Source of the DNA: a virus
Reading direction: 5' to 3' (one strand)
DNA length: 64,000 bases
IMG/VR virus record: IMGVR_UViG_3300008261_000084
Span: 1 to 64,000 of that record
Of this stretch, positions 1 through 64,000 are shown piece after piece (position 1 is the first letter of the stretch; each line of letters opens with the position of its first letter). The notes beneath the pieces were generated by a model. The model ran no database searches and had not been told where the DNA came from. It saw only the letters and a list, made by a program, of their open reading frames with translations. The translations under genes and the position numbers were made by a program.

Positions 1-114
1 TTCAATGGATACCGTGTAATGATGTCTCAAACAATGCCTGCTATTTGGGTTAAAGATCCAACTAAAGTATTGAAAATTGTTATGAGAAACCCAATCACTG
101 GTGGATCATTCTAA
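1..114 (+). CDS. C-terminal end of a virion protein, possibly the major capsid protein (5' partial)
   Basis: The window opens inside a reading frame in frame 1 that gives 37 residues, ending PITGGSF, before TAA at 112-114. No start is present, so the gene begins upstream. The piece is rich in beta-branched and basic residues (VLKIVMRNP), which would suit the closing strand of an HK97-type capsid P domain. A near-perfect 12-bp terminator follows directly, as expected for a very highly expressed gene. In crAss-like phages the capsid gene precedes a block of small virion genes and the neck genes, which matches what comes next. The identity is inferred from context; the fragment is too short to identify by itself. 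Confidence 0.5.
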   Translation, partial: FNGYRVMMSQTMPAIWVKDPTKVLKIVMRNPITGGSF

Positions 115-125
115 CAATACCTAGG

Positions 126-162
126 ATAGGTAGAGGATTAATTTCCTCTACCTATTTTTTTT
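126..162 (+). terminator. Rho-independent terminator
   Basis: A perfect 12-bp inverted repeat (126-137 with 144-155) has a 6-base loop TTAATT and runs into eight T residues at 155-162. It lies 12 bases after the stop of the upstream virion gene. It is the strongest hairpin/T-tract I noticed in the window and would cap that gene's transcript or cut read-through into the small-protein block. Confidence 0.9.
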
Positions 163-196
163 AATTAAATTTACAAAAACAAAAACCAACAAAACA

Positions 197-1168
197 ATGG
201 AAAATTTCACAATGGTTGAGACCGGAAAGGGCTCAGTTAAAAAAACAGCTATTGCTGTAAGACCTTACTTTGACAGCTCTGCATCTAACATGGGATTAGA
301 AGAGTATGGAATGAGTTTATTTGATGGAGTAACACACAATGAGCAACTTGCTTGTTTAGACAACAATGGTGTTGTAAGATACGTTACTGGATTGAATGAG
401 TTTGCTCCGGAAATCAAACTACTTCCTACCCAAGACAAAGAAGCTAGAATAAGAGAGATAAGAGTTGCAGTTGCAGATTTAGAACAAGAGTTAGCTGCAA
501 ATGTAATTGATATTGAAGATAAAGAATTTTGGAATAAGGTTATTTTATTAAAACCTAACAACTCAGAATTTTGGAATAAAATTTCTATGTCATGTGGTAA
601 TGATCCTGTATTCTTGGATCCTAAAGACCCATATGATAGAATTAAACTTTATGCTATTGAAGCTGGTGGATTCTCATTAGTTGCAAAAAGCTTAGAAGAT
701 GCAAGAGCAAAAGCTGTACCGCCTAAGTTTTATTTAGATAAAGAAGAAGAAACTGTAATGGTTAGAACTGAGTACAAAAAATTACGTAACAAAGCTCTAT
801 CTGAATTGCAAAAATTATTTGACAAAAACAGTACTAAGTTGTTTTACATTGCTAAAGTAGTGGATATCAACAGTACACAATATAGAAAATCTACACCTAA
901 TGATGTAATCTATGAAAACATGGATAATTACATTGCAGGTTTAGGTGGTGAAACCAACAAAGAACGTGCTGCTAAAACCTTTATGGATACAGCAAATATG
1001 GATATGGAAACACTAAAAATTAAATCAATTGTTAGAGATTCCGTATTTTTTAAGTATATTGTTAATAAGGCAGACGGTTATAACAAAGCTGTACAAGCAA
1101 TCAAATCTCCAAAAGGTAAAGTTGGAGGAATTTCTAAAGCACCAAAAAAAGCATCTCCTTGTCACTAA
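197..1168 (+). CDS. Hypothetical virion-region protein, 323 aa
   Basis: I do not recognise a domain. The 323-residue protein is soluble-looking, with no signal peptide or membrane segment. A charged helical stretch lies near residues 78-105 (KEARIREIRVAVADLEQELA), and a short repeat EFWNK(V/I) occurs twice around residues 109-128. The C-terminus is basic and ends KKASPCH. The ATG at 197 follows an A-rich leader (acaaaaaccaacaaaacaatg) typical of the non-Shine-Dalgarno starts in this window. The gene sits between the terminator of the upstream capsid-like gene and a weaker hairpin at its own stop, so it may be a separately tuned unit. Its position suggests a minor capsid or capsid-accessory role, which is inference only. 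Confidence 0.7.
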   Translation: MENFTMVETGKGSVKKTAIAVRPYFDSSASNMGLEEYGMSLFDGVTHNEQLACLDNNGVVRYVTGLNEFAPEIKLLPTQDKEARIREIRVAVADLEQELAANVIDIEDKEFWNKVILLKPNNSEFWNKISMSCGNDPVFLDPKDPYDRIKLYAIEAGGFSLVAKSLEDARAKAVPPKFYLDKEEETVMVRTEYKKLRNKALSELQKLFDKNSTKLFYIAKVVDINSTQYRKSTPNDVIYENMDNYIAGLGGETNKERAAKTFMDTANMDMETLKIKSIVRDSVFFKYIVNKADGYNKAVQAIKSPKGKVGGISKAPKKASPCH

Positions 1169-1178
1169 GGAGATGTTT
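1152..1178 (+). terminator. Hairpin overlapping the stop of the 323-aa gene
   Basis: Nine-base arms 1152-1160 and 1167-1175 (CATCTCCTT / AAGGAGATG) are separated by GTCACT, and TTT followed by an AT-rich stretch comes after. The TAA stop at 1166-1168 lies inside the hairpin. The T tract is short, so it may be a partial terminator or an mRNA 3'-end stabiliser. Confidence 0.55.
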
Positions 1179-1191
1179 AATTTATTTTAAT

Positions 1192-1494
1192 ATGGCAACA
1201 AAGAAAGTAAAAGAAGAAGTTAAGGATGAAGTAGTAAAGAATGTTAAAACTACTAAGAAACCATCATTAAGAAAACCTAGAGTTAAGAAAGTTAAACCTG
1301 TTGAAGTTAAAGAAGAGGTTGAACAAGAAGTATTACCTCAAGTTGAAAACGCTGTGTATGAAGCTACTAAAGCAATTTCTGAACACAAAGAATCAGTTGA
1401 GGAAGTAGTAAATGAAGCTAAAGACTTAACGGTTGAATCAGTATCATTAGCTACTAGAATTAAGTTATTTGTTAAAAAATTATTTAAAAAATAA
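1192..1494 (+). CDS. Small Lys/Glu/Val-rich protein, 100 aa
   Basis: I chose the ATG at 1192 (MATKKVKEEVKD). The frame is open back to a TTG at 1159, but that would overlap the previous gene and its hairpin. The protein is made almost entirely of K, E and V heptad-like segments, with a basic patch KPSLRKPRVKKVKP near residues 23-36, a helical coiled-coil-like middle and a C-terminal amphipathic tail ending LFVKKLFKK. No catalytic motif is visible. It is the first of seven small basic proteins that run to 2892 and are probably co-translated. A virion-packaged DNA-binding or scaffold-like role is possible but unproven. Confidence 0.7.
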   Translation: MATKKVKEEVKDEVVKNVKTTKKPSLRKPRVKKVKPVEVKEEVEQEVLPQVENAVYEATKAISEHKESVEEVVNEAKDLTVESVSLATRIKLFVKKLFKK

Positions 1495-1499
1495 TAGTC

Positions 1500-1721
1500 A
1501 TGGCAATTAAGAAAACAGCAACTGTAAAAATAGCTGCTTCTAAAGAAATGGACAAATGGGAAGTTGAATCTGCTTTGTCTACTTTAAGAAGGGCTGATGA
1601 AATTAGAAAAAACCCTTCAATGATGACTAAAGTTAAGTCATTAGCACAAGAGCAAATTAAAGCTCTAGGAGGTGTTGTTGGAGGAACTGCTAAACCAGTA
1701 AGAACTTTGAAAAGAAAGTAA
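1500..1721 (+). CDS. Small basic helical protein, 73 aa
   Basis: This 73-residue protein starts MAIKKTATVK and has a helical core KWEVESALSTLRRADEIRKN (residues about 19-38) followed by a basic tail ending RTLKRK. It has no Cys, no signal peptide and no membrane segment. Small proteins with a similar KWEVE..L..L.RA.EI core are familiar from large tailed phages, but I know of no assigned function. Its stop codon shares one base with the next start (TAATG at 1719-1723), which implies translational coupling. Confidence 0.7.
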   Translation: MAIKKTATVKIAASKEMDKWEVESALSTLRRADEIRKNPSMMTKVKSLAQEQIKALGGVVGGTAKPVRTLKRK

Positions 1722-1873
1722 TGGCAAAGCAAATGCTAAAAAGAAAAGACGGTAGTGTTTCCCAGAGAGGTCTCTGGGATAACATCCGTGATAATAAAGG
1801 TTCTGAAAAGAAACCTACAGCAGCAATGCTGAAACAAGAGAAAAAGATTAAAGCAACAACAAAAAAGAAATAG
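1721..1873 (+). CDS. Tiny lysine-rich protein, 50 aa
   Basis: The 50-codon frame runs from ATG 1721, overlapping the previous stop, to TAG 1871-1873. It reads MAKQMLKRKDGSVSQRG, then LWDNIRDNKGSEKKP, and ends KATTKKK. RGLWDNI...KKPT..MLKQEKKIK is a pattern I recall from small basic proteins in other large phage virion regions, with no assigned role. The product is highly basic and could bind DNA. The coding sequence contains a perfect 8-bp inverted repeat with a 4-base loop (1760-1779) that may fold in the mRNA. Confidence 0.65.
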   Translation: MAKQMLKRKDGSVSQRGLWDNIRDNKGSEKKPTAAMLKQEKKIKATTKKK

Positions 1874-1875
1874 TC

Positions 1876-2184
1876 ATGGCAAAGTGTATGAAATGTGGTG
1901 GTATGAAATATAAAACAGGAGGTTCTACAATGAAAACTACTGTTGGTTCTGCTTCACCAAAAGGACAAATTTATGGAATTCCTCAAACTGGATCAACAGG
2001 TCCTAATATTAAAGGAATTGACACAGCAAAAAATGGCGGTCCTGTAAAGAAAAAATTAGTTAAAGCGCAGAAAGGTGCTTTTGTACCATATGGTAAAGAA
2101 AGTATTGGTCCTTCTTCTGGTTCATCCATGGGTGCTATGGCAAGAAAAGGTGGTAGTGTTAAATCTAAAACTAAAAAGAAATAG
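1876..2184 (+). CDS. Small Gly/Lys-rich protein with AQKG and KGGSV motifs, 102 aa
   Basis: The protein begins MAKCMKCGGMKYKTGG, with a lone CxxC that could hold half a zinc site. It is otherwise low-complexity Gly/Ser/Lys. Two short motifs recur in several proteins of this window: KAQKG (residues 63-67) and KGGSVKSK near the C-terminus (91-98). No fold is recognisable. It is spaced two bases from its neighbours on each side (TAGTCATGG junctions), so it belongs to the small-protein operon. A virion location is inferred from the shared motifs. Confidence 0.65.
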   Translation: MAKCMKCGGMKYKTGGSTMKTTVGSASPKGQIYGIPQTGSTGPNIKGIDTAKNGGPVKKKLVKAQKGAFVPYGKESIGPSSGSSMGAMARKGGSVKSKTKKK

Positions 2185-2186
2185 TC

Positions 2187-2396
2187 ATGGCTTCTAGAAA
2201 AGTTACAACATCTTGTAAAAACACTAAAGTAAGATCTGCTTCAGGTAAGTGTGTATCTGAAAGACCAAGTTTAAAATCTGGAGGTAACTTAAAAACTGTA
2301 CCTGCTGATAAAACAGGTTTATCTAAATTACCTACAGCTGTTAGAAATAAAATGGGTTATAAAAAATCCGGTGGTGCAACTAAGAAAATGTGCTAG
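2187..2396 (+). CDS. Small basic Cys-containing protein, 69 aa
   Basis: This 69-residue protein starts MASRKVTTSCKNTKVRS, has a second Cys at about residue 23 (SGKCVSE) and ends with a terminal Cys (TKKMC). Two Ser-Gly-Gly turns (LKSGGNLK and KKSGGATK) resemble the KGG motifs of its neighbours. There is no recognisable domain. The TAG stop is followed after two bases by the next ATG. Its function is unknown; composition and position suggest a minor virion or DNA-associated protein. Confidence 0.6.
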   Translation: MASRKVTTSCKNTKVRSASGKCVSERPSLKSGGNLKTVPADKTGLSKLPTAVRNKMGYKKSGGATKKMC

Positions 2397-2398
2397 TA

Positions 2399-2545
2399 AT
2401 GGCTGAAAAGAAAGATAAGAATTGGATACAAAAAGCAGTTAACCCTAAACATAAGGGTTACTGTACTCCAATGTCTAAACCTACTTGTACACCAAAGAGA
2501 AAAGCTTTGGCAAAGACATTTAAAGTAATGGCTAAAAAGAAATAA
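2399..2545 (+). CDS. Tiny basic protein with CTP..PTCTPKR motif, 48 aa
   Basis: The 48-codon frame starts at ATG 2399 and stops with TAA at 2543-2545. It has the core NWIQKAVNPKHKGYC, followed by PMSKPTCTPKRKALAKTF, and ends MAKKK. The two Cys residues lie eight apart in a Pro/Lys context. I have seen this small-protein pattern beside capsid genes of large phages, but no function is known to me. It is very basic, which suits DNA or RNA contact inside the capsid. It is tightly packed between neighbours with a two-base gap on each side. Confidence 0.65.
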   Translation: MAEKKDKNWIQKAVNPKHKGYCTPMSKPTCTPKRKALAKTFKVMAKKK

Positions 2546-2547
2546 TT

Positions 2548-2892
2548 ATGAAAAAGAAAGAAACACTTAATCCTATTACTGCTTTTAGAAAAGCTAATGA
2601 AGCTAGAAAAGCTGTAGTAATGAAGTCTTTAAAAAAGGCTCAAGAAGGTATTGCACAAGATACATCTGCAGCACAAACACTTTATAAAAATACAAAACCT
2701 TGGGAAGGAAAAGCTAATTTTAATTCTCCTTTTGATCCTCTTCGTAGTGAAGACCTATACAAAGAAAGTCAAAAGCTGGCGAGTGAGGCTGAAGCTAATA
2801 AAAAGAAGACAGATGGCTTAAATGCAATTTACCCTGGTTACCAGACACCTTTTCAAAAAAAGAAGGGTGGTTCTGTAAAAAGAAAAAAATAA
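2548..2892 (+). CDS. Small protein with AQEG and C-terminal KKKGGSVKRKK, 114 aa
   Basis: A basic helical N-terminus (RKANEARKAVVMKSLKKAQEG) ends in the AQxG motif at residues 31-34. A more polar middle follows, and the C-terminus is KKKGGSVKRKK, almost the same as that of the 102-aa protein upstream. It has no membrane segment or catalytic signature. It closes the small-protein block, and the neck-type gene starts four bases later. The shared tails suggest that several proteins here have the same targeting or processing signal, which is inference. Confidence 0.65.
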   Translation: MKKKETLNPITAFRKANEARKAVVMKSLKKAQEGIAQDTSAAQTLYKNTKPWEGKANFNSPFDPLRSEDLYKESQKLASEAEANKKKTDGLNAIYPGYQTPFQKKKGGSVKRKK

Positions 2893-2895
2893 GAC

Positions 2896-3594
2896 ATGTT
2901 AAACAGCACTATTGAAATAAAGGTAAAACAAAGGCTAAACAAATTAGATAGCCAAGACTATGACAACATTCAATGTTGGCAAATAGTTGAGGCATTTAAT
3001 AAAGCTCAGGTAGAGTGGATAAGAAGACAGCTACATGGCCTTAATGTTCTTAAAGAAGGAGATGAAGCTAGTAACAGAAGAAAAGATGATCTTCAAAGAT
3101 TACTGGTATCTGATAACTTGACTTTAGGAAAAAGAGACCTTTATTATGAAGCATCTTTACCAGGTGATTATTTAGCTTGGAAAAGAGTTGATGTCTATGC
3201 TAATAAAGAATGCTGTGATAAGAGAAAGATGGTAGTATATCTTGCAGAGGAAGATGACTTAGCTTTACTTTTAAGAGACAAGGCTAAAGAACCAAGTTTT
3301 GAGTGGGCTGAAACATTTGCTACTTTAATGAATAATGGTGTAAAGATTTATACCAATAATAAATTTGATATTCCTAATGCATCATTAACTTATTATAGAC
3401 AACCGGTAAGAGTCCAGTTTTTAAATTGCTCAGACCCATACACCGGAGTTGCTTCTACAGCAGATGTATTATGTGAATTCAAAGATGATATTGTAGAACT
3501 AATAATTGATGATGCAGTAAGTATATTGGCAGGAGATATAGAATCAACAAACCAATACTCAAGAAACGCTCAAGCATCTGAAAGAAACAACTAA
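2896..3594 (+). CDS. Probable neck/head-tail connector (ring-type) protein, 232 aa
   Basis: The N-terminal half is helical (EIKVKQRLNKLDSQDYDN, IVEAFNKAQVEWIRRQL, RRKDDLQRLL). The middle is beta-rich with conserved-looking aromatic and Pro residues (YYEASLPGDYLAWKRVDVYA, LTYYRQPVRVQF), and a helical C-terminus follows (IVELIIDDAVSILAGDIES). This layout of a helical arm plus small beta domain fits the adaptor/ring proteins that sit below the portal in short-tailed phages, and similar proteins are conserved in crAss-like genomes near the capsid gene. No portal or terminase lies in this window. The assignment rests on remembered family pattern and position, not on an alignment. Confidence 0.55.
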   Translation: MLNSTIEIKVKQRLNKLDSQDYDNIQCWQIVEAFNKAQVEWIRRQLHGLNVLKEGDEASNRRKDDLQRLLVSDNLTLGKRDLYYEASLPGDYLAWKRVDVYANKECCDKRKMVVYLAEEDDLALLLRDKAKEPSFEWAETFATLMNNGVKIYTNNKFDIPNASLTYYRQPVRVQFLNCSDPYTGVASTADVLCEFKDDIVELIIDDAVSILAGDIESTNQYSRNAQASERNN

Positions 3595-3599
3595 TAATT

Positions 3600-4052
3600 A
3601 TGCAAAGAATGTTAAAGAGACCAGAGGCTACTAAAGCAACTAGCACATATGCTACTGCTCCAGCTAATGGTAATGTAGAATCACTTACTGCAGCTTGTGT
3701 AAGTGAATTAATGAATGCGGCAACTAGTTTCCACAAGTTACATTTAAAAGTAACCGGTACAGGATCCTATGCTGCACACAAAGCACTTAATGATTTGTAT
3801 GATGCATTACCTGGACATGCTGATGATTTAGCAGAAGGTTTCCAAGGGGCAACTGAAAAATTATTATCCTATGGAGAAGCTGCTCCTAGAAAGCTAGATA
3901 CTGTTGCTGACGGTATTGATTATTTAAAAGATATGTGTGATATGGTATGTAAGTTGCAAGATAAAATGCCTTACTCAGAAATAGTAAATGATCTTGACAC
4001 AATCAAATCAACTATGAATTCTGCTAAATACAAATTACTTTTCTTAAAATAA
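3600..4052 (+). CDS. Dps/ferritin-like protein, 150 aa
   Basis: This is a predicted four-helix protein. The segment FHKLHLKVTGTGSYAAHKAL then LNDLYDALPGHADDLAE matches the Dps signature. His48, His60, Asp75 and Glu79 have spacings of 12, 15 and 4 residues, the same as E. coli Dps His51, His63, Asp78 and Glu82, the inter-subunit ferroxidase ligands. The Asp67 equivalent is Asn64. Dps proteins oxidise Fe(II), store iron and coat DNA. Dps-like proteins of unknown role occur in other large phages. At 150 residues it is slightly shorter than typical Dps, with an N-terminal tail that is basic at its start (MQRMLKRPEATK). It lies between the neck-type gene and a major structural gene, so it is probably made late and may be packaged. 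Confidence 0.75.
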   Translation: MQRMLKRPEATKATSTYATAPANGNVESLTAACVSELMNAATSFHKLHLKVTGTGSYAAHKALNDLYDALPGHADDLAEGFQGATEKLLSYGEAAPRKLDTVADGIDYLKDMCDMVCKLQDKMPYSEIVNDLDTIKSTMNSAKYKLLFLK

Positions 4053-4070
4053 TTTTGAATTTATAAAATC

Positions 4071-4090
4071 TTTTACTATATTATATATAG
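4071..4090 (+). promoter_or_regulatory. Candidate late promoter motif (TTTTACTATATTATATATAG)
   Basis: This AT-only core lies 28 bases before the start of the 528-aa structural gene, in a 66-base gap. The ACTATATTAT core recurs in the gaps before the genes at 10902 and 18158, with a looser version before 31140. The following gene ends in its own terminator, so this is a good place for a dedicated promoter. Which polymerase reads it is unknown. Confidence 0.5.
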
Positions 4091-4118
4091 TGTTATTTAT
4101 TAATTAAAACAAAAAACA

Positions 4119-5705
4119 ATGAGTTATTTTAATCATGCGTTTGTTAAGACCTTTGTTGGTGTTAACGCAGCAAATCCTCAAAATGCAGGATTTACATCTA
4201 AAAACCGAGGAGTACTTGGGACACAAGGAAACATTTTGGAAACTGGACAGTTTGCATTTGTTAATCCTAAAAACTGGAAAATCCAAGATACTAACTTTCA
4301 AGGTGACTGTTGCCCATTAATTTTGGCTGCTGGATCTTTGTATTCAAAAGATAAAATTGGACCTTTCCACGGAGGGTATAAAGAGTCTAATAAATCTAAA
4401 GAAATTAATCCTAAGTATGTAAGCAAATTTTATTTTGCTCCTGCTTGTGCTCCATCTAATAATGTGATTCACGTAGGTAGAACTCCATACACAGATGATC
4501 AAGTTCTTGAAGTTTCTATCAACAATTCTGATAGTAACTTAGTTGATGGTGTATATAATGAAATCACTTTTAACGGTGGTAACGGAAATGGATTTATTGG
4601 TAAAGTTACTGTAGAAAATGGTAATGCAATATTAGTAGAGATTGTTAACGGTGGTACAGGTTATAGCGGTGGTAACAACTTATGTATTGACAATAACCAA
4701 ATTCCTTACCAAAATAGTACTAGTTACTCTACAAATGTTTGTATTACTGTACAAAATGCAGGAACTAAAGGAGCTTGTGAAAAAGAATTTTTATGTGGTG
4801 AAACTTATAACTTACGTTTAGATGTTAAAGGTTCTCCAGCAATGAGATTCTTAAATCACAATGCGTACTTGACATTAACTGCTTACACAGGGTGTTGTCC
4901 AGCTGGATCAATTTCTCCAGTAGCAGTTGATTCAACTGAAGTGTTTATCAAATGGGCTCAACAAATTGTTGACTCTCCATTGATCTCTCCATTTGTTTAC
5001 CCAGTTGTTGCAGATGAGAACAATAATTTATGGTACAAACCAGGAACTGATACAAGTTCTTTAAATACTCCTTCTGGATACAATATTGGTGGTACTTGGG
5101 ATAAATATGTATCTCCAGGACATAATGCTGGTGACATGGGTGGATTAATTTTATTTGGTGCTTATGTAGATACTAAATTTGGTGATTGTACTTTCCAAGT
5201 TTCTGATTTCTATGAAAAAGAGCCAGTAAGATTATATGCTTCTGAAACTGACTTAAATGGTGATCCATGTGAATTCCAAGGATTGTGTGTAGTTACTGAG
5301 TGTCAAGGAAGACAAGCAAATGGTTTAGGTGAAACAGTTCTTAGAGATGTAATTCTTTCAGAAAGATATAACCAAAACTTCTTCCACTCTGATTTCCGTA
5401 TCCGTGAGATTACTCAAGGAAACCAAATCTTGAGTGCAATTAACAGATCTGCATCTTACAACAGATTCTTCATCCAACATAATGTTCCACGTTTCAATAA
5501 TCCTACAAGTACTTTTGATAATGATCAATACTTATTGGAAATTATTGTTGATGATTTCATTACTCCAAATAATGGTTTTGGACAAGACTTCACTAACTTT
5601 GTTGAAAGCTGGTTAAGTGGTTGTGGTAACTCATGTTCAGAGCTTGAAATTTTTGAATGTGGTACTGACTGTGAACCATTAGTAGATGTTCCATCTGGAA
5701 TCTAA
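4119..5705 (+). CDS. Probable abundant structural protein, 528 aa
   Basis: The N-terminus MSYFNHAFVKTFVGVNAANP lacks a signal peptide. The body is beta-rich, with paired Cys (DCCPL, GCCPAG, FLCGETY) and conserved-looking blocks: SLYSKDKIGPFHGGY, INPKYVSKFYF, SPAMRFLNH, ETVLRDVILSERYNQNFFH, SDFRIREITQG and VPRFNNPTSTFDNDQYLLEI. I recall this set of blocks from abundant uncharacterised virion-region proteins of Bacteroidota phages but cannot name the function. Residues about 125-185 form a Gly/Asn-rich insert (FNGGNGNGF, VNGGTGYSGG) that resembles a small surface domain. The gene sits alone between a promoter-like motif and a terminator, which suggests a high-copy protein such as a capsid decoration or major tail component. 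Confidence 0.6.
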   Translation: MSYFNHAFVKTFVGVNAANPQNAGFTSKNRGVLGTQGNILETGQFAFVNPKNWKIQDTNFQGDCCPLILAAGSLYSKDKIGPFHGGYKESNKSKEINPKYVSKFYFAPACAPSNNVIHVGRTPYTDDQVLEVSINNSDSNLVDGVYNEITFNGGNGNGFIGKVTVENGNAILVEIVNGGTGYSGGNNLCIDNNQIPYQNSTSYSTNVCITVQNAGTKGACEKEFLCGETYNLRLDVKGSPAMRFLNHNAYLTLTAYTGCCPAGSISPVAVDSTEVFIKWAQQIVDSPLISPFVYPVVADENNNLWYKPGTDTSSLNTPSGYNIGGTWDKYVSPGHNAGDMGGLILFGAYVDTKFGDCTFQVSDFYEKEPVRLYASETDLNGDPCEFQGLCVVTECQGRQANGLGETVLRDVILSERYNQNFFHSDFRIREITQGNQILSAINRSASYNRFFIQHNVPRFNNPTSTFDNDQYLLEIIVDDFITPNNGFGQDFTNFVESWLSGCGNSCSELEIFECGTDCEPLVDVPSGI

Positions 5706-5725
5706 TTAAAAACAAAAACTAAACT

Positions 5726-5763
5726 AAAGGAGAGTGAGAGTGTCAACTCTTCTCTCCTTTTTT
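5726..5763 (+). terminator. Rho-independent terminator after the 528-aa structural gene
   Basis: The outer 9-bp stem is AAAGGAGAG (5726-5734) with CTCTCCTTT (5752-5760). An inner 4-bp stem AGAG/CTCT (5737-5740 with 5747-5750) follows, then a T-rich run from 5758. It lies 20 bases after the stop. Confidence 0.85.
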
Positions 5764-5776
5764 ATTTTAAGGAATT

Positions 5777-6346
5777 ATGGCAAATCATATATTAAGTTTA
5801 GATATACCTACGGTAACAAATACCTGTGTAATGAAGATCTTTGATACTAGTGTGTATCAAACTGAATCTCCTAATATTCCTATTGTATGTCCTACACTGA
5901 CTATTACTGTACCAGGTTTTGGTACGTCAGTAGAAGTTATTGGACAAAAGATGTTAGATTTTGTTGAGACAGGTCATATTAATTTAACGGCTTGTGATCT
6001 TGGATTACAAACTCAAAATTGTGGATCACAGTTAGCAAATATACCAGATGGTATTTATGCAATTAAGTACAGTGTTTCACCAAACAACTTAGTTTTTGCT
6101 GAGTATAATTATTTAAGAATTTCTCAAGCATTAAATAAATATTATAAAGTTTTATGTGGTATTGATTTAGCAGCATGTGATCCTCCAGCAAAGATTAAGG
6201 AGAAACTAGAAAAGCTGAGATTAATAAAAATGTATTTAGAATCTGCTAAGTCAAAAGTAGAATTTTGCCATGAACCACAAAAAGGAATGAGTTTATATAA
6301 CTACGCATTAAAACTTTTGAATAAATTTGAATGTAATAATTGTTAA
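5777..6346 (+). CDS. Conserved-type virion protein with beta N-terminus and helical C-terminus, 189 aa
   Basis: Residues 1-110 look beta-rich (ILSLDIPTVTNTCVMKIFDTS, PTLTITVPGFG, DGIYAIKYSVSPN). Residues 115-189 are helical (KIKEKLEKLRLIKMYLESAK) and end KFECNNC. Cys residues are spread through both parts. I do not recognise a named family. It starts the fibre region, and a Cys-rich mini-protein follows after 19 bases. A beta domain joined to a helical bundle would suit a small attachment or adaptor protein of the fibre apparatus, which is inference. Confidence 0.6.
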   Translation: MANHILSLDIPTVTNTCVMKIFDTSVYQTESPNIPIVCPTLTITVPGFGTSVEVIGQKMLDFVETGHINLTACDLGLQTQNCGSQLANIPDGIYAIKYSVSPNNLVFAEYNYLRISQALNKYYKVLCGIDLAACDPPAKIKEKLEKLRLIKMYLESAKSKVEFCHEPQKGMSLYNYALKLLNKFECNNC

Positions 6347-6365
6347 ATTTTAAAAAACCAACAAA

Positions 6366-6554
6366 ATGAATTGTAATAATTGTAATGCAAAAATGTCTTG
6401 CGGATGTCAAAAGAGAAGAGCAAGTGATGGAACATCTTGTTGTTCAGGATGTTTAGCTTTTTATGAAAAAAAGTTAAAGGCAGAAAAAGAAATAAAAACT
6501 ATCAATGCGCCAAATAATACTTGGGGTGCTGATAGATACACATCAAATAAATAA
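6366..6554 (+). CDS. Cys-rich mini-protein, possible zinc-binding, 62 aa
   Basis: This 62-residue protein has CNNC (3-6), CGC (12-14) and CCSGC (25-29), eight Cys in the first 29 residues. A short charged helix (YEKKLKAEKEIK) and a polar tail follow. The clustered CxxC pairs would suit one or two structural zinc sites. It sits five bases before the large Cys-rich fibre gene, suggesting a joint role in assembling a disulfide- or zinc-stabilised appendage. No named family is recognised. Confidence 0.6.
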   Translation: MNCNNCNAKMSCGCQKRRASDGTSCCSGCLAFYEKKLKAEKEIKTINAPNNTWGADRYTSNK

Positions 6555-6559
6555 ATAAA

Positions 6560-8806
6560 ATGGCAATTTTAGCACCTGTAATACATTGTGATGATGCAGT
6601 GATAAATATTTCACCTAATCCCATAATAGCTAATACACCTGTTACAGGAACAATAACTATTCCTTATACAGGAGGAAGTATTGCTCCTAGTCCGTACCCA
6701 AGTGTAGATGTACCTTTAGATTCTGTTTATACAACTGATTCATCAAATCCAGGATTAACAGCAACATTAAGACCAGGTACTACTCCACAAAGTTTAAGCT
6801 TAACTGTAGGAGGGCCAGGTGAATTTATATTAGATGTAACAGGTCAAGTATCACAAAGTGGTGTACCTGTTGTGTTTAACTTTACAATGTTTGGAGGTTG
6901 TCAAATTACAATACCTGTAGCAGCGGCTCCACCATCACCATCTGTTGAGTCTTTAAATTGTATAGATCGTGTAATAAATATTACACCAAATCCTGTTATT
7001 CCAAATACTCCTGTTACAGGAACTGTTACTATTCCTTACACCGGTGGTAATGGTCAACCTTATTCTTCAGTTGTTATTAACTCAACATATAATACAGGTT
7101 TAACTGCAACATTAGTTCCAGGAACTTTATCTAATGGTTCAGGGGGAAATCTTGTTTTAAATATAACAGGACAAGTTAGTGGAGGTGGTTTACAAGCTGT
7201 TTTTGATTTTTCTTTTGGAGGACAGAATTGTGATTTTGCAATTGATGTTCCTGAATATTATCCTCAAGGTAATCAATGGTATGTATTATATCCTTGTTAC
7301 AGTGATGATTCAGACTTAAAAATTTTATTTTCAAAAGCTACAGCATTAGCAGCTCATGTAGATGAAACTAGATATTTACACTGGGGTGAATGTTTAAATC
7401 TACCACCTGATTTTTATGAACCTTGCGGGTGTTATAAAATTAAGAAATGGACAGGGTTTACACCAACAACAAATTTATATCCTAATATAAATGAAAATAA
7501 TATTGACAATAACTGTGATGATTGTAATTCATATTGTTTAAGTGTTAATGGTGTAGGTAATGTATCTTATGTATCTAGTGAAGATCAACAGATAACAACA
7601 AGTCTTCCAGCATTAATTTGTACTAAGACACAACTATATACACCATCAACACCTTCCCCTACAATAATAGCATTATCTGAATGTAGTTCATCTAATGATT
7701 GTAAAATTGACTGTTATGAATTAACTAATTGTAAAACAGGACAAATTATATATACTAACAGTTCATCATTATTTAATGCTTTTGCGGGAAACAAAGCTGT
7801 AGAACTATATGAGTATGAGGGATGCTGGACTGTTGACATAGGTATAGAATGTGAATGTTTAGTAGAAGTAACAGTTAAAAATTCTTATACAGACTGTATT
7901 AAATGTTTACCTATTGTTGCATATGTTCTTACAAATTGTGAAAATGAACTATTACAAAAATTTTCTGAAGAAGATCTATTACCTTATGTTGGAAAAATAG
8001 TTTCTTTAGATTGTGGAGATTGTTGGTATGTTGATCAAATAGATTATAAGCCACCACAAACACAAGAGTTTGTTATTGAGAATGTGTATGAATCATGTGA
8101 GCAATGTTCAAGAGCTTACTTCATATTATTTGATTGTGAAGGGTCCTTAGAGCCAATTACTACTTTTACTGATATGACTACTTATTTGGGTAGTACTTTA
8201 AAATTAGCAGGATATACAGGCTGTTGGACCGTACAAACTTCTCCTACTCCAGATTATGAAAATGCGGTAGGAGTATCTGTGACTACAGAGTTTGAAGATT
8301 GTGATGCATGTCAAACAGTTACAGGATGTACTTGTACTAAATTAAAAAATACTAGTACAGTTGAAGCTACAGCAAGTTATTTAGATTGCTCAGGTATACA
8401 ACAAACTATTACTTTAGATGCTGGAGACTCAACTGTAAAAATATGTGTTAATAGATGGTTATCAAAAAACCCTGCATATTTTGAAACAACAGAATTTGGT
8501 GATTGTGTTGAAAATGAAGGTACTGGTATTAAAGAATGTCCAGCTGTTTTAAATGGTAGAATGGTAAGACCTGGTTATACAGCACCAACTTGCGATACTG
8601 AAAAATTTGAAAGAATAACTTGTGAGACAGCAGAAATATTATACAAACAAGTTTTACAATTAAGATATGGTATAAGTAACTGTTGTCCTGAAGATGATGA
8701 TAAAGTGTTAGTTAAAAAAGAAATTCTTGACATACAAGCACTAACGGATAAGGATTATATTTGTAGTAACTTAGAAAATTGTAACTGTTCAAGTTGTAAT
8801 AATTAA
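6560..8806 (+). CDS. Multi-repeat Cys-rich adhesin/fibre protein, 748 aa
   Basis: Residues 1-125 and 130-240 are two tandem copies of a beta-sandwich-like repeat. Compare [20 protein letters not shown] with [20 protein letters not shown], each followed by GT(I/V)TIPYTGG. From about residue 245 to 600 come several Cys-rich repeats built on an Y.LTNC....I.T....L..YVG..V.L...CWTV pattern ([29 protein letters not shown], with CWTV or CWYV closings). The C-terminus is helical and ends in a Cys cluster (NCNCSSCNN). Repeated Ig-like and CWTV-type units are typical of phage surface fibres. The lack of a signal peptide fits a virion protein. A fibre or receptor-binding role is inferred. Confidence 0.6.
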
Positions 8807-8819
8807 AATAATTTTATTT

Positions 8820-10835
8820 ATGAAACCGTTAAATTTAAATAGCCAAAATTGTTCACCTATATCTTCAAACTGTGTTGTTTGGGAAGGGCCTAATATGCCA
8901 TGTATTAAATTATGCAAAGGTGATACAATATCTGACGTAATTGCTGAACTTGCAAATAAGTTATGCTCTTTATTTGATTCATTAGATGCTACATCATATG
9001 ATACAACATGTTTAGAATTAACTAAACAACCAAAAACAACTCAAGAATTAATACAAGTATTAATTGATAAAATATGTGACTTATCAAAAGCACCTGGTCC
9101 AAGAGGACCTGTTGGTCAAAGAGGTATAACTGGTCAACCAGGTACACCTGGTCCTGAAGGTCCGAAAGGAGATCTGGGCCCTGAAGGTCCAGAGGGTCCA
9201 GAAGGTCCAGCAGGTCCTCCAGGACAACCAGGTCAAAGAGGTGAAAAGGGTGATCCTGGTCTTCAAGGAGGTAAGGGTGATAAAGGTGATAAAGGAGATA
9301 AAGGTGAACAGGGTGAACAGGGTGAGAAAGGTGACCAAGGTGAAAAAGGTGAAAAAGGAGATCAAGGAGACAAAGGAGACAAAGGAGACAAAGGAGATCA
9401 AGGAGACAAAGGAGATCAAGGGGAAGTTGGCCCTAAAGGATTGGTTGATGTAACAACAAATTGTATAGAAGGTATTACTTCAAATACTGACATATACGCA
9501 TATGTTGATGTATCATCAGGTCCATATAGTAATGATTCTTGTGGTAGTGATGCAGATACAAATAGAAGTCTTCTATTTGTTGCAGTTAATGATTGGTATA
9601 ATGCATATAAATTAGCAAATCCTGATTATACAGGAAATCTTTACATATTTGTAGTTAATCAACCTGAGAATTATTTAAAGTGGCCTAGAAAAATTATAGA
9701 AGGAACTTTTACTGGTTTACTTCCATGGAATAGTGGTCCGCTTCCAAATCCTTCTCAAGTTATATGGATAGACCCAGCAACAGGTACAGCTGGTGATACT
9801 TATGCACCTTCTAATTTTGATACTGCAAACACTGGTCCAAATCCTTTGTGGGTTCCACCAACATCAATATTGTATATAGCATTTGTTAATGAATCTAATA
9901 TACCATCAGGTTATGAAAATTCTGATTATTATACATACCATGGTACTAATGCTATTCCTTCTTTAACAGTAGATCAACTACAACCAACATTAGGTTGGAC
10001 AACAGATTATAATGAGTTTACTTCTGATTATGCTGATCACTGGACTTTTTTTAAAGGTGTTATTTATCCTGTATATTGGTCAGGTTCTGCAAATCATGCT
10101 AATAACTTTTTATTACATGCATATGCAGCAACAACAAATGATGATATATCACTTACAGGATTACAGACTACACTAGGAGCTAATTACGATGCAGGGGTTT
10201 TTGGAGGTGTAACAGTTGGTCCTGGTTCTAACTTATATAAAACAAATAATCAAGGTTTATGGGATTATGGATGGTATTCATTTTTAGATAAAACATCAAG
10301 CGGTTGTAGTATAACATTTACAGCTACAGAATTTGCAGAGGATCTTGATTCTATACTTTACACTCCCGGTTTTGATACAGCTTCAATTATTGATAGTTGG
10401 GATTCTGATTCAGGAGTATTAACTTTAAAAGGTATAACATCAAGTTCTTTAGAAATTACTGATAATGATGGTTGTGTTCAAATTGAATGTGGTGACTGTG
10501 GTGCATCTACACATCTTTCTGTAAGAGTTCTGCCAGTGTGGGATGAAAACTCTTTAATTGCTTATCCTAGCGGTGCCGTAGGTGAAGTACTTTATTTTTG
10601 GGAGTTTGCTCAATCATATCCTTTACATGAATTTACAACACCTACCAATTTACAAACTGTTGGTTATACTCCTTGGCTTGTAGGAGGTGACTATAAACTT
10701 TATGGTGATGCTAATACTAATAATGCTTATTTTTATATGACATTAGCAAAAGTTAGTATTACAGATAGTTTAGGACGTAGTGCTTATGATACATATATGT
10801 TAATTAATGCTGATATATTTCAAAATAGACAATAG
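8820..10835 (+). CDS. Collagen-like fibre protein, 671 aa
   Basis: Residues 1-90 form an attachment module ([46 protein letters not shown]) shared with the next fibre gene. Residues 93-209 are an unbroken run of about 39 Gly-X-Y triplets, first Pro-rich and then dominated by GDKG, GEKG and GDQG. The remaining 460 residues form a globular tip with many Trp, Tyr, Asn and Asp residues, no recognised enzyme motif and a short Cys pair (ECGDCG). Phage collagen-like stalks form trimeric rods that hold a receptor-binding head. The Lys/Asp-rich triplets should stabilise the rod by salt bridges without hydroxyproline. A tail or head fibre role is likely. Confidence 0.75.
9096..9440 (+). repeat. Gly-X-Y coding repeat (9-base periodicity)
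   Basis: DNA encoding the collagen-like stalk. The last half (about 9270-9420) is nearly pure tandem repetition of GGAGAYMAA / GGTGAWMAA units, so copy number could change by slippage or recombination in steps of three residues. Confidence 0.9.
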
Positions 10836-10883
10836 TTGAGTAAGTTAGTTTGTCTAACCTAATAAATTGCATTTCAAAAATAT

Positions 10884-10901
10884 TATAACTATATTATATA
10901 T
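10884..10901 (+). promoter_or_regulatory. Candidate promoter or initiation motif (TATAACTATATTATATAT)
   Basis: It shares the ACTATATTATATATA core with the motif at 4071-4090 and lies in a 66-base gap directly against the ATG at 10902. If it acts as a promoter, the transcript would be nearly leaderless. It might instead be an AT-rich translation start element. Confidence 0.4.
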
Positions 10902-12773
10902 ATGAAACCACTTAATTTAGATAATAATTCTTGTAGTCCAATATCAAGTAACTGTGTTATTTGGCAAGGTCCAAATATCCCTTGTATAAAACTATGTACT
11001 GGAGATAGCATTACTGATGTTATACATGCATTGGCTACTGAGTTATGTAATATTGTTGATCAAGTTGACATATCAACATTAGATTTGTCTTGTTTAGATA
11101 TTACTACTGGTGAACCTGCAAACTTAAATGAACTATTACAAATTTTAATTAATAAAATATGTAGTGTAAATAATGTACCTGTTCCAGCTACTTCTCCAAA
11201 AAGAGGTGGTTCATCTTGTCCTACAGATTGTATCGTACCAGTTGCTGAATGTTTACAAACAGGTGGTCAAACAACAATGAAACTGTTAGACTATGTTCAA
11301 TTAATTGCTAATAAGATTTGTACAATTTTAGATAGTATTACAACTATCAATAATTCAATTACTAATTTAACAACAAGAGTAACTATATTAGAATCTGTTC
11401 CACCAACACCACCATATATATTACCTAGTGTTAGACCAGATTGTACATTAGCTGATGGAAGTGTAGTTTCAGGAACAGAATATAAATTAAATATAATATT
11501 AGAAGCATTAATAAATGATGATAACCACGGGTACTGTGCATTGCTTTCTTCTACAGGACAACCTTCTGAAATAACACAAGCTTACTTATCACAACCAGTA
11601 TTTGGTACAGATATAGCATTATCACAATGTAATACAACATTAGCACAAAAGTTTGCTACTAGTTGGTTTACTTCTCCAGATAATTTAAGTAAAAGTTTTA
11701 CAGACTTATGGTTAACAGTAAAGGATTTAAGAGATGCTTATAAAACATATAAAGTTGTAGCAGGTAACTCTAATGTAACAGTTACCCCAACAACTAATGT
11801 TACAGCTTGTGGACCTGAATTACAATTTGCGGTTTCTGCAAAAGGATCATCAGTTGTTGCAGGTACTAATGTTACTGTAACATCAAATGAGGTTGCCGGA
11901 AATACAACTTATACTGTAAATGCAACTTCAAAAAATACTACTGTTGTAGCTGGTGATAATATTACAGTAGCAGCAAATACAACAGATCCTACAAATACAA
12001 TTTATACAGTAACAGGTAAAGAAGCAATTGTAACTGCATCAACAGATACAAATAATACTGCTACAGTAACTCCTACACCAGGACCTGGATCAAATGATAC
12101 AACATATTCTGTATATAGTAGATATGGTTTAGAATCAGTTGTATTTGCAACAGTAATAAATACTACAGCAAAACCAACTTTTATTCTAAAAAATTCAGGT
12201 GGTCCATTTACAGGTGATATTCCAATAAGAACACCAGGTGGGGCAATAACAATTGGTGAAGATATGGATATGTTAGTTCGTTATAATGTTGTAACTATTA
12301 ATGATACAACTACTTCGACTATAACTACCGCAGGTGGTTATGTTCCTAATCAAACATTACCATTTGGAACATATTTTGCTGATCAAGGAACTGTTGTTTT
12401 TAATAAAGAAGGTACATATCAAATAACAGGTACATTACAATTAAAATCTACAAATGCAACACCTCCTATTTGGCAATCATCAGGTATAGGTTCATTTCAT
12501 TTAGGAATTTTATCTAATGCTAATAATGTTTATACGGGAAATTCACAATCTTTACAAGGACCTATTACTTATGTTACTAGTGTAACACCTTTGGCAACAG
12601 CTACTATTCCTGGTCAACATACTACAGTATCATTATCAGCTACAACAACAGCTAGATTAGGTTCAGGAGATCAGGTTAGATTGGGTGTGTTTAATTTTTC
12701 GGATAGACTATATAATGGTAATGAATACGGAGCTAGTGATATAATTAGATTTGCAATTACAAGATTAAGATAA
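10902..12773 (+). CDS. Fibre protein paralogous to the collagen-like fibre, 623 aa
   Basis: The first 90 residues match the preceding fibre almost word for word ([42 protein letters not shown]), so both attach by the same N-terminal module. Instead of collagen there is a helical/coiled region (residues about 125-170, TINNSITNLTTRVTILES). A Thr/Asn-rich beta-repeat follows at about 285-400, where VVAGTNVTVTSN and VVAGDNITVAAN recur. The C-terminal beta-rich head (about 405-623) contains NKEGTYQITGTLQLK, GSGDQVRLGVFNFSDR and IIRFAITRLR, which resembles a C1q/TNF-like jelly roll. A trimeric receptor-binding fibre is the likely role; the head fold is a guess from pattern. Confidence 0.65.
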   Translation: MKPLNLDNNSCSPISSNCVIWQGPNIPCIKLCTGDSITDVIHALATELCNIVDQVDISTLDLSCLDITTGEPANLNELLQILINKICSVNNVPVPATSPKRGGSSCPTDCIVPVAECLQTGGQTTMKLLDYVQLIANKICTILDSITTINNSITNLTTRVTILESVPPTPPYILPSVRPDCTLADGSVVSGTEYKLNIILEALINDDNHGYCALLSSTGQPSEITQAYLSQPVFGTDIALSQCNTTLAQKFATSWFTSPDNLSKSFTDLWLTVKDLRDAYKTYKVVAGNSNVTVTPTTNVTACGPELQFAVSAKGSSVVAGTNVTVTSNEVAGNTTYTVNATSKNTTVVAGDNITVAANTTDPTNTIYTVTGKEAIVTASTDTNNTATVTPTPGPGSNDTTYSVYSRYGLESVVFATVINTTAKPTFILKNSGGPFTGDIPIRTPGGAITIGEDMDMLVRYNVVTINDTTTSTITTAGGYVPNQTLPFGTYFADQGTVVFNKEGTYQITGTLQLKSTNATPPIWQSSGIGSFHLGILSNANNVYTGNSQSLQGPITYVTSVTPLATATIPGQHTTVSLSATTTARLGSGDQVRLGVFNFSDRLYNGNEYGASDIIRFAITRLR

Positions 12774-12778
12774 TTGAT

Positions 12779-13363
12779 ATGAAAAACAACTGTCAAGACT
12801 GTGGATGTGATGATAACTTACCAGTAAATGGTTGTTATGATAACTGTCCACCTGCTGATAAATGTGATAACACATTTGATTTAGGCTGTGTTACTTATAC
12901 AGGAGAACCAGTAGTGTGTGGTGGTCAGACATTATTAAATACTAATGAATCTCTTGAATCAGGACTAATTAATATCACAACTAAAATTTGTGATAGTACA
13001 ACTAATGATAGAGCATTTTTTGATGTTAATTTTACACAACCGCAAACATTAAAGTTAATGGTTACACCTTCAGGAGGTGTTGCACCATATAGTTATGAAT
13101 GGGTACAAGAAAAAAGTAATGTCCCTACAGGTATATTAATAGCAAGTGGAGCTAATACAAGTACATTAACATTTGTAAGAAATCTTACAAATCGGAGTAT
13201 AGGTTCACAACTGGCACCAATCAATATAGTAGATTTTGTTAATCCTTATAAATACTATCATAATTTTACACATTTAAAATTAAAAATTACAGATAGTACA
13301 GGTAAAATAGATTATAAAAATTATCTATATTATTTAACAGAAGGTGCTATTTTTTATGAATAA
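12779..13363 (+). CDS. Small Cys-rich fibre-family protein, 194 aa
   Basis: Residues 1-75 are a Cys-rich head (CQDCGCDD, CYDNCPPADKCDN, LGCVTYTGEPVVC) related to the N-termini of the two ~455-aa proteins downstream. Residues 90-194 form a beta domain with GGVAPYSYEW and LKLKITDSTGK. The corresponding segments downstream read GVGPYTYEW, GGVGPYTYQW and ITDATN or VTDSLGN. The protein looks like the minimal version of that family, ending after the beta domain. It may be an independent short spike or a truncated copy. The start is five bases after the upstream stop, so it is probably co-translated with the fibres. Confidence 0.6.
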   Translation: MKNNCQDCGCDDNLPVNGCYDNCPPADKCDNTFDLGCVTYTGEPVVCGGQTLLNTNESLESGLINITTKICDSTTNDRAFFDVNFTQPQTLKLMVTPSGGVAPYSYEWVQEKSNVPTGILIASGANTSTLTFVRNLTNRSIGSQLAPINIVDFVNPYKYYHNFTHLKLKITDSTGKIDYKNYLYYLTEGAIFYE

Positions 13364-13399
13364 AAATAATTTAATTTTATAAAGTAAATATTATATATT

Positions 13400-14764
13400 A
13401 TGCCAGCTTGCAAAAATTGTGGTGGAAGTAACAATAAAGTAGTTTATAATTACACACCTAAGATATATACTATATGTCCAGCACCAGCTAATTGTGCTGA
13501 TGAAAATAAGTGCAGTGAAATATTAGATGCAGCTTGTGTTCAATACACAGGAAACAATATTATTAAATGTTCTACTGAAGATATTGTTATTCAATATGAT
13601 TCAGCTGAAGATGCTTTTATAAAAATTATAGATTTACTTTGTGAAAGATTACCAGAACCATTATCATCATTAGCTGCAGATATTGTAGAAGAAACTGATG
13701 AAAATGGATTCCCTAAATTAAGTGCTATTGCTATTAATGGAGTAGGTCCATATACCTATGAATGGAAATTAAAAAATGATAAACTTGCTCCACATTACAT
13801 AGAAGGAAGTAATACACAAGTTTCATTAAGATTAAACTGTTTAGGTGAAAATGGATTTAATGTAGAATTACCACAAGATGCAGAAGATCCATTATTTAAT
13901 ATAAAAATATCAAATGTATATTTAAAAATTACTGATGCAACAAATGCTACTGCATTTACACATTATGATTATATTTATAACTGTTACTTACCAGTAGCTA
14001 ATGATCCTATAGAACAAGAATATATAGGTTCAGATAAAATGGCTTTTTGGGATTTTGGTCCACATCCTGTAACTACAACATTTGTATTTATGGATGATAT
14101 AACAGAATTATCTACTTGTGAATATATTAAAAATTATATTTGTGATTCTGAAAGAGATTCCTATACTAGATATCTACGTGATACTCTTTTAAGAGAACAG
14201 AATGAAAATGCTGTTAACTATTTATCTGGAGGTAGAGGTCTTTTTCCACCTTATTTTTTTCCTTTAGATTATAGTATTTTTGAAAGAGATGGTTTGTATT
14301 CTCAACAATGGATGGGTTTACAACAGTTTCCTAAAATTGTTACAGTTCCAAAAGGATGTCTTCCATGTACACAAACTTATTTATGGAATAGAATTATTCC
14401 TGATTATGGTCAATCATTAGCTGAAAGATATCCACAACCAGAATACGCATGTTTGATGTTTAATGAAATCCCAAGACTTTTTCAAACTTTAGCTGAGTAT
14501 CCTGATGGGCAATGGGGGGATGTTTTATTATTAGATATATCTGGTAATTTCCAATACGCATGGGACCCTATAGATAATATTTGGAGTAGTGTATTATTTA
14601 GTGCTATAGAAGATAGTTATGTTAAATATACGGCAACTAGAGATGCCCATTTAAAAGCAATTAATGAACTTAGTCTTGCTCAAAATGCTTATTTACTTGG
14701 TGGTGATGTTGCTGCATTACACAGGTATAGATATGCACAAATAAAACCTTATTATATAAATTAA
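13400..14764 (+). CDS. Duplicated cassette, copy 1, large protein, 454 aa
   Basis: The Cys-rich start (MPACKNCGGSNNKVV, CADENKCSEILDAACVQYTG) leads into a fibre-type anchor helix, then a beta domain with GVGPYTYEWKLKN and IYNCYLPVAND (residues about 105-200). The C-terminal domain of about 220 residues has DSERDSYTRYLRDTLLREQN and FQYAWDPIDNIWSS. The same order, and much of the same wording, occurs in the 457-aa protein at 15411, so the two are paralogues. The region encodes no transmembrane segment or signal peptide. It is followed after five bases by a 211-aa partner. It is probably a virion surface or fibre component; no enzyme motif is visible. Confidence 0.65.
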   Translation: MPACKNCGGSNNKVVYNYTPKIYTICPAPANCADENKCSEILDAACVQYTGNNIIKCSTEDIVIQYDSAEDAFIKIIDLLCERLPEPLSSLAADIVEETDENGFPKLSAIAINGVGPYTYEWKLKNDKLAPHYIEGSNTQVSLRLNCLGENGFNVELPQDAEDPLFNIKISNVYLKITDATNATAFTHYDYIYNCYLPVANDPIEQEYIGSDKMAFWDFGPHPVTTTFVFMDDITELSTCEYIKNYICDSERDSYTRYLRDTLLREQNENAVNYLSGGRGLFPPYFFPLDYSIFERDGLYSQQWMGLQQFPKIVTVPKGCLPCTQTYLWNRIIPDYGQSLAERYPQPEYACLMFNEIPRLFQTLAEYPDGQWGDVLLLDISGNFQYAWDPIDNIWSSVLFSAIEDSYVKYTATRDAHLKAINELSLAQNAYLLGGDVAALHRYRYAQIKPYYIN

Positions 14765-14769
14765 ATAAT

Positions 14770-15405
14770 ATGAGCTTATTAAAAAATATAGATGTTTGGA
14801 AAGGTTATAGACCAAGAGTATGCAATTTTGATCTTGATGATTATTGTTTATCTGGTATTATTGGTAATAATATTACAGGTATTGCAGACATACCAAGTTC
14901 AAGTAGTTTGGGTCAAGACCCAGATTCTTTATGGACTACAGCAAGAGCTACAAGAGATGCATATTTAAGAGCTGTTAACGAAGTGTTTGGAACTTGTATA
15001 AATTTTTATATTGATCCTGATGCTAATAATCCATCACCTTATCGAGAATGTATTACAGAAAGTCAATGGAATGCAATAATGGATTTATATAACGGTCCTG
15101 ATGGTTTTGTTAGTAAATCAATTAATTTAATAACAAAAGGTGATTTATTTTTTAATTCTTTGATGCCTAGTAGGCTTAAAAGAACTGATACTGTAACATG
15201 GTATTATAGAAAATTTATTATTTCTTATCAAGATCTTCCTGTACAAGAGCCACAAGTTTTTTTTACAATAGATTTTAAAACTTCATTATACCCTACAGCT
15301 CAAAGTTATATTGAATATACTGAATGTGTAAGAGATTATGTTCAATTTGTAAAAAGATTTATTAAAGCAATTACTAATTGTGATTTTCAAATTTACCAAC
15401 CTTAA
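14770..15405 (+). CDS. Duplicated cassette, copy 1, small protein, 211 aa
   Basis: The start MSLLKNIDVWKGYRPRVCNF and the block TTARATRDAYLRAVNEVFG are repeated closely in the first 205 residues of the 403-aa protein at 16825 (MSFIKNIQVWNNQIPRVCNF, TTARATRDAYVRSLDQLF). The rest is helical with several aromatic residues. It ends FQIYQP, exactly where its paralogue continues into a lectin-like domain, so this copy lacks the variable adhesin head. It may be the structural base on which the variable version is built, perhaps forming mixed oligomers. The function is otherwise unknown. Confidence 0.65.
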   Translation: MSLLKNIDVWKGYRPRVCNFDLDDYCLSGIIGNNITGIADIPSSSSLGQDPDSLWTTARATRDAYLRAVNEVFGTCINFYIDPDANNPSPYRECITESQWNAIMDLYNGPDGFVSKSINLITKGDLFFNSLMPSRLKRTDTVTWYYRKFIISYQDLPVQEPQVFFTIDFKTSLYPTAQSYIEYTECVRDYVQFVKRFIKAITNCDFQIYQP

Positions 15406-15410
15406 TAATT

Positions 15411-16784
15411 ATGGCACGTTGTAATTCATGTAATCAAAATAATAACAATCCTATAGTGACACCACCAGTTGAGTGTCCTACACCTATTAAGTGTGATGAG
15501 GTAATGGATGCTTTGTGTGTATTATACACAGGAGATAAAATTAATCTTTGTCTTACTAATGAAGCTGCTATAAACAAATCCGACAACTTATCTGAAATAC
15601 TACAAATATTAGTAGATAAAATATGTGCTCTAGAGCAGAAAAATGTTGTAACGGCAGAGATATTACACAATAATTCAGGAGCACCTTTTCCTACCCTAGT
15701 ATCTCAGGTAACAGGAGGAGTAGGTCCTTACACATATCAATGGAGAGCTGCCTTAACACCAACAATTACAGATAATACTTTTATTAACACAAGTACTGTA
15801 GTAGGAGGTCATAGAGTAATAGGTTCAACTACTAATCCATTTTTAAATTTAGATGCTATAAACATTATGGGTATAGAATCTAAATTTGATATGGATAACA
15901 TAAAGTTTTCTTACTTAGAACTTATAGTAACTGATTCATTAGGTAATAAAGGAAATGCATATTATAAATATACTTCATCTTGTTATGAAACTGTACCTGT
16001 AGCATCATTACCAAGACCACAATACTTAGGGGCTAATCTTAAAAGTAATACTGGTTATCCAGGTGCAGAATGGAAATTCCCATCATTAGATTTTTGTGAC
16101 AACTATAATCTTATGACAACATGCGATAATCTTAAAAATCTTTATTGTATACCAGGTTATGAATATGGAGCAGATGCAGATGCTGAGTATAGATCTGAAA
16201 GAAATACTTATTTACGGGATTTAAATGAAAATTTATTAGCAGCTGAAATAGGTGTACCAGCTTCACAACTAGTAGATTTAGAACCTCAAGTAGAATCATT
16301 AAAAGATTTACAAAGTTTGTTAGGTTATAGACCTGATGGTTTTATGACATTTACTAATTTAATGTCATGTCCACAATGTAGTAAAGAAGCATGGAATGTT
16401 ATTACATATAATGGTGATACATTATCTGAAATATTTCCTTCATTAACAAATCCATCTTGTGATTTTTATTGGCTTGAACAAAGCAATTCATTTCCAATAA
16501 CAGGTCAAGCAGGACAACTTTTTATATTAGAAGGTAGTAGTGATACATATGCATGGAATCCTACTAGTCAAAATTGGGATATAAACTTAGGTCTTTTAAT
16601 TGTAAACAATTTTCTTTCTGATACAAATCAAGCAGGTGAGACATTAGTAAGTGAATATAAAAGATATTTGAATGATTTTATACAAGCTCATTTACCTTTT
16701 TTAGAAGCTAATTTGTATATTCCATTACATAGATGGAAATACAATACTATAAGATATAATCATTGTAGTTGTGATGGACAGTAA
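15411..16784 (+). CDS. Duplicated cassette, copy 2, large protein, 457 aa
   Basis: This is a paralogue of the 454-aa protein. It has a Cys-rich start (MARCNSCNQNNNNP), an anchor module (CDEVMDALCVLYTGDKINLC, LSEILQILVDKICALE) resembling that of the collagen-like fibre, a beta domain with GGVGPYTYQWRAAL and LIVTDSLGNKG, and a C-terminal domain with YRSERNTYLRDLNENLLAAE and YAWNPTSQNWD. The shared anchor links this cassette to the fibre family. A 40-base gap separates it from the partner gene carrying the lectin-like variable domain. It is likely a fibre or adhesin subunit. How the two genes' products assemble is not visible from sequence. Confidence 0.65.
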   Translation: MARCNSCNQNNNNPIVTPPVECPTPIKCDEVMDALCVLYTGDKINLCLTNEAAINKSDNLSEILQILVDKICALEQKNVVTAEILHNNSGAPFPTLVSQVTGGVGPYTYQWRAALTPTITDNTFINTSTVVGGHRVIGSTTNPFLNLDAINIMGIESKFDMDNIKFSYLELIVTDSLGNKGNAYYKYTSSCYETVPVASLPRPQYLGANLKSNTGYPGAEWKFPSLDFCDNYNLMTTCDNLKNLYCIPGYEYGADADAEYRSERNTYLRDLNENLLAAEIGVPASQLVDLEPQVESLKDLQSLLGYRPDGFMTFTNLMSCPQCSKEAWNVITYNGDTLSEIFPSLTNPSCDFYWLEQSNSFPITGQAGQLFILEGSSDTYAWNPTSQNWDINLGLLIVNNFLSDTNQAGETLVSEYKRYLNDFIQAHLPFLEANLYIPLHRWKYNTIRYNHCSCDGQ

Positions 16785-16824
16785 CAAACTATAAAAAATA
16801 GAGCATAAAATTAAATTAAGAATT

Positions 16825-18036
16825 ATGAGTTTTATAAAAAACATACAAGTTTGGAATAATCAGATACCAAGAGTTTGCAATTTTGATTTTGAAGATTACA
16901 CAACTTCTGGTTGGGTTGGTAATAATTGTAGACTTTTTACTAATCCACAAGATAATTATAATAACTTATGTGCAGAAGATATAGCTACAACAGCTAGAGC
17001 AACTAGAGATGCATATGTTAGATCATTAGATCAACTATTTGATTCTATATATGAGTTTTATTTTAATCAAGATAATCCAACATATGGTATAACACGTTCT
17101 GAAAATAATAATTGTATAACACCTACACAGAGACAAGCTTTTTTAGATGCCTATTGGGGACCAACAGGATTAAAATCAAAACTTTGGGATGTACTTTTTA
17201 TAAAACAACCGCAATTATTCAATGCTATGTATCCAAGCTGTAGTAGTGAAAAGTATAACGGAATACAAGATTTTACCGTAAATTGGCAAAGTGCTTATGG
17301 TCAACCAAGTACACCTGTAACATATCAAATTGATTTTACAAATTATCAATCTTTAAATTATTACATAGTAGACGCATATGAGTTAGCTATTAAAAATCTT
17401 ATGCAAGAAGTAAAAAATACTTTGATAAAATTAACTAATGCCCCTTTAACTATTAGTCAAAATAAAACATGTTCTGATGATGTTACAATCGGATCTCAAA
17501 TATGGACTAGATGTAATTTAGGTATAACAACATACAGAAATGGAGAGGTAATACCACAGGTGACTGATCCTACTCAATGGAGTAATCTTACTACAGGAGC
17601 GTGGTGCTATTATAATAATGATCCTTCTACTGAACCTAAATACGGTAAACTATACAATTGGTATGCCGTTAATGATCCTAGAGGTATTGCTCCAACTGGT
17701 TATCACGTACCAAGTGATACTGAGTGGACAGTTTTAACAGATTATCTAGGTGGTGAAAGTGTTGCAGGTGGTAAAATGAAAAAAGCAGGTACAGCTTATT
17801 GGAATGCTCCTAATACAGATGCAACTAATAGTTCAGGATTTACTGGTCTTCCGGGCGGTGACCGCTCCAACAATGGTGTTTACAGCACCATTGGCTACAA
17901 CGGTAGCTGGTGGAGTTCTTCAGAGGACAATACAAACTATGCTTGGTACCGCTACCTGAGCAACAGCGATGGCGGTGCACACAGGGACAGCTACAATAAG
18001 TTTAGCGGGTTCTCTGTTAGACTCATCAAAGATTAA
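16825..18036 (+). CDS. DGR target adhesin: cassette paralogue fused to a FISUMP lectin-like domain, 403 aa
   Basis: Residues 1-205 are paralogous to the 211-aa protein upstream. Residues about 212-403 form a FISUMP-type domain (Fibrobacter succinogenes major paralogous family, C-type-lectin-like), seen in IGSQIWTRCNLGITTYRNGE, YNWYAVNDPRGIAPTGYHVP, DTEWTVLTDYLGG, SGFTGLPGGDR, WWSSSE and the terminal GFSVRLIKD. This domain is a common diversification target of diversity-generating retroelements, where reverse transcription mutates template adenines. From residue 343 on, composition jumps to about 50% GC (hand count 93/186) from about 25-30% upstream. Codons become strongly NNC (AGC, GAC, TAC, CAC, AAC), as expected from AAC template codons. 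It is probably the variable receptor-binding tip. No reverse transcriptase or template repeat is in the window. Confidence 0.8.
   Translation: MSFIKNIQVWNNQIPRVCNFDFEDYTTSGWVGNNCRLFTNPQDNYNNLCAEDIATTARATRDAYVRSLDQLFDSIYEFYFNQDNPTYGITRSENNNCITPTQRQAFLDAYWGPTGLKSKLWDVLFIKQPQLFNAMYPSCSSEKYNGIQDFTVNWQSAYGQPSTPVTYQIDFTNYQSLNYYIVDAYELAIKNLMQEVKNTLIKLTNAPLTISQNKTCSDDVTIGSQIWTRCNLGITTYRNGEVIPQVTDPTQWSNLTTGAWCYYNNDPSTEPKYGKLYNWYAVNDPRGIAPTGYHVPSDTEWTVLTDYLGGESVAGGKMKKAGTAYWNAPNTDATNSSGFTGLPGGDRSNNGVYSTIGYNGSWWSSSEDNTNYAWYRYLSNSDGGAHRDSYNKFSGFSVRLIKD
17851..18036 (+). other. Predicted DGR variable region (VR)
   Basis: This 3'-terminal stretch encodes residues 343-403 of the lectin-like domain. The invariant-looking frame NG, TIG, NG, WWSSSE, NT, AW, GFSVR is interrupted by residues D, S, Y, H, A, N and F, most encoded by NNC codons reachable from AAC by changing the first two bases. 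The composition breaks sharply from the surrounding AT-rich DNA at about 17850 and again after the stop. The boundaries are estimates because the template repeat is not available here. Confidence 0.75.
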
Positions 18037-18087
18037 ATATAATTAGTTAGTTGAAGTTTGTTGGTTTATTCTTACAACTACGGACAG

Positions 18088-18115
18088 ACCCCTGCACTTG
18101 TAGGGGTTTTGTTTT
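18088..18115 (+). terminator. Hairpin with T-rich tail after the DGR target gene
   Basis: An 8-bp stem (18088-18095 with 18100-18107, one G-T pair) and a tetraloop ACTT are followed by TTTTGTTTT. It is a good terminator candidate. DGR target genes also often carry a short hairpin with a 4-base loop just downstream of the VR that promotes retrohoming. This one lies 52 bases after the stop, farther than in the Bordetella phage, so either reading is open. Confidence 0.7.
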
Positions 18116-18141
18116 ATAGCTATATTTGCTAATATAACTAA

Positions 18142-18157
18142 TTTTTACTATATTATT
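18142..18157 (+). promoter_or_regulatory. Candidate promoter or initiation motif (TTTTTACTATATTATT)
   Basis: It shares TTTTACTATATTAT with 4071-4085 and touches the ATG at 18158. It lies just after the terminator at 18088-18115, so a new transcript for the neck/tail genes would be expected to begin here. Confidence 0.45.
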
Positions 18158-18739
18158 ATGAGAGAGTTTAAGACACCTGATTTATCAGCACCAAGATATA
18201 GACCTGAAGTATTTAATCTCTTAGACAAAGAGTTCTTTGATGGATTTAAAAAGAAGTATCCTAGATATGCTAAATATGAAAACAACATGTTAAAGAACAT
18301 AGCAAAAAGTTTTAACAAAAGTGTATACAATATGGTTGTTGATACAAGAGATGGTGTACAACTTCCTGATCAGATAGGATGGCTTTTTGTAGGAACATGT
18401 CAGCAAAGTAAGAAAAAAAATGTTGACTTCTCTAAATCCAGACAATATGGTGTAGAAGTATCCAATAATAATTTTGCTACGGATGGAAAGCTAGCAAAGA
18501 TATTTTTTACAAGCTATGCACTAAAACATAAAATGAAAAATAGAGAGTACTGGAGTTTTGTTGCATGTAGAGATTTTAAAAGGCTTGTAGCTAAATCATA
18601 TCCTGAAAATTGGAATATGTATAGAGTAGTAGAAAATAATAAAAAAATCAAAAAACTATATCAACAAATATATTATTCAGGAGTAGAAAAATTAAATACT
18701 CAAGCGGCTCTTAAAACATATAATGAATTTGAATTATGA
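18158..18739 (+). CDS. Conserved-type crAss-like virion-region protein, 193 aa
   Basis: A basic, mixed alpha/beta protein. Marked blocks are PRYRPEVFNLLDKEFFDGF, KKKYPRYAKYENNMLKNIAK, VYNMVVDTRDGVQLPDQIGW and LFVGTCQQSKKKNVDFSKS. I recall this pattern from crAss-like genomes just before the ring and stabilization-protein genes but know of no firm function. It has many Lys and Tyr residues, no membrane segment and no catalytic signature. Its TGA stop overlaps the next ATG (ATGA at 18736-18739), which implies coupled translation with the following ring-type protein. A neck or DNA-contacting structural role is possible. Confidence 0.65.
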   Translation: MREFKTPDLSAPRYRPEVFNLLDKEFFDGFKKKYPRYAKYENNMLKNIAKSFNKSVYNMVVDTRDGVQLPDQIGWLFVGTCQQSKKKNVDFSKSRQYGVEVSNNNFATDGKLAKIFFTSYALKHKMKNREYWSFVACRDFKRLVAKSYPENWNMYRVVENNKKIKKLYQQIYYSGVEKLNTQAALKTYNEFEL

Positions 18740-19407
18740 CAACAGTTGGTGAAGCAATATCAAGAATGAGAAACACTCTTAAATCAGTAAAAGAAGATCC
18801 ATTTTTAACTGATAGAGTAATCTATAATTCTCTTATGAAGTATGGTCAAGCATTACTTAAAAGAGAAGACAATCAATATAGACTTATGAAAATAAGTTCT
18901 ATATTTTCAGTACTACCTTTTGTTGAACTTATTGATGTAGATAAGATAGAAGCAGGTTGTACTGGAGTTTATTCAGGATGTTACTTCAAGAGAACCAAAG
19001 AAAAAATTCCTTCCATACTTAATGGAATATTAGGCCCCATTATACGTACTGTATCTTCAATAGATGGTAGTGAGATTATGTATAGAACTAATCCAGGTAG
19101 TTGGGTTTCTATAACTAAATCTACTACTTTTAAATACAATAAAAGAAAATACTTTTGGTTCTTAAATGGCTACTTGTATTTTCCAAACATTGATTGGGAT
19201 GCTGTAAGAGTTGAAGCTGTATTTAATGGTGATATCACTGCTTATCAATGTGAACCTGAAGAACAGTGTAAACTTAAACAAGATCAACCGTTACCATTTC
19301 CTGATTATTTATTTTCAGAAATAGAACAGTATGCATTAAAAGAATTAACCATGATTGCTCAAATGCCAGTTGATGGTAATGATGACGGTCAAAATACTTT
19401 AAGATAA
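18736..19407 (+). CDS. Neck/ring-type structural protein, 223 aa
   Basis: The helical N-terminus (VGEAISRMRNTLKSVKEDPF, DRVIYNSLMKYGQALLKRED) is followed by a beta core (FKYNKRKYFWFLNGYLYFPN, VRVEAVFNGDITAY) and a helical C-terminal arm (DYLFSEIEQYALKELTMIAQ). The helix-beta-helix plan resembles the adaptor/tubular proteins stacked under the portal of short-tailed phages. Position fits too: it ends one base into the next ring-type gene and lies two genes before the gp10-like protein. The exact ring level cannot be told from sequence alone. Confidence 0.6.
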   Translation: MTTVGEAISRMRNTLKSVKEDPFLTDRVIYNSLMKYGQALLKREDNQYRLMKISSIFSVLPFVELIDVDKIEAGCTGVYSGCYFKRTKEKIPSILNGILGPIIRTVSSIDGSEIMYRTNPGSWVSITKSTTFKYNKRKYFWFLNGYLYFPNIDWDAVRVEAVFNGDITAYQCEPEEQCKLKQDQPLPFPDYLFSEIEQYALKELTMIAQMPVDGNDDGQNTLR

Positions 19408-20459
19408 TGGACTTCAACTATACACTTAGATATAGAACATTTGACCAATTAATGGAGGATGTTCAAATTGACCTTCCTAGCTTTGCTTTGGAAAATATGA
19501 TTGAGCCTCAGCAGTTAATCAAACTTGCTAGAAAAATTAATTATGACTTAGGTCTTAGAATCAATCAAACTAAAGAAACTGTACTTGATATTTGTCATGG
19601 TAAAGTTAAGCTTCCTGATGATTTCTATGTATGGAATTACGGAATGTCTTGTCATGAAAGAACAGAGCATATTGGATATGATGGTAGAGTAGGTGGAACT
19701 AATATACAAGAAGTACCATATGGTACAGTAAAGTATCAAGAGTTTCCTGGAGGTGTTGATAGTTGTGCTGTAGGAACAGTTAATTGCAGGACCTGTAACT
19801 CAAATCCGTGTAACCTTACTGCTGCCTGTACAGATCATACTCCTGTTACAAATACAACTCCTGAGTATGATCCAAATAATCCTTATGGGGATACATGTAT
19901 AGCTCCAAGAGTATTTATGAACTGTAAGGGTGAATCATATGAATTGATACAAGTTGTGCATGCGGGTCTTACTAGAAAGTATAATACTTTGACTCAATTA
20001 AAAATGAAACCAAGTCAGAACATAGAATGTGAGTGCCCTAACTTATATCACAATGGTCCTGATGAAGGTTGGATTAAAGACGGGTTTTTATTTACTACAT
20101 TCCAAGATGGGCATGTGTATGTAAATTATCAAGGTGAGATGTTGGATTCAGAAGGAAACTTAATGGTTCCTGATCATCCAATGTTGAATGATTACTATGA
20201 GTATGCTTTCAAAAAAAGAATTCTTGAGAATTTATATTTAAATGGGGAAGATGTAGCTCAAAGACTACAGGTTATTATTCCTGAATTAAAAGCTGCAAGA
20301 AGCAATGCTCTTAGTTTAGTTAATACACCAAACTTTAAAGAAATGGAAAAACTATGGTGGACAAACAGAAGAGCTCAGTATTCTAAATACTATGATATGT
20401 TCAAAGCTCCTACATTTGGAAACTATGCAAGATTGAATTATAATACTAAAGTTATTTAG
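19407..20459 (+). CDS. Neck/ring-type structural protein, 350 aa
   Basis: It starts on the last base of the previous stop codon (TAATG). The N-terminal part is helical (FDQLMEDVQIDLPSF, IEPQQLIKLARKINYDLGL) and leads to a beta domain (ILDICHGKVKLPDDFYVWNY with a Cys-rich insert, about residues 118-185: CRTCNSNPCN, AACTDHT). The C-terminal part has FTTFQDGHVYVNYQGEMLDS, DHPMLNDYYEYAFKKRILEN and a helix ending near LWWTNRRAQYSKYYD. A ring protein of about 350 residues directly before the P22 gp10-like muzzle protein is the usual order in crAss-like phages. The Cys-rich insert may hold a metal or disulfides. Confidence 0.65.
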   Translation: MDFNYTLRYRTFDQLMEDVQIDLPSFALENMIEPQQLIKLARKINYDLGLRINQTKETVLDICHGKVKLPDDFYVWNYGMSCHERTEHIGYDGRVGGTNIQEVPYGTVKYQEFPGGVDSCAVGTVNCRTCNSNPCNLTAACTDHTPVTNTTPEYDPNNPYGDTCIAPRVFMNCKGESYELIQVVHAGLTRKYNTLTQLKMKPSQNIECECPNLYHNGPDEGWIKDGFLFTTFQDGHVYVNYQGEMLDSEGNLMVPDHPMLNDYYEYAFKKRILENLYLNGEDVAQRLQVIIPELKAARSNALSLVNTPNFKEMEKLWWTNRRAQYSKYYDMFKAPTFGNYARLNYNTKVI

Positions 20460-20461
20460 TC

Positions 20462-23400
20462 ATGTCAGATAAATTACAAGATACTTCCCAAAATGTAACC
20501 GACAGTTTCATAAAGGGTCTGAATAAAGATTCAGATCCTTCTTATGTTACAGACGGTATGTGGACACATGCTGTTAATATGGTTAATAATTCTAAGACAG
20601 GTAAAGTAGGTTCTATATCTAATGAATCTGCCAATTACTTGTGCTTTAATACTGGCTTGTTTATGGCTGCCGGAGCTACTGAAAAGTTAGTGATAGGTAC
20701 TATATATTTATTTTCAGATAAATGGATAATTTTTACGGCAGGTCATAATAGTTTTGGTCAACCAGTTAGTGCTGAAATAGGTTTATTTGAAGAAGAGAAT
20801 TGCTCATACAAACCTATTGTTATTGATCCATGTTTAAATTTTGATAGAAGACATTTGATATCTGGTGTATCAAGATTAAGAGAAGATTGTACTTGGCAAG
20901 TATACTGGTCTGATGGTTTAAATCCGGATAGATACTTAAATGTTGGAGATCCTCAAACTTGGCCAGGACCAGACTACTCTTACATGGGATCTGTTGGAGC
21001 TAATGCAAACTATTATGAAGGACCTGGAGGTACTAAAATACTTTGGCCAAATGTACAATGGAATGAAGAATGTAAAGATGAAAATAATCAGATAGTACCA
21101 AAAGCTAACTATACAGCTGTAGGGTGTATTACTTGTAAAAACTTAAACACTTTAGATTGTGATCATATAAGATTAGCAAGATTAATGAAAACTCCTTGTT
21201 TAAAATTAAAAAGAGGGCAACAAGGGGGTACACTGGCTAACGGGACATATTTTGCTCTTATAGCATATACAGTAAAGGGACAGAAAGTAACTGATTACTT
21301 TGCACAAAGTAATTACCAGTTTATATATTCTCCACAAAATCTTCAAGGTTCACTTACTTTAGAGATATCTGCAGATAATGAAAACTTTGATGAGTTTCAA
21401 TTAGTAATTGTAAAGTGTGTAAGAGAACAAACAGTTGCACAATTGATGGGTATTTATTCTACTAATACAAGTACACTAAGCTTTGATCAAATTGACAGTG
21501 GTAGTAACATATCAGAACCACTTGAACAATTACCTTTACAAACACCGGTATATGAAACTTCAGATCAAATGGCTGAAGTAAATAATTATTTATTAAGAAT
21601 AGGACCAAGAAGTAAGTTTAATTTTAATTACCAACCATTAGCTAACTTAATTAAAACTAAGTGGGCTTCTGTAGAATATCCTGCGGATTACTACATGAAA
21701 GGTGGTAATAAAACCAATTATATGAGAGATGAAGTATATTCATTTTTCATTAGATGGGTCTACAATACAGGAGATAAATCTCCATCTTTTCATATTCCTG
21801 GAAGACCCCCTAGAGATTTTGCGGTTCCTAATGGTGTTACTCAAAAAGAAGATTCTGATTTAACAACTAATCAAAATTCATTATATGCAGATGACAAAGT
21901 ATTTGAAGTCTATAATACTGCTTCAATTGACAATGTGTCTACATTAGTTGGTACTAAAACTGATGATGGTGGAGAAGTTATAGCAACAGGAGATATGGGA
22001 TACTGGCAATCAAGTGAAAAGTATCCTGACAATAGAGCTGATATATGGAATCCTTCTAATCATTGTTGGACAGGAGAAACTACAAATGCATATGACTTGT
22101 GTGGTAAATACATTAGACATCATAAATTTCCTGAAGACTATACTGCCGGTAATAATTCAGCAAGTGTAACACACTTTAGAATAAATCCTACACCTAAGAA
22201 TAATTCTAATGATTATTACATTAGATTAATGGGTGTTTACTTTGAGAACATTGCATTACCAAAAGATAATGATGGTAATGATATTCCTGGTATTGCGGGT
22301 TTTGAAATTCTTAGAGGTTCAAGAGAAGGTAATAAAACTATTGTTGCTAAAGGTTTAGTAAACAATTTTAGAACATATCAAATTCCTGGAACCGGTGGTT
22401 TTAGTGCAACAGGTTTATATCCTAATTATCCTTTTAATACTATACAACCTTTAAGTAATACTTTAGGAGGTAATGTGGCTGGATATAATGATCCATATAT
22501 TAAAGCTGGTGTAAGTTCATTATATAATCAAACTGTACCAGATGATATATTTAGTTTCCATTCACCGGATACTATGATAAGAACACCATTCTTATCTACA
22601 ACAGAATTTAAAACATATGGTCAGTTATCAGGATATACACAACAAAACTTTAACATACCAACAGATCACCCTAAATTTAAATTATTATCTGATGTAGTTG
22701 TAATACCTATGATATTTGGTGGTCTTGCTGAAGCTATTATTTCAATGGTGGGTAAAAGAACTTCTGTGTCTCCAGGACCAGCATACCAAGATATTCAAAT
22801 ACCAGAAGTTCAAGGTGAAGAAATAAAAGGTAATGCTATTAATGGTACACCTATTACAGGTGGTGCAAGTGGTTCTGCTAATAATAATGGAGCAATTGCA
22901 ATTGTAGCTGGGGTTACCAATGGTACTTTAGCAATGGTTGAAAATGTTGTTTACACACCTTTAAGTGGTGGTAGTATTAGTGGTGGTGAAATAAGTGGTG
23001 GTGATATAAAAACAGATCCTAAACGAGCTTCTGATCCGGGTCAATTTGCTACGGTACTTAGTGGATTTACTGGTGCTAAAACTGGTTATAATCTAGGTGG
23101 TGCAATAATTGCAGATGCTTTAGCTGGTGGTGGTGGTTTAGAGGCTGTTTATACTAATGCTGCAAAAGCAGGTACGTATATTGATGGAGGTGTATATACG
23201 GGTCTTACATTAAACACAGAATATGCACAATCACAATATTTACCAAAAGTACTTGCAATTGCTAATAACATAGGAAAAATAGCTTATTATTTTTCTGAAG
23301 GTGCCAGAGTAACATTAGATTTAATATATGCTGTTACTGGATACAAACAATTTGCATTACAACAAAAAGCATATGGTTTTTATTCTAATATGGATAAAAA

Positions 23401-26014
23401 CTTAGCTGCAGATGTAACAAGATTTAAAACAGAAGACCAGTTCTATATTGATAGCAATATTCAATCTGTTTCAAGATACCAAGATGATACAGGTACTTGG
23501 AGATCTTATAATATTAATAATGTTAAAAGAACTCAAAAGGTTGTAGTAAGAACTAAAAATGGTGCTAATAAAAACAAAGGTCCTAAATTATTGTCTGGTG
23601 ATTTATCATTAACTACTTTAGGTACTTTACGTCAAGCTAATTTTGCACCTTACTTAGCAAGTACAGACTTACCTGATTTTAAAGGTGGTGTCAATAAAAC
23701 ATTTTCATTGCCAATTCAAAGTCACTATGGTGCTCTTAGAGGTAGAGTAAGAAACCAGTATGGTCAATTAGATTCTATTAAGCAATTACCTGTAGGAACA
23801 TGTGAGCAAAAAATTTCAGACTACACTATTAATAACATAGATTTAGTTTGTAATTCAAAAAATATAAAGAAAAAAGTTATTAATAGATCTCCACTAATGT
23901 TTGGTGGTGATACTTATATTAACAGATACACTGAAAAAGACAGTATGTGTTTCTTTTATGAGTGGTTATATAATGAACCAGATGGTTTTGAATATAATTA
24001 CTATTTGAGAAGTATGCTTCCTAATCCAAGATTTAGATTAAACAGTAGAAAATATGATATTCAAGATTTAGCAAGTGCTGTAAATGTTGAAACTATTTTA
24101 CAAGGTTCTTCTGTTACAGCTCCTCCAGGAGAAGGTGTAATGCCTTCAGATTTTTATAATCTTGATTATTATGAAAATGGTTCTAAAAAATATAATTACT
24201 CTAATGATACCGCTGCAGATTATCCTGGATTTTTTGTTTGTAAAGATTCAGCATTTTATTTAGCTGTGTCATCAATTAAAGATTTCTTTGTAGAATCTGA
24301 AGTACTTGTAGATTTTAGAACACAACCTGAAACAATTGCTAAGAAGTATTACAACCCTTATAATTTTACAGATTATAATTCTATGTTTGATACTAATCCA
24401 AATGTACTTGGAGAGAATAGTTCAAACTTATATGATTATTCATTAAGTGTGAGTAAGTTATATAATCAGTATTTTTCATTAGGTGTTGTACAAAGTAGGT
24501 ACTATGATCCAAATGTATCTGACTTATGTTATACTTACTATCCTAATAAGATTATCTACTCTTTACAACAACAAGATGATATGATAAAAGATAGTTGGTT
24601 TGTATTCTTAGCTAACAACTATAAATCATTTAAGTCTCATATTAGTGGTGTTAAGTCAATAAATAAATCAGGTATTGTAATTACATTTAAGAATGACAAC
24701 CCTATAATGTATCAGGGTGTAGATACTCTTCAGACTGATTTAGGTACAAAGGTTACTTTAGGTGACGGAGGTTTATTTAGTCAAGCTGCTCAACAATTAA
24801 GTAACGCTGATAAACCATATGAGTATGGAGCATCTCAAAACAGACTATCTGTAATATCTACACCTGTAGGTATATTTTACATGTCTCAAGCGGCTGGTAA
24901 AATATTTTCAGTTGGTGACGGGCTTCAAGAGATTTCTCAGCAAGGTATGAAATGGTGGTTCACACTTTTCTTACCGTACAAACTTTTAGTAGATTTCCCA
25001 TTATATCCATATACAGATAACCCAGTAGCAGGTATAGGATGTCAATCTGTATTTGATAATACAAATACTATTCTTTACTTCTGTAAGAAAGATTATCAAT
25101 TAAAAGATCAGTATAAAGGAAAAGTTACGTATGTACCACTTAAAGGAGATAGTACAGGTGATTACTTTATGATCAATGGTAATAATACAGCTCAGTTTAA
25201 ATTAGGTGACCCAACACTATTTAGAGATGCTTCTTGGACTATTAGTTATGACCCTAAGAATCAATTCTGGATTAGTTTCCATGACTGGCATCCGGATTTA
25301 TTAATGCCTACAAAAGATGTATTTATATCTACAAAAGGTACAGGAGGTTGGAGACATAACTGGATCTGCGATAAATACTGTAATTACTATGGTGTTGACT
25401 ATGCATGTGAAATTGATGTACCAATTGTAACAGGTCAAACCGTTACTACTACAAGATCCATTGAGTATATTTTAGAAGCTTATAGAAAAACTGATAACTG
25501 TGTGGATTCTCATCATGTACTAGATTATAATTTTGATACAGCTGTTGTGTATAACTCAGAACAAGTATCCGGTTATTTAAATCTTAACATTTATCCTAAG
25601 AATGATCTTGTACTTGCAAGACAGTTCCCAAGAGTAAATCCAGCTACTTTAACTTCATTTGATGTTTTATTTACAAAAGAAGAAAACAAATATAGATTTA
25701 GTCAGTTTTGGGATATAACAAATGATAGAGGTGAGTTTCCAATTGGTTCTCCGTATCCTGCAGATCAAGGTCCATATGTATCAGGTACAACTACTTTGCT
25801 TGGTACTTATAATAACTTAAACACTTGGATTACAGAACCTGATGGATTCAGAAGAGTATTGAATCAAAATAATCTTGATTACTTCAAACCAGAATTTCAA
25901 AGAAAAAAATTCAGACATTACATGAGTTTTGTTAACTTCAAGAAAAATATATCTGGTAATACCAATATTATTTTGAAAATCAATAATAGTAAAAATGAAA
26001 TTTCTCTAAGATAA
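20462..26014 (+). CDS. Phage stabilization (P22 gp10-like) / tail muzzle protein, 1850 aa
   Basis: The opening SFIKGLNKDSDPSYVTDGMW, then THAVNMVNNSKTGKVGSISN and ESANYLCF, is the recognisable start of gp10-like stabilization proteins, which place beta-propeller blades around the distal tail tube. Later blocks such as LFSDKWIIFTAG, RLREDCTWQVYWSDGLNPDR and DHIRLARLMKTPCLKL continue the pattern, and the C-terminal third has NQFWISFHDWHPDLLMPTKD. At 1850 residues it is far longer than P22 gp10. A Gly-rich insert near residues 770-900 (SGGSISGGEISGGDIKTD, then helical segments) appears added. It follows the ring gene by two bases and shares a TAATG overlap with the next gene. It likely forms the outer tail end that closes or opens the channel. 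Confidence 0.8.
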   Translation: MSDKLQDTSQNVTDSFIKGLNKDSDPSYVTDGMWTHAVNMVNNSKTGKVGSISNESANYLCFNTGLFMAAGATEKLVIGTIYLFSDKWIIFTAGHNSFGQPVSAEIGLFEEENCSYKPIVIDPCLNFDRRHLISGVSRLREDCTWQVYWSDGLNPDRYLNVGDPQTWPGPDYSYMGSVGANANYYEGPGGTKILWPNVQWNEECKDENNQIVPKANYTAVGCITCKNLNTLDCDHIRLARLMKTPCLKLKRGQQGGTLANGTYFALIAYTVKGQKVTDYFAQSNYQFIYSPQNLQGSLTLEISADNENFDEFQLVIVKCVREQTVAQLMGIYSTNTSTLSFDQIDSGSNISEPLEQLPLQTPVYETSDQMAEVNNYLLRIGPRSKFNFNYQPLANLIKTKWASVEYPADYYMKGGNKTNYMRDEVYSFFIRWVYNTGDKSPSFHIPGRPPRDFAVPNGVTQKEDSDLTTNQNSLYADDKVFEVYNTASIDNVSTLVGTKTDDGGEVIATGDMGYWQSSEKYPDNRADIWNPSNHCWTGETTNAYDLCGKYIRHHKFPEDYTAGNNSASVTHFRINPTPKNNSNDYYIRLMGVYFENIALPKDNDGNDIPGIAGFEILRGSREGNKTIVAKGLVNNFRTYQIPGTGGFSATGLYPNYPFNTIQPLSNTLGGNVAGYNDPYIKAGVSSLYNQTVPDDIFSFHSPDTMIRTPFLSTTEFKTYGQLSGYTQQNFNIPTDHPKFKLLSDVVVIPMIFGGLAEAIISMVGKRTSVSPGPAYQDIQIPEVQGEEIKGNAINGTPITGGASGSANNNGAIAIVAGVTNGTLAMVENVVYTPLSGGSISGGEISGGDIKTDPKRASDPGQFATVLSGFTGAKTGYNLGGAIIADALAGGGGLEAVYTNAAKAGTYIDGGVYTGLTLNTEYAQSQYLPKVLAIANNIGKIAYYFSEGARVTLDLIYAVTGYKQFALQQKAYGFYSNMDKNLAADVTRFKTEDQFYIDSNIQSVSRYQDDTGTWRSYNINNVKRTQKVVVRTKNGANKNKGPKLLSGDLSLTTLGTLRQANFAPYLASTDLPDFKGGVNKTFSLPIQSHYGALRGRVRNQYGQLDSIKQLPVGTCEQKISDYTINNIDLVCNSKNIKKKVINRSPLMFGGDTYINRYTEKDSMCFFYEWLYNEPDGFEYNYYLRSMLPNPRFRLNSRKYDIQDLASAVNVETILQGSSVTAPPGEGVMPSDFYNLDYYENGSKKYNYSNDTAADYPGFFVCKDSAFYLAVSSIKDFFVESEVLVDFRTQPETIAKKYYNPYNFTDYNSMFDTNPNVLGENSSNLYDYSLSVSKLYNQYFSLGVVQSRYYDPNVSDLCYTYYPNKIIYSLQQQDDMIKDSWFVFLANNYKSFKSHISGVKSINKSGIVITFKNDNPIMYQGVDTLQTDLGTKVTLGDGGLFSQAAQQLSNADKPYEYGASQNRLSVISTPVGIFYMSQAAGKIFSVGDGLQEISQQGMKWWFTLFLPYKLLVDFPLYPYTDNPVAGIGCQSVFDNTNTILYFCKKDYQLKDQYKGKVTYVPLKGDSTGDYFMINGNNTAQFKLGDPTLFRDASWTISYDPKNQFWISFHDWHPDLLMPTKDVFISTKGTGGWRHNWICDKYCNYYGVDYACEIDVPIVTGQTVTTTRSIEYILEAYRKTDNCVDSHHVLDYNFDTAVVYNSEQVSGYLNLNIYPKNDLVLARQFPRVNPATLTSFDVLFTKEENKYRFSQFWDITNDRGEFPIGSPYPADQGPYVSGTTTLLGTYNNLNTWITEPDGFRRVLNQNNLDYFKPEFQRKKFRHYMSFVNFKKNISGNTNIILKINNSKNEISLR

Positions 26015-29000
26015 TGTATAATAAAAAAGTTCTCTCCACAGCAAAGGCGGAGCTTAATAAAGCTAAAGCTCCTAAGAAACCTAAAGATATGATCACTGAT
26101 CGAATGGGTCAGTGGAAATATCCTGGGTTAGATACCAGAATTCCTGGTGATGGTTCTAAAGATATAAACATTACAATGGATGGTGTCTACAAACCTTTAC
26201 TTGCTATAGCAGATACAGGTGAGAAAAAAAAGTTATATCCTGGAGACAATCATACATTCCGTGGTGCTAAATATGTAGATGAATTTCCTGAAGCTAAAAG
26301 GGGCGGTAACAAAAAAAGAAAAACTAAAAGCTTATCAGGAACTAATAAGTTAATGCAAAAGAATCCTTTGCTCAGAGATTACAAGAACAGAGAATTTGAT
26401 CCAAATGTAGATTACTTTCAAGAAGGTGGTGATATAAATTTAGAACTTACACAAGATGAAATTGATCAATACGTAAAAGGTGGTTATATAGTAGAAGACA
26501 TATCTGTACCAGAACTTAATCAAGCTCAGAAAGGTAAAACTGTAGAAATATCTGACCCTAAAGAATTTGCTTATAGAAACCAAAAATACAAGGATAGTTT
26601 AGATTTATATAACTATTCAAATAAACAAGTAGTAGACAAAACTAAAAGATTTGGTTCAGATGCTATAGGTGTACAAAAAGAATATAATAAAAAAAAGGCT
26701 GCTGAATTTTTAAAAGAACAATTAAAAACATATGGTGATTTAGCACATGATCCAAAAGATAAGTATGGTAAGTTAATTACTAAACTTGTAAAAAAATCAA
26801 ATATATCACCAATAGGGTTAAGTATTAATGTTGAAGATTATGACTATATATTTAAAAAACCTGCACAAAAAGTAGTACTTAAAAAAGAAAATACACCTGT
26901 TCAAGATACTATAATTCAAAAACCTGTTGTACAGCAAGAAGTAAAACCTGTTATACAACAAAATATAAAACCGGTTCAAAAAACAGATTACCCTCAAGGT
27001 TATCAACCATACTCATTATATGGAAGAGTGCTAGATCCAGAAGTTTATGGGTATGGTGAATCTATAAATGGTAAACCATTAGAACTTGCTCAAGGTGCTG
27101 ATATGATGCTGAAAAAAATGCAGATGGAAAAATATAAAAAGGCTAATAAGTATCCATGGGTTAAACAAGAAGGTGGCAATATAAAAACACATAGAAGTAA
27201 AGACGGTACTGTTACTAATACAATTACTAAAGCTAATGGTGATACTGTAATACAGGTTAAAACTAAAAATGGTAAGTATTATGAAAAGCTTATTAAAAAA
27301 AGTGATGCCTTAGATACATTATCAAAATTACAAGGTGCTGTTAAACCTGAGTTTTTAGCATTGGGTAAGGCTGAAGCTGAAACTAAAAGAGAGGAGAAGC
27401 AAGCAAAACAAAAGTTTTTAAAAGAAGCTTGGTCTAATTATGATGATTGGTCTACTTCAGATAAAGTATCTGATAGAGTAGGAGCATTTCTGAATGATCC
27501 ATTTGGAATGACAGCAAGAGCACTAACAGGAGATCAAGCTTATATACCAGGTATGGCTCAAGGTTTACATAACCATGAAGATCCTGAAGTAAGAAATAGA
27601 TACTTAAAAGAATTAGGATACACTCCTGGAGAATTTGATGCTTCTGATGTACAGAACATGATTAACCCCGGTTACTGGGCTAGTTCATTTGTTGAAAATA
27701 GCAGAAAGGGTAATGTTGGTACAGCAGCATTAGAGGGAGCACTAATGTTCCTACCGCACTTACCTAAAGGTACTGTAAGTAAATCTAACATTAAATCTGG
27801 TGCAAAGCTTTTAGCTGATGATATAGTTAATAAAACACCATTAAAAAATACATACAAGATATTAGGAAAAGATACAAAGTTTTATAATCCTGGTGAAAAA
27901 CCACATTGGTTAAAAGGTTATACAGAATCTTGGAATCCTATGGAAGCAGATTTAGAACCACTTGCGGATTTTAGATTAAATGAAGCAATAAAAAATTTAG
28001 AGAACAAAAAGATATTTAAAGAACATGACGCAGTAAATAATAAATATTCACAAATACTTAATAATTTAAGTGAACAAAAAAAAATTGCTTTAAAGGCAAA
28101 TAATACAAAAGCTGTATCAGAAATCAATGCTGAATTAGATGATCTATTTAATGCAAGACTTAAAGAGCATAATAAAATTGCACGAAAACATTTTCAATCT
28201 AAAGAGCATCCTTTTGAAGAACAAATAGGTGCTGGTGGTTTTGGAACTGTGTATGGTTTACCTGAATCAGAATTTGTGATTAAAGTAGGGCAAGTTCCAA
28301 AAAATGAAAGTATATTAAAATTAGTAGAAAATTCTAAAGGTATTAATAAACCAAACATTGCTTTGCCAAAAAGAGCTAGTGCTACATCATCTGGTGAAAA
28401 GGTAATAGTAATGAATAAGGTTGAACCTGTTGAAGGTAATATTTTTACAAACCCTCCGACTAAAGAAAGTTATGAGCAATTAATAAAGGATGTTGAAGAA
28501 TTACAAGGTAAAGGAATTTATCTTGATTTTGAGAATCCACAAAATATACAATACAATCCAAAAACCGGTTTATTTAATATATATGATTTAAATACAACTG
28601 GTCATATTTTACACAAAACTGTTCCTAAAAATAGTTATAATGCTGGTGAAAAAACTATAGAACAATTACTTATTGATAATAAAAAATTACCTAGTGATTG
28701 GGGAAGTATAGCAAGTAGTAAATCTAATGCTGCAAATGAATGGGAAACAACTATAAGTAATTTAACAAGACCAGTAGGTGAAATACCATATAAGCCTGAA
28801 TTTAATACAAATGCTGCTAGTAAATTATATAGCTTAACTCATGAAAGAAAACTTCTTTTTGATACTCCAGAAGGTGAGAAAAGAATTAAAGATTTAATTG
28901 AAAATACACCAGAATTAAAAAATTCAGGATTTACTGTTGATGATTACAAAAGAGGTTTAGATGACATAACTAATGTTAATCTTCATTATCATAGATTATA

Positions 29001-31089
29001 CAAAGATTATACTGATTTAGAAAAAGCTCTTGAATATGCAAAAAATGTTGGGGGTGCTGATAAACAAGCAATATTAGATATGAATACCCAACTTGGTAAA
29101 ATGTCTTTTACACTTGCAGATTATGAAAAATTTATTCATGAACCAAAATGGTATTTAAATGCTTACATGAATAGAAAAGGACAACCTTCTGTAGGATTAA
29201 TAAAACCAGGAATACATCCAAAAGACAATTTTGATATTTTTGCAAATCCTCATTTAAATGACTTGGATATTTTAAGAATTGGTAGACATGAACTAGGTCA
29301 TTATATACAAAGAGGTGCAAGAACTAATTTAGATGATGAACTATCTAAAATATCTTTATTAGATGAAAATCCAAATATTAAACATATACCTTTTAGTGAA
29401 TCACAAGGTTCTTCAAAACTTCATCAACTCATTATGAGTGCTGAGGATCCGTTTAAGAAAATGAAAAAATATTGGAAATCTGCTGCTAATGGTAGAGAGA
29501 AAACACCATTTATAGAAGAAGTAAGAGCTGATCTTTTAGAAGAAGGTGTAATAAATAATTTATATGATGAAGTTACTCCTGATATGCTTGAATATCATTA
29601 CATAAATTATTTAAAAAAACAAGGTAATAAATATCCATTAAGAATTTTTGACTTGATGGAAAACAAACCTGAGAATTTTAAAATCATGTCTGATGTTATA
29701 AATAAGATGCCAGCAGTTGCACCTATAGTAGGTGGTGCAGGAGCAGCGGCTATTATGGGTAATGAGCAAGGACAAAAGAAAGAAATGAAGAAAGGTGGTA
29801 TTGTTGCTGATCTTACTGAAAAAGAAATTAGAGAATACACTGCAAGAGGATATATTGTTGAAGAGGATGATGATGAATACCAAGATGGTGGAGAAGCTGA
29901 GGCAATAAGCAACATTAGACGTAGACAAAAAGAAATAGCTGATTTAAGAGCTAATTCAAACATGTCAGAGGAAGTAAATCAAACACCTACTCAAGTACCT
30001 GTTCAAAAAACTATTGTTATTAACAAAGAGCCTATCAAACCACTTGTTAGAATTGCTGTTTCAAATAAACAAATTGAAAAACCAAAATCAACTGTAGTAA
30101 ATAAACCTATTGTAAAAACATTTGAAAAAAGTAAAGTAAAAGCAGAACAGAAATTAAATCAAAAACAAATAATACAACAAGTACAAGCAATCAAAAAAGA
30201 CTTAAAAGCTTCTTATTTACCTAATGCACCAAAAGAATTTTACAATCAGTTTGTAGAAAAACCGGTAACTAAACATGTTCAAACACCTAAAGCATTACAT
30301 AGTGATAATAAAACTTATGCTGATGAATTAAAAAGAATGATGAGAGCAATTGAGGAGGATGATATGATGGCATTAGTATCTGGAACAGAACCTAAACCAA
30401 AACCATTGTTTGAAAATTCTAACATTGAAAAAGAAATATTAGACAGACAGAAGTTTGATAATACTCATTATGGTAGATTTGATACAAGAGGTGATGATGT
30501 AATGAATAGAACAGATGTAAAAAGAAATAGAGACTCTGAGTTATTCTTTGCTAACATGGCTAAGAACAATTCTGTTATAGTTGACATAGGTTCTGCTTTA
30601 GGAAATAACAATCCTTCAATGGCTGGTGTTTCTGTATGGGAGTTAGCAAGTAATCCTCAAATTAAAAAGAAAGGTATTAATGTAATTGCAACAGACTTAC
30701 CGGATCAGATAAAAGATTTTAAGAAACATGTTAAGAATAAAAAAGCATATCCAATAGATTATGCGGAAGTTCCTGAAACATTTAACACTCCTATAGCAGA
30801 TATATTAAAATCTAAAAAGTTAGATGATAAGAAAGATGTATACCTTAGAGCAGCAAACAGTATTGACTTACTAATGAATACAGAGCAAGCAATAGAGCAC
30901 TTAAATCATATTGCAAAAACACTTAAAAATAAAAATGTAACGTACCTTTATAATAATGTAATATTATTTAAACCAGAAGGTAGTAAAACTTTTAAAAAGT
31001 TAGGTAATTTGAATAATGCAGGATTTGACCATAACAATAGAACATGGGTTAAAAACAAAAACAGAATCCCATATACCTTAAATTTTTAA
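26014..31089 (+). CDS. Polyvalent virion protein: kinase-like, zincin and methyltransferase domains, 1691 aa
   Basis: The basic N-terminal region carries the recurrent modules GGDINLELTQDEIDQYVKGG and QAQKG (residues about 136-175). A diverged protein-kinase-like domain follows: Gly loop IGAGGFGTVYG (738-748), Lys757 in EFVIKVG, LDFENPQNI with Asp838 and Asn844, and Asp858 in IYDLN. Next is a zinc metallopeptidase HELGH (1092-1096) with Glu1168/1169 in IEEVRADLLEEG as possible third ligand. Then come a Gly/Ala segment (VAPIVGGAGAAAIMG), a second GG-LT..EI..Y module (about 1261-1285) and a C-terminal class I methyltransferase (VDIGSALGNN 1523-1532, VIATDLP). Such multi-enzyme proteins match the polyvalent proteins thought to be injected with phage DNA. 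Target substrates are unknown; kinase activity is uncertain. Confidence 0.75.
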   Translation: MYNKKVLSTAKAELNKAKAPKKPKDMITDRMGQWKYPGLDTRIPGDGSKDINITMDGVYKPLLAIADTGEKKKLYPGDNHTFRGAKYVDEFPEAKRGGNKKRKTKSLSGTNKLMQKNPLLRDYKNREFDPNVDYFQEGGDINLELTQDEIDQYVKGGYIVEDISVPELNQAQKGKTVEISDPKEFAYRNQKYKDSLDLYNYSNKQVVDKTKRFGSDAIGVQKEYNKKKAAEFLKEQLKTYGDLAHDPKDKYGKLITKLVKKSNISPIGLSINVEDYDYIFKKPAQKVVLKKENTPVQDTIIQKPVVQQEVKPVIQQNIKPVQKTDYPQGYQPYSLYGRVLDPEVYGYGESINGKPLELAQGADMMLKKMQMEKYKKANKYPWVKQEGGNIKTHRSKDGTVTNTITKANGDTVIQVKTKNGKYYEKLIKKSDALDTLSKLQGAVKPEFLALGKAEAETKREEKQAKQKFLKEAWSNYDDWSTSDKVSDRVGAFLNDPFGMTARALTGDQAYIPGMAQGLHNHEDPEVRNRYLKELGYTPGEFDASDVQNMINPGYWASSFVENSRKGNVGTAALEGALMFLPHLPKGTVSKSNIKSGAKLLADDIVNKTPLKNTYKILGKDTKFYNPGEKPHWLKGYTESWNPMEADLEPLADFRLNEAIKNLENKKIFKEHDAVNNKYSQILNNLSEQKKIALKANNTKAVSEINAELDDLFNARLKEHNKIARKHFQSKEHPFEEQIGAGGFGTVYGLPESEFVIKVGQVPKNESILKLVENSKGINKPNIALPKRASATSSGEKVIVMNKVEPVEGNIFTNPPTKESYEQLIKDVEELQGKGIYLDFENPQNIQYNPKTGLFNIYDLNTTGHILHKTVPKNSYNAGEKTIEQLLIDNKKLPSDWGSIASSKSNAANEWETTISNLTRPVGEIPYKPEFNTNAASKLYSLTHERKLLFDTPEGEKRIKDLIENTPELKNSGFTVDDYKRGLDDITNVNLHYHRLYKDYTDLEKALEYAKNVGGADKQAILDMNTQLGKMSFTLADYEKFIHEPKWYLNAYMNRKGQPSVGLIKPGIHPKDNFDIFANPHLNDLDILRIGRHELGHYIQRGARTNLDDELSKISLLDENPNIKHIPFSESQGSSKLHQLIMSAEDPFKKMKKYWKSAANGREKTPFIEEVRADLLEEGVINNLYDEVTPDMLEYHYINYLKKQGNKYPLRIFDLMENKPENFKIMSDVINKMPAVAPIVGGAGAAAIMGNEQGQKKEMKKGGIVADLTEKEIREYTARGYIVEEDDDEYQDGGEAEAISNIRRRQKEIADLRANSNMSEEVNQTPTQVPVQKTIVINKEPIKPLVRIAVSNKQIEKPKSTVVNKPIVKTFEKSKVKAEQKLNQKQIIQQVQAIKKDLKASYLPNAPKEFYNQFVEKPVTKHVQTPKALHSDNKTYADELKRMMRAIEEDDMMALVSGTEPKPKPLFENSNIEKEILDRQKFDNTHYGRFDTRGDDVMNRTDVKRNRDSELFFANMAKNNSVIVDIGSALGNNNPSMAGVSVWELASNPQIKKKGINVIATDLPDQIKDFKKHVKNKKAYPIDYAEVPETFNTPIADILKSKKLDDKKDVYLRAANSIDLLMNTEQAIEHLNHIAKTLKNKNVTYLYNNVILFKPEGSKTFKKLGNLNNAGFDHNNRTWVKNKNRIPYTLNF

Positions 31090-31108
31090 AGTTTAAATGA
31101 TAAATTTA

Positions 31109-31131
31109 TTTTTAGTATATTAAATTATAAT
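31109..31131 (+). promoter_or_regulatory. Weak candidate promoter in the 50-base gap before 31140
   Basis: TTTTTAGTATATTAAATTATAA is a looser version of the ACTATATTAT motif, nine bases before the ATG at 31140. This is one of the few real gaps in an otherwise back-to-back operon. Confidence 0.3.
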
Positions 31132-31139
31132 CTTTACAC

Positions 31140-32819
31140 ATGGAAAGAAAAAGAGTTAGAATTTACAAAGCTCCTGATGGACAAGGTGAATATAGATCAA
31201 AGCTTAAATCATTTGTTACTGCACAAAAAGGAATATCTGTGGATGATTCTGCTATGCATAGAACTCCTGATGAAGCCTTAAAAGAAAATGCTATCACTAC
31301 TTATGTGAAATATGTTAATACTCAGCTTAAAGATGGTATGTCAATTCAAGGAATCTATAAGGATTTACTTGAAAAAGGTTTAGCTGAAGAAGAAGCGGCA
31401 GGGTTATTAAAGTATTTTGTTCAAAATAATTTAGAAGGTACACCAGAAGCAAGTGAAGAAAAGCAACAACAAGAAGGACAATCTGCTGAACAACCTACAA
31501 TGCAAGAAGGTGGGGCTGCTGAACAAATATTATCTCAGTATGATGCTGAGAAAGGTGCTTCATTAGAAGATGATGAAACAATAGATTTAATGAAACTGTT
31601 AAAAGAACCTGCTGAAAACTATTTATCAGAAATGCAAAATAGTTCTAAGGTTTATTTTCCAGGTATTTCAGATTATATATTTGACTATAAACCTATTGAG
31701 TTTATGGATCCAACACATAGCAATGTTTATCCTGGTTTACAACAAGCAAAAAAAGGAGGAGTTTCTAAAAAGAGCTTTGTTAAAAATGTTTTGGGTCGCT
31801 TTAAGGAAGGTGGTGAAGATGAACCTGCTCAACAAGGAGACAAAATGGATACAATGACTTCTGAAATAAGTAACAGAAAAAATTCTTTTATTGCTAAGTT
31901 AAAGGAAATCAATGAGGAAGAGAAAATAAAAAATCTCTATGATCAAATGATGGAAACTAATGATCCGGGGTTAATGCAAACTGCGCAAACTCTTGCTGGT
32001 GGAAATGGTGGTGTAGGAGAAGACAATGAAGAAAGCTTATCTTATCAACAATCCGGTGGTTACTTAGGAGAAGGACAACCTGAACTATTTATGAATGGTG
32101 GTGTTGATTACCCATATGAGTTAGAACAAGCTCAAGAAGGAAAAGAAAAAAGAAAAACAAAAGTAAAATATGTTGACAATCCAACATTACCATCATCAAA
32201 ATTAAGATTGTTTAATCCAGTTTGGGGTGAAAGAAAAGTTTATAGTAATAGACCATATAACGCATTAACAAGAGAACTTTATAGAGATCCTGTTGATGAT
32301 TTAACTCCTGTTGCAAGAACTGTACATAAGAGAGGTATATTTGGTAGACCTAAAAAGTGGACTGATTACTATTCTAAAGATGGTAAATTAATGGTTCCTC
32401 CAGGTGCAACAGACATCACTACTAAAAAAGATGAGAAAAAATTAATAAATGATCAGTCAGAAGAATTATGGGATGACTTATCAGGTAAAGCTAAAAGAGC
32501 AATAAGAAGAGGTGAGAGAAGATTAAATAGAAGAAAAGGTTATGAAGATGAAAAAGAACTAACAATTCAAGAGTTAATTGCTTTACAAGAAGAACAAAGA
32601 AAAAAAGAAAATGATAAATCATACAAAGAAAGAAAAGATGCTATAGAAGCAGATGATAAAAGAAAAAAAGACTTTGGTAGAATTGATGATCCTGAGCGTA
32701 AAAAAGCAGACTGGGAAACTATTAATGATAGAATTAATGGTAAACTAGAAGAGTATGTATTCTCAACAATTAGCAAACCAAATGGGTTATGGAGTAAATT
32801 ATCAAAACATATTAGATAG
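31140..32819 (+). CDS. Low-complexity virion protein with AQxG/GG modules, 559 aa; probably frame-broken at its 3' end
   Basis: The start RKRVRIYKAPDGQGEYRSK is followed by SFVTAQKG (AQxG). Charged, Gln/Glu/Gly-rich sequence follows with repeated turns QEGGAAEQ, KKGGVSKKS, KEGGEDE, QSGGYLGEG, MNGGVDY and QAQEG, and then a highly charged coiled-coil-like region (ELTIQELIALQEEQRKKEND). No enzyme motif is visible. The last 22 residues or so (YVFSTISKPNGLWSKLSKHI) overlap the start of the next gene in another frame by 65 bases. That tail looks unlike the rest, so the natural protein may continue into the next frame. It is likely an internal or cargo-type virion protein, by position and shared modules. 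Confidence 0.65.
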   Translation: MERKRVRIYKAPDGQGEYRSKLKSFVTAQKGISVDDSAMHRTPDEALKENAITTYVKYVNTQLKDGMSIQGIYKDLLEKGLAEEEAAGLLKYFVQNNLEGTPEASEEKQQQEGQSAEQPTMQEGGAAEQILSQYDAEKGASLEDDETIDLMKLLKEPAENYLSEMQNSSKVYFPGISDYIFDYKPIEFMDPTHSNVYPGLQQAKKGGVSKKSFVKNVLGRFKEGGEDEPAQQGDKMDTMTSEISNRKNSFIAKLKEINEEEKIKNLYDQMMETNDPGLMQTAQTLAGGNGGVGEDNEESLSYQQSGGYLGEGQPELFMNGGVDYPYELEQAQEGKEKRKTKVKYVDNPTLPSSKLRLFNPVWGERKVYSNRPYNALTRELYRDPVDDLTPVARTVHKRGIFGRPKKWTDYYSKDGKLMVPPGATDITTKKDEKKLINDQSEELWDDLSGKAKRAIRRGERRLNRRKGYEDEKELTIQELIALQEEQRKKENDKSYKERKDAIEADDKRKKDFGRIDDPERKKADWETINDRINGKLEEYVFSTISKPNGLWSKLSKHIR

Positions 32820-34248
32820 ACCTACTAATCCAAACAATCCAAATGAGCAAAGAGCTAATTTAGAAGAAGATATTCTTAATAGAGAAATTAATGCTGCTGA
32901 AAATGCTGGTTATGATTTATACGGTGATCTTAATACTTACATTCCTGCTGATGAGAGAAACACAGTTTCTCCTGGCACATATCAATTTACTCCTGGTAAA
33001 TCTAAAACACGCGCTGCTGAAGAAGCAAGAATTGCAGCTGAGATGGAAAGAGAGCGTGAAGCAGAAGAGTGGGAAAGAGATATGCAAAGAAACACAAGAA
33101 AACAATTAGGTGGTTTGCCAAAAGCTCAAATAGGTGTTAAGTCACCTACTAATGGTGTAAACCCTGCTTCAGATCCTACAGCTAATAAACAAAATTGGTC
33201 TGGTGTTTTGAATATGAATAATCAACCTAAGAAGGAAGAATTCCAATTCCCAATGAAAATGGAAGCACCTGCTGAAGAAAAATCTGCATTACCCGATTGG
33301 TTAAATAAAGATACTTGGATGAATTCATTGACAGAAGATAAAGATGAAACTACTGAAGAGAATCCTGATTTAATTGCACAAGATTTTGAATCTAAAAGAG
33401 ACTTTAATGGAGAAGCTTTTAATCAAAAGCTGAATGCAGGTATTGATGCTTTTACAGGTCTTGCTAAAAGAATGGATACCAATAGACAAATGGCTGATTA
33501 CTATGCTAATAATAGTGGTGTAGATTCTTTCATGAATCCACAAGAAGCAAAATTAAAAGGTAAGTTTGTTGCATATGGTCAAGAAAGTGGATTGATAGAC
33601 CCAACAAAAATGGGTAATGAGAAAAACAGCATATTTGCTGGAACTAATAGTGCTCGTTCTGGTGGTTACATGCAAGATGGTGGACAATCTAGAGAGGAAA
33701 TTTTAAAGCAATTTACAGGTACACCTGAGTTTAAAAGAGGTCTTGACTTAATGATGCAAAGAGATAACACTGATAATGGTGATCCATTCTATGATGCAAT
33801 GAGAGAGGCTAATTATACTGAAGAAGATCAGAATAAATACCGTGAAGCTATTGGTGAAATGAATAATCCTGAGTGGTTAGAAAGAGTACCTCAAAAAAGT
33901 CCTTATATTAAATCTGGTAGACAGAGAGAGTTACAAGACTTAATGAATAAAGCTTATGGTTCAGAAAGATATAATACTCCATATGCAGTTGGAAGTGGTG
34001 GGCCAAGAAGAGAAGATGAGCGATACATTCCAACACCTGAAAGAAGACCTACACCATTTGAAGATGGTAGAGTTGATCCTAGAACATTAGAAGCAATTCA
34101 ACCTGGTGCAAATGAATATGAAGGTATGCAAATAGGTGGCTATATGGAAGAAGAAGGATATGCTGAAGGAGGTGTATTTGATATGGATGAAGATGAATTA
34201 AGAGAATTCCTTGCTAACGGGGGAGAAGTTGAATATTTAGAATCTTAA
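32755..34248 (+). CDS. Low-complexity virion protein with AQIG/GG modules, 497 aa; possibly the 3' part of the preceding gene
   Basis: The first usable ATG is at 32755; the frame is closed just upstream by TAG at 32746-32748. The N-terminus MYSQQLANQMGYGVNYQNIL is Asn/Gln-rich. A charged helix (RAAEEARIAAEMEREREAEEW) precedes LGGLPKAQIG, an AQxG motif, and ARSGGYMQDGG. The C-terminus GGVFDMDEDELREFLANGGE is a third copy of the GG-L..E(I/L)..(Y/F) module seen twice in the 1691-aa protein. No catalytic motif is visible. Joining it to the upstream frame with one +1 shift would give a protein of about 1050 residues. Whether it is a separate gene or a fragment is undecided. Confidence 0.6.
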   Translation: MYSQQLANQMGYGVNYQNILDRPTNPNNPNEQRANLEEDILNREINAAENAGYDLYGDLNTYIPADERNTVSPGTYQFTPGKSKTRAAEEARIAAEMEREREAEEWERDMQRNTRKQLGGLPKAQIGVKSPTNGVNPASDPTANKQNWSGVLNMNNQPKKEEFQFPMKMEAPAEEKSALPDWLNKDTWMNSLTEDKDETTEENPDLIAQDFESKRDFNGEAFNQKLNAGIDAFTGLAKRMDTNRQMADYYANNSGVDSFMNPQEAKLKGKFVAYGQESGLIDPTKMGNEKNSIFAGTNSARSGGYMQDGGQSREEILKQFTGTPEFKRGLDLMMQRDNTDNGDPFYDAMREANYTEEDQNKYREAIGEMNNPEWLERVPQKSPYIKSGRQRELQDLMNKAYGSERYNTPYAVGSGGPRREDERYIPTPERRPTPFEDGRVDPRTLEAIQPGANEYEGMQIGGYMEEEGYAEGGVFDMDEDELREFLANGGEVEYLES

Positions 34249-34252
34249 TAAG

Positions 34253-37200
34253 ATGAAAGTAAGAATTAAAAAACTACCGCAAGCTAGAACAGGATACCAA
34301 GTACAAGGTTCTTTAGCTAATGATGTACCAGCTATGGGTGGTGCAGACTATAATACTTATATAGGAAAGCCTGAGTTGAGAACAAGCAAGTATCTTACTG
34401 CTGTTCCTAGAGAAGAAGCTAATCTAGAAGCTGAAGGAGGTGAAACAGCATACGGTGACCTTAATGGTGACGGAATGGCTGAACACAAAATCATCAAAGG
34501 GCCTAGACACTCTAATGGTGGTGTTCCATTAAAATTGCCTGATGACACTTTTATTTACAGTGACTTCAGAGGTATGAGTATTAATGAACCTGAATTCTTA
34601 CAAATGTTTGGTAAAGTAGGAGGTTCTTTAAAAAGTAAGAAGAAAAGTTATACTCCAGCTGAATTAGCTAAACAATATGACATTGAGAAGTATAGAAAAA
34701 TTCTTCAAGATCCGGACTCAGATTATATTGATAAAAAAACTGCAGAGTTGATGATTAAAAATTATCAAACTAAACTTGGTTTATTAGCAATTGTACAAGA
34801 AAGTAAAAAAGGATTACCACAAGGTGAAGCAGAAGCATTTAAACCTGGTATGGCTGCATTAGGTATGAATACAGATTCATTAACTGATCCTGGTATTGCA
34901 GCTTTTGAAAAACAAATACAATCAAAAATTGAAGGTTTAAAACAACAAGAACAGCAACCTAATGAGCAAGAAGGTGCACAAGAAGCTGGTAGTGAAGATG
35001 GTTATGCTGAAGCACAAGAAATGAATCAAGGACAACCTGTTGCACAACCACAAGAGATGGAACAACCAATGGCTCAATATGGTATGTCCATGGGTGGATA
35101 TGATCTACCTTTTGCACAAGATGGTATAGAATTAGGTCCTATTTATACTCCAAAGTCTAATGATAAAAATTATGACAGAAATCAACCTGGTATGCAAGAA
35201 TACCTTAAAACTATTCAAAGATATAATGAGATAAATGGTAAACCTGAATTTATTCCTGTTGGAGAAGGACCATTAAATGAAAACCAGATGAGGAACTATG
35301 AGGATTTAATAGAAGAAATAAATAGTAAAGATCATGGAACTTCATATGATCCAGAAACTGGAGAACCTCTACCAAATGAAGAACATACACCAGAAGAATA
35401 CTTAAAAATGTATAAACAAAATGTGGAAGATTGTCCTTGTATGAAAAAAGTAATTGTACAAGGGATGCCTCAAAATAAATGTGTACCATGTGAGCAAATG
35501 GCAATGGCTCAGTATGGAATGTCTATGGGAGGTTATGATTTACCATATGGTGATGATATTCCTGAAGCTGAATATGGTATGGCTATGGGTGTTAACTCTA
35601 GAAACTATATGGGTAGACCTAAGTCTCCTATGTATGCTAGAGGAGGTGCTTTAAGAACATATCAAGGGGATAAAGGTTCTAGTGAGGTTAAACCTGGTGG
35701 AGGTGCAGCAACAGACTTAGATGTTTCTGGAAAATCTGATGCTGAGATTAGAAGAATGGAATGGGATGCAAAACAAAAAGATCCTAATGCTAATTTTAGA
35801 TTAGTAAGAAAAAATGCTAAAGGAAAAACGGTTGCATTAAAACATACAGATGTAACTGATAACTATCAAGAAAGAGGTAAGAAGTATGGTGAGGCTGACT
35901 TTAAAGATAAAAAATACAAAGACACTCCCGCAAATAGAATTGCTTTAGCACAAATTGAGATGTTTGAACAACAATTAAATGATCCAAAATTTGGTGCAGA
36001 ATATGTTAAAGAAACTCAAGAAGCTTTGAAAGATCCAAGAGTTTTTAAAACTAGAAATGGACAGTTACCAATTTATAAAAATGCATATGGTAAAGAACCT
36101 ACTCCTGAAGAAATTAAAACTGCTGCTGTAAATATGTTTAGAAGAAACACTATGTTACAAGCACAAGGTTTTAATGCAAGATTGTTAAAAGATAGTGGTG
36201 TAGGATTAGATGATCCAGCAACAATTGTTAAAGATGGTGTAATTAATCCTACTAATGGTAAACCATATACTTTAGATGAAGCTAAAGCTGCGGTGGCTGA
36301 TTATAAGGCTAAAAAATGGACTAGTGTAGCTAAAGTTGTTGATGAATTTGGTTTACCTCCAATTGGTGGTAAAGCAGATATTGCATTAGAACAAACTACA
36401 ACTCACGGTTATGCTAGATTAAATGATAAGCTTAATAGTGGTGGTTATGATGCTGATCCTGATATGAAGTACCTTATGACAACTACTTTAGGAGAAAACA
36501 GAAAAGGTGAATTAAACTCAGGTAGAGGTGATGAAAAATCAATGCAAGGTTTATATAAAAACAGTTCTGTTCAAATTTCTCCTTCTGACGGTTATTATGG
36601 TAATACTTCAGCTGAACAAAAAAATGCAGCTGATCCAGGAAGTGTTTCATATATAGAAGAACCAGAAGCAGAAGAGAAAAAAACAACTGATGTTAACACT
36701 GATACAGATCCAGAATGTGAATGCGAAACTGCAGATGGTGGTAAAATAACTACTGAAAAAGATGCTAATGGAGAATGTTTACCATGTCCGGAAGAAGAAG
36801 TATTACAAGATGTTCCTAAAGAACCAGCTAAGTTCTGGACACAGGATAACATTAAAACTGCAGGAGCTTTTACTGATTTAATGAGCATAAACAAATATGG
36901 GCCACTATCAACTACAGCAGATCTTGATAAAAATGAACTTGAGTATGTAGATCCTACAAGAGCTTTATCAGCTAATGCTGAACAAGCAAATATTGCAGGA
37001 AAAGCATTAAGTCAAATAGGTGCACCACAAGCAGCTTCTGCTAATATATTAGCATCTCAAGGTAAATCAGCGGCAAATGCTGCAAATATTATAAGTGATT
37101 ATGATATGAAAAATCAAGCTTTTGGTTCACAATATGCTACTAACTATGCTAATATTGAAAACCAAGAAAGAAGTTATAATATTGGAGCTAGACAAAAAAT

Positions 37201-37597
37201 GTATGATTCAACTATGATGGCTAATCAAGCATATGATAACTCTAAAAGAGCTGCTAGAAACAACCTTATGAATGCATATACAAATGCTTTAACTAATAGA
37301 GCTAAGACAGATGCAATGAATCAAATTTATCCAGACTATCAAATACATCCTGATAGAGCTGGTGAGATGACTTACAAAGGTGCTGGTAGACAAATGTCTC
37401 CTGGTAAAGCAAATGAACCATATTGGGAAGCACGTCAAAGGTGTGTAGATAACAATGCACCTGATCCTGATAAATGTGCTGAAAATGCAACACGTCAATC
37501 ACCTACTCCTCAAAATAAAGGAGAAATTGTAAATCAGCTTTATACAAAAGCGGGTGGGTTTGTATACAGTGATATAGTTTATCCTTTTGTCTTATAA
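34253..37597 (+). CDS. Low-complexity virion protein with RHSNGGVPLKLP signature, 1114 aa
   Basis: The start MKVRIKKLPQARTGYQVQG is a variant of the AQxG leader. It is followed by REEANLEAEGGETAYGDLNG, then DGMAEHKIIKGPRHSNGGVP and LKLPDDTFIYSDF, a block I recall from uncharacterised virion proteins of crAss-like and other large phages (E.GE.....GG.RHS.GG.PL.LP...FI.SD). Residues about 270-460 hold repeats MAQYGMSMGGYDLPF / MAQYGMSMGGYDLPY / AEYGMAMG and a CPCM...CVPC cluster. The middle (about 480-780) is a helical charged domain, and the C-terminal 250 residues are Ala/Asn-rich helices (LSANAEQANIAGKALSQIGA). No enzyme signature is seen. A packaged or assembly role is inferred. Confidence 0.65.
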   Translation: MKVRIKKLPQARTGYQVQGSLANDVPAMGGADYNTYIGKPELRTSKYLTAVPREEANLEAEGGETAYGDLNGDGMAEHKIIKGPRHSNGGVPLKLPDDTFIYSDFRGMSINEPEFLQMFGKVGGSLKSKKKSYTPAELAKQYDIEKYRKILQDPDSDYIDKKTAELMIKNYQTKLGLLAIVQESKKGLPQGEAEAFKPGMAALGMNTDSLTDPGIAAFEKQIQSKIEGLKQQEQQPNEQEGAQEAGSEDGYAEAQEMNQGQPVAQPQEMEQPMAQYGMSMGGYDLPFAQDGIELGPIYTPKSNDKNYDRNQPGMQEYLKTIQRYNEINGKPEFIPVGEGPLNENQMRNYEDLIEEINSKDHGTSYDPETGEPLPNEEHTPEEYLKMYKQNVEDCPCMKKVIVQGMPQNKCVPCEQMAMAQYGMSMGGYDLPYGDDIPEAEYGMAMGVNSRNYMGRPKSPMYARGGALRTYQGDKGSSEVKPGGGAATDLDVSGKSDAEIRRMEWDAKQKDPNANFRLVRKNAKGKTVALKHTDVTDNYQERGKKYGEADFKDKKYKDTPANRIALAQIEMFEQQLNDPKFGAEYVKETQEALKDPRVFKTRNGQLPIYKNAYGKEPTPEEIKTAAVNMFRRNTMLQAQGFNARLLKDSGVGLDDPATIVKDGVINPTNGKPYTLDEAKAAVADYKAKKWTSVAKVVDEFGLPPIGGKADIALEQTTTHGYARLNDKLNSGGYDADPDMKYLMTTTLGENRKGELNSGRGDEKSMQGLYKNSSVQISPSDGYYGNTSAEQKNAADPGSVSYIEEPEAEEKKTTDVNTDTDPECECETADGGKITTEKDANGECLPCPEEEVLQDVPKEPAKFWTQDNIKTAGAFTDLMSINKYGPLSTTADLDKNELEYVDPTRALSANAEQANIAGKALSQIGAPQAASANILASQGKSAANAANIISDYDMKNQAFGSQYATNYANIENQERSYNIGARQKMYDSTMMANQAYDNSKRAARNNLMNAYTNALTNRAKTDAMNQIYPDYQIHPDRAGEMTYKGAGRQMSPGKANEPYWEARQRCVDNNAPDPDKCAENATRQSPTPQNKGEIVNQLYTKAGGFVYSDIVYPFVL

Positions 37598-37656
37598 ACT
37601 TCTCATGTTTAATAAACTTATAAAATTTTAATAGTTTTACAATAAAGAAAAATACT

Positions 37657-40578
37657 ATGGCAACATATCTTCAAGGTGTAACAGATTTACTCAAAAGAGT
37701 TTCAGGATTAGATCTTTCATTGCAACAGAATGTTAGTCAAGCAATGCAGGTATTCAAACCATACTATGAAAACAACTATTTGATGAAGGATGTTGCATGG
37801 ACAAAGAACTATAACTCTACAATGTCAAGAGCTATGTCTTTGCAAAATTCAAAAGATAAGGATGTTAGACAACAATATTGGCCAACAGGAATTGAGGAGT
37901 TAAAATATAGAAAAGAAGATTTCAGAAATGAAAAACTAGAGAATATTTTAAACTATGATAATGTAACATACACACCATATGTTAATGCTGTTCAAACTTA
38001 TTATGATTTAGCTGATAAATTAGAAATATCTAGAGAGTATACTGCACCTGAAAATGGATACATGGTTAGGAGAAAAAATGGTGAATTGATTCTTCCTACC
38101 CTACAACAAACATTCTTAGCAGAATACAGTGGTAACCCAGGTATACAAAAAGTATATGCAACAGAAGCCTATGTAAGAAGAAAGAGAGACATACAAGAAA
38201 GATCTCAAAAATTCAATGGTGATGTAGCTGCAGCTGAGAAAGATTACTTACAAGAGAAATTTAAATTCTTAAAAGACTATTCAGCTAAAGCTTATGAAAA
38301 TGCTTCTGAAAATGTAACAGTAACTCAGAATAAAAAAGCTAATGTTGAAAAAGATATTGAATCTGGTGATGTAAATTTTGCACAAAATCCTTATTTAGCA
38401 GAATTAGAAAGAGCTTTAGGATCATATAATGATACTAAAAATAATGCTAAACAAGTAAATGATGCAGTTAATGGTGGAAGTAGAACACCAAATACAACAG
38501 GTCCAACTAATACATTTGATGAGTTAAACTTAGAAAATTTAGATTTAGCAAGATTAACTGTTGATTCAGGTATAGGAAGTTTTCTAGCTGAACAAGATAT
38601 CATGCAAGCAGCTAGTAATTATTCTCATCGTGGTGAGATATATGATGTAACAGGTGCTGATCCATATGCTATGAAACAATTAGAGTTTCAAAACAGTCTT
38701 AAATTAAAACAATTAGATTGGCAACATGATGCTGAAATGAAAGCACTTGAGAGACAAGATAAAGCAACTGAAGCTTTTAACAAATATAAGATAGATAATA
38801 AACTAAGCATATATGATGCTAATGGAAATATTATTGATAATCCATTATTATTTAACAGAAGACCTTTAAATAAAAAAACAGGTAATACAGATCCAACTAT
38901 TGTTGATGTTTTAAAAGATAACTGGACAGACCTAAAAGGTCAAGCAAAAACTTTAATGGGTGATACTGGTTACATTCCAACATTCTTAGGTACTATTCAG
39001 AATTTAAAAAATGAATTAACTAATGAAGAGTTAAATGATATGATGTCTCATGTATTAAAAACTCCTACTTTAAAAAATAAAGTAAGTGGTAAAACAGGAA
39101 AAGAAAAATGGGAAAGTTTTTGGAGTTATTACAGTAATAATAAAGATGAAGTTGGTACTGATTTAATAATGTCAACTGCTATTTTTAAAATGAGAAATAA
39201 ATTTGAAAATGGTTATGCTCTTAAAAATGCAGGTAATAATTTAGTTATGAATTATTTTACAGCTAATAATGGTCAACACATTATGGGTGCTGAAAAAATG
39301 AGGGAATACTATCAACAGTTTAATGATATTAAAAAGGTAAACAATGACAGAATTAATAATGCTTTAATGCTAACATTGAAGGACACTAAATATTCTGATC
39401 AAAGTAAAAAAGAAATAATAAATTTATATAGAGATAAATTTTTGACTGGTAAAATTGATGAAGATCAGTTTGATGAGTTAGTTGATAAATATATTATAAA
39501 TAGACGTAAGGAAAAAAGAATTGACAAATCAAATGTTGATTATGTTGGAATAGCACATAAAACAGAAAAAGGTGGTAATCCTGATTTTGATTTTAATCTT
39601 AATAACTTAGCAAGAAGTTCTCCTGGTGCTGGTGCAATACAAAGAACGCATGAAAGACTTGAAGTTCCTGAATTAGGAAAATTAAATGCTGCTTATCATA
39701 GTATTATATCTAACGCTAGTCCTGAAACAGGTTTATTATCTACTTCAGGAACAACAATGAAGGGTGGACAAGCTGCTTATTCTTCAACTCCGTCTGTTTA
39801 TACAACTAAGCTTGATGTATTTGGAACTCCGGGTTCTCAAGCATTCTTTCAAGCATTTGATGATATTAGAAGAATTAACTTTAAACAAAGTGGCTATGAG
39901 ATCAGTACTCATGGTGTAGATAAATCAGATAATAAATTAGATGTAGGGGACTATACAAAAATTAAAAACTTAATCACTCAATTATCTTATACATCAAGAG
40001 GTAAAGATGCTCCTTATATTGATATAATTGCTCACAAAATCGCCAATGAGGATAAAACTAAAAGTGCTATACAAATTAAAATACCAAGAGATATCCTTGA
40101 GAAGCATTTAAAAGGTGATGATGGTGAAGTAGATGCAGCTTTAGTAAATCAAATTGATCAAAATGGTGTAACATTTATTGCAAACAAAAATGATTGGAAT
40201 GTTGATATGTTAAAGTCAATGGACTATACTCCTTTACAAGCTATATTGAATGCAAAAACTTCTGTTAGTTATCATCATCCTTATAATGCAGGAGGTTATG
40301 AAATAGAGAAATTGGAAGGTAATGATTACAGATTTAAGCAAACACTTTATGCAATGGATGAGAATGGACGTAAGGTAAAAATAGATGCTGGTACTCCAAC
40401 TTTCCCATATGGTAATTACATTGATGCAGCTAGAGATGATGTATTTGCTAAAATACAAATGCAAAATCAGTTAAATTTAGAGCAGTATAGAAAATTCCAT
40501 GCTAATGGACAAACTGATAAGATGCTTACTGCAGAAAAAGAATTTAAGTTAAATAGAAGTGATTTCGGATTTAAGTAA
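37657..40578 (+). CDS. Large helical virion/cargo-type protein, 973 aa
   Basis: The protein is predominantly helical and polar, with coiled-coil-like stretches around residues 180-240 and 340-390 (FQNSLKLKQLDWQHDAEMKA). It has few Cys, no signal peptide and no recognisable catalytic motif. The start MATYLQGVTDLLKRVSGLDL lies 59 bases after the previous stop, the last sizeable gap before the three giant genes. In crAss-like phages, long helical proteins encoded between the muzzle gene and the RNA polymerase gene are internal cargo that passes through the tail. That placement is the only basis for the role proposed here. Confidence 0.6.
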   Translation: MATYLQGVTDLLKRVSGLDLSLQQNVSQAMQVFKPYYENNYLMKDVAWTKNYNSTMSRAMSLQNSKDKDVRQQYWPTGIEELKYRKEDFRNEKLENILNYDNVTYTPYVNAVQTYYDLADKLEISREYTAPENGYMVRRKNGELILPTLQQTFLAEYSGNPGIQKVYATEAYVRRKRDIQERSQKFNGDVAAAEKDYLQEKFKFLKDYSAKAYENASENVTVTQNKKANVEKDIESGDVNFAQNPYLAELERALGSYNDTKNNAKQVNDAVNGGSRTPNTTGPTNTFDELNLENLDLARLTVDSGIGSFLAEQDIMQAASNYSHRGEIYDVTGADPYAMKQLEFQNSLKLKQLDWQHDAEMKALERQDKATEAFNKYKIDNKLSIYDANGNIIDNPLLFNRRPLNKKTGNTDPTIVDVLKDNWTDLKGQAKTLMGDTGYIPTFLGTIQNLKNELTNEELNDMMSHVLKTPTLKNKVSGKTGKEKWESFWSYYSNNKDEVGTDLIMSTAIFKMRNKFENGYALKNAGNNLVMNYFTANNGQHIMGAEKMREYYQQFNDIKKVNNDRINNALMLTLKDTKYSDQSKKEIINLYRDKFLTGKIDEDQFDELVDKYIINRRKEKRIDKSNVDYVGIAHKTEKGGNPDFDFNLNNLARSSPGAGAIQRTHERLEVPELGKLNAAYHSIISNASPETGLLSTSGTTMKGGQAAYSSTPSVYTTKLDVFGTPGSQAFFQAFDDIRRINFKQSGYEISTHGVDKSDNKLDVGDYTKIKNLITQLSYTSRGKDAPYIDIIAHKIANEDKTKSAIQIKIPRDILEKHLKGDDGEVDAALVNQIDQNGVTFIANKNDWNVDMLKSMDYTPLQAILNAKTSVSYHHPYNAGGYEIEKLEGNDYRFKQTLYAMDENGRKVKIDAGTPTFPYGNYIDAARDDVFAKIQMQNQLNLEQYRKFHANGQTDKMLTAEKEFKLNRSDFGFK

Positions 40579-40586
40579 TAAATATT

Positions 40587-43500
40587 ATGGCTGAAAATAA
40601 CAACACAAATCCTAACACAGGATATGTACCTGGATTACCTAATCTTTCAAATGCAACATATAGAATTAAAGATGGAACAGCTGGTTCAACACCAACATAT
40701 CCATTAAATTCTATAAAGTCTAAAATGTCACCTGTTGATTTTGCTAAAGCAGCAGCTAGTGATTTCAATGTACAAAGTTCTAATTACATAGACAATAATG
40801 CCTATGGTAAAGCTTTTACATTTGATAACTCACCATCTGGTCCTTCATTTGTAGCTAGATATAAAGGTTATGGTCAAGAGACTTATAATAAATTAGGATT
40901 TGATCCTACTATAAATAATGAATCTTGGTATAATCAGAATACTACTCAGTATGATGATTTTAAAAGAATGCTTACACACTCAGCTTGGCCAATGCTTAAA
41001 TTAGGTTTCATGAGTCCTATTAAGTCATATGGTAAACTATTAGGTTCTGGTGATGTAGGTGCAAATCTTCAAGAAGCTAATGATTATGAAAAATATTCAA
41101 GCATTGGTTATTCTACTAAAGGTGGTGTTGGAGGATTTACAACAAACCTTTTTAATTCAGCTGCTTATTCTGCAGGTATTTTAACAGAAGGTTTAGTAGA
41201 AGGTGTTTTAGTAGGAGCCGCTGTTGGTGCTGTGGAAGGAGGTGTTGGTGCAATACCTGGAGCTATTATAGGTGGTATAGCTGAAACAGCATCTAGTATA
41301 GCAAAACTTCCAGGAGCTTTAATCAAATCAGCTAAGAACATAACTAACATGAGTAAAGCACTTGCTAATTTATCTAAGATAAGCAATGCTAAAAACTTTT
41401 TTGCAAATGCCGGTACTAAGCTTGCTAATTTTGCTAACCCTTTAAGTAATACAACAACTGCTCTTAAAAGTTGGAATGAATGGAAAAATGTAGATGACTT
41501 AACATCTTTAGCAAGAAGTGCCCGCACTGCTGGTGCTTTTTGGAATGATGTTAAAAATATCAACATGGCTTTATCTGAAGGTAGACTTGAAGGAGGTTTT
41601 TCTGAACAAGCTCAATACAAAAAATTATATGATGAACACTTTTCTAAATATGGTGTTCCACCTTCAAATGAAGAACAAGGAAGAATGATGCAAACAGCAA
41701 AAAGTGCTGGTTTTGCAAGTACTGCTTGGAATACAGGTTTAGTTTTTTATTCAAACAAAATTGCGTTTCCAACAATTACAAGAGCAGGCTTCCTAAAGCA
41801 CATCCCAAGAGCATCTTTTGGTAAGACAGTAGGTCAAGTAGGAAAAGAGTATCAAATAATGTTTGACCCTGCTAACAAACTAAAAGGTAGTGCATACTCA
41901 TTAGAAAAAATAGGATTAAGAAATACATTAAAAGCTGTAAAAAATCCAAAGAAATGGGGTTCATTAGCTGCTAATTATTTTAGAACAAACTTAGTTGAAG
42001 GTTTACAAGAAGTAGGTCAGGAAGCAATTGCTTCTGCTACAGAAAAATATTACCATGATGCATATCATAATCCAAATGTGAGAAGTTTTACATATGGTCT
42101 AGGTGCTCTTGGTGCAGGTATTGATGAACAAATCAGTACACAAGGTCTTGAAGTATTTGCTTCAGGTTTTGCTATGGGTAGTATTTTATCAGGACCTTTA
42201 AACACTATACAGAGATATAGCTCATTAGGTTATAATAAATACTTTAAACATAAGGCTGATTATGCAGATTATATAAAACAAAGAGAAGCTCAAGGTACTC
42301 AAATTGTAGAAGCTTTAAATAATTTAGATAAGAATGGTCAACACTTTTTTGATCCTAGAATTATAAATTATGCTAACATTGCCAAAGCTGCTAACACAGT
42401 AGATGATGAAGATAATTTTACTGTAAAAGATTTTAAGGATACAGAGCATGATACTTTTTTCTCAGCTGTTAATACTGCTTTAAGAACAGGTACATTTGAC
42501 ATGTTCCTTGATAATTTCAAGAGCTACAAAGAAGCAACACCTGAAGAATTAGAGGAGGCATGGTCACTGGAACCAGGTCAAGGGCAAAAAGCATTACGCA
42601 ATATAGATAGAGCTGTTGACGCAGCTAAAGTAATGGCTAGAAGAAATGACTATGCTACTAAGAAATTTGGTAAATATATAGTAGATCCAGCACAGTTCAA
42701 AGAAGGAACTATTGATAGAAAAAAAGCAATCCTTCAAAACAAAGCTTTTAATGCTGCTATCTCTAATTTAACTTATTATCAATCTGCTTATGATAATAGT
42801 TTAGAAAGATTGAATAAACTTTACAATAGTCTAGCTGACATATCTGTAATTGCAGGTACACCATTTTCTAATGTTTCTACTTTAACAGATTCAAGAAAAC
42901 TGGACAATGAAATTAACTTGTTAACACAAGATCTTACATCTATGCAAGGATTAAATGATCCTTCTATGTTAGATGATATAAGAAAGAAACAAAGTTTACT
43001 TGAGGCTCTAGTTAATTTTAGAGATAAGCAAACAGTTTCTAATAAATTCTTTATGGAAAAACAATTTGCACCAGACCTAGATGCTGTTATGGCAAGCTAT
43101 GCTGAGAAAAATATTGATCCAGATGAAGAATATAAAGACAGCTATTTTAAAGTTTTAAGAACCTTAGCTAATTTAAACAATCAAAATGTTGAACAGTATA
43201 ATGAGTTAGAACTTAACAGAGCTATTGAAGATAAAGGGGGTGAAGAAGCTATGTTCAAAGATCTTTATGATACAGAGATCTTAAAGAATGAAATGACCAG
43301 AATGAATGAGTATGTTAACTTACTTAATGACCCTGATGGTTTCAAAGAGCACTTAGATAGAAATTTTTCTTGGATGCAAAACATGTATAATAATAGAAAA
43401 GAATATTATAAAGACATTGTAAACCAAGAAATTAACAACATTGAGAACAATGAAATTCTTACTGAACTAGCTGATAAAGGTATTTATGTTGACTTAGAAC

Positions 43501-46500
43501 AATTTGCTGATTGGGTAGAGAACAATGAAAACTATCCTGATTACTTTATTGATGAGGTGCACAACATGATCATTGACCAAAACTCTGACCTCTATTATGA
43601 GTACTTACAGTTATTTAATGATGCAACTAAAGCTAACAAAAAACCAGCAGGTGAGCCTATATCTGATAAAGAGAAACTAGAACAAAGAATCAAAGAATTA
43701 GAAGAAGAAAGAGGTAATGCTATAAACTTAGCAAGAGAAGCTTACAATAAAGCACTGCAAGATGCATACGGTAAATCTGAAGAGGAGATACTGAAAGAGA
43801 ATGAGGATAAGTTGGAGAATGATGAAAGTATCCAACAAAAAAAAGATTTAGAACAACAAGTAGCTACTATTGAACCTGTAGTAAAAGTATTAAAAGCTGA
43901 TGATGTTAATGCAATTGTTGATATTTTTAAAGATGTACAAGCATTAGTTCCGGAAGAAGAAATTAATGCTGTAAATGAAAGAATTAAAACAGATGATGAG
44001 CTTTATAAATCTACTATTGCAAATGCTAAGAAAAGAATAAAAATATTTGACCCTGAAGCAGAAACTCAAGAACAGAAATTAGCTGCTCTTAATAATGCAA
44101 TGAGGGTTGAATCATATATTATTGCATTAACTGAAAAATTAGCAGTTGCTAAAGAACAAATAGATTTAATAGAAGAACCTCAGTTATTTAATTTAGAAGA
44201 AACTCCTGAGTATAAAACATACAAAGAAGCATTAGATAAAATAAATACTAAGTTTGATGACTTGATTAATGAGGAAAAAGAAAGTAATGATGAGACATCA
44301 GAAGATGACTATACTACTGACACACCTTATGATGAGTTACCAGAAGACTTGAAAAAGATTATTGATGATGGAGTAAAAAAGATGCTTCCTGAATTGATGT
44401 TAGATTTTGAGTCAATGGCTGAAGCTGATTATGTAAAAATCAGAAACAACTGGATTACACAAAATCCGGAAATCTTTGATGAGTACAATAAAGACAGAAA
44501 GCAAAAAGCAGCAGCTCTTGCTAAAAAACTTGCTGAACCACCATTCTTAAAAACATTTAAAGTTCAGGTATCATCATCAGACAGTCTTGAAAAACTAGAT
44601 GAGTACATTAGTTTTTTTACTAACCTTATTAAAAATGGTAGTTACACAGGTACAGATAGTAAAGATGTTAAAGCAACACCTGTTCAAATAGAAACTGCAA
44701 AAGAAGACTTAGAAAAAATTAAAGGTTATCTTGATGCAAGGGCTAAGGCTTACAAACCTCAGAACATGGCTGAAGATACTTTCAAAAGATTAAACAAAAA
44801 TTTAATTCAGAGACAAAAAGAAATTGAATTAGTTTATGATGAAGACGGTAAACTTATAGGTAGAAGATTTGCTGATGCTGAAGAAGAAACAGAAACTCCT
44901 ACATCTCCAGAACTGGCTATAAGACCTACTAGTATTGCTGATAAAGTAAAAGAAGACTTGACTAAACAAGAAGCTTATGAATGGGTTAGTGCTCAAGAAA
45001 ATGCAACTTACTACCAAGAAGCTTTGGATAACAAAAGTAATGATCCTATAGGGGAGTTTATGGTAGGGTTTAGACAACGGGCTTTTAATAGATTTAAACA
45101 AACATTTGGTTCTGAGAAAAAATTAAAAACTCTTGAGACCACATTGCGTGATATAAAATCAAAGACCGGAGTTTATCCTACAGCACAAGAAGTAAAACAA
45201 ATACTTAGTGATTTATCATCTATACACAAAGCAGAGACTGGAACCAAAGCGGATGTTCTAATAAGAGCAATGCTTACACCGGTAATAACTGGAGGGTTTA
45301 ATAATATTAAGTATACAGATTCATTTGATGTAAATGGAGAAACTGTACAAGTAAAAGACATCTTGTCAAAAGAAGCTTATGATAGTTTGTTTGAACCAGG
45401 TACAGGTGTTATTGCAAGATTTAGACAATACATGGTTGAAGGAGATTTTAGAATTTTTCCTGAAAACTTAATGGTATTTGACAAAACTTTGTTTGGTGGT
45501 AAAGGTATAATTGGTGAGATGGATTTACTTGCATTAAGTAACACTGGTAAATTAAAAATTATTGACATTAAACTATCTTCATCATTTTCTTCTAAGGATA
45601 AAAAAGATGGTGTTTACTTCTTTGAAAAAGAAAACAGCTGGCAAAAAACATACTTCCGTGCTCAACAATCTATTTATGGTACATTGATGTATAATATGAT
45701 GGGTATAAAACCTGACATAGCAATACTACCATTAAGTATGAAAATAAATGCTGATGGGTTTATTTCTAAAATAGAGTTAGCTCCATTTGTAGAAAAGGAT
45801 AAACTTATATATGACCTTGAGTATTTACCTGAGATAGCTGATTATGGTGTTGTTGAAAACTATACTGGTACTGATATAGTTCCTGGGGAAAAGGGAACTG
45901 GTTTACCAGGTAAAAAATCTAAGCAACTACAAGAATCTGACGATGAAAATGATACTAATCTAAGAGATAATCTTGGTGAGACTCTTATGTTCCAAGGTAA
46001 CATAGGTGAGTTAGTGCAATTACCTGATGGAACTTATGGTATAAAAGAGCAAACCACTGTTGATACATTTCAAACATTAGCAGTATTAAGTACTGACCTT
46101 GAAGAAAAACTTGCAGGTTTAGAAAGCACTGATCCTACTTATGAAGGTATTAAAAAACAGAAAGAGGACATTGATAAATTAATTGAGAACAGAGGTGTTA
46201 AAGAAACTATCACTCAATTAACAGTTAATAATGCTCCGGTTACTGATGGTAATTTAAGACTATCTAAATTAGGTTTAAAACCATTGTATGTAGTTAATGA
46301 TGTAAATCAAGTTAGATTTATAAATGGTAAATTAATGTATGTTAAATACAATAATAGAACACAGACTAAAGCTACTATCAATGGTGTAGATTATACTGTA
46401 AACAGAGATATAAACGGTAGTGTTATTTCTCTTCAGTATGATGCTAATCAAAGAAGAATTGATGAAATAGATGAGTTAACAACAGAGATTTCTCAAAGAA

Positions 46501-47822
46501 TTAGCAAGTTATCTCAAGGGTTAAACAATCTACCAAGAAAAGAAAAAAAGATAGTTAAAAATATCTACTTAAAAGATTTAGTAAATCTTAAAAAGAATTT
46601 AACAGATTTGAAAAAAGAAAAAAATGATCTGTTAAACACAACAAGTATTGTAACTATTTCTGGTGGTAATAATAATGATTTAATCTTTGGATTGAATACA
46701 TTACCAAGTATCTTTGTTAAGAATTTAAGTCAAGGAAAACCTAATCAACAAGAGCTAGACACTAAAACAATTGGTGCAATAATCTTAAATGATGAGATTC
46801 CTAAAGCAGTAGCTCAGATCTTAGATGAGAATTACCCTGTTAAGTTTGATGACTTATTAGAAAAAGGTGTTGCTTCAGTTAATGATGGTGACTTATTAAA
46901 AATAACTCTTTGGGCTAAAGAAGTTCAAGGAAATTTGAATGCATTAAAACAAACTGTTAGAAATAGACAAGATTTAGTGGACTACATTGATAACATCATT
47001 GCAGAACTAAATCAAACTATGAATGAAATAGGTTTAATTAAACTAAACAAAGATGGAAAAATCTCAAAAAAACAACCAAGGTACATCAAAGAATTCTTCG
47101 GACCAAAAAGGATCTCAGACTTACAAGAAAGGTCTGACTTACCTAATGTTCAAGGGGCTGACGGAGAGTCAACAGAAGGAGTACTTAGACAGGCAACAGA
47201 AGAAGAACTTGAAGAACTCATTAGGTCAATAAATCCGTTAGCTCTTGAGGAAGAACTTCTTAATGAAAGTAAGTCCAAACCTGCAGTATCTCCAAATACA
47301 ATATTTGAAAAAGCTAACATTGATAATATAGAAACTTTGAGAACAGAGGCTTTAAATAATATGACAAAATCAGGATTTACTTTCAATCAAATCATTGAAG
47401 CATATGATGCTAAACTTGCTCAATTAAATAAAGATATGGATATAACAAATTTAAAACCTGGTACGGAATTAAAAAGTAAAGTCCCTATCTTTACAGAAGG
47501 AAATGATTTAGTTCAAGTAGTAAAACTTAACAAAACTAAGAAACAACTTACTGTTAAATTAATCGGTACTAATGAGACTAAAACTATTTCTGAAACTGAA
47601 TTTAAAGAAAATTTTATGCAAATTAATGATGAAGCTTTAAAAGCTGAGGTTGAAAAACCAAATATTAATACTGAAGAACTAAACCTTCTTTCAGAGGAAA
47701 CTAATAAAAACATACAAGGTTTCTCAAATAATGCTGAAGCATTTAATGATAGTATTAAAAATGCTACTGAGAATAGTAAGGATGATTTAATGAAAAACAT
47801 TATAGATAATTTAAATTGCTAA
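40587..47822 (+). CDS. Giant virion protein with membrane-like segment and PD-(D/E)XK nuclease, 2411 aa
   Basis: Residues about 199-235 are strikingly Gly/Ala/Val-rich (LVEGVLVGAAVGAVEGGVGA then IPGAIIGGIAE), a glycine-zipper-like membrane segment. A second Gly/Ala stretch lies near 505-545. Long charged helices follow (about 570-1450). A PD-(D/E)XK nuclease core sits at about 1550-1720: Glu1644 and Asp1646 in IIGEMDLLAL, Asp1660-x-Lys1662 in IIDIK, and the helical QhxxY motif Gln1693-Tyr1697, typical of RecB/Cas4-like nucleases. The C-terminal 600 residues are mixed, ending DNLNC. The gene stops three bases before the RNA polymerase gene. It is likely ejected into the host, where it could cross the membrane and cut DNA. 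The nuclease call is good; the injection role is inferred. Confidence 0.75.
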   Translation: MAENNNTNPNTGYVPGLPNLSNATYRIKDGTAGSTPTYPLNSIKSKMSPVDFAKAAASDFNVQSSNYIDNNAYGKAFTFDNSPSGPSFVARYKGYGQETYNKLGFDPTINNESWYNQNTTQYDDFKRMLTHSAWPMLKLGFMSPIKSYGKLLGSGDVGANLQEANDYEKYSSIGYSTKGGVGGFTTNLFNSAAYSAGILTEGLVEGVLVGAAVGAVEGGVGAIPGAIIGGIAETASSIAKLPGALIKSAKNITNMSKALANLSKISNAKNFFANAGTKLANFANPLSNTTTALKSWNEWKNVDDLTSLARSARTAGAFWNDVKNINMALSEGRLEGGFSEQAQYKKLYDEHFSKYGVPPSNEEQGRMMQTAKSAGFASTAWNTGLVFYSNKIAFPTITRAGFLKHIPRASFGKTVGQVGKEYQIMFDPANKLKGSAYSLEKIGLRNTLKAVKNPKKWGSLAANYFRTNLVEGLQEVGQEAIASATEKYYHDAYHNPNVRSFTYGLGALGAGIDEQISTQGLEVFASGFAMGSILSGPLNTIQRYSSLGYNKYFKHKADYADYIKQREAQGTQIVEALNNLDKNGQHFFDPRIINYANIAKAANTVDDEDNFTVKDFKDTEHDTFFSAVNTALRTGTFDMFLDNFKSYKEATPEELEEAWSLEPGQGQKALRNIDRAVDAAKVMARRNDYATKKFGKYIVDPAQFKEGTIDRKKAILQNKAFNAAISNLTYYQSAYDNSLERLNKLYNSLADISVIAGTPFSNVSTLTDSRKLDNEINLLTQDLTSMQGLNDPSMLDDIRKKQSLLEALVNFRDKQTVSNKFFMEKQFAPDLDAVMASYAEKNIDPDEEYKDSYFKVLRTLANLNNQNVEQYNELELNRAIEDKGGEEAMFKDLYDTEILKNEMTRMNEYVNLLNDPDGFKEHLDRNFSWMQNMYNNRKEYYKDIVNQEINNIENNEILTELADKGIYVDLEQFADWVENNENYPDYFIDEVHNMIIDQNSDLYYEYLQLFNDATKANKKPAGEPISDKEKLEQRIKELEEERGNAINLAREAYNKALQDAYGKSEEEILKENEDKLENDESIQQKKDLEQQVATIEPVVKVLKADDVNAIVDIFKDVQALVPEEEINAVNERIKTDDELYKSTIANAKKRIKIFDPEAETQEQKLAALNNAMRVESYIIALTEKLAVAKEQIDLIEEPQLFNLEETPEYKTYKEALDKINTKFDDLINEEKESNDETSEDDYTTDTPYDELPEDLKKIIDDGVKKMLPELMLDFESMAEADYVKIRNNWITQNPEIFDEYNKDRKQKAAALAKKLAEPPFLKTFKVQVSSSDSLEKLDEYISFFTNLIKNGSYTGTDSKDVKATPVQIETAKEDLEKIKGYLDARAKAYKPQNMAEDTFKRLNKNLIQRQKEIELVYDEDGKLIGRRFADAEEETETPTSPELAIRPTSIADKVKEDLTKQEAYEWVSAQENATYYQEALDNKSNDPIGEFMVGFRQRAFNRFKQTFGSEKKLKTLETTLRDIKSKTGVYPTAQEVKQILSDLSSIHKAETGTKADVLIRAMLTPVITGGFNNIKYTDSFDVNGETVQVKDILSKEAYDSLFEPGTGVIARFRQYMVEGDFRIFPENLMVFDKTLFGGKGIIGEMDLLALSNTGKLKIIDIKLSSSFSSKDKKDGVYFFEKENSWQKTYFRAQQSIYGTLMYNMMGIKPDIAILPLSMKINADGFISKIELAPFVEKDKLIYDLEYLPEIADYGVVENYTGTDIVPGEKGTGLPGKKSKQLQESDDENDTNLRDNLGETLMFQGNIGELVQLPDGTYGIKEQTTVDTFQTLAVLSTDLEEKLAGLESTDPTYEGIKKQKEDIDKLIENRGVKETITQLTVNNAPVTDGNLRLSKLGLKPLYVVNDVNQVRFINGKLMYVKYNNRTQTKATINGVDYTVNRDINGSVISLQYDANQRRIDEIDELTTEISQRISKLSQGLNNLPRKEKKIVKNIYLKDLVNLKKNLTDLKKEKNDLLNTTSIVTISGGNNNDLIFGLNTLPSIFVKNLSQGKPNQQELDTKTIGAIILNDEIPKAVAQILDENYPVKFDDLLEKGVASVNDGDLLKITLWAKEVQGNLNALKQTVRNRQDLVDYIDNIIAELNQTMNEIGLIKLNKDGKISKKQPRYIKEFFGPKRISDLQERSDLPNVQGADGESTEGVLRQATEEELEELIRSINPLALEEELLNESKSKPAVSPNTIFEKANIDNIETLRTEALNNMTKSGFTFNQIIEAYDAKLAQLNKDMDITNLKPGTELKSKVPIFTEGNDLVQVVKLNKTKKQLTVKLIGTNETKTISETEFKENFMQINDEALKAEVEKPNINTEELNLLSEETNKNIQGFSNNAEAFNDSIKNATENSKDDLMKNIIDNLNC

Positions 47823-47825
47823 AAA

Positions 47826-50800
47826 ATGAATTGTAATACCGTAACTGCATTATCCCAAGAGCAAATCAGTAGTGTATTTGCTCTACTTTACCGTGAAATT
47901 CTTGATCTAAGAAATAGTGGTAAACCATTTAATTTTGATGTTCAAGAATTTACAAAGTCATTATACAAAAGTGTTAATGATGCTGTAGGGGCTCAAAAAG
48001 CTATGGAGTATGCTCAGGCTGTTCCACAGTTAGTGTATTTATTAGGTAATACAGAACTTAGTGACTATTTGGTAGATAATAATTTTAGTATGGATAAAGT
48101 ACTAAAATTGAAAAAAGATTTTAATAATATCAATAAGGTAAAAGAATATATCTTAGATGATGTTAAAACTGCTGCTGAATTAAAAAAAGAAAGCCAAAAC
48201 ATTAAAAAAGATTCTAAAAAACTTACAATAAAAAATCCAAGTGAAAACAGCAAGATTGCTCAAAGACAATGGACTAATGGAGCTAAGATTTTATTTCCTT
48301 TAGCTACTACATTTCAAGCAGCAATCTTTGTTAATCCTTATGAAGAAGGTAACTTAAATGAATTAGACAGAGAGAAAGCTTTATTTTATCAAGTGATAAA
48401 AGACCTTGTTTATTATGCAAAGGATGCTAATGAAGAAGGTGTTGTATTCTATGGTACTACTCCGGTTGCTCTTATGGCAATGCCTGCAGGTTCATTACCA
48501 TATGAATATAAAACCACAACAGATAAAGAGTGGCAAGATAAAAATGGTAATGACCCTTCAGAAATGTATGGTGTATTAACAGATACAGAAGGTAATCTGT
48601 TATATTTTACAGAATCCGGGGAAATTACCAATGACCCAACTAAAGGTAGAGTTATATATCAGTATTTAAGAAAACCTGTTTTAGAAAAAGGAGAACTTAT
48701 TTTCCGTAACCGTTCTGGTTATTCTTCTAATTTAGTTAGTGCACAAGATGTTTTAGAAAATGAAATTAAAAATGGTGTTATCTATCCTTCAGAAGAAGCT
48801 AGAAATGTAAGATTACAGCAGATTAAAGATCAACAAAGACTTCAAATGAATGCTTTATTTACTTTAAGAAATCTTATTACTGAAACACAAAGGCCTGTTA
48901 TGTTAAACATAACTGGTGGTTCTTTTGGTTTATTTACACAAAGTGCTCCCGAACCTACACCTGTAAAATTTACAGAGATAAGTGAGGCTGCTATTAAAGA
49001 CTATGATTACATAGAAACTGGTGCAATGAGTGGTCGTATTAAATTCAACTACACTGTTAAAAGACCTGGGGGAAATATTCAACAAACTATTTATCTTGAC
49101 AGAGGTAAATTTGATGAAAACTTAGCTGAAAAAGTAGCTGAAGTTCTTACTACAAAAGCAACACTTAATGGTGAAGAATTAACTCCTGTTCAAAAAACTA
49201 AATTCTTTGAAGTATTTGTATTTAACAAACTTGGCGGTAATGAGGGGATTTATGTTACTAGTGCTAGAGATAAACTTATTGTTAAAATAAATGGTAAAGA
49301 CATTCCACAAAAAGTATTATATACTCCTGAAGGGAAAGAGTTAATTAAAAAGCATTTGTTGGCTAAAAAAGTTCTTGAATTAAGTAAAAACAAAGATACT
49401 CAACCAGTTAATGTTCATTATAATAAGAAATACAAAAAGGATAAGTTTACTGATTATGAAATAAATGGTGATAAAATAACAGCAAAATTAGTTGACCATT
49501 TTGAAGTAATTAAACCTTACATGTCAATTGTATATGCTGGTGATGAAGCTGCATACTTTAATGGTTTAAATGCTTATTTAACTTTTAGTATTCCAATGGA
49601 GCTTTTAGGTGAAATAAGTAATTATGGTTTAGGACAAATTGCTTCTTATACAGATACTAATAAAACAACAAAATCCAAATCAAATTGGAACAAAACTAAA
49701 TCTAAAGCAGAACCTAAACTTACAAGAGCTGATTATATTAAAGCTGCTGCAATAAAAAAAGCAGAAGAACAAAAAGCAGGTGCATCACTTAAAAGAAATA
49801 CTAAAAAAACTCTTACTCCAAAAACTGCACCTACAACTGAAAAAACTACACCGGCTGAGAAAAAAAATATTGATAAAAAAATTCTTTCTGATAGACCAAA
49901 ACCAATTTCAACTGATGTATTGGGTATTGGTGAAAAAGTAGTACGTAAAGGTTTGTTTGAAAGAAACAGAAAGTTAGGAAACTTTCTTGATAGAGTATTT
50001 ACTACTAAAGCTGATAGAGAAAAAGCAGAGTTATGGTGGAAAAGTTCTCCATTAAGTAAATACATATCTTTAGAAAGAATTACTGAAGTTGTAAACTCAG
50101 ATGCATTTGCTACTTTTTATAACAGTGGGATCACATTATATGAGGGTGATGGTGGTACTTCAGTGGATATTTACCATGAAGCATGGCATGCATTTTCTCA
50201 AATGTTTCTTACACCAGAAGAGAAGTTTAAATTATATGATGATTTAAGAGCTATTCCTAAATGGGCGGATGCACAATTTGTAGATATTGAAGAAGCTATT
50301 GCTGAAGATTATAGAGACTATGCTAAAAGCAGAGCTAGAAAAGAAGCACCTAAAGGATTTTTGGGTAAAGTATTTGAGAGAATTTACAACTTCCTACAGA
50401 ACCTCTTTAAGAATGTAAAGAGAAGTGAATTAGCTTCAAGACCAAGAGATATTGAATCAATCAAAGTAATGTTTGATAATTTATACAAAGCATCTGAAAA
50501 CCCGGACTTTTTAGAAAATTTTAAATACTCAACTGAAAATATAGAGTTCACACAAGTTTTAACAAGAGCTAAAGAAAACATTACTCCTCTTAAATCTGTG
50601 AGTAAAGATGTTTCAGAATTTAGTGCTGAAGAATCAGATAAAGTTGCTAAGTTAATTGATAATATTATTGGTGATATTTTTTATACAAATAACTCAGTAT
50701 CAAATATATCAACTACTCCAATTAAAGTATTATTTAACAATAACAATAGAGTAAAACTTTATGAAGCTGTGTTTGATTATTTAGAAAACTTATGGTCAAT

Positions 50801-53800
50801 AAAAGTTGAGGAAGAACAAGCTTTGTTTAATAAAAATTTAAATACTGAAGTATTATCAGACAAAGATGCATTTGAACAAAATCAACTTTCAAGTATTGTA
50901 AGTTTGATTGGTAGAGCACTTGAGAATTTTGGTGACATTGAGGCATCAATAAATAGAGAGCAAAAAACCGGTGTTGTTGCATACCATTTAGATAACTCTA
51001 CATTTGAAGTATTAAAATCTAACTATATTGAATCAGAAGATGATCCAACTATCTTTAAAGTAGACAGTGGTAATATTCAAAACTCAAAAGATTTAGCAAG
51101 TACTGTTACTAAAACTATACTATCAAGTGTATTTAAAATTAAGAGAACTGAAAATAAAGAATTAGAGTATGTGTATGATGAGTTTGGTTTTAAAGAACTT
51201 GAAGACTATGATGCTATCTGGAACAAACTTGCAAAAGTATTAGAAGGATCTTTTGATAAAGAAGAGATTTACAAAAGACTTAAAGAGAATGAGCAAGACT
51301 TTCCAGAATTTTATCAGTTGCAAACTTTGTTGCCTGCTTTAGGAGATGTTTATGAGGATAAACTAGCGTTTAATGTAGCAACAAGTTTCTGGCAAGATTT
51401 GAAGAAACCAAGACTTTCTTATTACCAATTAAATTTAAATGAAACTGGTGAAGGTAAAACTGGAGGATTTGAGACTTTGTTATCAAGAAGTAGATTTGAT
51501 ATCAGTCCTGTAATAGGTGACTGGGAAACTGATTTTATACTTGCAAAACCAGGTGCAAACAAATACATAAAGAAAGCTGCTAATGGAGTTAACTTATTGG
51601 ATGTTGTTGCTATTGCTAATGATTTTGTAGATAAAACAACAATGAATTTAAACCCAAGAAAAGCTCAAGAATTTTTAAAAGCTCTTGGTATTAAATTGGA
51701 CATGACAAGCCCTTCTATTAGAGAAGAAGTTCAAAGTCCAAACTTCATTAGAAAATTTGGTTTAGATTTCATATATGGTGCTATAAGACAAGTTGCATTA
51801 GCAAAACCGTCAGATGAGCAATTACAGTTTAGATTAAAACCTTTTTACTATTTAAGAAAAGGATTACCTGAACTTCTTAGAGAAGACAAAGAAAAGTCTT
51901 TGGAAGTTAGAAGTAGATTTAATGCATTAGCTGAATTACAAATACAGTATTCAGATAAGTATTCAAACTTTAGTACTTTAAGCCCTGAAAGAAATAGAGT
52001 ATGGGAACACTTTGTAGATAATACAGTTACAAGAGTGTTAACTTCTATGAATCATGCAAGCAACTGGTTTGAATTAACAGATGAAGCTGCAGATGCAAAT
52101 GACAGATTTAAGCATATGCGTTGGTTATCTACTGATAATAATACATACACTCCTTTTTCTATTTTGATAAGAAGTATGTATGATATAAATACAGGAGAGA
52201 AGAAAGATAATAAAGCTGTGTTATACAACATGGCCGGAACACAGATCATTACCAAAAATGCTAATGAGGTAGAAGGTACTTCCACAAGTTCATTAGATGC
52301 ACCAAGTAAGTTTTTACAAGAAATGCATACAATGTTGCTTCAAGGTTTTGAGGAATTCATGCGTCATGCATCTAAACAAACTGCTCAGGGGATCACAATG
52401 TCAAATAAAATTGAAACATATCCTACAAAAGAAAAAAATAGGTTGTATGTAGACATTAAAGATTTTGCTCCAGGTAAAGATGGTGAGAATGATGCTTACA
52501 ATATTATAAAAGGTTACTTATCTGGAGAAGCAAACAGAATCTTTAGATTCCAAATGAATCCAGAATTTAAAAACTGGACAGGTTACAACAGAGATGTAAC
52601 AAGAAAAGACAAGAAGAAAACAAAGACAATGGCCGGTAATGCATTTACTGCCTTTGATGATGTTCTTACAGAAGATGTACAAGATGAGTTATATGCAATA
52701 ATAGACAATGCTGTTAAAGAAAAAAATAAAGACTTTGACATGTATGAGATATTAGAAAATAACCCTGTTTTAAATAGAAAAATTAAAGCTGATGTAAAAG
52801 AATACTTCAATAAGTTAAACGGTAAAGTAAGTAAGATACTTAACAATACTAAGTTTATTGATAAAAAATTATTGAATGAAACTTTTACTGAAAATGTAAG
52901 ATTGAAACCTGAAGAAAAAGAAGACATGCTTTTAAAAGCATATAACTATAATTCTTGGATTCATAAATTTGAAACAACCATTCTTGCATATGGGGATTTA
53001 GCACAGTACAATCATGCTAAAGAAGAGTTCCATAAAAGAAATGCCGGATTAGGTTCTGGTGGTTTAAGTTTTGGTAATGATATCAAAGACTACAAATATG
53101 TAAACTCTTTGAAAAAGTATTATGCTGATGCTAGAGGTATTGACTATAGAGATTATGATGGTACTATTAATACTGCAATTCTTAAAGAAGCAGCAAAAGA
53201 TAGTATTTACTATAATGAATATAGAGAAGCTTTAGTAAAAGCATATACAGAAAGATTAGGAGATGCTAAAAAAGCCATTCAGCTTGCTGATACTGCATTA
53301 GGAGAATATTTTAATGGTAAAGGTTCTCAAATGAAGATTGGTGATGGTCAAGGACATGTTACTATGGAGATGTACAGAATCTTGAAAAATCTTGAAGGTA
53401 AATGGTCTGATGAACAAGAAGAACTATATAAGAAAGTATCAACTGGTGAGCCAATTCAGATTGAAGATGTGGTTAAATATTTCCCACCTTACAAATTACA
53501 GTATTTTGGTAACATCAAAACAGAAGGTTTACCGGTAACTTCATTTCATAAATTCTCTCTTGCGCCAATAGTTCCAGGTGTAGCTAAACCAGGTACACCA
53601 CTATTTGAACTTCATGATAAAATGATGAAGGATAAAGTAGATTATGTTGTATATGGAACAGGTTCCAAAATTGCTCATATTGGAACAGGAGATGAAATAT
53701 TTGATGACAATGGTAAAGTAATTAAAGATTCTGAGTTTACAGTAAATACTATATTCAGTGAGTTCTTAAAGAACCAAACTGAAATTAATGATGAGTATAA

Positions 53801-56800
53801 AGGTAAATCCATATTCTCAACTCAGATGAGAAAGTTAATTTTAGAAGGTTTATACAAACAAGGTGTTATCAAATCTACAGATGAAAACAAAATAACAAAT
53901 CATATTGTAAAAAGATATATTGACCATGTTAAAGAATATACTGAACTTCTTAAACTTGAATTACTAAATGAGATAGGTTACAAAGAAGTTGAACAAGGTG
54001 TATATGAACCAGACAATGCAGAAAGTCTTGGTAAATTGCTTGATCTTGTTAGAAAGAATTTAGAAAGAGAGGATGCAGTAAGTAATGACATTATAAACTT
54101 TATTGATTCCACTAAAAATGGTGATCTTGTAAATGACTTATCTTACCATCCAGAGGCATCTAAGATTGAAAAGATCTTATTATCATTAATTAACAAGCGT
54201 GTAATTAAACAAAAGGTTAAAGGTGAAGCTCTAGTTCAAGTTTCTTCTGCAATGTATGACGGTAACATCACAGGATTACCTGATTTAAGAAATGCAACAG
54301 AGGCTGAAAAGAAGAAATGGCTTGGTACAAATGGTTTACCAACCTATTACCAAATGGAGAATGGTAAAACTGCAGCAATGAAGGTAATGATTGCTATACA
54401 AGGTGATTACTATAACTTATTTAATTTAAATTATGATGAAAATGAAAAGATTGGTGTTTACAATTCAGATGGTGTTCTGGACATGTCTGCAAGTCTTACA
54501 AGACTTAATCAAAAAATAAAAGATGATGCTTGGTTAAATGCTGATAATGAAGCTAACAGAAAAGCAATAACTCTTGTGGGTGTTAGGATTCCGGTTCAGG
54601 GTCTAAACTCTATGGAGTTTATGGAAGTTTATGAGTTTTTACCTCCACAAGCAGGTAACATTATCATCCCACCAGCAGAGATAGTTGCTAAATCAGGGGG
54701 TGACTTTGATATTGATAAACTCAGCATCTTTATGAGTAGTATAGGTAAAGAAGGTACACTTAAACAAAGAGTTTATGCAGATAATGAAACTGTAAAAGCA
54801 AAAATAGAAGAAGCAATTAAAAATGGTGAGTCAACAGATAAATTATTTAAAGATCAAAAAGCTGGTCTTGAAAATGAATTAATGGCTGATGTAAAAGAAA
54901 TTCTTGAACTACCTGAAAACTTTGTATCTCTTATTACACCAAATGGTACTTTCTTACTTAAAGAAATTGCAGATGAGTTATCTCAATATGTAATGGACTA
55001 TAATCCTTTTGAAACTCTTCAGACAACAGCTCAGAAAAAAGGTGATAAGACTTTAATTAGTCCTACAAGAGTATTAGAAGCTCCATATAACCTTTACAAA
55101 CATGAGTCAAATAATGTAGGTAAAAAAACATTAGGATTAGGTGCAATTGAAAATACATTCAATGTTTTATTTAACTCATTAGGTGCTTATTTACCTAAAA
55201 ATTATATTTCTAAACAAGGTAAACAGAGAGATACATACTTAGGTTTAAGACATAATAAGATGAAAGACCGTTCAGGAAATGAAGTTATTTCTCTTTCAGA
55301 TATCTATGATGTGGATAATGTAAATAAAATAGCGGATGTATTCTCACAAGCAATAAATGGTTGGGTGGATGTTGAAAAAGATGCATGGATATTCTTTATC
55401 CAGGGTAACTATGAAGTGTCTCCTGTATTATTATATTTACTTAAAGCAGGAGTTCCAGTAAGAGAAGCTATCTACTTTGTTTCTCAACCGTTGGTTAGAG
55501 AATATGTAAAAGAACAACAGCTTGCTGGTTCTACATTTGCTAGAGTATTAGGTAAGAAACCATATGGTAATACATCTGTACAAACTACAGCAAGAAAAGC
55601 AGTGTTTGCAAAATACTTTAATCCTTCTGTAGCTACACCTAAAATGAAAGAAGAAATGGTGCATGCAGCATCAAACAAAGTATTTAATGATTATATGTCA
55701 GATAAAAAGAGAGACCATTTTACTGAAAAGGAAATGTTTGATTTAATAGTTAACTACAAAAATGATCCTAAAGCTGCTAAAACTGATTTATCTCAAGCAA
55801 TGTTCTTACATTTCTTAAACATTGAAGGACAGATTTCAAACCTTACTAAATTAAAAGTAAATGCAAATCCGGATACTAATGTTAAAACTATGATTTCTGC
55901 AGTGGAACAAACTGAAGAAAACTTATTAGACATGGATCCTAACTTAGATTACTTGGTAAACAAGTTTAAAAATGACTCTGTTATATCTTCATTCTTTAAT
56001 GGACCTCTGGCACTTGCTTTAAGTAGACCTTTATTTAAATTAAGATATCATCCAAGCATCACTCAATACTTGTCAGAAAAAGGTTTTGATTTGATGGATG
56101 ATATGAAGCAAACATTTGGTGCTAACAAAAGAGATTTATTTACAAGCACTTTTAGAAATGATATGGTTTCATACCTATTCCAAAATGCTTTAAGGAAGTA
56201 TGTTGCTTCAGATGCTTACATGTCTATGGAGTCTAAAAACATCAAAGAGGTTAAGCAAATGAAGTCTGGTGTTTTAGGTGCTTTTGTTAAAACAAATGCT
56301 GATGGAACTAAGGTGTTATATGTAGATGAGAAAAAACTTGAACAAGAGTTTGAAGATGAGGTTTGGGCAAGAGGTTCTCAGTTTGAAAATAGCTACAGTA
56401 AACTAGGTTTACACCCACTGAATTTAAATACATTCAAGACTAATAACAAAAGTAATTTCAACCAGTACAAGAAATTTGTAATTGAGAGAGAATATTTGAG
56501 AAGTGTTTATCCTATAGCACCACAAGAACAAACTAGAGAAACCTATGAGAAGTTCTTAGCTAACAAAGCACTTGATAATATTTACAACATCTTCCATTTA
56601 TTTAAAGACAAAGAGAATGCATTCTCAGTTAGATACAATGAGTTACTTAATAAGTATCCAACATTACAGTTAAATTTTGAAGTACTTAAAAAACTACAAA
56701 ATGATTCTAAAGAATCTGCAGATGAGAGAAATGATAATTATAATATTTTCAATCTTAAACTTGTAGATAAAGATGTGAATACTAAGAAAGCTAACTTATA

Positions 56801-58796
56801 TACTAAGAACACTAAGAACTTAGCTGATCCGGTGTTTTTAAGAAAGCTTGGTTATTCTGTAGGAGAAGCAACGGAGATCTCAGACTTCTTTGCTAAACTA
56901 CCAATCTTTGCATACTTGCAAGCAGGTATCAATAAGACCTCTTATTCATTAGCTAACATTGTAGATTATCAACCATTCTTGGATGTTGTTAAAGGAGAAG
57001 GTGATAAGTTTATTAAATTACTTGATGATAGTGAAACAGCATATAAAGCTTTAGATGATGTTTATGATGCATTCATGACTCAAAATTATTTTGAAAGAGG
57101 TTCTGATAGAAACAGATACAAAGATTTCTTAGTAGATGTAACAACAAGTAAAAAAGTAAAAAGTAAGGTTAAAATTGAAAATGTTGTTACTATAGCAGAT
57201 GGAATAAAAATTATTAAAAATTCAATAACTTCTGCTGAAGAATTAAAATTATTTAATGAACTTAAACCATATTTAGAATCTCAAGGTAGTCAAACAAACA
57301 AAGGTAAGGCAGCTCCTATAATGATAGGTTTAGGATTACGTTGGGACTATACTGCTAATAACCCTGGTAAAAAAGCATTAGATTTAGGTGAAATTATATA
57401 CAACAGTCCTAGTCAAAAAAATAAATATGGATACTATACTGTAGCTCACAATGGACTAGCTTTAGGTAAAATATCTCAACAATTAAGAGATATAGTAAGT
57501 AAAGCTACAGGTATTGATGCAACTGATTATGATGGTGCAATAATAAATGTTTATCCAAAAAATGGATTTATTTCTGCTCATAATGATGTAGATGAATCAG
57601 CAACTGCAATAAATTATCCAGTATTAGTTTTAAATATAGGAGGTGAAGGTAGTTTAAGTGTTGAAGGTGCTGAAAGTCAAAAAGCTAAAAAAGGTTATGC
57701 TCAAAAAGAATATACTAATACAACTTTAGAATCTGGTGATGCCTATGTTTTTGGAGAAAATGGAGTAAATAGAGATGTTTATCATAGAACTTTAGCTTCT
57801 TCTGGAAAAGGAACACTTCCTGAACTAAACATTCAAGGACAAATAATCCCAGCTAATTCTTATAGAATAACAATTACATTGAGAAGAGTACAACCTTTAA
57901 AATCAGGAATGCCTTCAGCACCTAAAAAATTAAATACTTCATCAAAATCAGGAAAAACAGAAGATACAATATTATCAGAAGCAGAAAAATTTGATTTAGG
58001 TAGTTATATTGTAAACCTACAATTTTTAAATGAAGGTAATTTGCCTTTAACAGTTTCAAAATGGTTAAATATTTTAGATAAATCAAATTCTGATTTATCA
58101 AAATCATCATTTAACAATATGCTTGACCAAGTATTAACAAATAAGTTAATTAAAAAAGATGCTGATGGTGTTATTGAGTATGTTAGAGATTTAGGTAATA
58201 AATGGTTTAATGAATATAAACCGGAATCTAACATTCCTACAGATGAAGAAGGTCCTGTTTTATTATTAGAAAAAACAGAGATACCAAATCTATTTTTATA
58301 TGATGATTCAAATACAGATGAAGATTATTACAGTAACATGGTAAACAAGCATTCTGATGTAACATTTGTAATTGATGCTCCACAAAAGGAAATAACAAAT
58401 AATTTCAAAGGTGAAGCAAAAGGTCAGAGTTATTTTGGTAAATTAGCTAACTCTATGACAATTGCTATTCCAACAGACTTAAATACAAAAGGTGATGCTT
58501 TAAGAGATTTACCAGGTACAAGTTATGATAAGTACAAGACTATTATTGAGAACAAAATAATCAATATAAATCAAAAACTTAAACTAGGTAAACCGGTTGC
58601 TATGTCCATCCAAGGATTTGGAGACCCTTATAGAATGCCTCAAGAATTATTTGTATATTTAAGTAAGAGGCTGTTTGAATCTTTTGGTTATGTTAATCCC
58701 GGTTCAGTAATGGATACTACTGAAAAAAATGAAGATGACATGGATAAAGAAATTTTAGAAGCTCTTGGATTAGAATCTAATATATTTAAATGTTAA
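47826..58796 (+). CDS. Giant polyprotein with crAss-type virion RNA polymerase, zincin and AlkB-like domain, 3656 aa
   Basis: Domains in order are as follows. An N-terminal region of unknown fold (1-600) leads to a Lys/Pro/Thr linker (about 610-690). A zinc metallopeptidase HEAWH (784-788) has Glu822/823/827 downstream. The RNA polymerase region is at about 1650-2450, with double-psi-barrel-type blocks SFHKFSLAPIVPG (1906 onward) and SGGDFDIDKLSIF, where Asp2293, 2295 and 2297 would bind the catalytic Mg2+. An AlkB-like 2-oxoglutarate/Fe(II) dioxygenase has His3252-x-Asp3254, His3320 and Arg3347-x5-Arg3353. A C-terminal domain (about 3480-3656) ends FKC. crAss-like virion polymerases such as phi14:2 gp66 are packaged and start early transcription. 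This protein is much longer than those of about 2,200 residues, so extra enzymes appear fused to it. Confidence 0.85.
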   Translation: MNCNTVTALSQEQISSVFALLYREILDLRNSGKPFNFDVQEFTKSLYKSVNDAVGAQKAMEYAQAVPQLVYLLGNTELSDYLVDNNFSMDKVLKLKKDFNNINKVKEYILDDVKTAAELKKESQNIKKDSKKLTIKNPSENSKIAQRQWTNGAKILFPLATTFQAAIFVNPYEEGNLNELDREKALFYQVIKDLVYYAKDANEEGVVFYGTTPVALMAMPAGSLPYEYKTTTDKEWQDKNGNDPSEMYGVLTDTEGNLLYFTESGEITNDPTKGRVIYQYLRKPVLEKGELIFRNRSGYSSNLVSAQDVLENEIKNGVIYPSEEARNVRLQQIKDQQRLQMNALFTLRNLITETQRPVMLNITGGSFGLFTQSAPEPTPVKFTEISEAAIKDYDYIETGAMSGRIKFNYTVKRPGGNIQQTIYLDRGKFDENLAEKVAEVLTTKATLNGEELTPVQKTKFFEVFVFNKLGGNEGIYVTSARDKLIVKINGKDIPQKVLYTPEGKELIKKHLLAKKVLELSKNKDTQPVNVHYNKKYKKDKFTDYEINGDKITAKLVDHFEVIKPYMSIVYAGDEAAYFNGLNAYLTFSIPMELLGEISNYGLGQIASYTDTNKTTKSKSNWNKTKSKAEPKLTRADYIKAAAIKKAEEQKAGASLKRNTKKTLTPKTAPTTEKTTPAEKKNIDKKILSDRPKPISTDVLGIGEKVVRKGLFERNRKLGNFLDRVFTTKADREKAELWWKSSPLSKYISLERITEVVNSDAFATFYNSGITLYEGDGGTSVDIYHEAWHAFSQMFLTPEEKFKLYDDLRAIPKWADAQFVDIEEAIAEDYRDYAKSRARKEAPKGFLGKVFERIYNFLQNLFKNVKRSELASRPRDIESIKVMFDNLYKASENPDFLENFKYSTENIEFTQVLTRAKENITPLKSVSKDVSEFSAEESDKVAKLIDNIIGDIFYTNNSVSNISTTPIKVLFNNNNRVKLYEAVFDYLENLWSIKVEEEQALFNKNLNTEVLSDKDAFEQNQLSSIVSLIGRALENFGDIEASINREQKTGVVAYHLDNSTFEVLKSNYIESEDDPTIFKVDSGNIQNSKDLASTVTKTILSSVFKIKRTENKELEYVYDEFGFKELEDYDAIWNKLAKVLEGSFDKEEIYKRLKENEQDFPEFYQLQTLLPALGDVYEDKLAFNVATSFWQDLKKPRLSYYQLNLNETGEGKTGGFETLLSRSRFDISPVIGDWETDFILAKPGANKYIKKAANGVNLLDVVAIANDFVDKTTMNLNPRKAQEFLKALGIKLDMTSPSIREEVQSPNFIRKFGLDFIYGAIRQVALAKPSDEQLQFRLKPFYYLRKGLPELLREDKEKSLEVRSRFNALAELQIQYSDKYSNFSTLSPERNRVWEHFVDNTVTRVLTSMNHASNWFELTDEAADANDRFKHMRWLSTDNNTYTPFSILIRSMYDINTGEKKDNKAVLYNMAGTQIITKNANEVEGTSTSSLDAPSKFLQEMHTMLLQGFEEFMRHASKQTAQGITMSNKIETYPTKEKNRLYVDIKDFAPGKDGENDAYNIIKGYLSGEANRIFRFQMNPEFKNWTGYNRDVTRKDKKKTKTMAGNAFTAFDDVLTEDVQDELYAIIDNAVKEKNKDFDMYEILENNPVLNRKIKADVKEYFNKLNGKVSKILNNTKFIDKKLLNETFTENVRLKPEEKEDMLLKAYNYNSWIHKFETTILAYGDLAQYNHAKEEFHKRNAGLGSGGLSFGNDIKDYKYVNSLKKYYADARGIDYRDYDGTINTAILKEAAKDSIYYNEYREALVKAYTERLGDAKKAIQLADTALGEYFNGKGSQMKIGDGQGHVTMEMYRILKNLEGKWSDEQEELYKKVSTGEPIQIEDVVKYFPPYKLQYFGNIKTEGLPVTSFHKFSLAPIVPGVAKPGTPLFELHDKMMKDKVDYVVYGTGSKIAHIGTGDEIFDDNGKVIKDSEFTVNTIFSEFLKNQTEINDEYKGKSIFSTQMRKLILEGLYKQGVIKSTDENKITNHIVKRYIDHVKEYTELLKLELLNEIGYKEVEQGVYEPDNAESLGKLLDLVRKNLEREDAVSNDIINFIDSTKNGDLVNDLSYHPEASKIEKILLSLINKRVIKQKVKGEALVQVSSAMYDGNITGLPDLRNATEAEKKKWLGTNGLPTYYQMENGKTAAMKVMIAIQGDYYNLFNLNYDENEKIGVYNSDGVLDMSASLTRLNQKIKDDAWLNADNEANRKAITLVGVRIPVQGLNSMEFMEVYEFLPPQAGNIIIPPAEIVAKSGGDFDIDKLSIFMSSIGKEGTLKQRVYADNETVKAKIEEAIKNGESTDKLFKDQKAGLENELMADVKEILELPENFVSLITPNGTFLLKEIADELSQYVMDYNPFETLQTTAQKKGDKTLISPTRVLEAPYNLYKHESNNVGKKTLGLGAIENTFNVLFNSLGAYLPKNYISKQGKQRDTYLGLRHNKMKDRSGNEVISLSDIYDVDNVNKIADVFSQAINGWVDVEKDAWIFFIQGNYEVSPVLLYLLKAGVPVREAIYFVSQPLVREYVKEQQLAGSTFARVLGKKPYGNTSVQTTARKAVFAKYFNPSVATPKMKEEMVHAASNKVFNDYMSDKKRDHFTEKEMFDLIVNYKNDPKAAKTDLSQAMFLHFLNIEGQISNLTKLKVNANPDTNVKTMISAVEQTEENLLDMDPNLDYLVNKFKNDSVISSFFNGPLALALSRPLFKLRYHPSITQYLSEKGFDLMDDMKQTFGANKRDLFTSTFRNDMVSYLFQNALRKYVASDAYMSMESKNIKEVKQMKSGVLGAFVKTNADGTKVLYVDEKKLEQEFEDEVWARGSQFENSYSKLGLHPLNLNTFKTNNKSNFNQYKKFVIEREYLRSVYPIAPQEQTRETYEKFLANKALDNIYNIFHLFKDKENAFSVRYNELLNKYPTLQLNFEVLKKLQNDSKESADERNDNYNIFNLKLVDKDVNTKKANLYTKNTKNLADPVFLRKLGYSVGEATEISDFFAKLPIFAYLQAGINKTSYSLANIVDYQPFLDVVKGEGDKFIKLLDDSETAYKALDDVYDAFMTQNYFERGSDRNRYKDFLVDVTTSKKVKSKVKIENVVTIADGIKIIKNSITSAEELKLFNELKPYLESQGSQTNKGKAAPIMIGLGLRWDYTANNPGKKALDLGEIIYNSPSQKNKYGYYTVAHNGLALGKISQQLRDIVSKATGIDATDYDGAIINVYPKNGFISAHNDVDESATAINYPVLVLNIGGEGSLSVEGAESQKAKKGYAQKEYTNTTLESGDAYVFGENGVNRDVYHRTLASSGKGTLPELNIQGQIIPANSYRITITLRRVQPLKSGMPSAPKKLNTSSKSGKTEDTILSEAEKFDLGSYIVNLQFLNEGNLPLTVSKWLNILDKSNSDLSKSSFNNMLDQVLTNKLIKKDADGVIEYVRDLGNKWFNEYKPESNIPTDEEGPVLLLEKTEIPNLFLYDDSNTDEDYYSNMVNKHSDVTFVIDAPQKEITNNFKGEAKGQSYFGKLANSMTIAIPTDLNTKGDALRDLPGTSYDKYKTIIENKIININQKLKLGKPVAMSIQGFGDPYRMPQELFVYLSKRLFESFGYVNPGSVMDTTEKNEDDMDKEILEALGLESNIFKC

Positions 58797-58800
58797 AGAA

Positions 58801-61800
58801 ATGACTTGTGAAGTAAAAAGTAATGCTCTATTGCATTTGCAAAATGTGAATGCAATAGACAACAATCAATCTATTATTGATCCTAAAAAGTTTTTAGAAG
58901 AAGTAAACAAACTCACTCAATTTGCATCTATCAAATATGGATTAGATACTAAAAATGATTACTTATTTACAAAAGAAACAGATGAAAAGGGTGTTGAAGT
59001 AGCTGTACCAAATGAAATCTTATTTGATGACTTTCAAATTCTTAAAAATAAGTATGACGGGGTAGAAACAGATGAGACATCTGCAGAGACAATTCAGGAA
59101 GAGCTACCAGAAACTTCTCCTACAGAAGCACCATTTGCAATAGACAATAGTGTTCCATTAGTAGATATCAACATTGATAAAATCAATGATATTCACTCAA
59201 GAGATTTAGCTGAATTAATGGCTATGAAAATGGCCAATAAAATGAAAGTAGATTATTTTAATATATCTGCAAAAGAAGCAACAGATTTATTGAAGAACAC
59301 TGCTAAACCATACAATAGTCAACCTGCATTTTACTATGCAGGAAATGTATATTTTGTAGGAGAGAATATTACTGCTGATACAGTTTTACATGAATTCTCA
59401 CATCCTTTAATGCAAGCTATAAGAATAAAAAATCCAGTTTTATTCAACAGTTTATATGATACATTAGCTAGTACTGTAGAAGGTAAAAGTCTTATTGATT
59501 TAATAAACAAAACATATCCTGAATTAGATACTGAGTCACCATTATTCAAAGAAGAAGCTCTTGTTTATAGTTTACAATTAGCTACCTTGAATAAAATCAA
59601 TAAGCAAATTGAATCAGATGGGTTTAAATCATTTTTAAACAAATTAATAGCAGGATTAAAGCAGGTATTACGTGGGTTATTTGGAACTGAGGTGTTTGTG
59701 AAAAATCTTTCACCATCTACAAGTATCAATGAATTAGCTGAGATGCTATTGGATGAAACCTCTTTTAACTTTGAGAATGCTAAATTAACTGAGCAAGACT
59801 TAGTGATGTATGCAAAAGATGTGACTACAAGAGCATTAAAATTGATTCAGATGTCAAAATCTGCAGAAAATCTTCAGGATCTTATCAATACTAATTTTGC
59901 TACAAACAGTGCTATATACAAAGAAGTATTAAACTTTAAAGGTAAAAAGCTAACTGCTCAAATGTTATATAATACATTAAGAGCTAGTGGTACTACAGCT
60001 TTATTACCGGATGTTGTTAAGAATATGAAACGCTATGAGACTTTATCTTCAGATAGAATAGAAGTTGAAGTAAAAAGTGACTTAGCAGAACTTGAAGAAT
60101 TACAGAATAAAGCAAAAGCCTTTGTAAATAGCTTTGATAAAATTGATAGAGCATCAGAAAATATTATCAATGACTTAAACAAAATTCTAAAGCAAGCTAA
60201 TATAATTGATAATAGTACTTTAGGTCTTGTAAACATTTATAAAAACACTGCATATTCTTGGTCTAATCTTATATCAGAAGTTAATGACATCCTTGATGAA
60301 GACAATCCTGATAGATCAAATGAGTTTTACCAGGTAATAAATAAAATTGCAAATGAATTAGCAGTAATCCAGACTAAAATTTCTGAGATTTACAAAAAGA
60401 ACAACATTCAATTTTTTGTTGAGAACACATCTAACATGAATAAGTTCATCAAAGAACAGTTCAAAAAAGATTTTGGTAATGCATTAAAGAATATTTTTCC
60501 TGACACAGCTGAATTAGAATTAGAACTTAATAATATCTACAATAAAGTTGTTGAGCAAAGAGATGTAATTCCTGATTTGCAGAGATATGCTGAAAAAGGG
60601 GCCCCATTACCGGTGTTACAAAAGTTTATAACTGACTATGCAAAATACATTATAGATGAATCAAAAATAAAGGATGCTCTTACAGGACATGCAAAAGATG
60701 TAAGTTGGTTTAATAGATGGTTAGAGTCTTATACTTCAAGTAATGATCCAATTGTTGGTTCATTAGCATTGTTTATAGAAAACCAAAAAACTAAAGTATT
60801 AAATGAAGTTTGGAAAAATGGTACAGAATTCAGAAATAAACTTGCTGGTTTACTAGGTAAAATAAACTTTAACAAAATGGATTCTTTACAGCTAAGAGAT
60901 ATGTTAGCTACAGAAGATGAAGTATTCTATTTTGATAAAAAAACAGGACAGACTGTACCTAAAAAAGTTTGGACTTTTTTAAATGATTTTGGTAATGGTT
61001 GGAGATTTCAGTTAGATCAATTGGAATACAACTATGCAAAAGCAAAAGACACAGGAGATAAAGATGTTATAGGAAAAGCTTTGCAAGATCTGAGACAGTT
61101 TAAAAAAGACTACATGTGGCAAGAATATACTTCTGAGTATTATGAGAAAGATGATATCTTCAAGGAATCTGAAATAGGTGCTCTAGCTTATGCTGCTAGA
61201 AAAAATGCATTGGATGAATACAACAACTTGCAAAATGAGTTTGACAGAGAGGAAGATAGATACCAAAACTTTGGTCAACTTGAAGCTGCATATAGAAAGT
61301 ATCAACAATTGTATTCTCCATTTACAGAAGGTAGTGTTTTAAAAATTGATGACCCTGCTAAAGGTATTTATGATAAATCAATCTATGAATTATTAACAAA
61401 ACATAGAGAGGCTACCAAAGATTTTTATGAGTTTATTCCAATCAAAGGATCATTAGAGAACTCATATAATGAGTTTACTTCATCATTACTGTTGAAGAAA
61501 AACTCTGCTGGTAAACCCATGAAAAAAACAGATCAAGAATTTATTGATCAAGTTCATGAGTGGACAAAGCAAAATGTTAAAATGGTTTATGCTGATGAAT
61601 TTTATAAAGCAAGAAATAGAATATTTACTAGATTAGCTGAAATACAAGCAAAACAAAGAGAAGCTAACAAAAATGCTTTTGATGTATCAGAAGCATACAA
61701 AACCATAAGTAATTTAATCTACAGCTTTAGAGATGATTTTGGTCAACCAGATGCTTCAAAATTGGGCCCTGAAAGGTTACAAAAAATAAAAGAGTTGCAA

Positions 61801-63951
61801 CAATCTATTGTTGATTTCCAATCTAAAATGGATTTTGAATCTGGTTTATCTAAAGAAGATAGTTTAAGATTAGAGGAGTTAGAAAAAATCAAGAAAGAAG
61901 GAGAATTCACCAACAGTGAAGCTAAAGAATATATTGACCTTAACAGAAAGTTACAAGTTGAAGGTATTGATCCGGGATTAGTTGCTGAGATGAAAGACCT
62001 GCTTTCTGAATTAAAAGACATGTCTTCTAAAATGCCAACTGAATACTATTTAGATAACTTGAATTTGTATCTTTCAAAATATAGTATCAGAGAAGTTAAA
62101 GAAGCTGATGTAGATGATTTCATAAACAGTGATGCTTTCTTTGATTTAGTAAAAAAAGATGAAGCATTAGGTGACTGGTTTCATTTAAATCATATTATTG
62201 TTGAGGCTTATGAAAATAACCAAGTTGTAGAAAAGTTTCAAAGAACCGCAGCTAACTCAGTTACTAGACCAAGTGATCCAACACATTATAAAACTACTAC
62301 AATAGTAGACAGTGACGGAGAAACTATAACAATAATGGGTGTGCCAAATTCTAGACACTCAAGACTTGAGATTAAAGATAAGTACAGAACTATACCAAAA
62401 GGTAAAACTCCTAAAGAATACATAGGAATCTATGTAGATAACAAAGGTAATTTCTTACCAAGAAGTTTTGAGCCCGGTAAAAAGAGTTCTGCAGTTGATG
62501 ATAGATTTATTGATAAAAGATACAAAGCATTAAAAGCAAAACCTGATTCACCAGAGTTTCAATTATTAGAAGAGTTTAAAAAATACCATCTTAAAATGCA
62601 AGATGGTAAAAGTAATTATGGTAAGTTGTATTTAGATTTACCAAGATATGGTGCTAGAGGTGATGTATATCAAACTTTCCAAAAAGGTCTTTATGGTGAT
62701 AAGATAAATGCTTTAGGAAAGAATGTTAAAGAATGGATGAAATTAAGTTTTGGTAAGTCTAATGAAGACCACATGAATAATCTTAACTATGATCCAGAAA
62801 ATAACTTAGTGCATACTAATTTAAATGGTGATAGAATTTCTTACATTCCTGTAACCGGTATATTCAACTTAGACTCTGATGTTGTAAATGCTGATATATT
62901 CAGTACACTTGATCAGTATCACTTATCATTATTCACACATGCTGAGTTGACAAAATCTTTACCACTTGTTGAGTCTATATTGAGTACATTGGAAGATCCA
63001 AAAAATCAATTGAAAGACTTAAATGCATATTCAGAGAATATAGTTAATGGTAAGAATAAAAGAATAAACCCTAACAAAAAAGCTACTACTAATAATAGAG
63101 CTGGTCAGGTAAGATCTTTATTGGAAAGAGAATGGTATGGTAGAAATGTTGTTGGTATAGAAGAGAACCATCCTACATTAAGTAAATGGTTAAACACTCT
63201 AACTAAGCTATCAAGTAGTGCAGCTCTTGCAGTAAATATACCATCAGATTTAAAAAACCAAGTTTCAGGTTATGTGCAAACTTTAATTGAATCATCAGGA
63301 GGTGAGTTCATAACTAGTAAAGACTTTGCATTATCGGCACCATGGTCTACTAAAGCTCTCCTAGAATGGACATCTAAAAGTATTTACCAAAAAGAAGCTC
63401 CAGCACTGTCATCTCAACTTATACAGTTGTTTGATGTATCCTTTAAAACTAAAGATAACTTAGGAAAAAGTGTTTACAGAAGTCTTTGGAAAGATTTAGC
63501 AAATGGTGAGTGGATGATGATGCATAGAAAATTTGGTGAGATGGATGTAGCAATGAAGCTTTTTGGTAGTTTCATGTTTGGTCAAAAAGTTGAAATGGAA
63601 ATGGCTAATGGTAAAAAAGATACTATTAGATATATTGATGCATGGGAGACTGATGAAAATGGGATTGCAAAATTAAAAGAAGGAGTTCACCCAAGCTGGA
63701 ATTATCAAGAAGTATTTCATGAATACCAAAAAGGAGAAACTTTGGATGAAATTGCTAAAAAATATAACATCACTGTTGATGAGCTAAAAGAAAGAAACAG
63801 AATCAAAGATGTAATTCAGCTTGAAGATGGTCAAGAAATAGTTATTGCTAAGTCAGAGTTTTTTATGAATTTTAAAAACAAAATGCAAGCAGTATCTAGA
63901 AGACTATATGGTGCTTATGATGATTTTGGACAAGCTGAGGGTAATAAATAG
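58801..63951 (+). CDS. Giant virion protein with zincin and LysM domains, 1716 aa to a frame break
   Basis: The N-terminus MTCEVKSNALLHLQNVNAID is followed by an acidic linker (ETDETSAETIQEELPETSPT) and a zinc metallopeptidase HEFSH (197-201) with Glu251/252 as candidate third ligand. About 1,300 mostly helical, charged residues follow (LAELEELQNKAKAFVNSFDK and similar). Near the C-terminus a LysM-like domain appears (about 1642-1683: KGETLDEIAKKYNITVDELK, ending DGQEIVIAK), preceded by a beta segment. LysM binds N-acetylglucosamine polymers such as peptidoglycan. The frame stops at TAG 63949-63951, directly after LYGAYDDFGQAEGNK. An alternative frame then stays open to the end of the window, so the gene probably continues downstream. 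It lies four bases after the polymerase gene and is likely co-ejected with it. Confidence 0.7.
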   Translation: MTCEVKSNALLHLQNVNAIDNNQSIIDPKKFLEEVNKLTQFASIKYGLDTKNDYLFTKETDEKGVEVAVPNEILFDDFQILKNKYDGVETDETSAETIQEELPETSPTEAPFAIDNSVPLVDINIDKINDIHSRDLAELMAMKMANKMKVDYFNISAKEATDLLKNTAKPYNSQPAFYYAGNVYFVGENITADTVLHEFSHPLMQAIRIKNPVLFNSLYDTLASTVEGKSLIDLINKTYPELDTESPLFKEEALVYSLQLATLNKINKQIESDGFKSFLNKLIAGLKQVLRGLFGTEVFVKNLSPSTSINELAEMLLDETSFNFENAKLTEQDLVMYAKDVTTRALKLIQMSKSAENLQDLINTNFATNSAIYKEVLNFKGKKLTAQMLYNTLRASGTTALLPDVVKNMKRYETLSSDRIEVEVKSDLAELEELQNKAKAFVNSFDKIDRASENIINDLNKILKQANIIDNSTLGLVNIYKNTAYSWSNLISEVNDILDEDNPDRSNEFYQVINKIANELAVIQTKISEIYKKNNIQFFVENTSNMNKFIKEQFKKDFGNALKNIFPDTAELELELNNIYNKVVEQRDVIPDLQRYAEKGAPLPVLQKFITDYAKYIIDESKIKDALTGHAKDVSWFNRWLESYTSSNDPIVGSLALFIENQKTKVLNEVWKNGTEFRNKLAGLLGKINFNKMDSLQLRDMLATEDEVFYFDKKTGQTVPKKVWTFLNDFGNGWRFQLDQLEYNYAKAKDTGDKDVIGKALQDLRQFKKDYMWQEYTSEYYEKDDIFKESEIGALAYAARKNALDEYNNLQNEFDREEDRYQNFGQLEAAYRKYQQLYSPFTEGSVLKIDDPAKGIYDKSIYELLTKHREATKDFYEFIPIKGSLENSYNEFTSSLLLKKNSAGKPMKKTDQEFIDQVHEWTKQNVKMVYADEFYKARNRIFTRLAEIQAKQREANKNAFDVSEAYKTISNLIYSFRDDFGQPDASKLGPERLQKIKELQQSIVDFQSKMDFESGLSKEDSLRLEELEKIKKEGEFTNSEAKEYIDLNRKLQVEGIDPGLVAEMKDLLSELKDMSSKMPTEYYLDNLNLYLSKYSIREVKEADVDDFINSDAFFDLVKKDEALGDWFHLNHIIVEAYENNQVVEKFQRTAANSVTRPSDPTHYKTTTIVDSDGETITIMGVPNSRHSRLEIKDKYRTIPKGKTPKEYIGIYVDNKGNFLPRSFEPGKKSSAVDDRFIDKRYKALKAKPDSPEFQLLEEFKKYHLKMQDGKSNYGKLYLDLPRYGARGDVYQTFQKGLYGDKINALGKNVKEWMKLSFGKSNEDHMNNLNYDPENNLVHTNLNGDRISYIPVTGIFNLDSDVVNADIFSTLDQYHLSLFTHAELTKSLPLVESILSTLEDPKNQLKDLNAYSENIVNGKNKRINPNKKATTNNRAGQVRSLLEREWYGRNVVGIEENHPTLSKWLNTLTKLSSSAALAVNIPSDLKNQVSGYVQTLIESSGGEFITSKDFALSAPWSTKALLEWTSKSIYQKEAPALSSQLIQLFDVSFKTKDNLGKSVYRSLWKDLANGEWMMMHRKFGEMDVAMKLFGSFMFGQKVEMEMANGKKDTIRYIDAWETDENGIAKLKEGVHPSWNYQEVFHEYQKGETLDEIAKKYNITVDELKERNRIKDVIQLEDGQEIVIAKSEFFMNFKNKMQAVSRRLYGAYDDFGQAEGNK

Positions 63952-64000
63952 CAAGATATGATTGGGCTTTAGGAAAACCTACAAAAGGATTTTATGTTAA
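63952..64000 (+). other. Likely continuation of the last giant gene in another frame
   Basis: In the frame whose codons start at 63948, the sequence reads IARYDWALGKPTKGFYV and is open to the window end. The same frame is closed just upstream by TAA at 63942 and 63945, and I see no start codon before the open stretch. The text reads like a natural extension of FGQAEGNK, so a -1 shift or an indel at about 63945-63950 is suspected. With only 17 codons, the evidence is thin. Confidence 0.45.

Follow-up and report, generated by a model that had tools for sequence, protein, structure and literature searches.

The segment at 17842–18020 of the phage DNA analyzed here is, on the basis of sequence comparisons, a genuine variable region (VR) of a diversity-generating retroelement (DGR), and it is located in the FISUMP (PF09603) domain of an attachment-type protein. 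The DNA examined (the window) comprises 64,000 nt, positions 1 to 64,000 of the 84,452-nt IMG/VR record IMGVR_UViG_3300008261_000084. The phage lacks a DGR of its own: neither the whole record nor a complete relative that carries fresh VRs contained one. We consider it somewhat probable that this orphan VR is diversified in trans by a DGR of the host. The wider proposal is that a Flavobacteriales phage lineage retains the target half only and that a retroelement on the host chromosome hypermutates the attachment protein by cross-genome mutagenic retrohoming, with host range being explored only in DGR-bearing hosts. In our estimation, this proposal is about evenly balanced.

Target gene and its neighborhood

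The features discussed are as follows.
16825–18036, + strand: target gene, 403 aa (ORF list), with a phage-specific N-terminal module and a C-terminal FISUMP domain
16825–17457, + strand: N-terminal module, a complete 211-aa gene in the sister phage L283
17479–18033, + strand: FISUMP domain PF09603 (Pfam), C-type-lectin-like by predicted fold
17842–18020, + strand: DGR VR, 179 nt, with 146 identities, 29 adenine-site mismatches, and 4 other mismatches to the L210/L229 template repeat (TR)
18021–18036, + strand: phage-type 3′ end (LIKD-stop) in place of the host-type CLRD end, from a comparison with host VRs and TRs
18046–18115, + strand: 3′ UTR with a hairpin around TTTGTTGGTTT, then an intrinsic-terminator hairpin, conserved in the phage group

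The target gene is located among virion structural genes, and its neighbors match PHROG virion structural families. A 1850-aa ORF at 20462–26014 matches the muzzle protein of csAssE-Sib, and relatives are found in Lightbulbvirus. Because of the muzzle-protein homologue, the crAss-like affiliation implied in an earlier note on this DNA is plausible, with membership in the order (Crassvirales) being tentative. The target gene had no DNA match among INPHARED phages, and its protein matches there were weak only.

Residues 220–402 of the 403-aa ORF correspond to Pfam Fib_succ_major PF09603 (E 3.7e-41). For this domain, AlphaFold2 gave a model with a mean pLDDT of 89 (27 sequences in the alignment). 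A Foldseek search of the PDB with this model yielded no significant match. VIA-align ranked the InvE adhesin (Z 8.1), TvpA (2y3c; 7.5), formylglycine-generating enzymes (FGE; approximately 6.9), and Mtd (1yu3; 6.5), with Z values below 8 being taken as suggestive only. These middling values suggest that the predicted model agrees with the C-type-lectin-like fold seen in DGR targets. The claim that the FISUMP-type domain is a DGR target fold was borne out by the PF09603 match and by the resemblance of the model to TvpA, Mtd, and FGE, at Z <8.

In the sister phage L283 (IMGVR_UViG_3300042885_000725), the N-terminal module is the whole 211-aa gene, which ends in ...PLTIS-stop where the FISUMP domain begins in the window. 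The two phages share 84% DNA identity over 644 columns, followed by the stop codon and then the same 3′ UTR at 98.4%. The flanks of this empty site (approximately 1340 nt upstream of match) are near-identical. Since L283 is a natural empty site that lacks FISUMP and the VR between near-identical flanks, the lectin tip is an accessory, exchangeable module. We also noted by eye that the start of another 211-aa ORF (14770–15405) resembles the N-terminal module at 16825–17457, as a paralogue would, and the structural genes around 14770–17457 appear to be duplicated.

Composition and extent of the 3′ segment

The GC content of the 186 nt at 17851–18036 is 0.50, versus 0.32 in the rest of the gene and a window mean of 0.315; at 17401–17460, it is exactly 0.25. 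GC3 is 0.61 in the segment versus 0.13 elsewhere in ORF 16825–18036, and NNY codons end in C or T at a ratio of 20:7, compared with 14:98 upstream (Fisher p 7e-10). The composition break at the 3′ end of this ORF is real and unusual. Its GC contents, counted by hand as approximately 50 and 25%, and the switch to NNC codons had been described correctly in the earlier note. The bounds given there (17851–18036) describe the GC-rich tail; however, the VR proper spans 17842–18020. The template match begins 9 nt further 5′ (17842 vs 17851) and ends 16 nt short of the gene end, and the last 16 nt, encoding LIKD and the stop, are phage-type and outside the match.

An equally GC-rich 186-nt stretch was present elsewhere in the window only at 9035–9434, which was rejected as a competing VR because it belongs to a collagen-like repeat gene. 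The structural-region phage ORF at 8820–10835 carries a collagen-like GXY repeat at 9090–9430, with the highest GC of the window. The target of a bacterial DGR (L229, 9516–11267) likewise has collagen repeats ahead of its FISUMP domain.

Template match of the variable region

Many phages in IMG/VR encode the same FISUMP domain. A subset of these shows a jump in GC3 at the tail (0.6 vs approximately 0.15), a common DNA scaffold, and varying NNC codons. The scaffold pattern was scanned over bacterial genomes, which yielded loci in which every variable codon is AAC or AAT; the best of these was L210. A comparison of 17842–18020 with the L210 TR revealed mismatches at 33 of 179 positions, 29 of which are at template adenines (hypergeometric p ~6e-10), and only one mismatch falls on an adenine in the phage copy. 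The third base is retained in 27 of the 29 template AAN codons, although in such codons the phage otherwise has C:T at 14:98. The match breaks off abruptly on both sides, close to where the TR and VR of the host cease to be homologous. Such a pattern is the hallmark of mutagenic retrohoming and does not reflect selection or base composition. Since the mismatches are mostly at template adenines and the third bases of AAN codons are kept, we regard the segment as a genuine DGR variable region, as the earlier note had proposed.

The four non-adenine deviations from the L210 TR (17859, 17922, 17973, and 18006) each carry a base that VRs from the bacterial lineage of L210 have at the corresponding position, and, for this reason, a perfectly matching template may plausibly exist. 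A TR that agrees with the VR at all non-adenine sites was not found; the best agreed at 96.3%.

Matching DGRs in bacteria

The L210 copy is the TR in a complete DGR. In L229, the target (9516–11267; FISUMP-collagen), bAvd (8944–9339; PF22296), TR (8673–8851), and an RVT_1 reverse transcriptase (RT; 7359–8672) are arranged in order on one strand, and the flanks are apparently ordinary chromosomal genes. A second complete DGR of the same layout, L125, adjoins a dehydrogenase E2-type (lipoyl) gene, putatively a 2-oxoacid dehydrogenase E2. In a third, L215, the TR, Avd, and RT are together in a cultured isolate, Flavobacterium sp. CYK-55. The matching TRs are in complete target-Avd-TR-RT operons on Flavobacteriales chromosomes, and two template families match two phage groups. 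With strict cut-offs, matches, which comprise VRs as well as TRs, were obtained in 10 of 399 sampled genomes of Flavobacteriales and in 4 of 240 in the family of G021, the genome of L229.

Distant relatives of the phage with named hosts infect mainly Flavobacteriaceae (Cellulophaga and Flavobacterium), and the order to which these hosts belong, Flavobacteriales, is the order with the matching TRs. We infer that the DGR-bearing Flavobacteriales are hosts of the phage. The earlier note had argued that the element must act from a distance. The presence of the template and RT in bacterial genomes supports this claim; however, a machine in a bacterial host was not foreseen.

Several dispersed FISUMP VRs of one template were observed on different contigs in L217, L236, L239, L243, and L245 (G446, G377, G278, and G376). 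These genomes represent one Flavobacteriales lineage, and the arrangement looks as if one DGR served many targets per cell. Some MAG titles do not fit their contents: L105/L236 and L165 are labelled Candidatus Planktophila lacus, yet have Bacteroidota-type FISUMP genes, and the Planktophila-labelled MAG was placed in the same family as the L210 MAG, which is labelled Chryseobacterium gleum.

Proposed action of the host DGR in trans

The RT and template were found only on Flavobacteriales chromosomes and in no phage searched, which suggests that the phage borrows the DGR of its probable host. The phage would carry the target only, with the TR, an error-prone RT, and Avd encoded on the Flavobacteriales host chromosome. 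During infection, the RT would copy host TR RNA into cDNA, inserting random bases at template adenines, and this mutated copy would take the place of the matching part of the phage gene. Progeny with new binding tips may then arise each time a DGR-bearing host is infected. A plasmid-supplied DGR has been shown to retarget a gene on a replicating phage (PMC3240598), and trans action within one genome was deduced from non-adenine identity (PMC10907252). We found no report of host DGRs acting on phage targets in the open-access literature, subscription papers and preprints being outside the search.

The main difficulty for homing in trans is the absence of the host-type 3′ end. Canonical homing should need an IMH. 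Host VRs and TRs share TGYCTSAGGGATT, which encodes CLRD, at their 3′ ends, and this sequence is probably the IMH, or initiation site, of the host DGRs. The phage VR lacks it, and phage VRs of the window kind end in a phage-type LIKD-like sequence. We speculate that homing might begin inside a 14-nt match, GGGTTCTCTGTTAG, and that a Sak4-like protein encoded by the phage (79201–79917 of the record) might anneal the cDNA.

The 3′ flank was considered as a DGR recognition element. The 3′ UTR (18046–18115) is 93–99% identical in sister phages, the genes of which are 74–91% identical, and its fold has a z-score of −2.9. A similar motif is present at the same place in many relatives, and no Rfam family matched above the threshold. 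However, the flank was rejected as a recognition element because it also occurs in phages without any FISUMP domain or VR. The 3′ hairpin is a terminator conserved across the genus and is not DGR-specific.

The same adenine signature would be explained equally well if already diversified VR segments were imported from host DGR targets, or from other phages, by ordinary or SSAP-mediated recombination, with no homing of cDNA to the phage. VRs ranging from fresh to eroded (non-adenine identity of 0.96 down to about 0.5) and shared by close relatives are what rare imports followed by drift would leave, and the Sak4-like annealing protein and the host 3′ end missing from the phage VR also fit this route. 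However, phage and host DNA outside the VR is only 57–70% identical, and VRs are approximately 70–80% identical to each other in short blocks, which makes a poor substrate for recombination. Furthermore, the boundaries are at or just inside the TR ends, and no host VR with the adenine-site residues of the phage was found. We consider import by recombination unlikely, though by no means negligible, and infer that VR sequence more probably reaches the phage by cDNA homing in trans than by DNA recombination.

Search for DGR machinery in phages

The earlier note had reported that neither RT nor TR is in the window, and it had proposed a search of the genome for a TR, RT, and Avd. The absence extends to the rest of the 84,452-nt record, which contained no RVT_1, no Avd, and no TR; BLAST found no template, and an adenine-tolerant scan of both strands gave no score approaching that of the VR itself. 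This linear 84-kb record is a fragment, and relatives reach approximately 121 kb. No RT was found in 63 related virus records (45 with related FISUMP genes and 18 more of the phage's own clade); one sub-threshold hit of 14.8 bits was within a 1494-aa ORF among the 45 FISUMP-phage records. As a control, the atypical RT of the crAss-like csAssE-Sib was recovered at 2.6e-12, and, therefore, the RT search is sensitive enough. The TR query matched only VRs in the relatives, and Avd PF22296 was absent from 6 phage records and present beside the TR in 3 bacteria. Avd is common in DGRs, but not universal.

Since many IMG/VR records are fragmentary, the absence of the machinery is most strongly supported by G010 (IMGVR_UViG_3300034082_001419). 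This genome of 121,494 nt looks complete because it has an exact 127-nt direct repeat at its ends. G010 has two fresh VRs, with non-adenine identities of 0.916 and 0.905 to the bacterial TR. However, it contained no RT, no Avd, and no TR, and the TR query returned its VRs only.

These results bear on the alternative of a phage-encoded RT and TR, located either in the unsequenced part of the genome or in a satellite or another phage infecting the same cell. The fragmentary record leaves room for them, and some crAss-like phages carry DGRs (PMC7290462, PMC11054128, PMC12386605). However, the findings in G010 and in the 63 relatives without RT are difficult to reconcile with it. In addition, neither an exact TR-like string nor host RT peptides, a scan that finds close relatives only, matched any IMG/VR viral contig. 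Phage DGR RTs are usually beside their target. This alternative appears improbable, and we retain action of a host DGR in trans as the preferred reading.

Variation between phages and history of the variable region

In most pairs of the window group, 50–65% of the template-adenine positions and 7–15% of the non-adenine positions differ; when the window is compared with fresh VRs, the non-adenine figure is 7–10% (p down to 1e-17). Between the window and L001, 40 of 72 template-adenine positions and 7 of 107 non-adenine positions differ (p 3.5e-13); the corresponding numbers for L034 are 47 of 72 and 7 of 107 (p 1.6e-17). Every pair of phages that we compared showed the adenine-site excess. A second phage group (L004, L009, L011, L023, L041, L089, and L090) matches the Flavobacterium CYK-55 template with the same adenine bias. 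The earlier note had held that the lack of a TR or RT throughout the genome, together with the lack of excess variation in this segment among related phages, would speak against a DGR. The former holds for the record and for the complete G010; however, the template-adenine excess between phages runs counter to the latter.

The FISUMP DNA just upstream of the VR differs by 18–31% between phages (approximately 18% for L001 and 30% for L022 and L034). Despite this divergence of the neighboring DNA, 93% of the non-adenine positions of the VR are shared. Since a singly inherited, drifting VR would not have a scaffold better conserved than its flank, refreshing of the VRs from a template common to the phages must have occurred repeatedly since their divergence. 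The series from fresh to eroded VRs suggests that refreshing is occasional and is followed by drift to AT-rich codons. Near-identical phage contigs mostly have identical VRs (L004–L007, L090/L099), so DGR activity on phage VRs is at most occasional. The only near-identical pair that differs is L041 and L043, which are 99.65% identical over 6 kb and have three template-adenine differences within 4 nt of the VR (codons 15–16, AGC GTC vs AAC TAC). We also noted that the complete phage genome L034 encodes three tandem FISUMP domains (10418–11770), two with fresh VRs and one with an eroded VR.

It is very improbable that the VR is a frozen relic of an ancestral phage with a full DGR that lost its RT and TR. 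The loss of RT has been reported in Epsilonunovirus phages (PMC11054128), and VRs identical among near-identical contigs are consistent with a relic; however, the scaffolds of phage VRs are better conserved than the DNA next to them, which points to refreshing after divergence, and the sister phage L283 lacks the whole FISUMP module. That the segment is merely a horizontally acquired, GC-rich lectin tail and no product of a DGR has almost no likelihood: the GC break itself would fit, but this reading is contradicted by the 29 of 33 mismatches at template adenines, the 27 of 29 AAN third bases kept, and the adenine excess in every pair.

Significance and comparison with known systems

DGRs are thought of as self-contained, with the phage or bacterium carrying its own machine. 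If the trans proposal is true, a virus that leaves the diversification of its host binding to a host retroelement represents a new form of virus-host dependence, and the host's own surface diversifier becomes a liability. Phages scored as DGR-negative would then need to be recounted as possible DGR clients. Orphan VRs may be searched for by matching phage genes to bacterial TRs. The proposal is open to direct testing, since at least one Flavobacterium isolate in culture carries the template and RT.

Both the VR and its template belong to a known type; the new element would be the division between a target in a virus and a machine in a bacterium. The closely matching Bacteroidota chromosomal DGRs (G021/L229, G023/L125, and Flavobacterium sp. 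CYK-55, G449) share the template, the target domain, and a 3′ VR with NNC codons. However, their RT, Avd, and TR adjoin the target in one chromosome, whereas the phage has the target only, without the host-type 3′ end. The DGRs of crAss-like phages (LMMB, csAssE-Sib, and Zeta/Lera) likewise have a C-type-lectin VR that ends a phage attachment protein, but these phages carry the RT and TR, which the present group does not. In Bordetella phage BPP-1, the adhesin Mtd is similarly varied in an adenine-directed manner, and artificial supply in trans works (PMC3240598). However, the natural BPP-1 DGR is self-contained, with an IMH and hairpin beside the VR, whereas the phage described here holds the target only. 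The remote targets of Thiohalocapsa PB-PSB1 (PMC10907252) also lack their own RT and TR and were linked to a distant template through identity at non-adenine positions. In Thiohalocapsa, the target and machinery are in one genome; here, they are in two, a virus and a bacterium.
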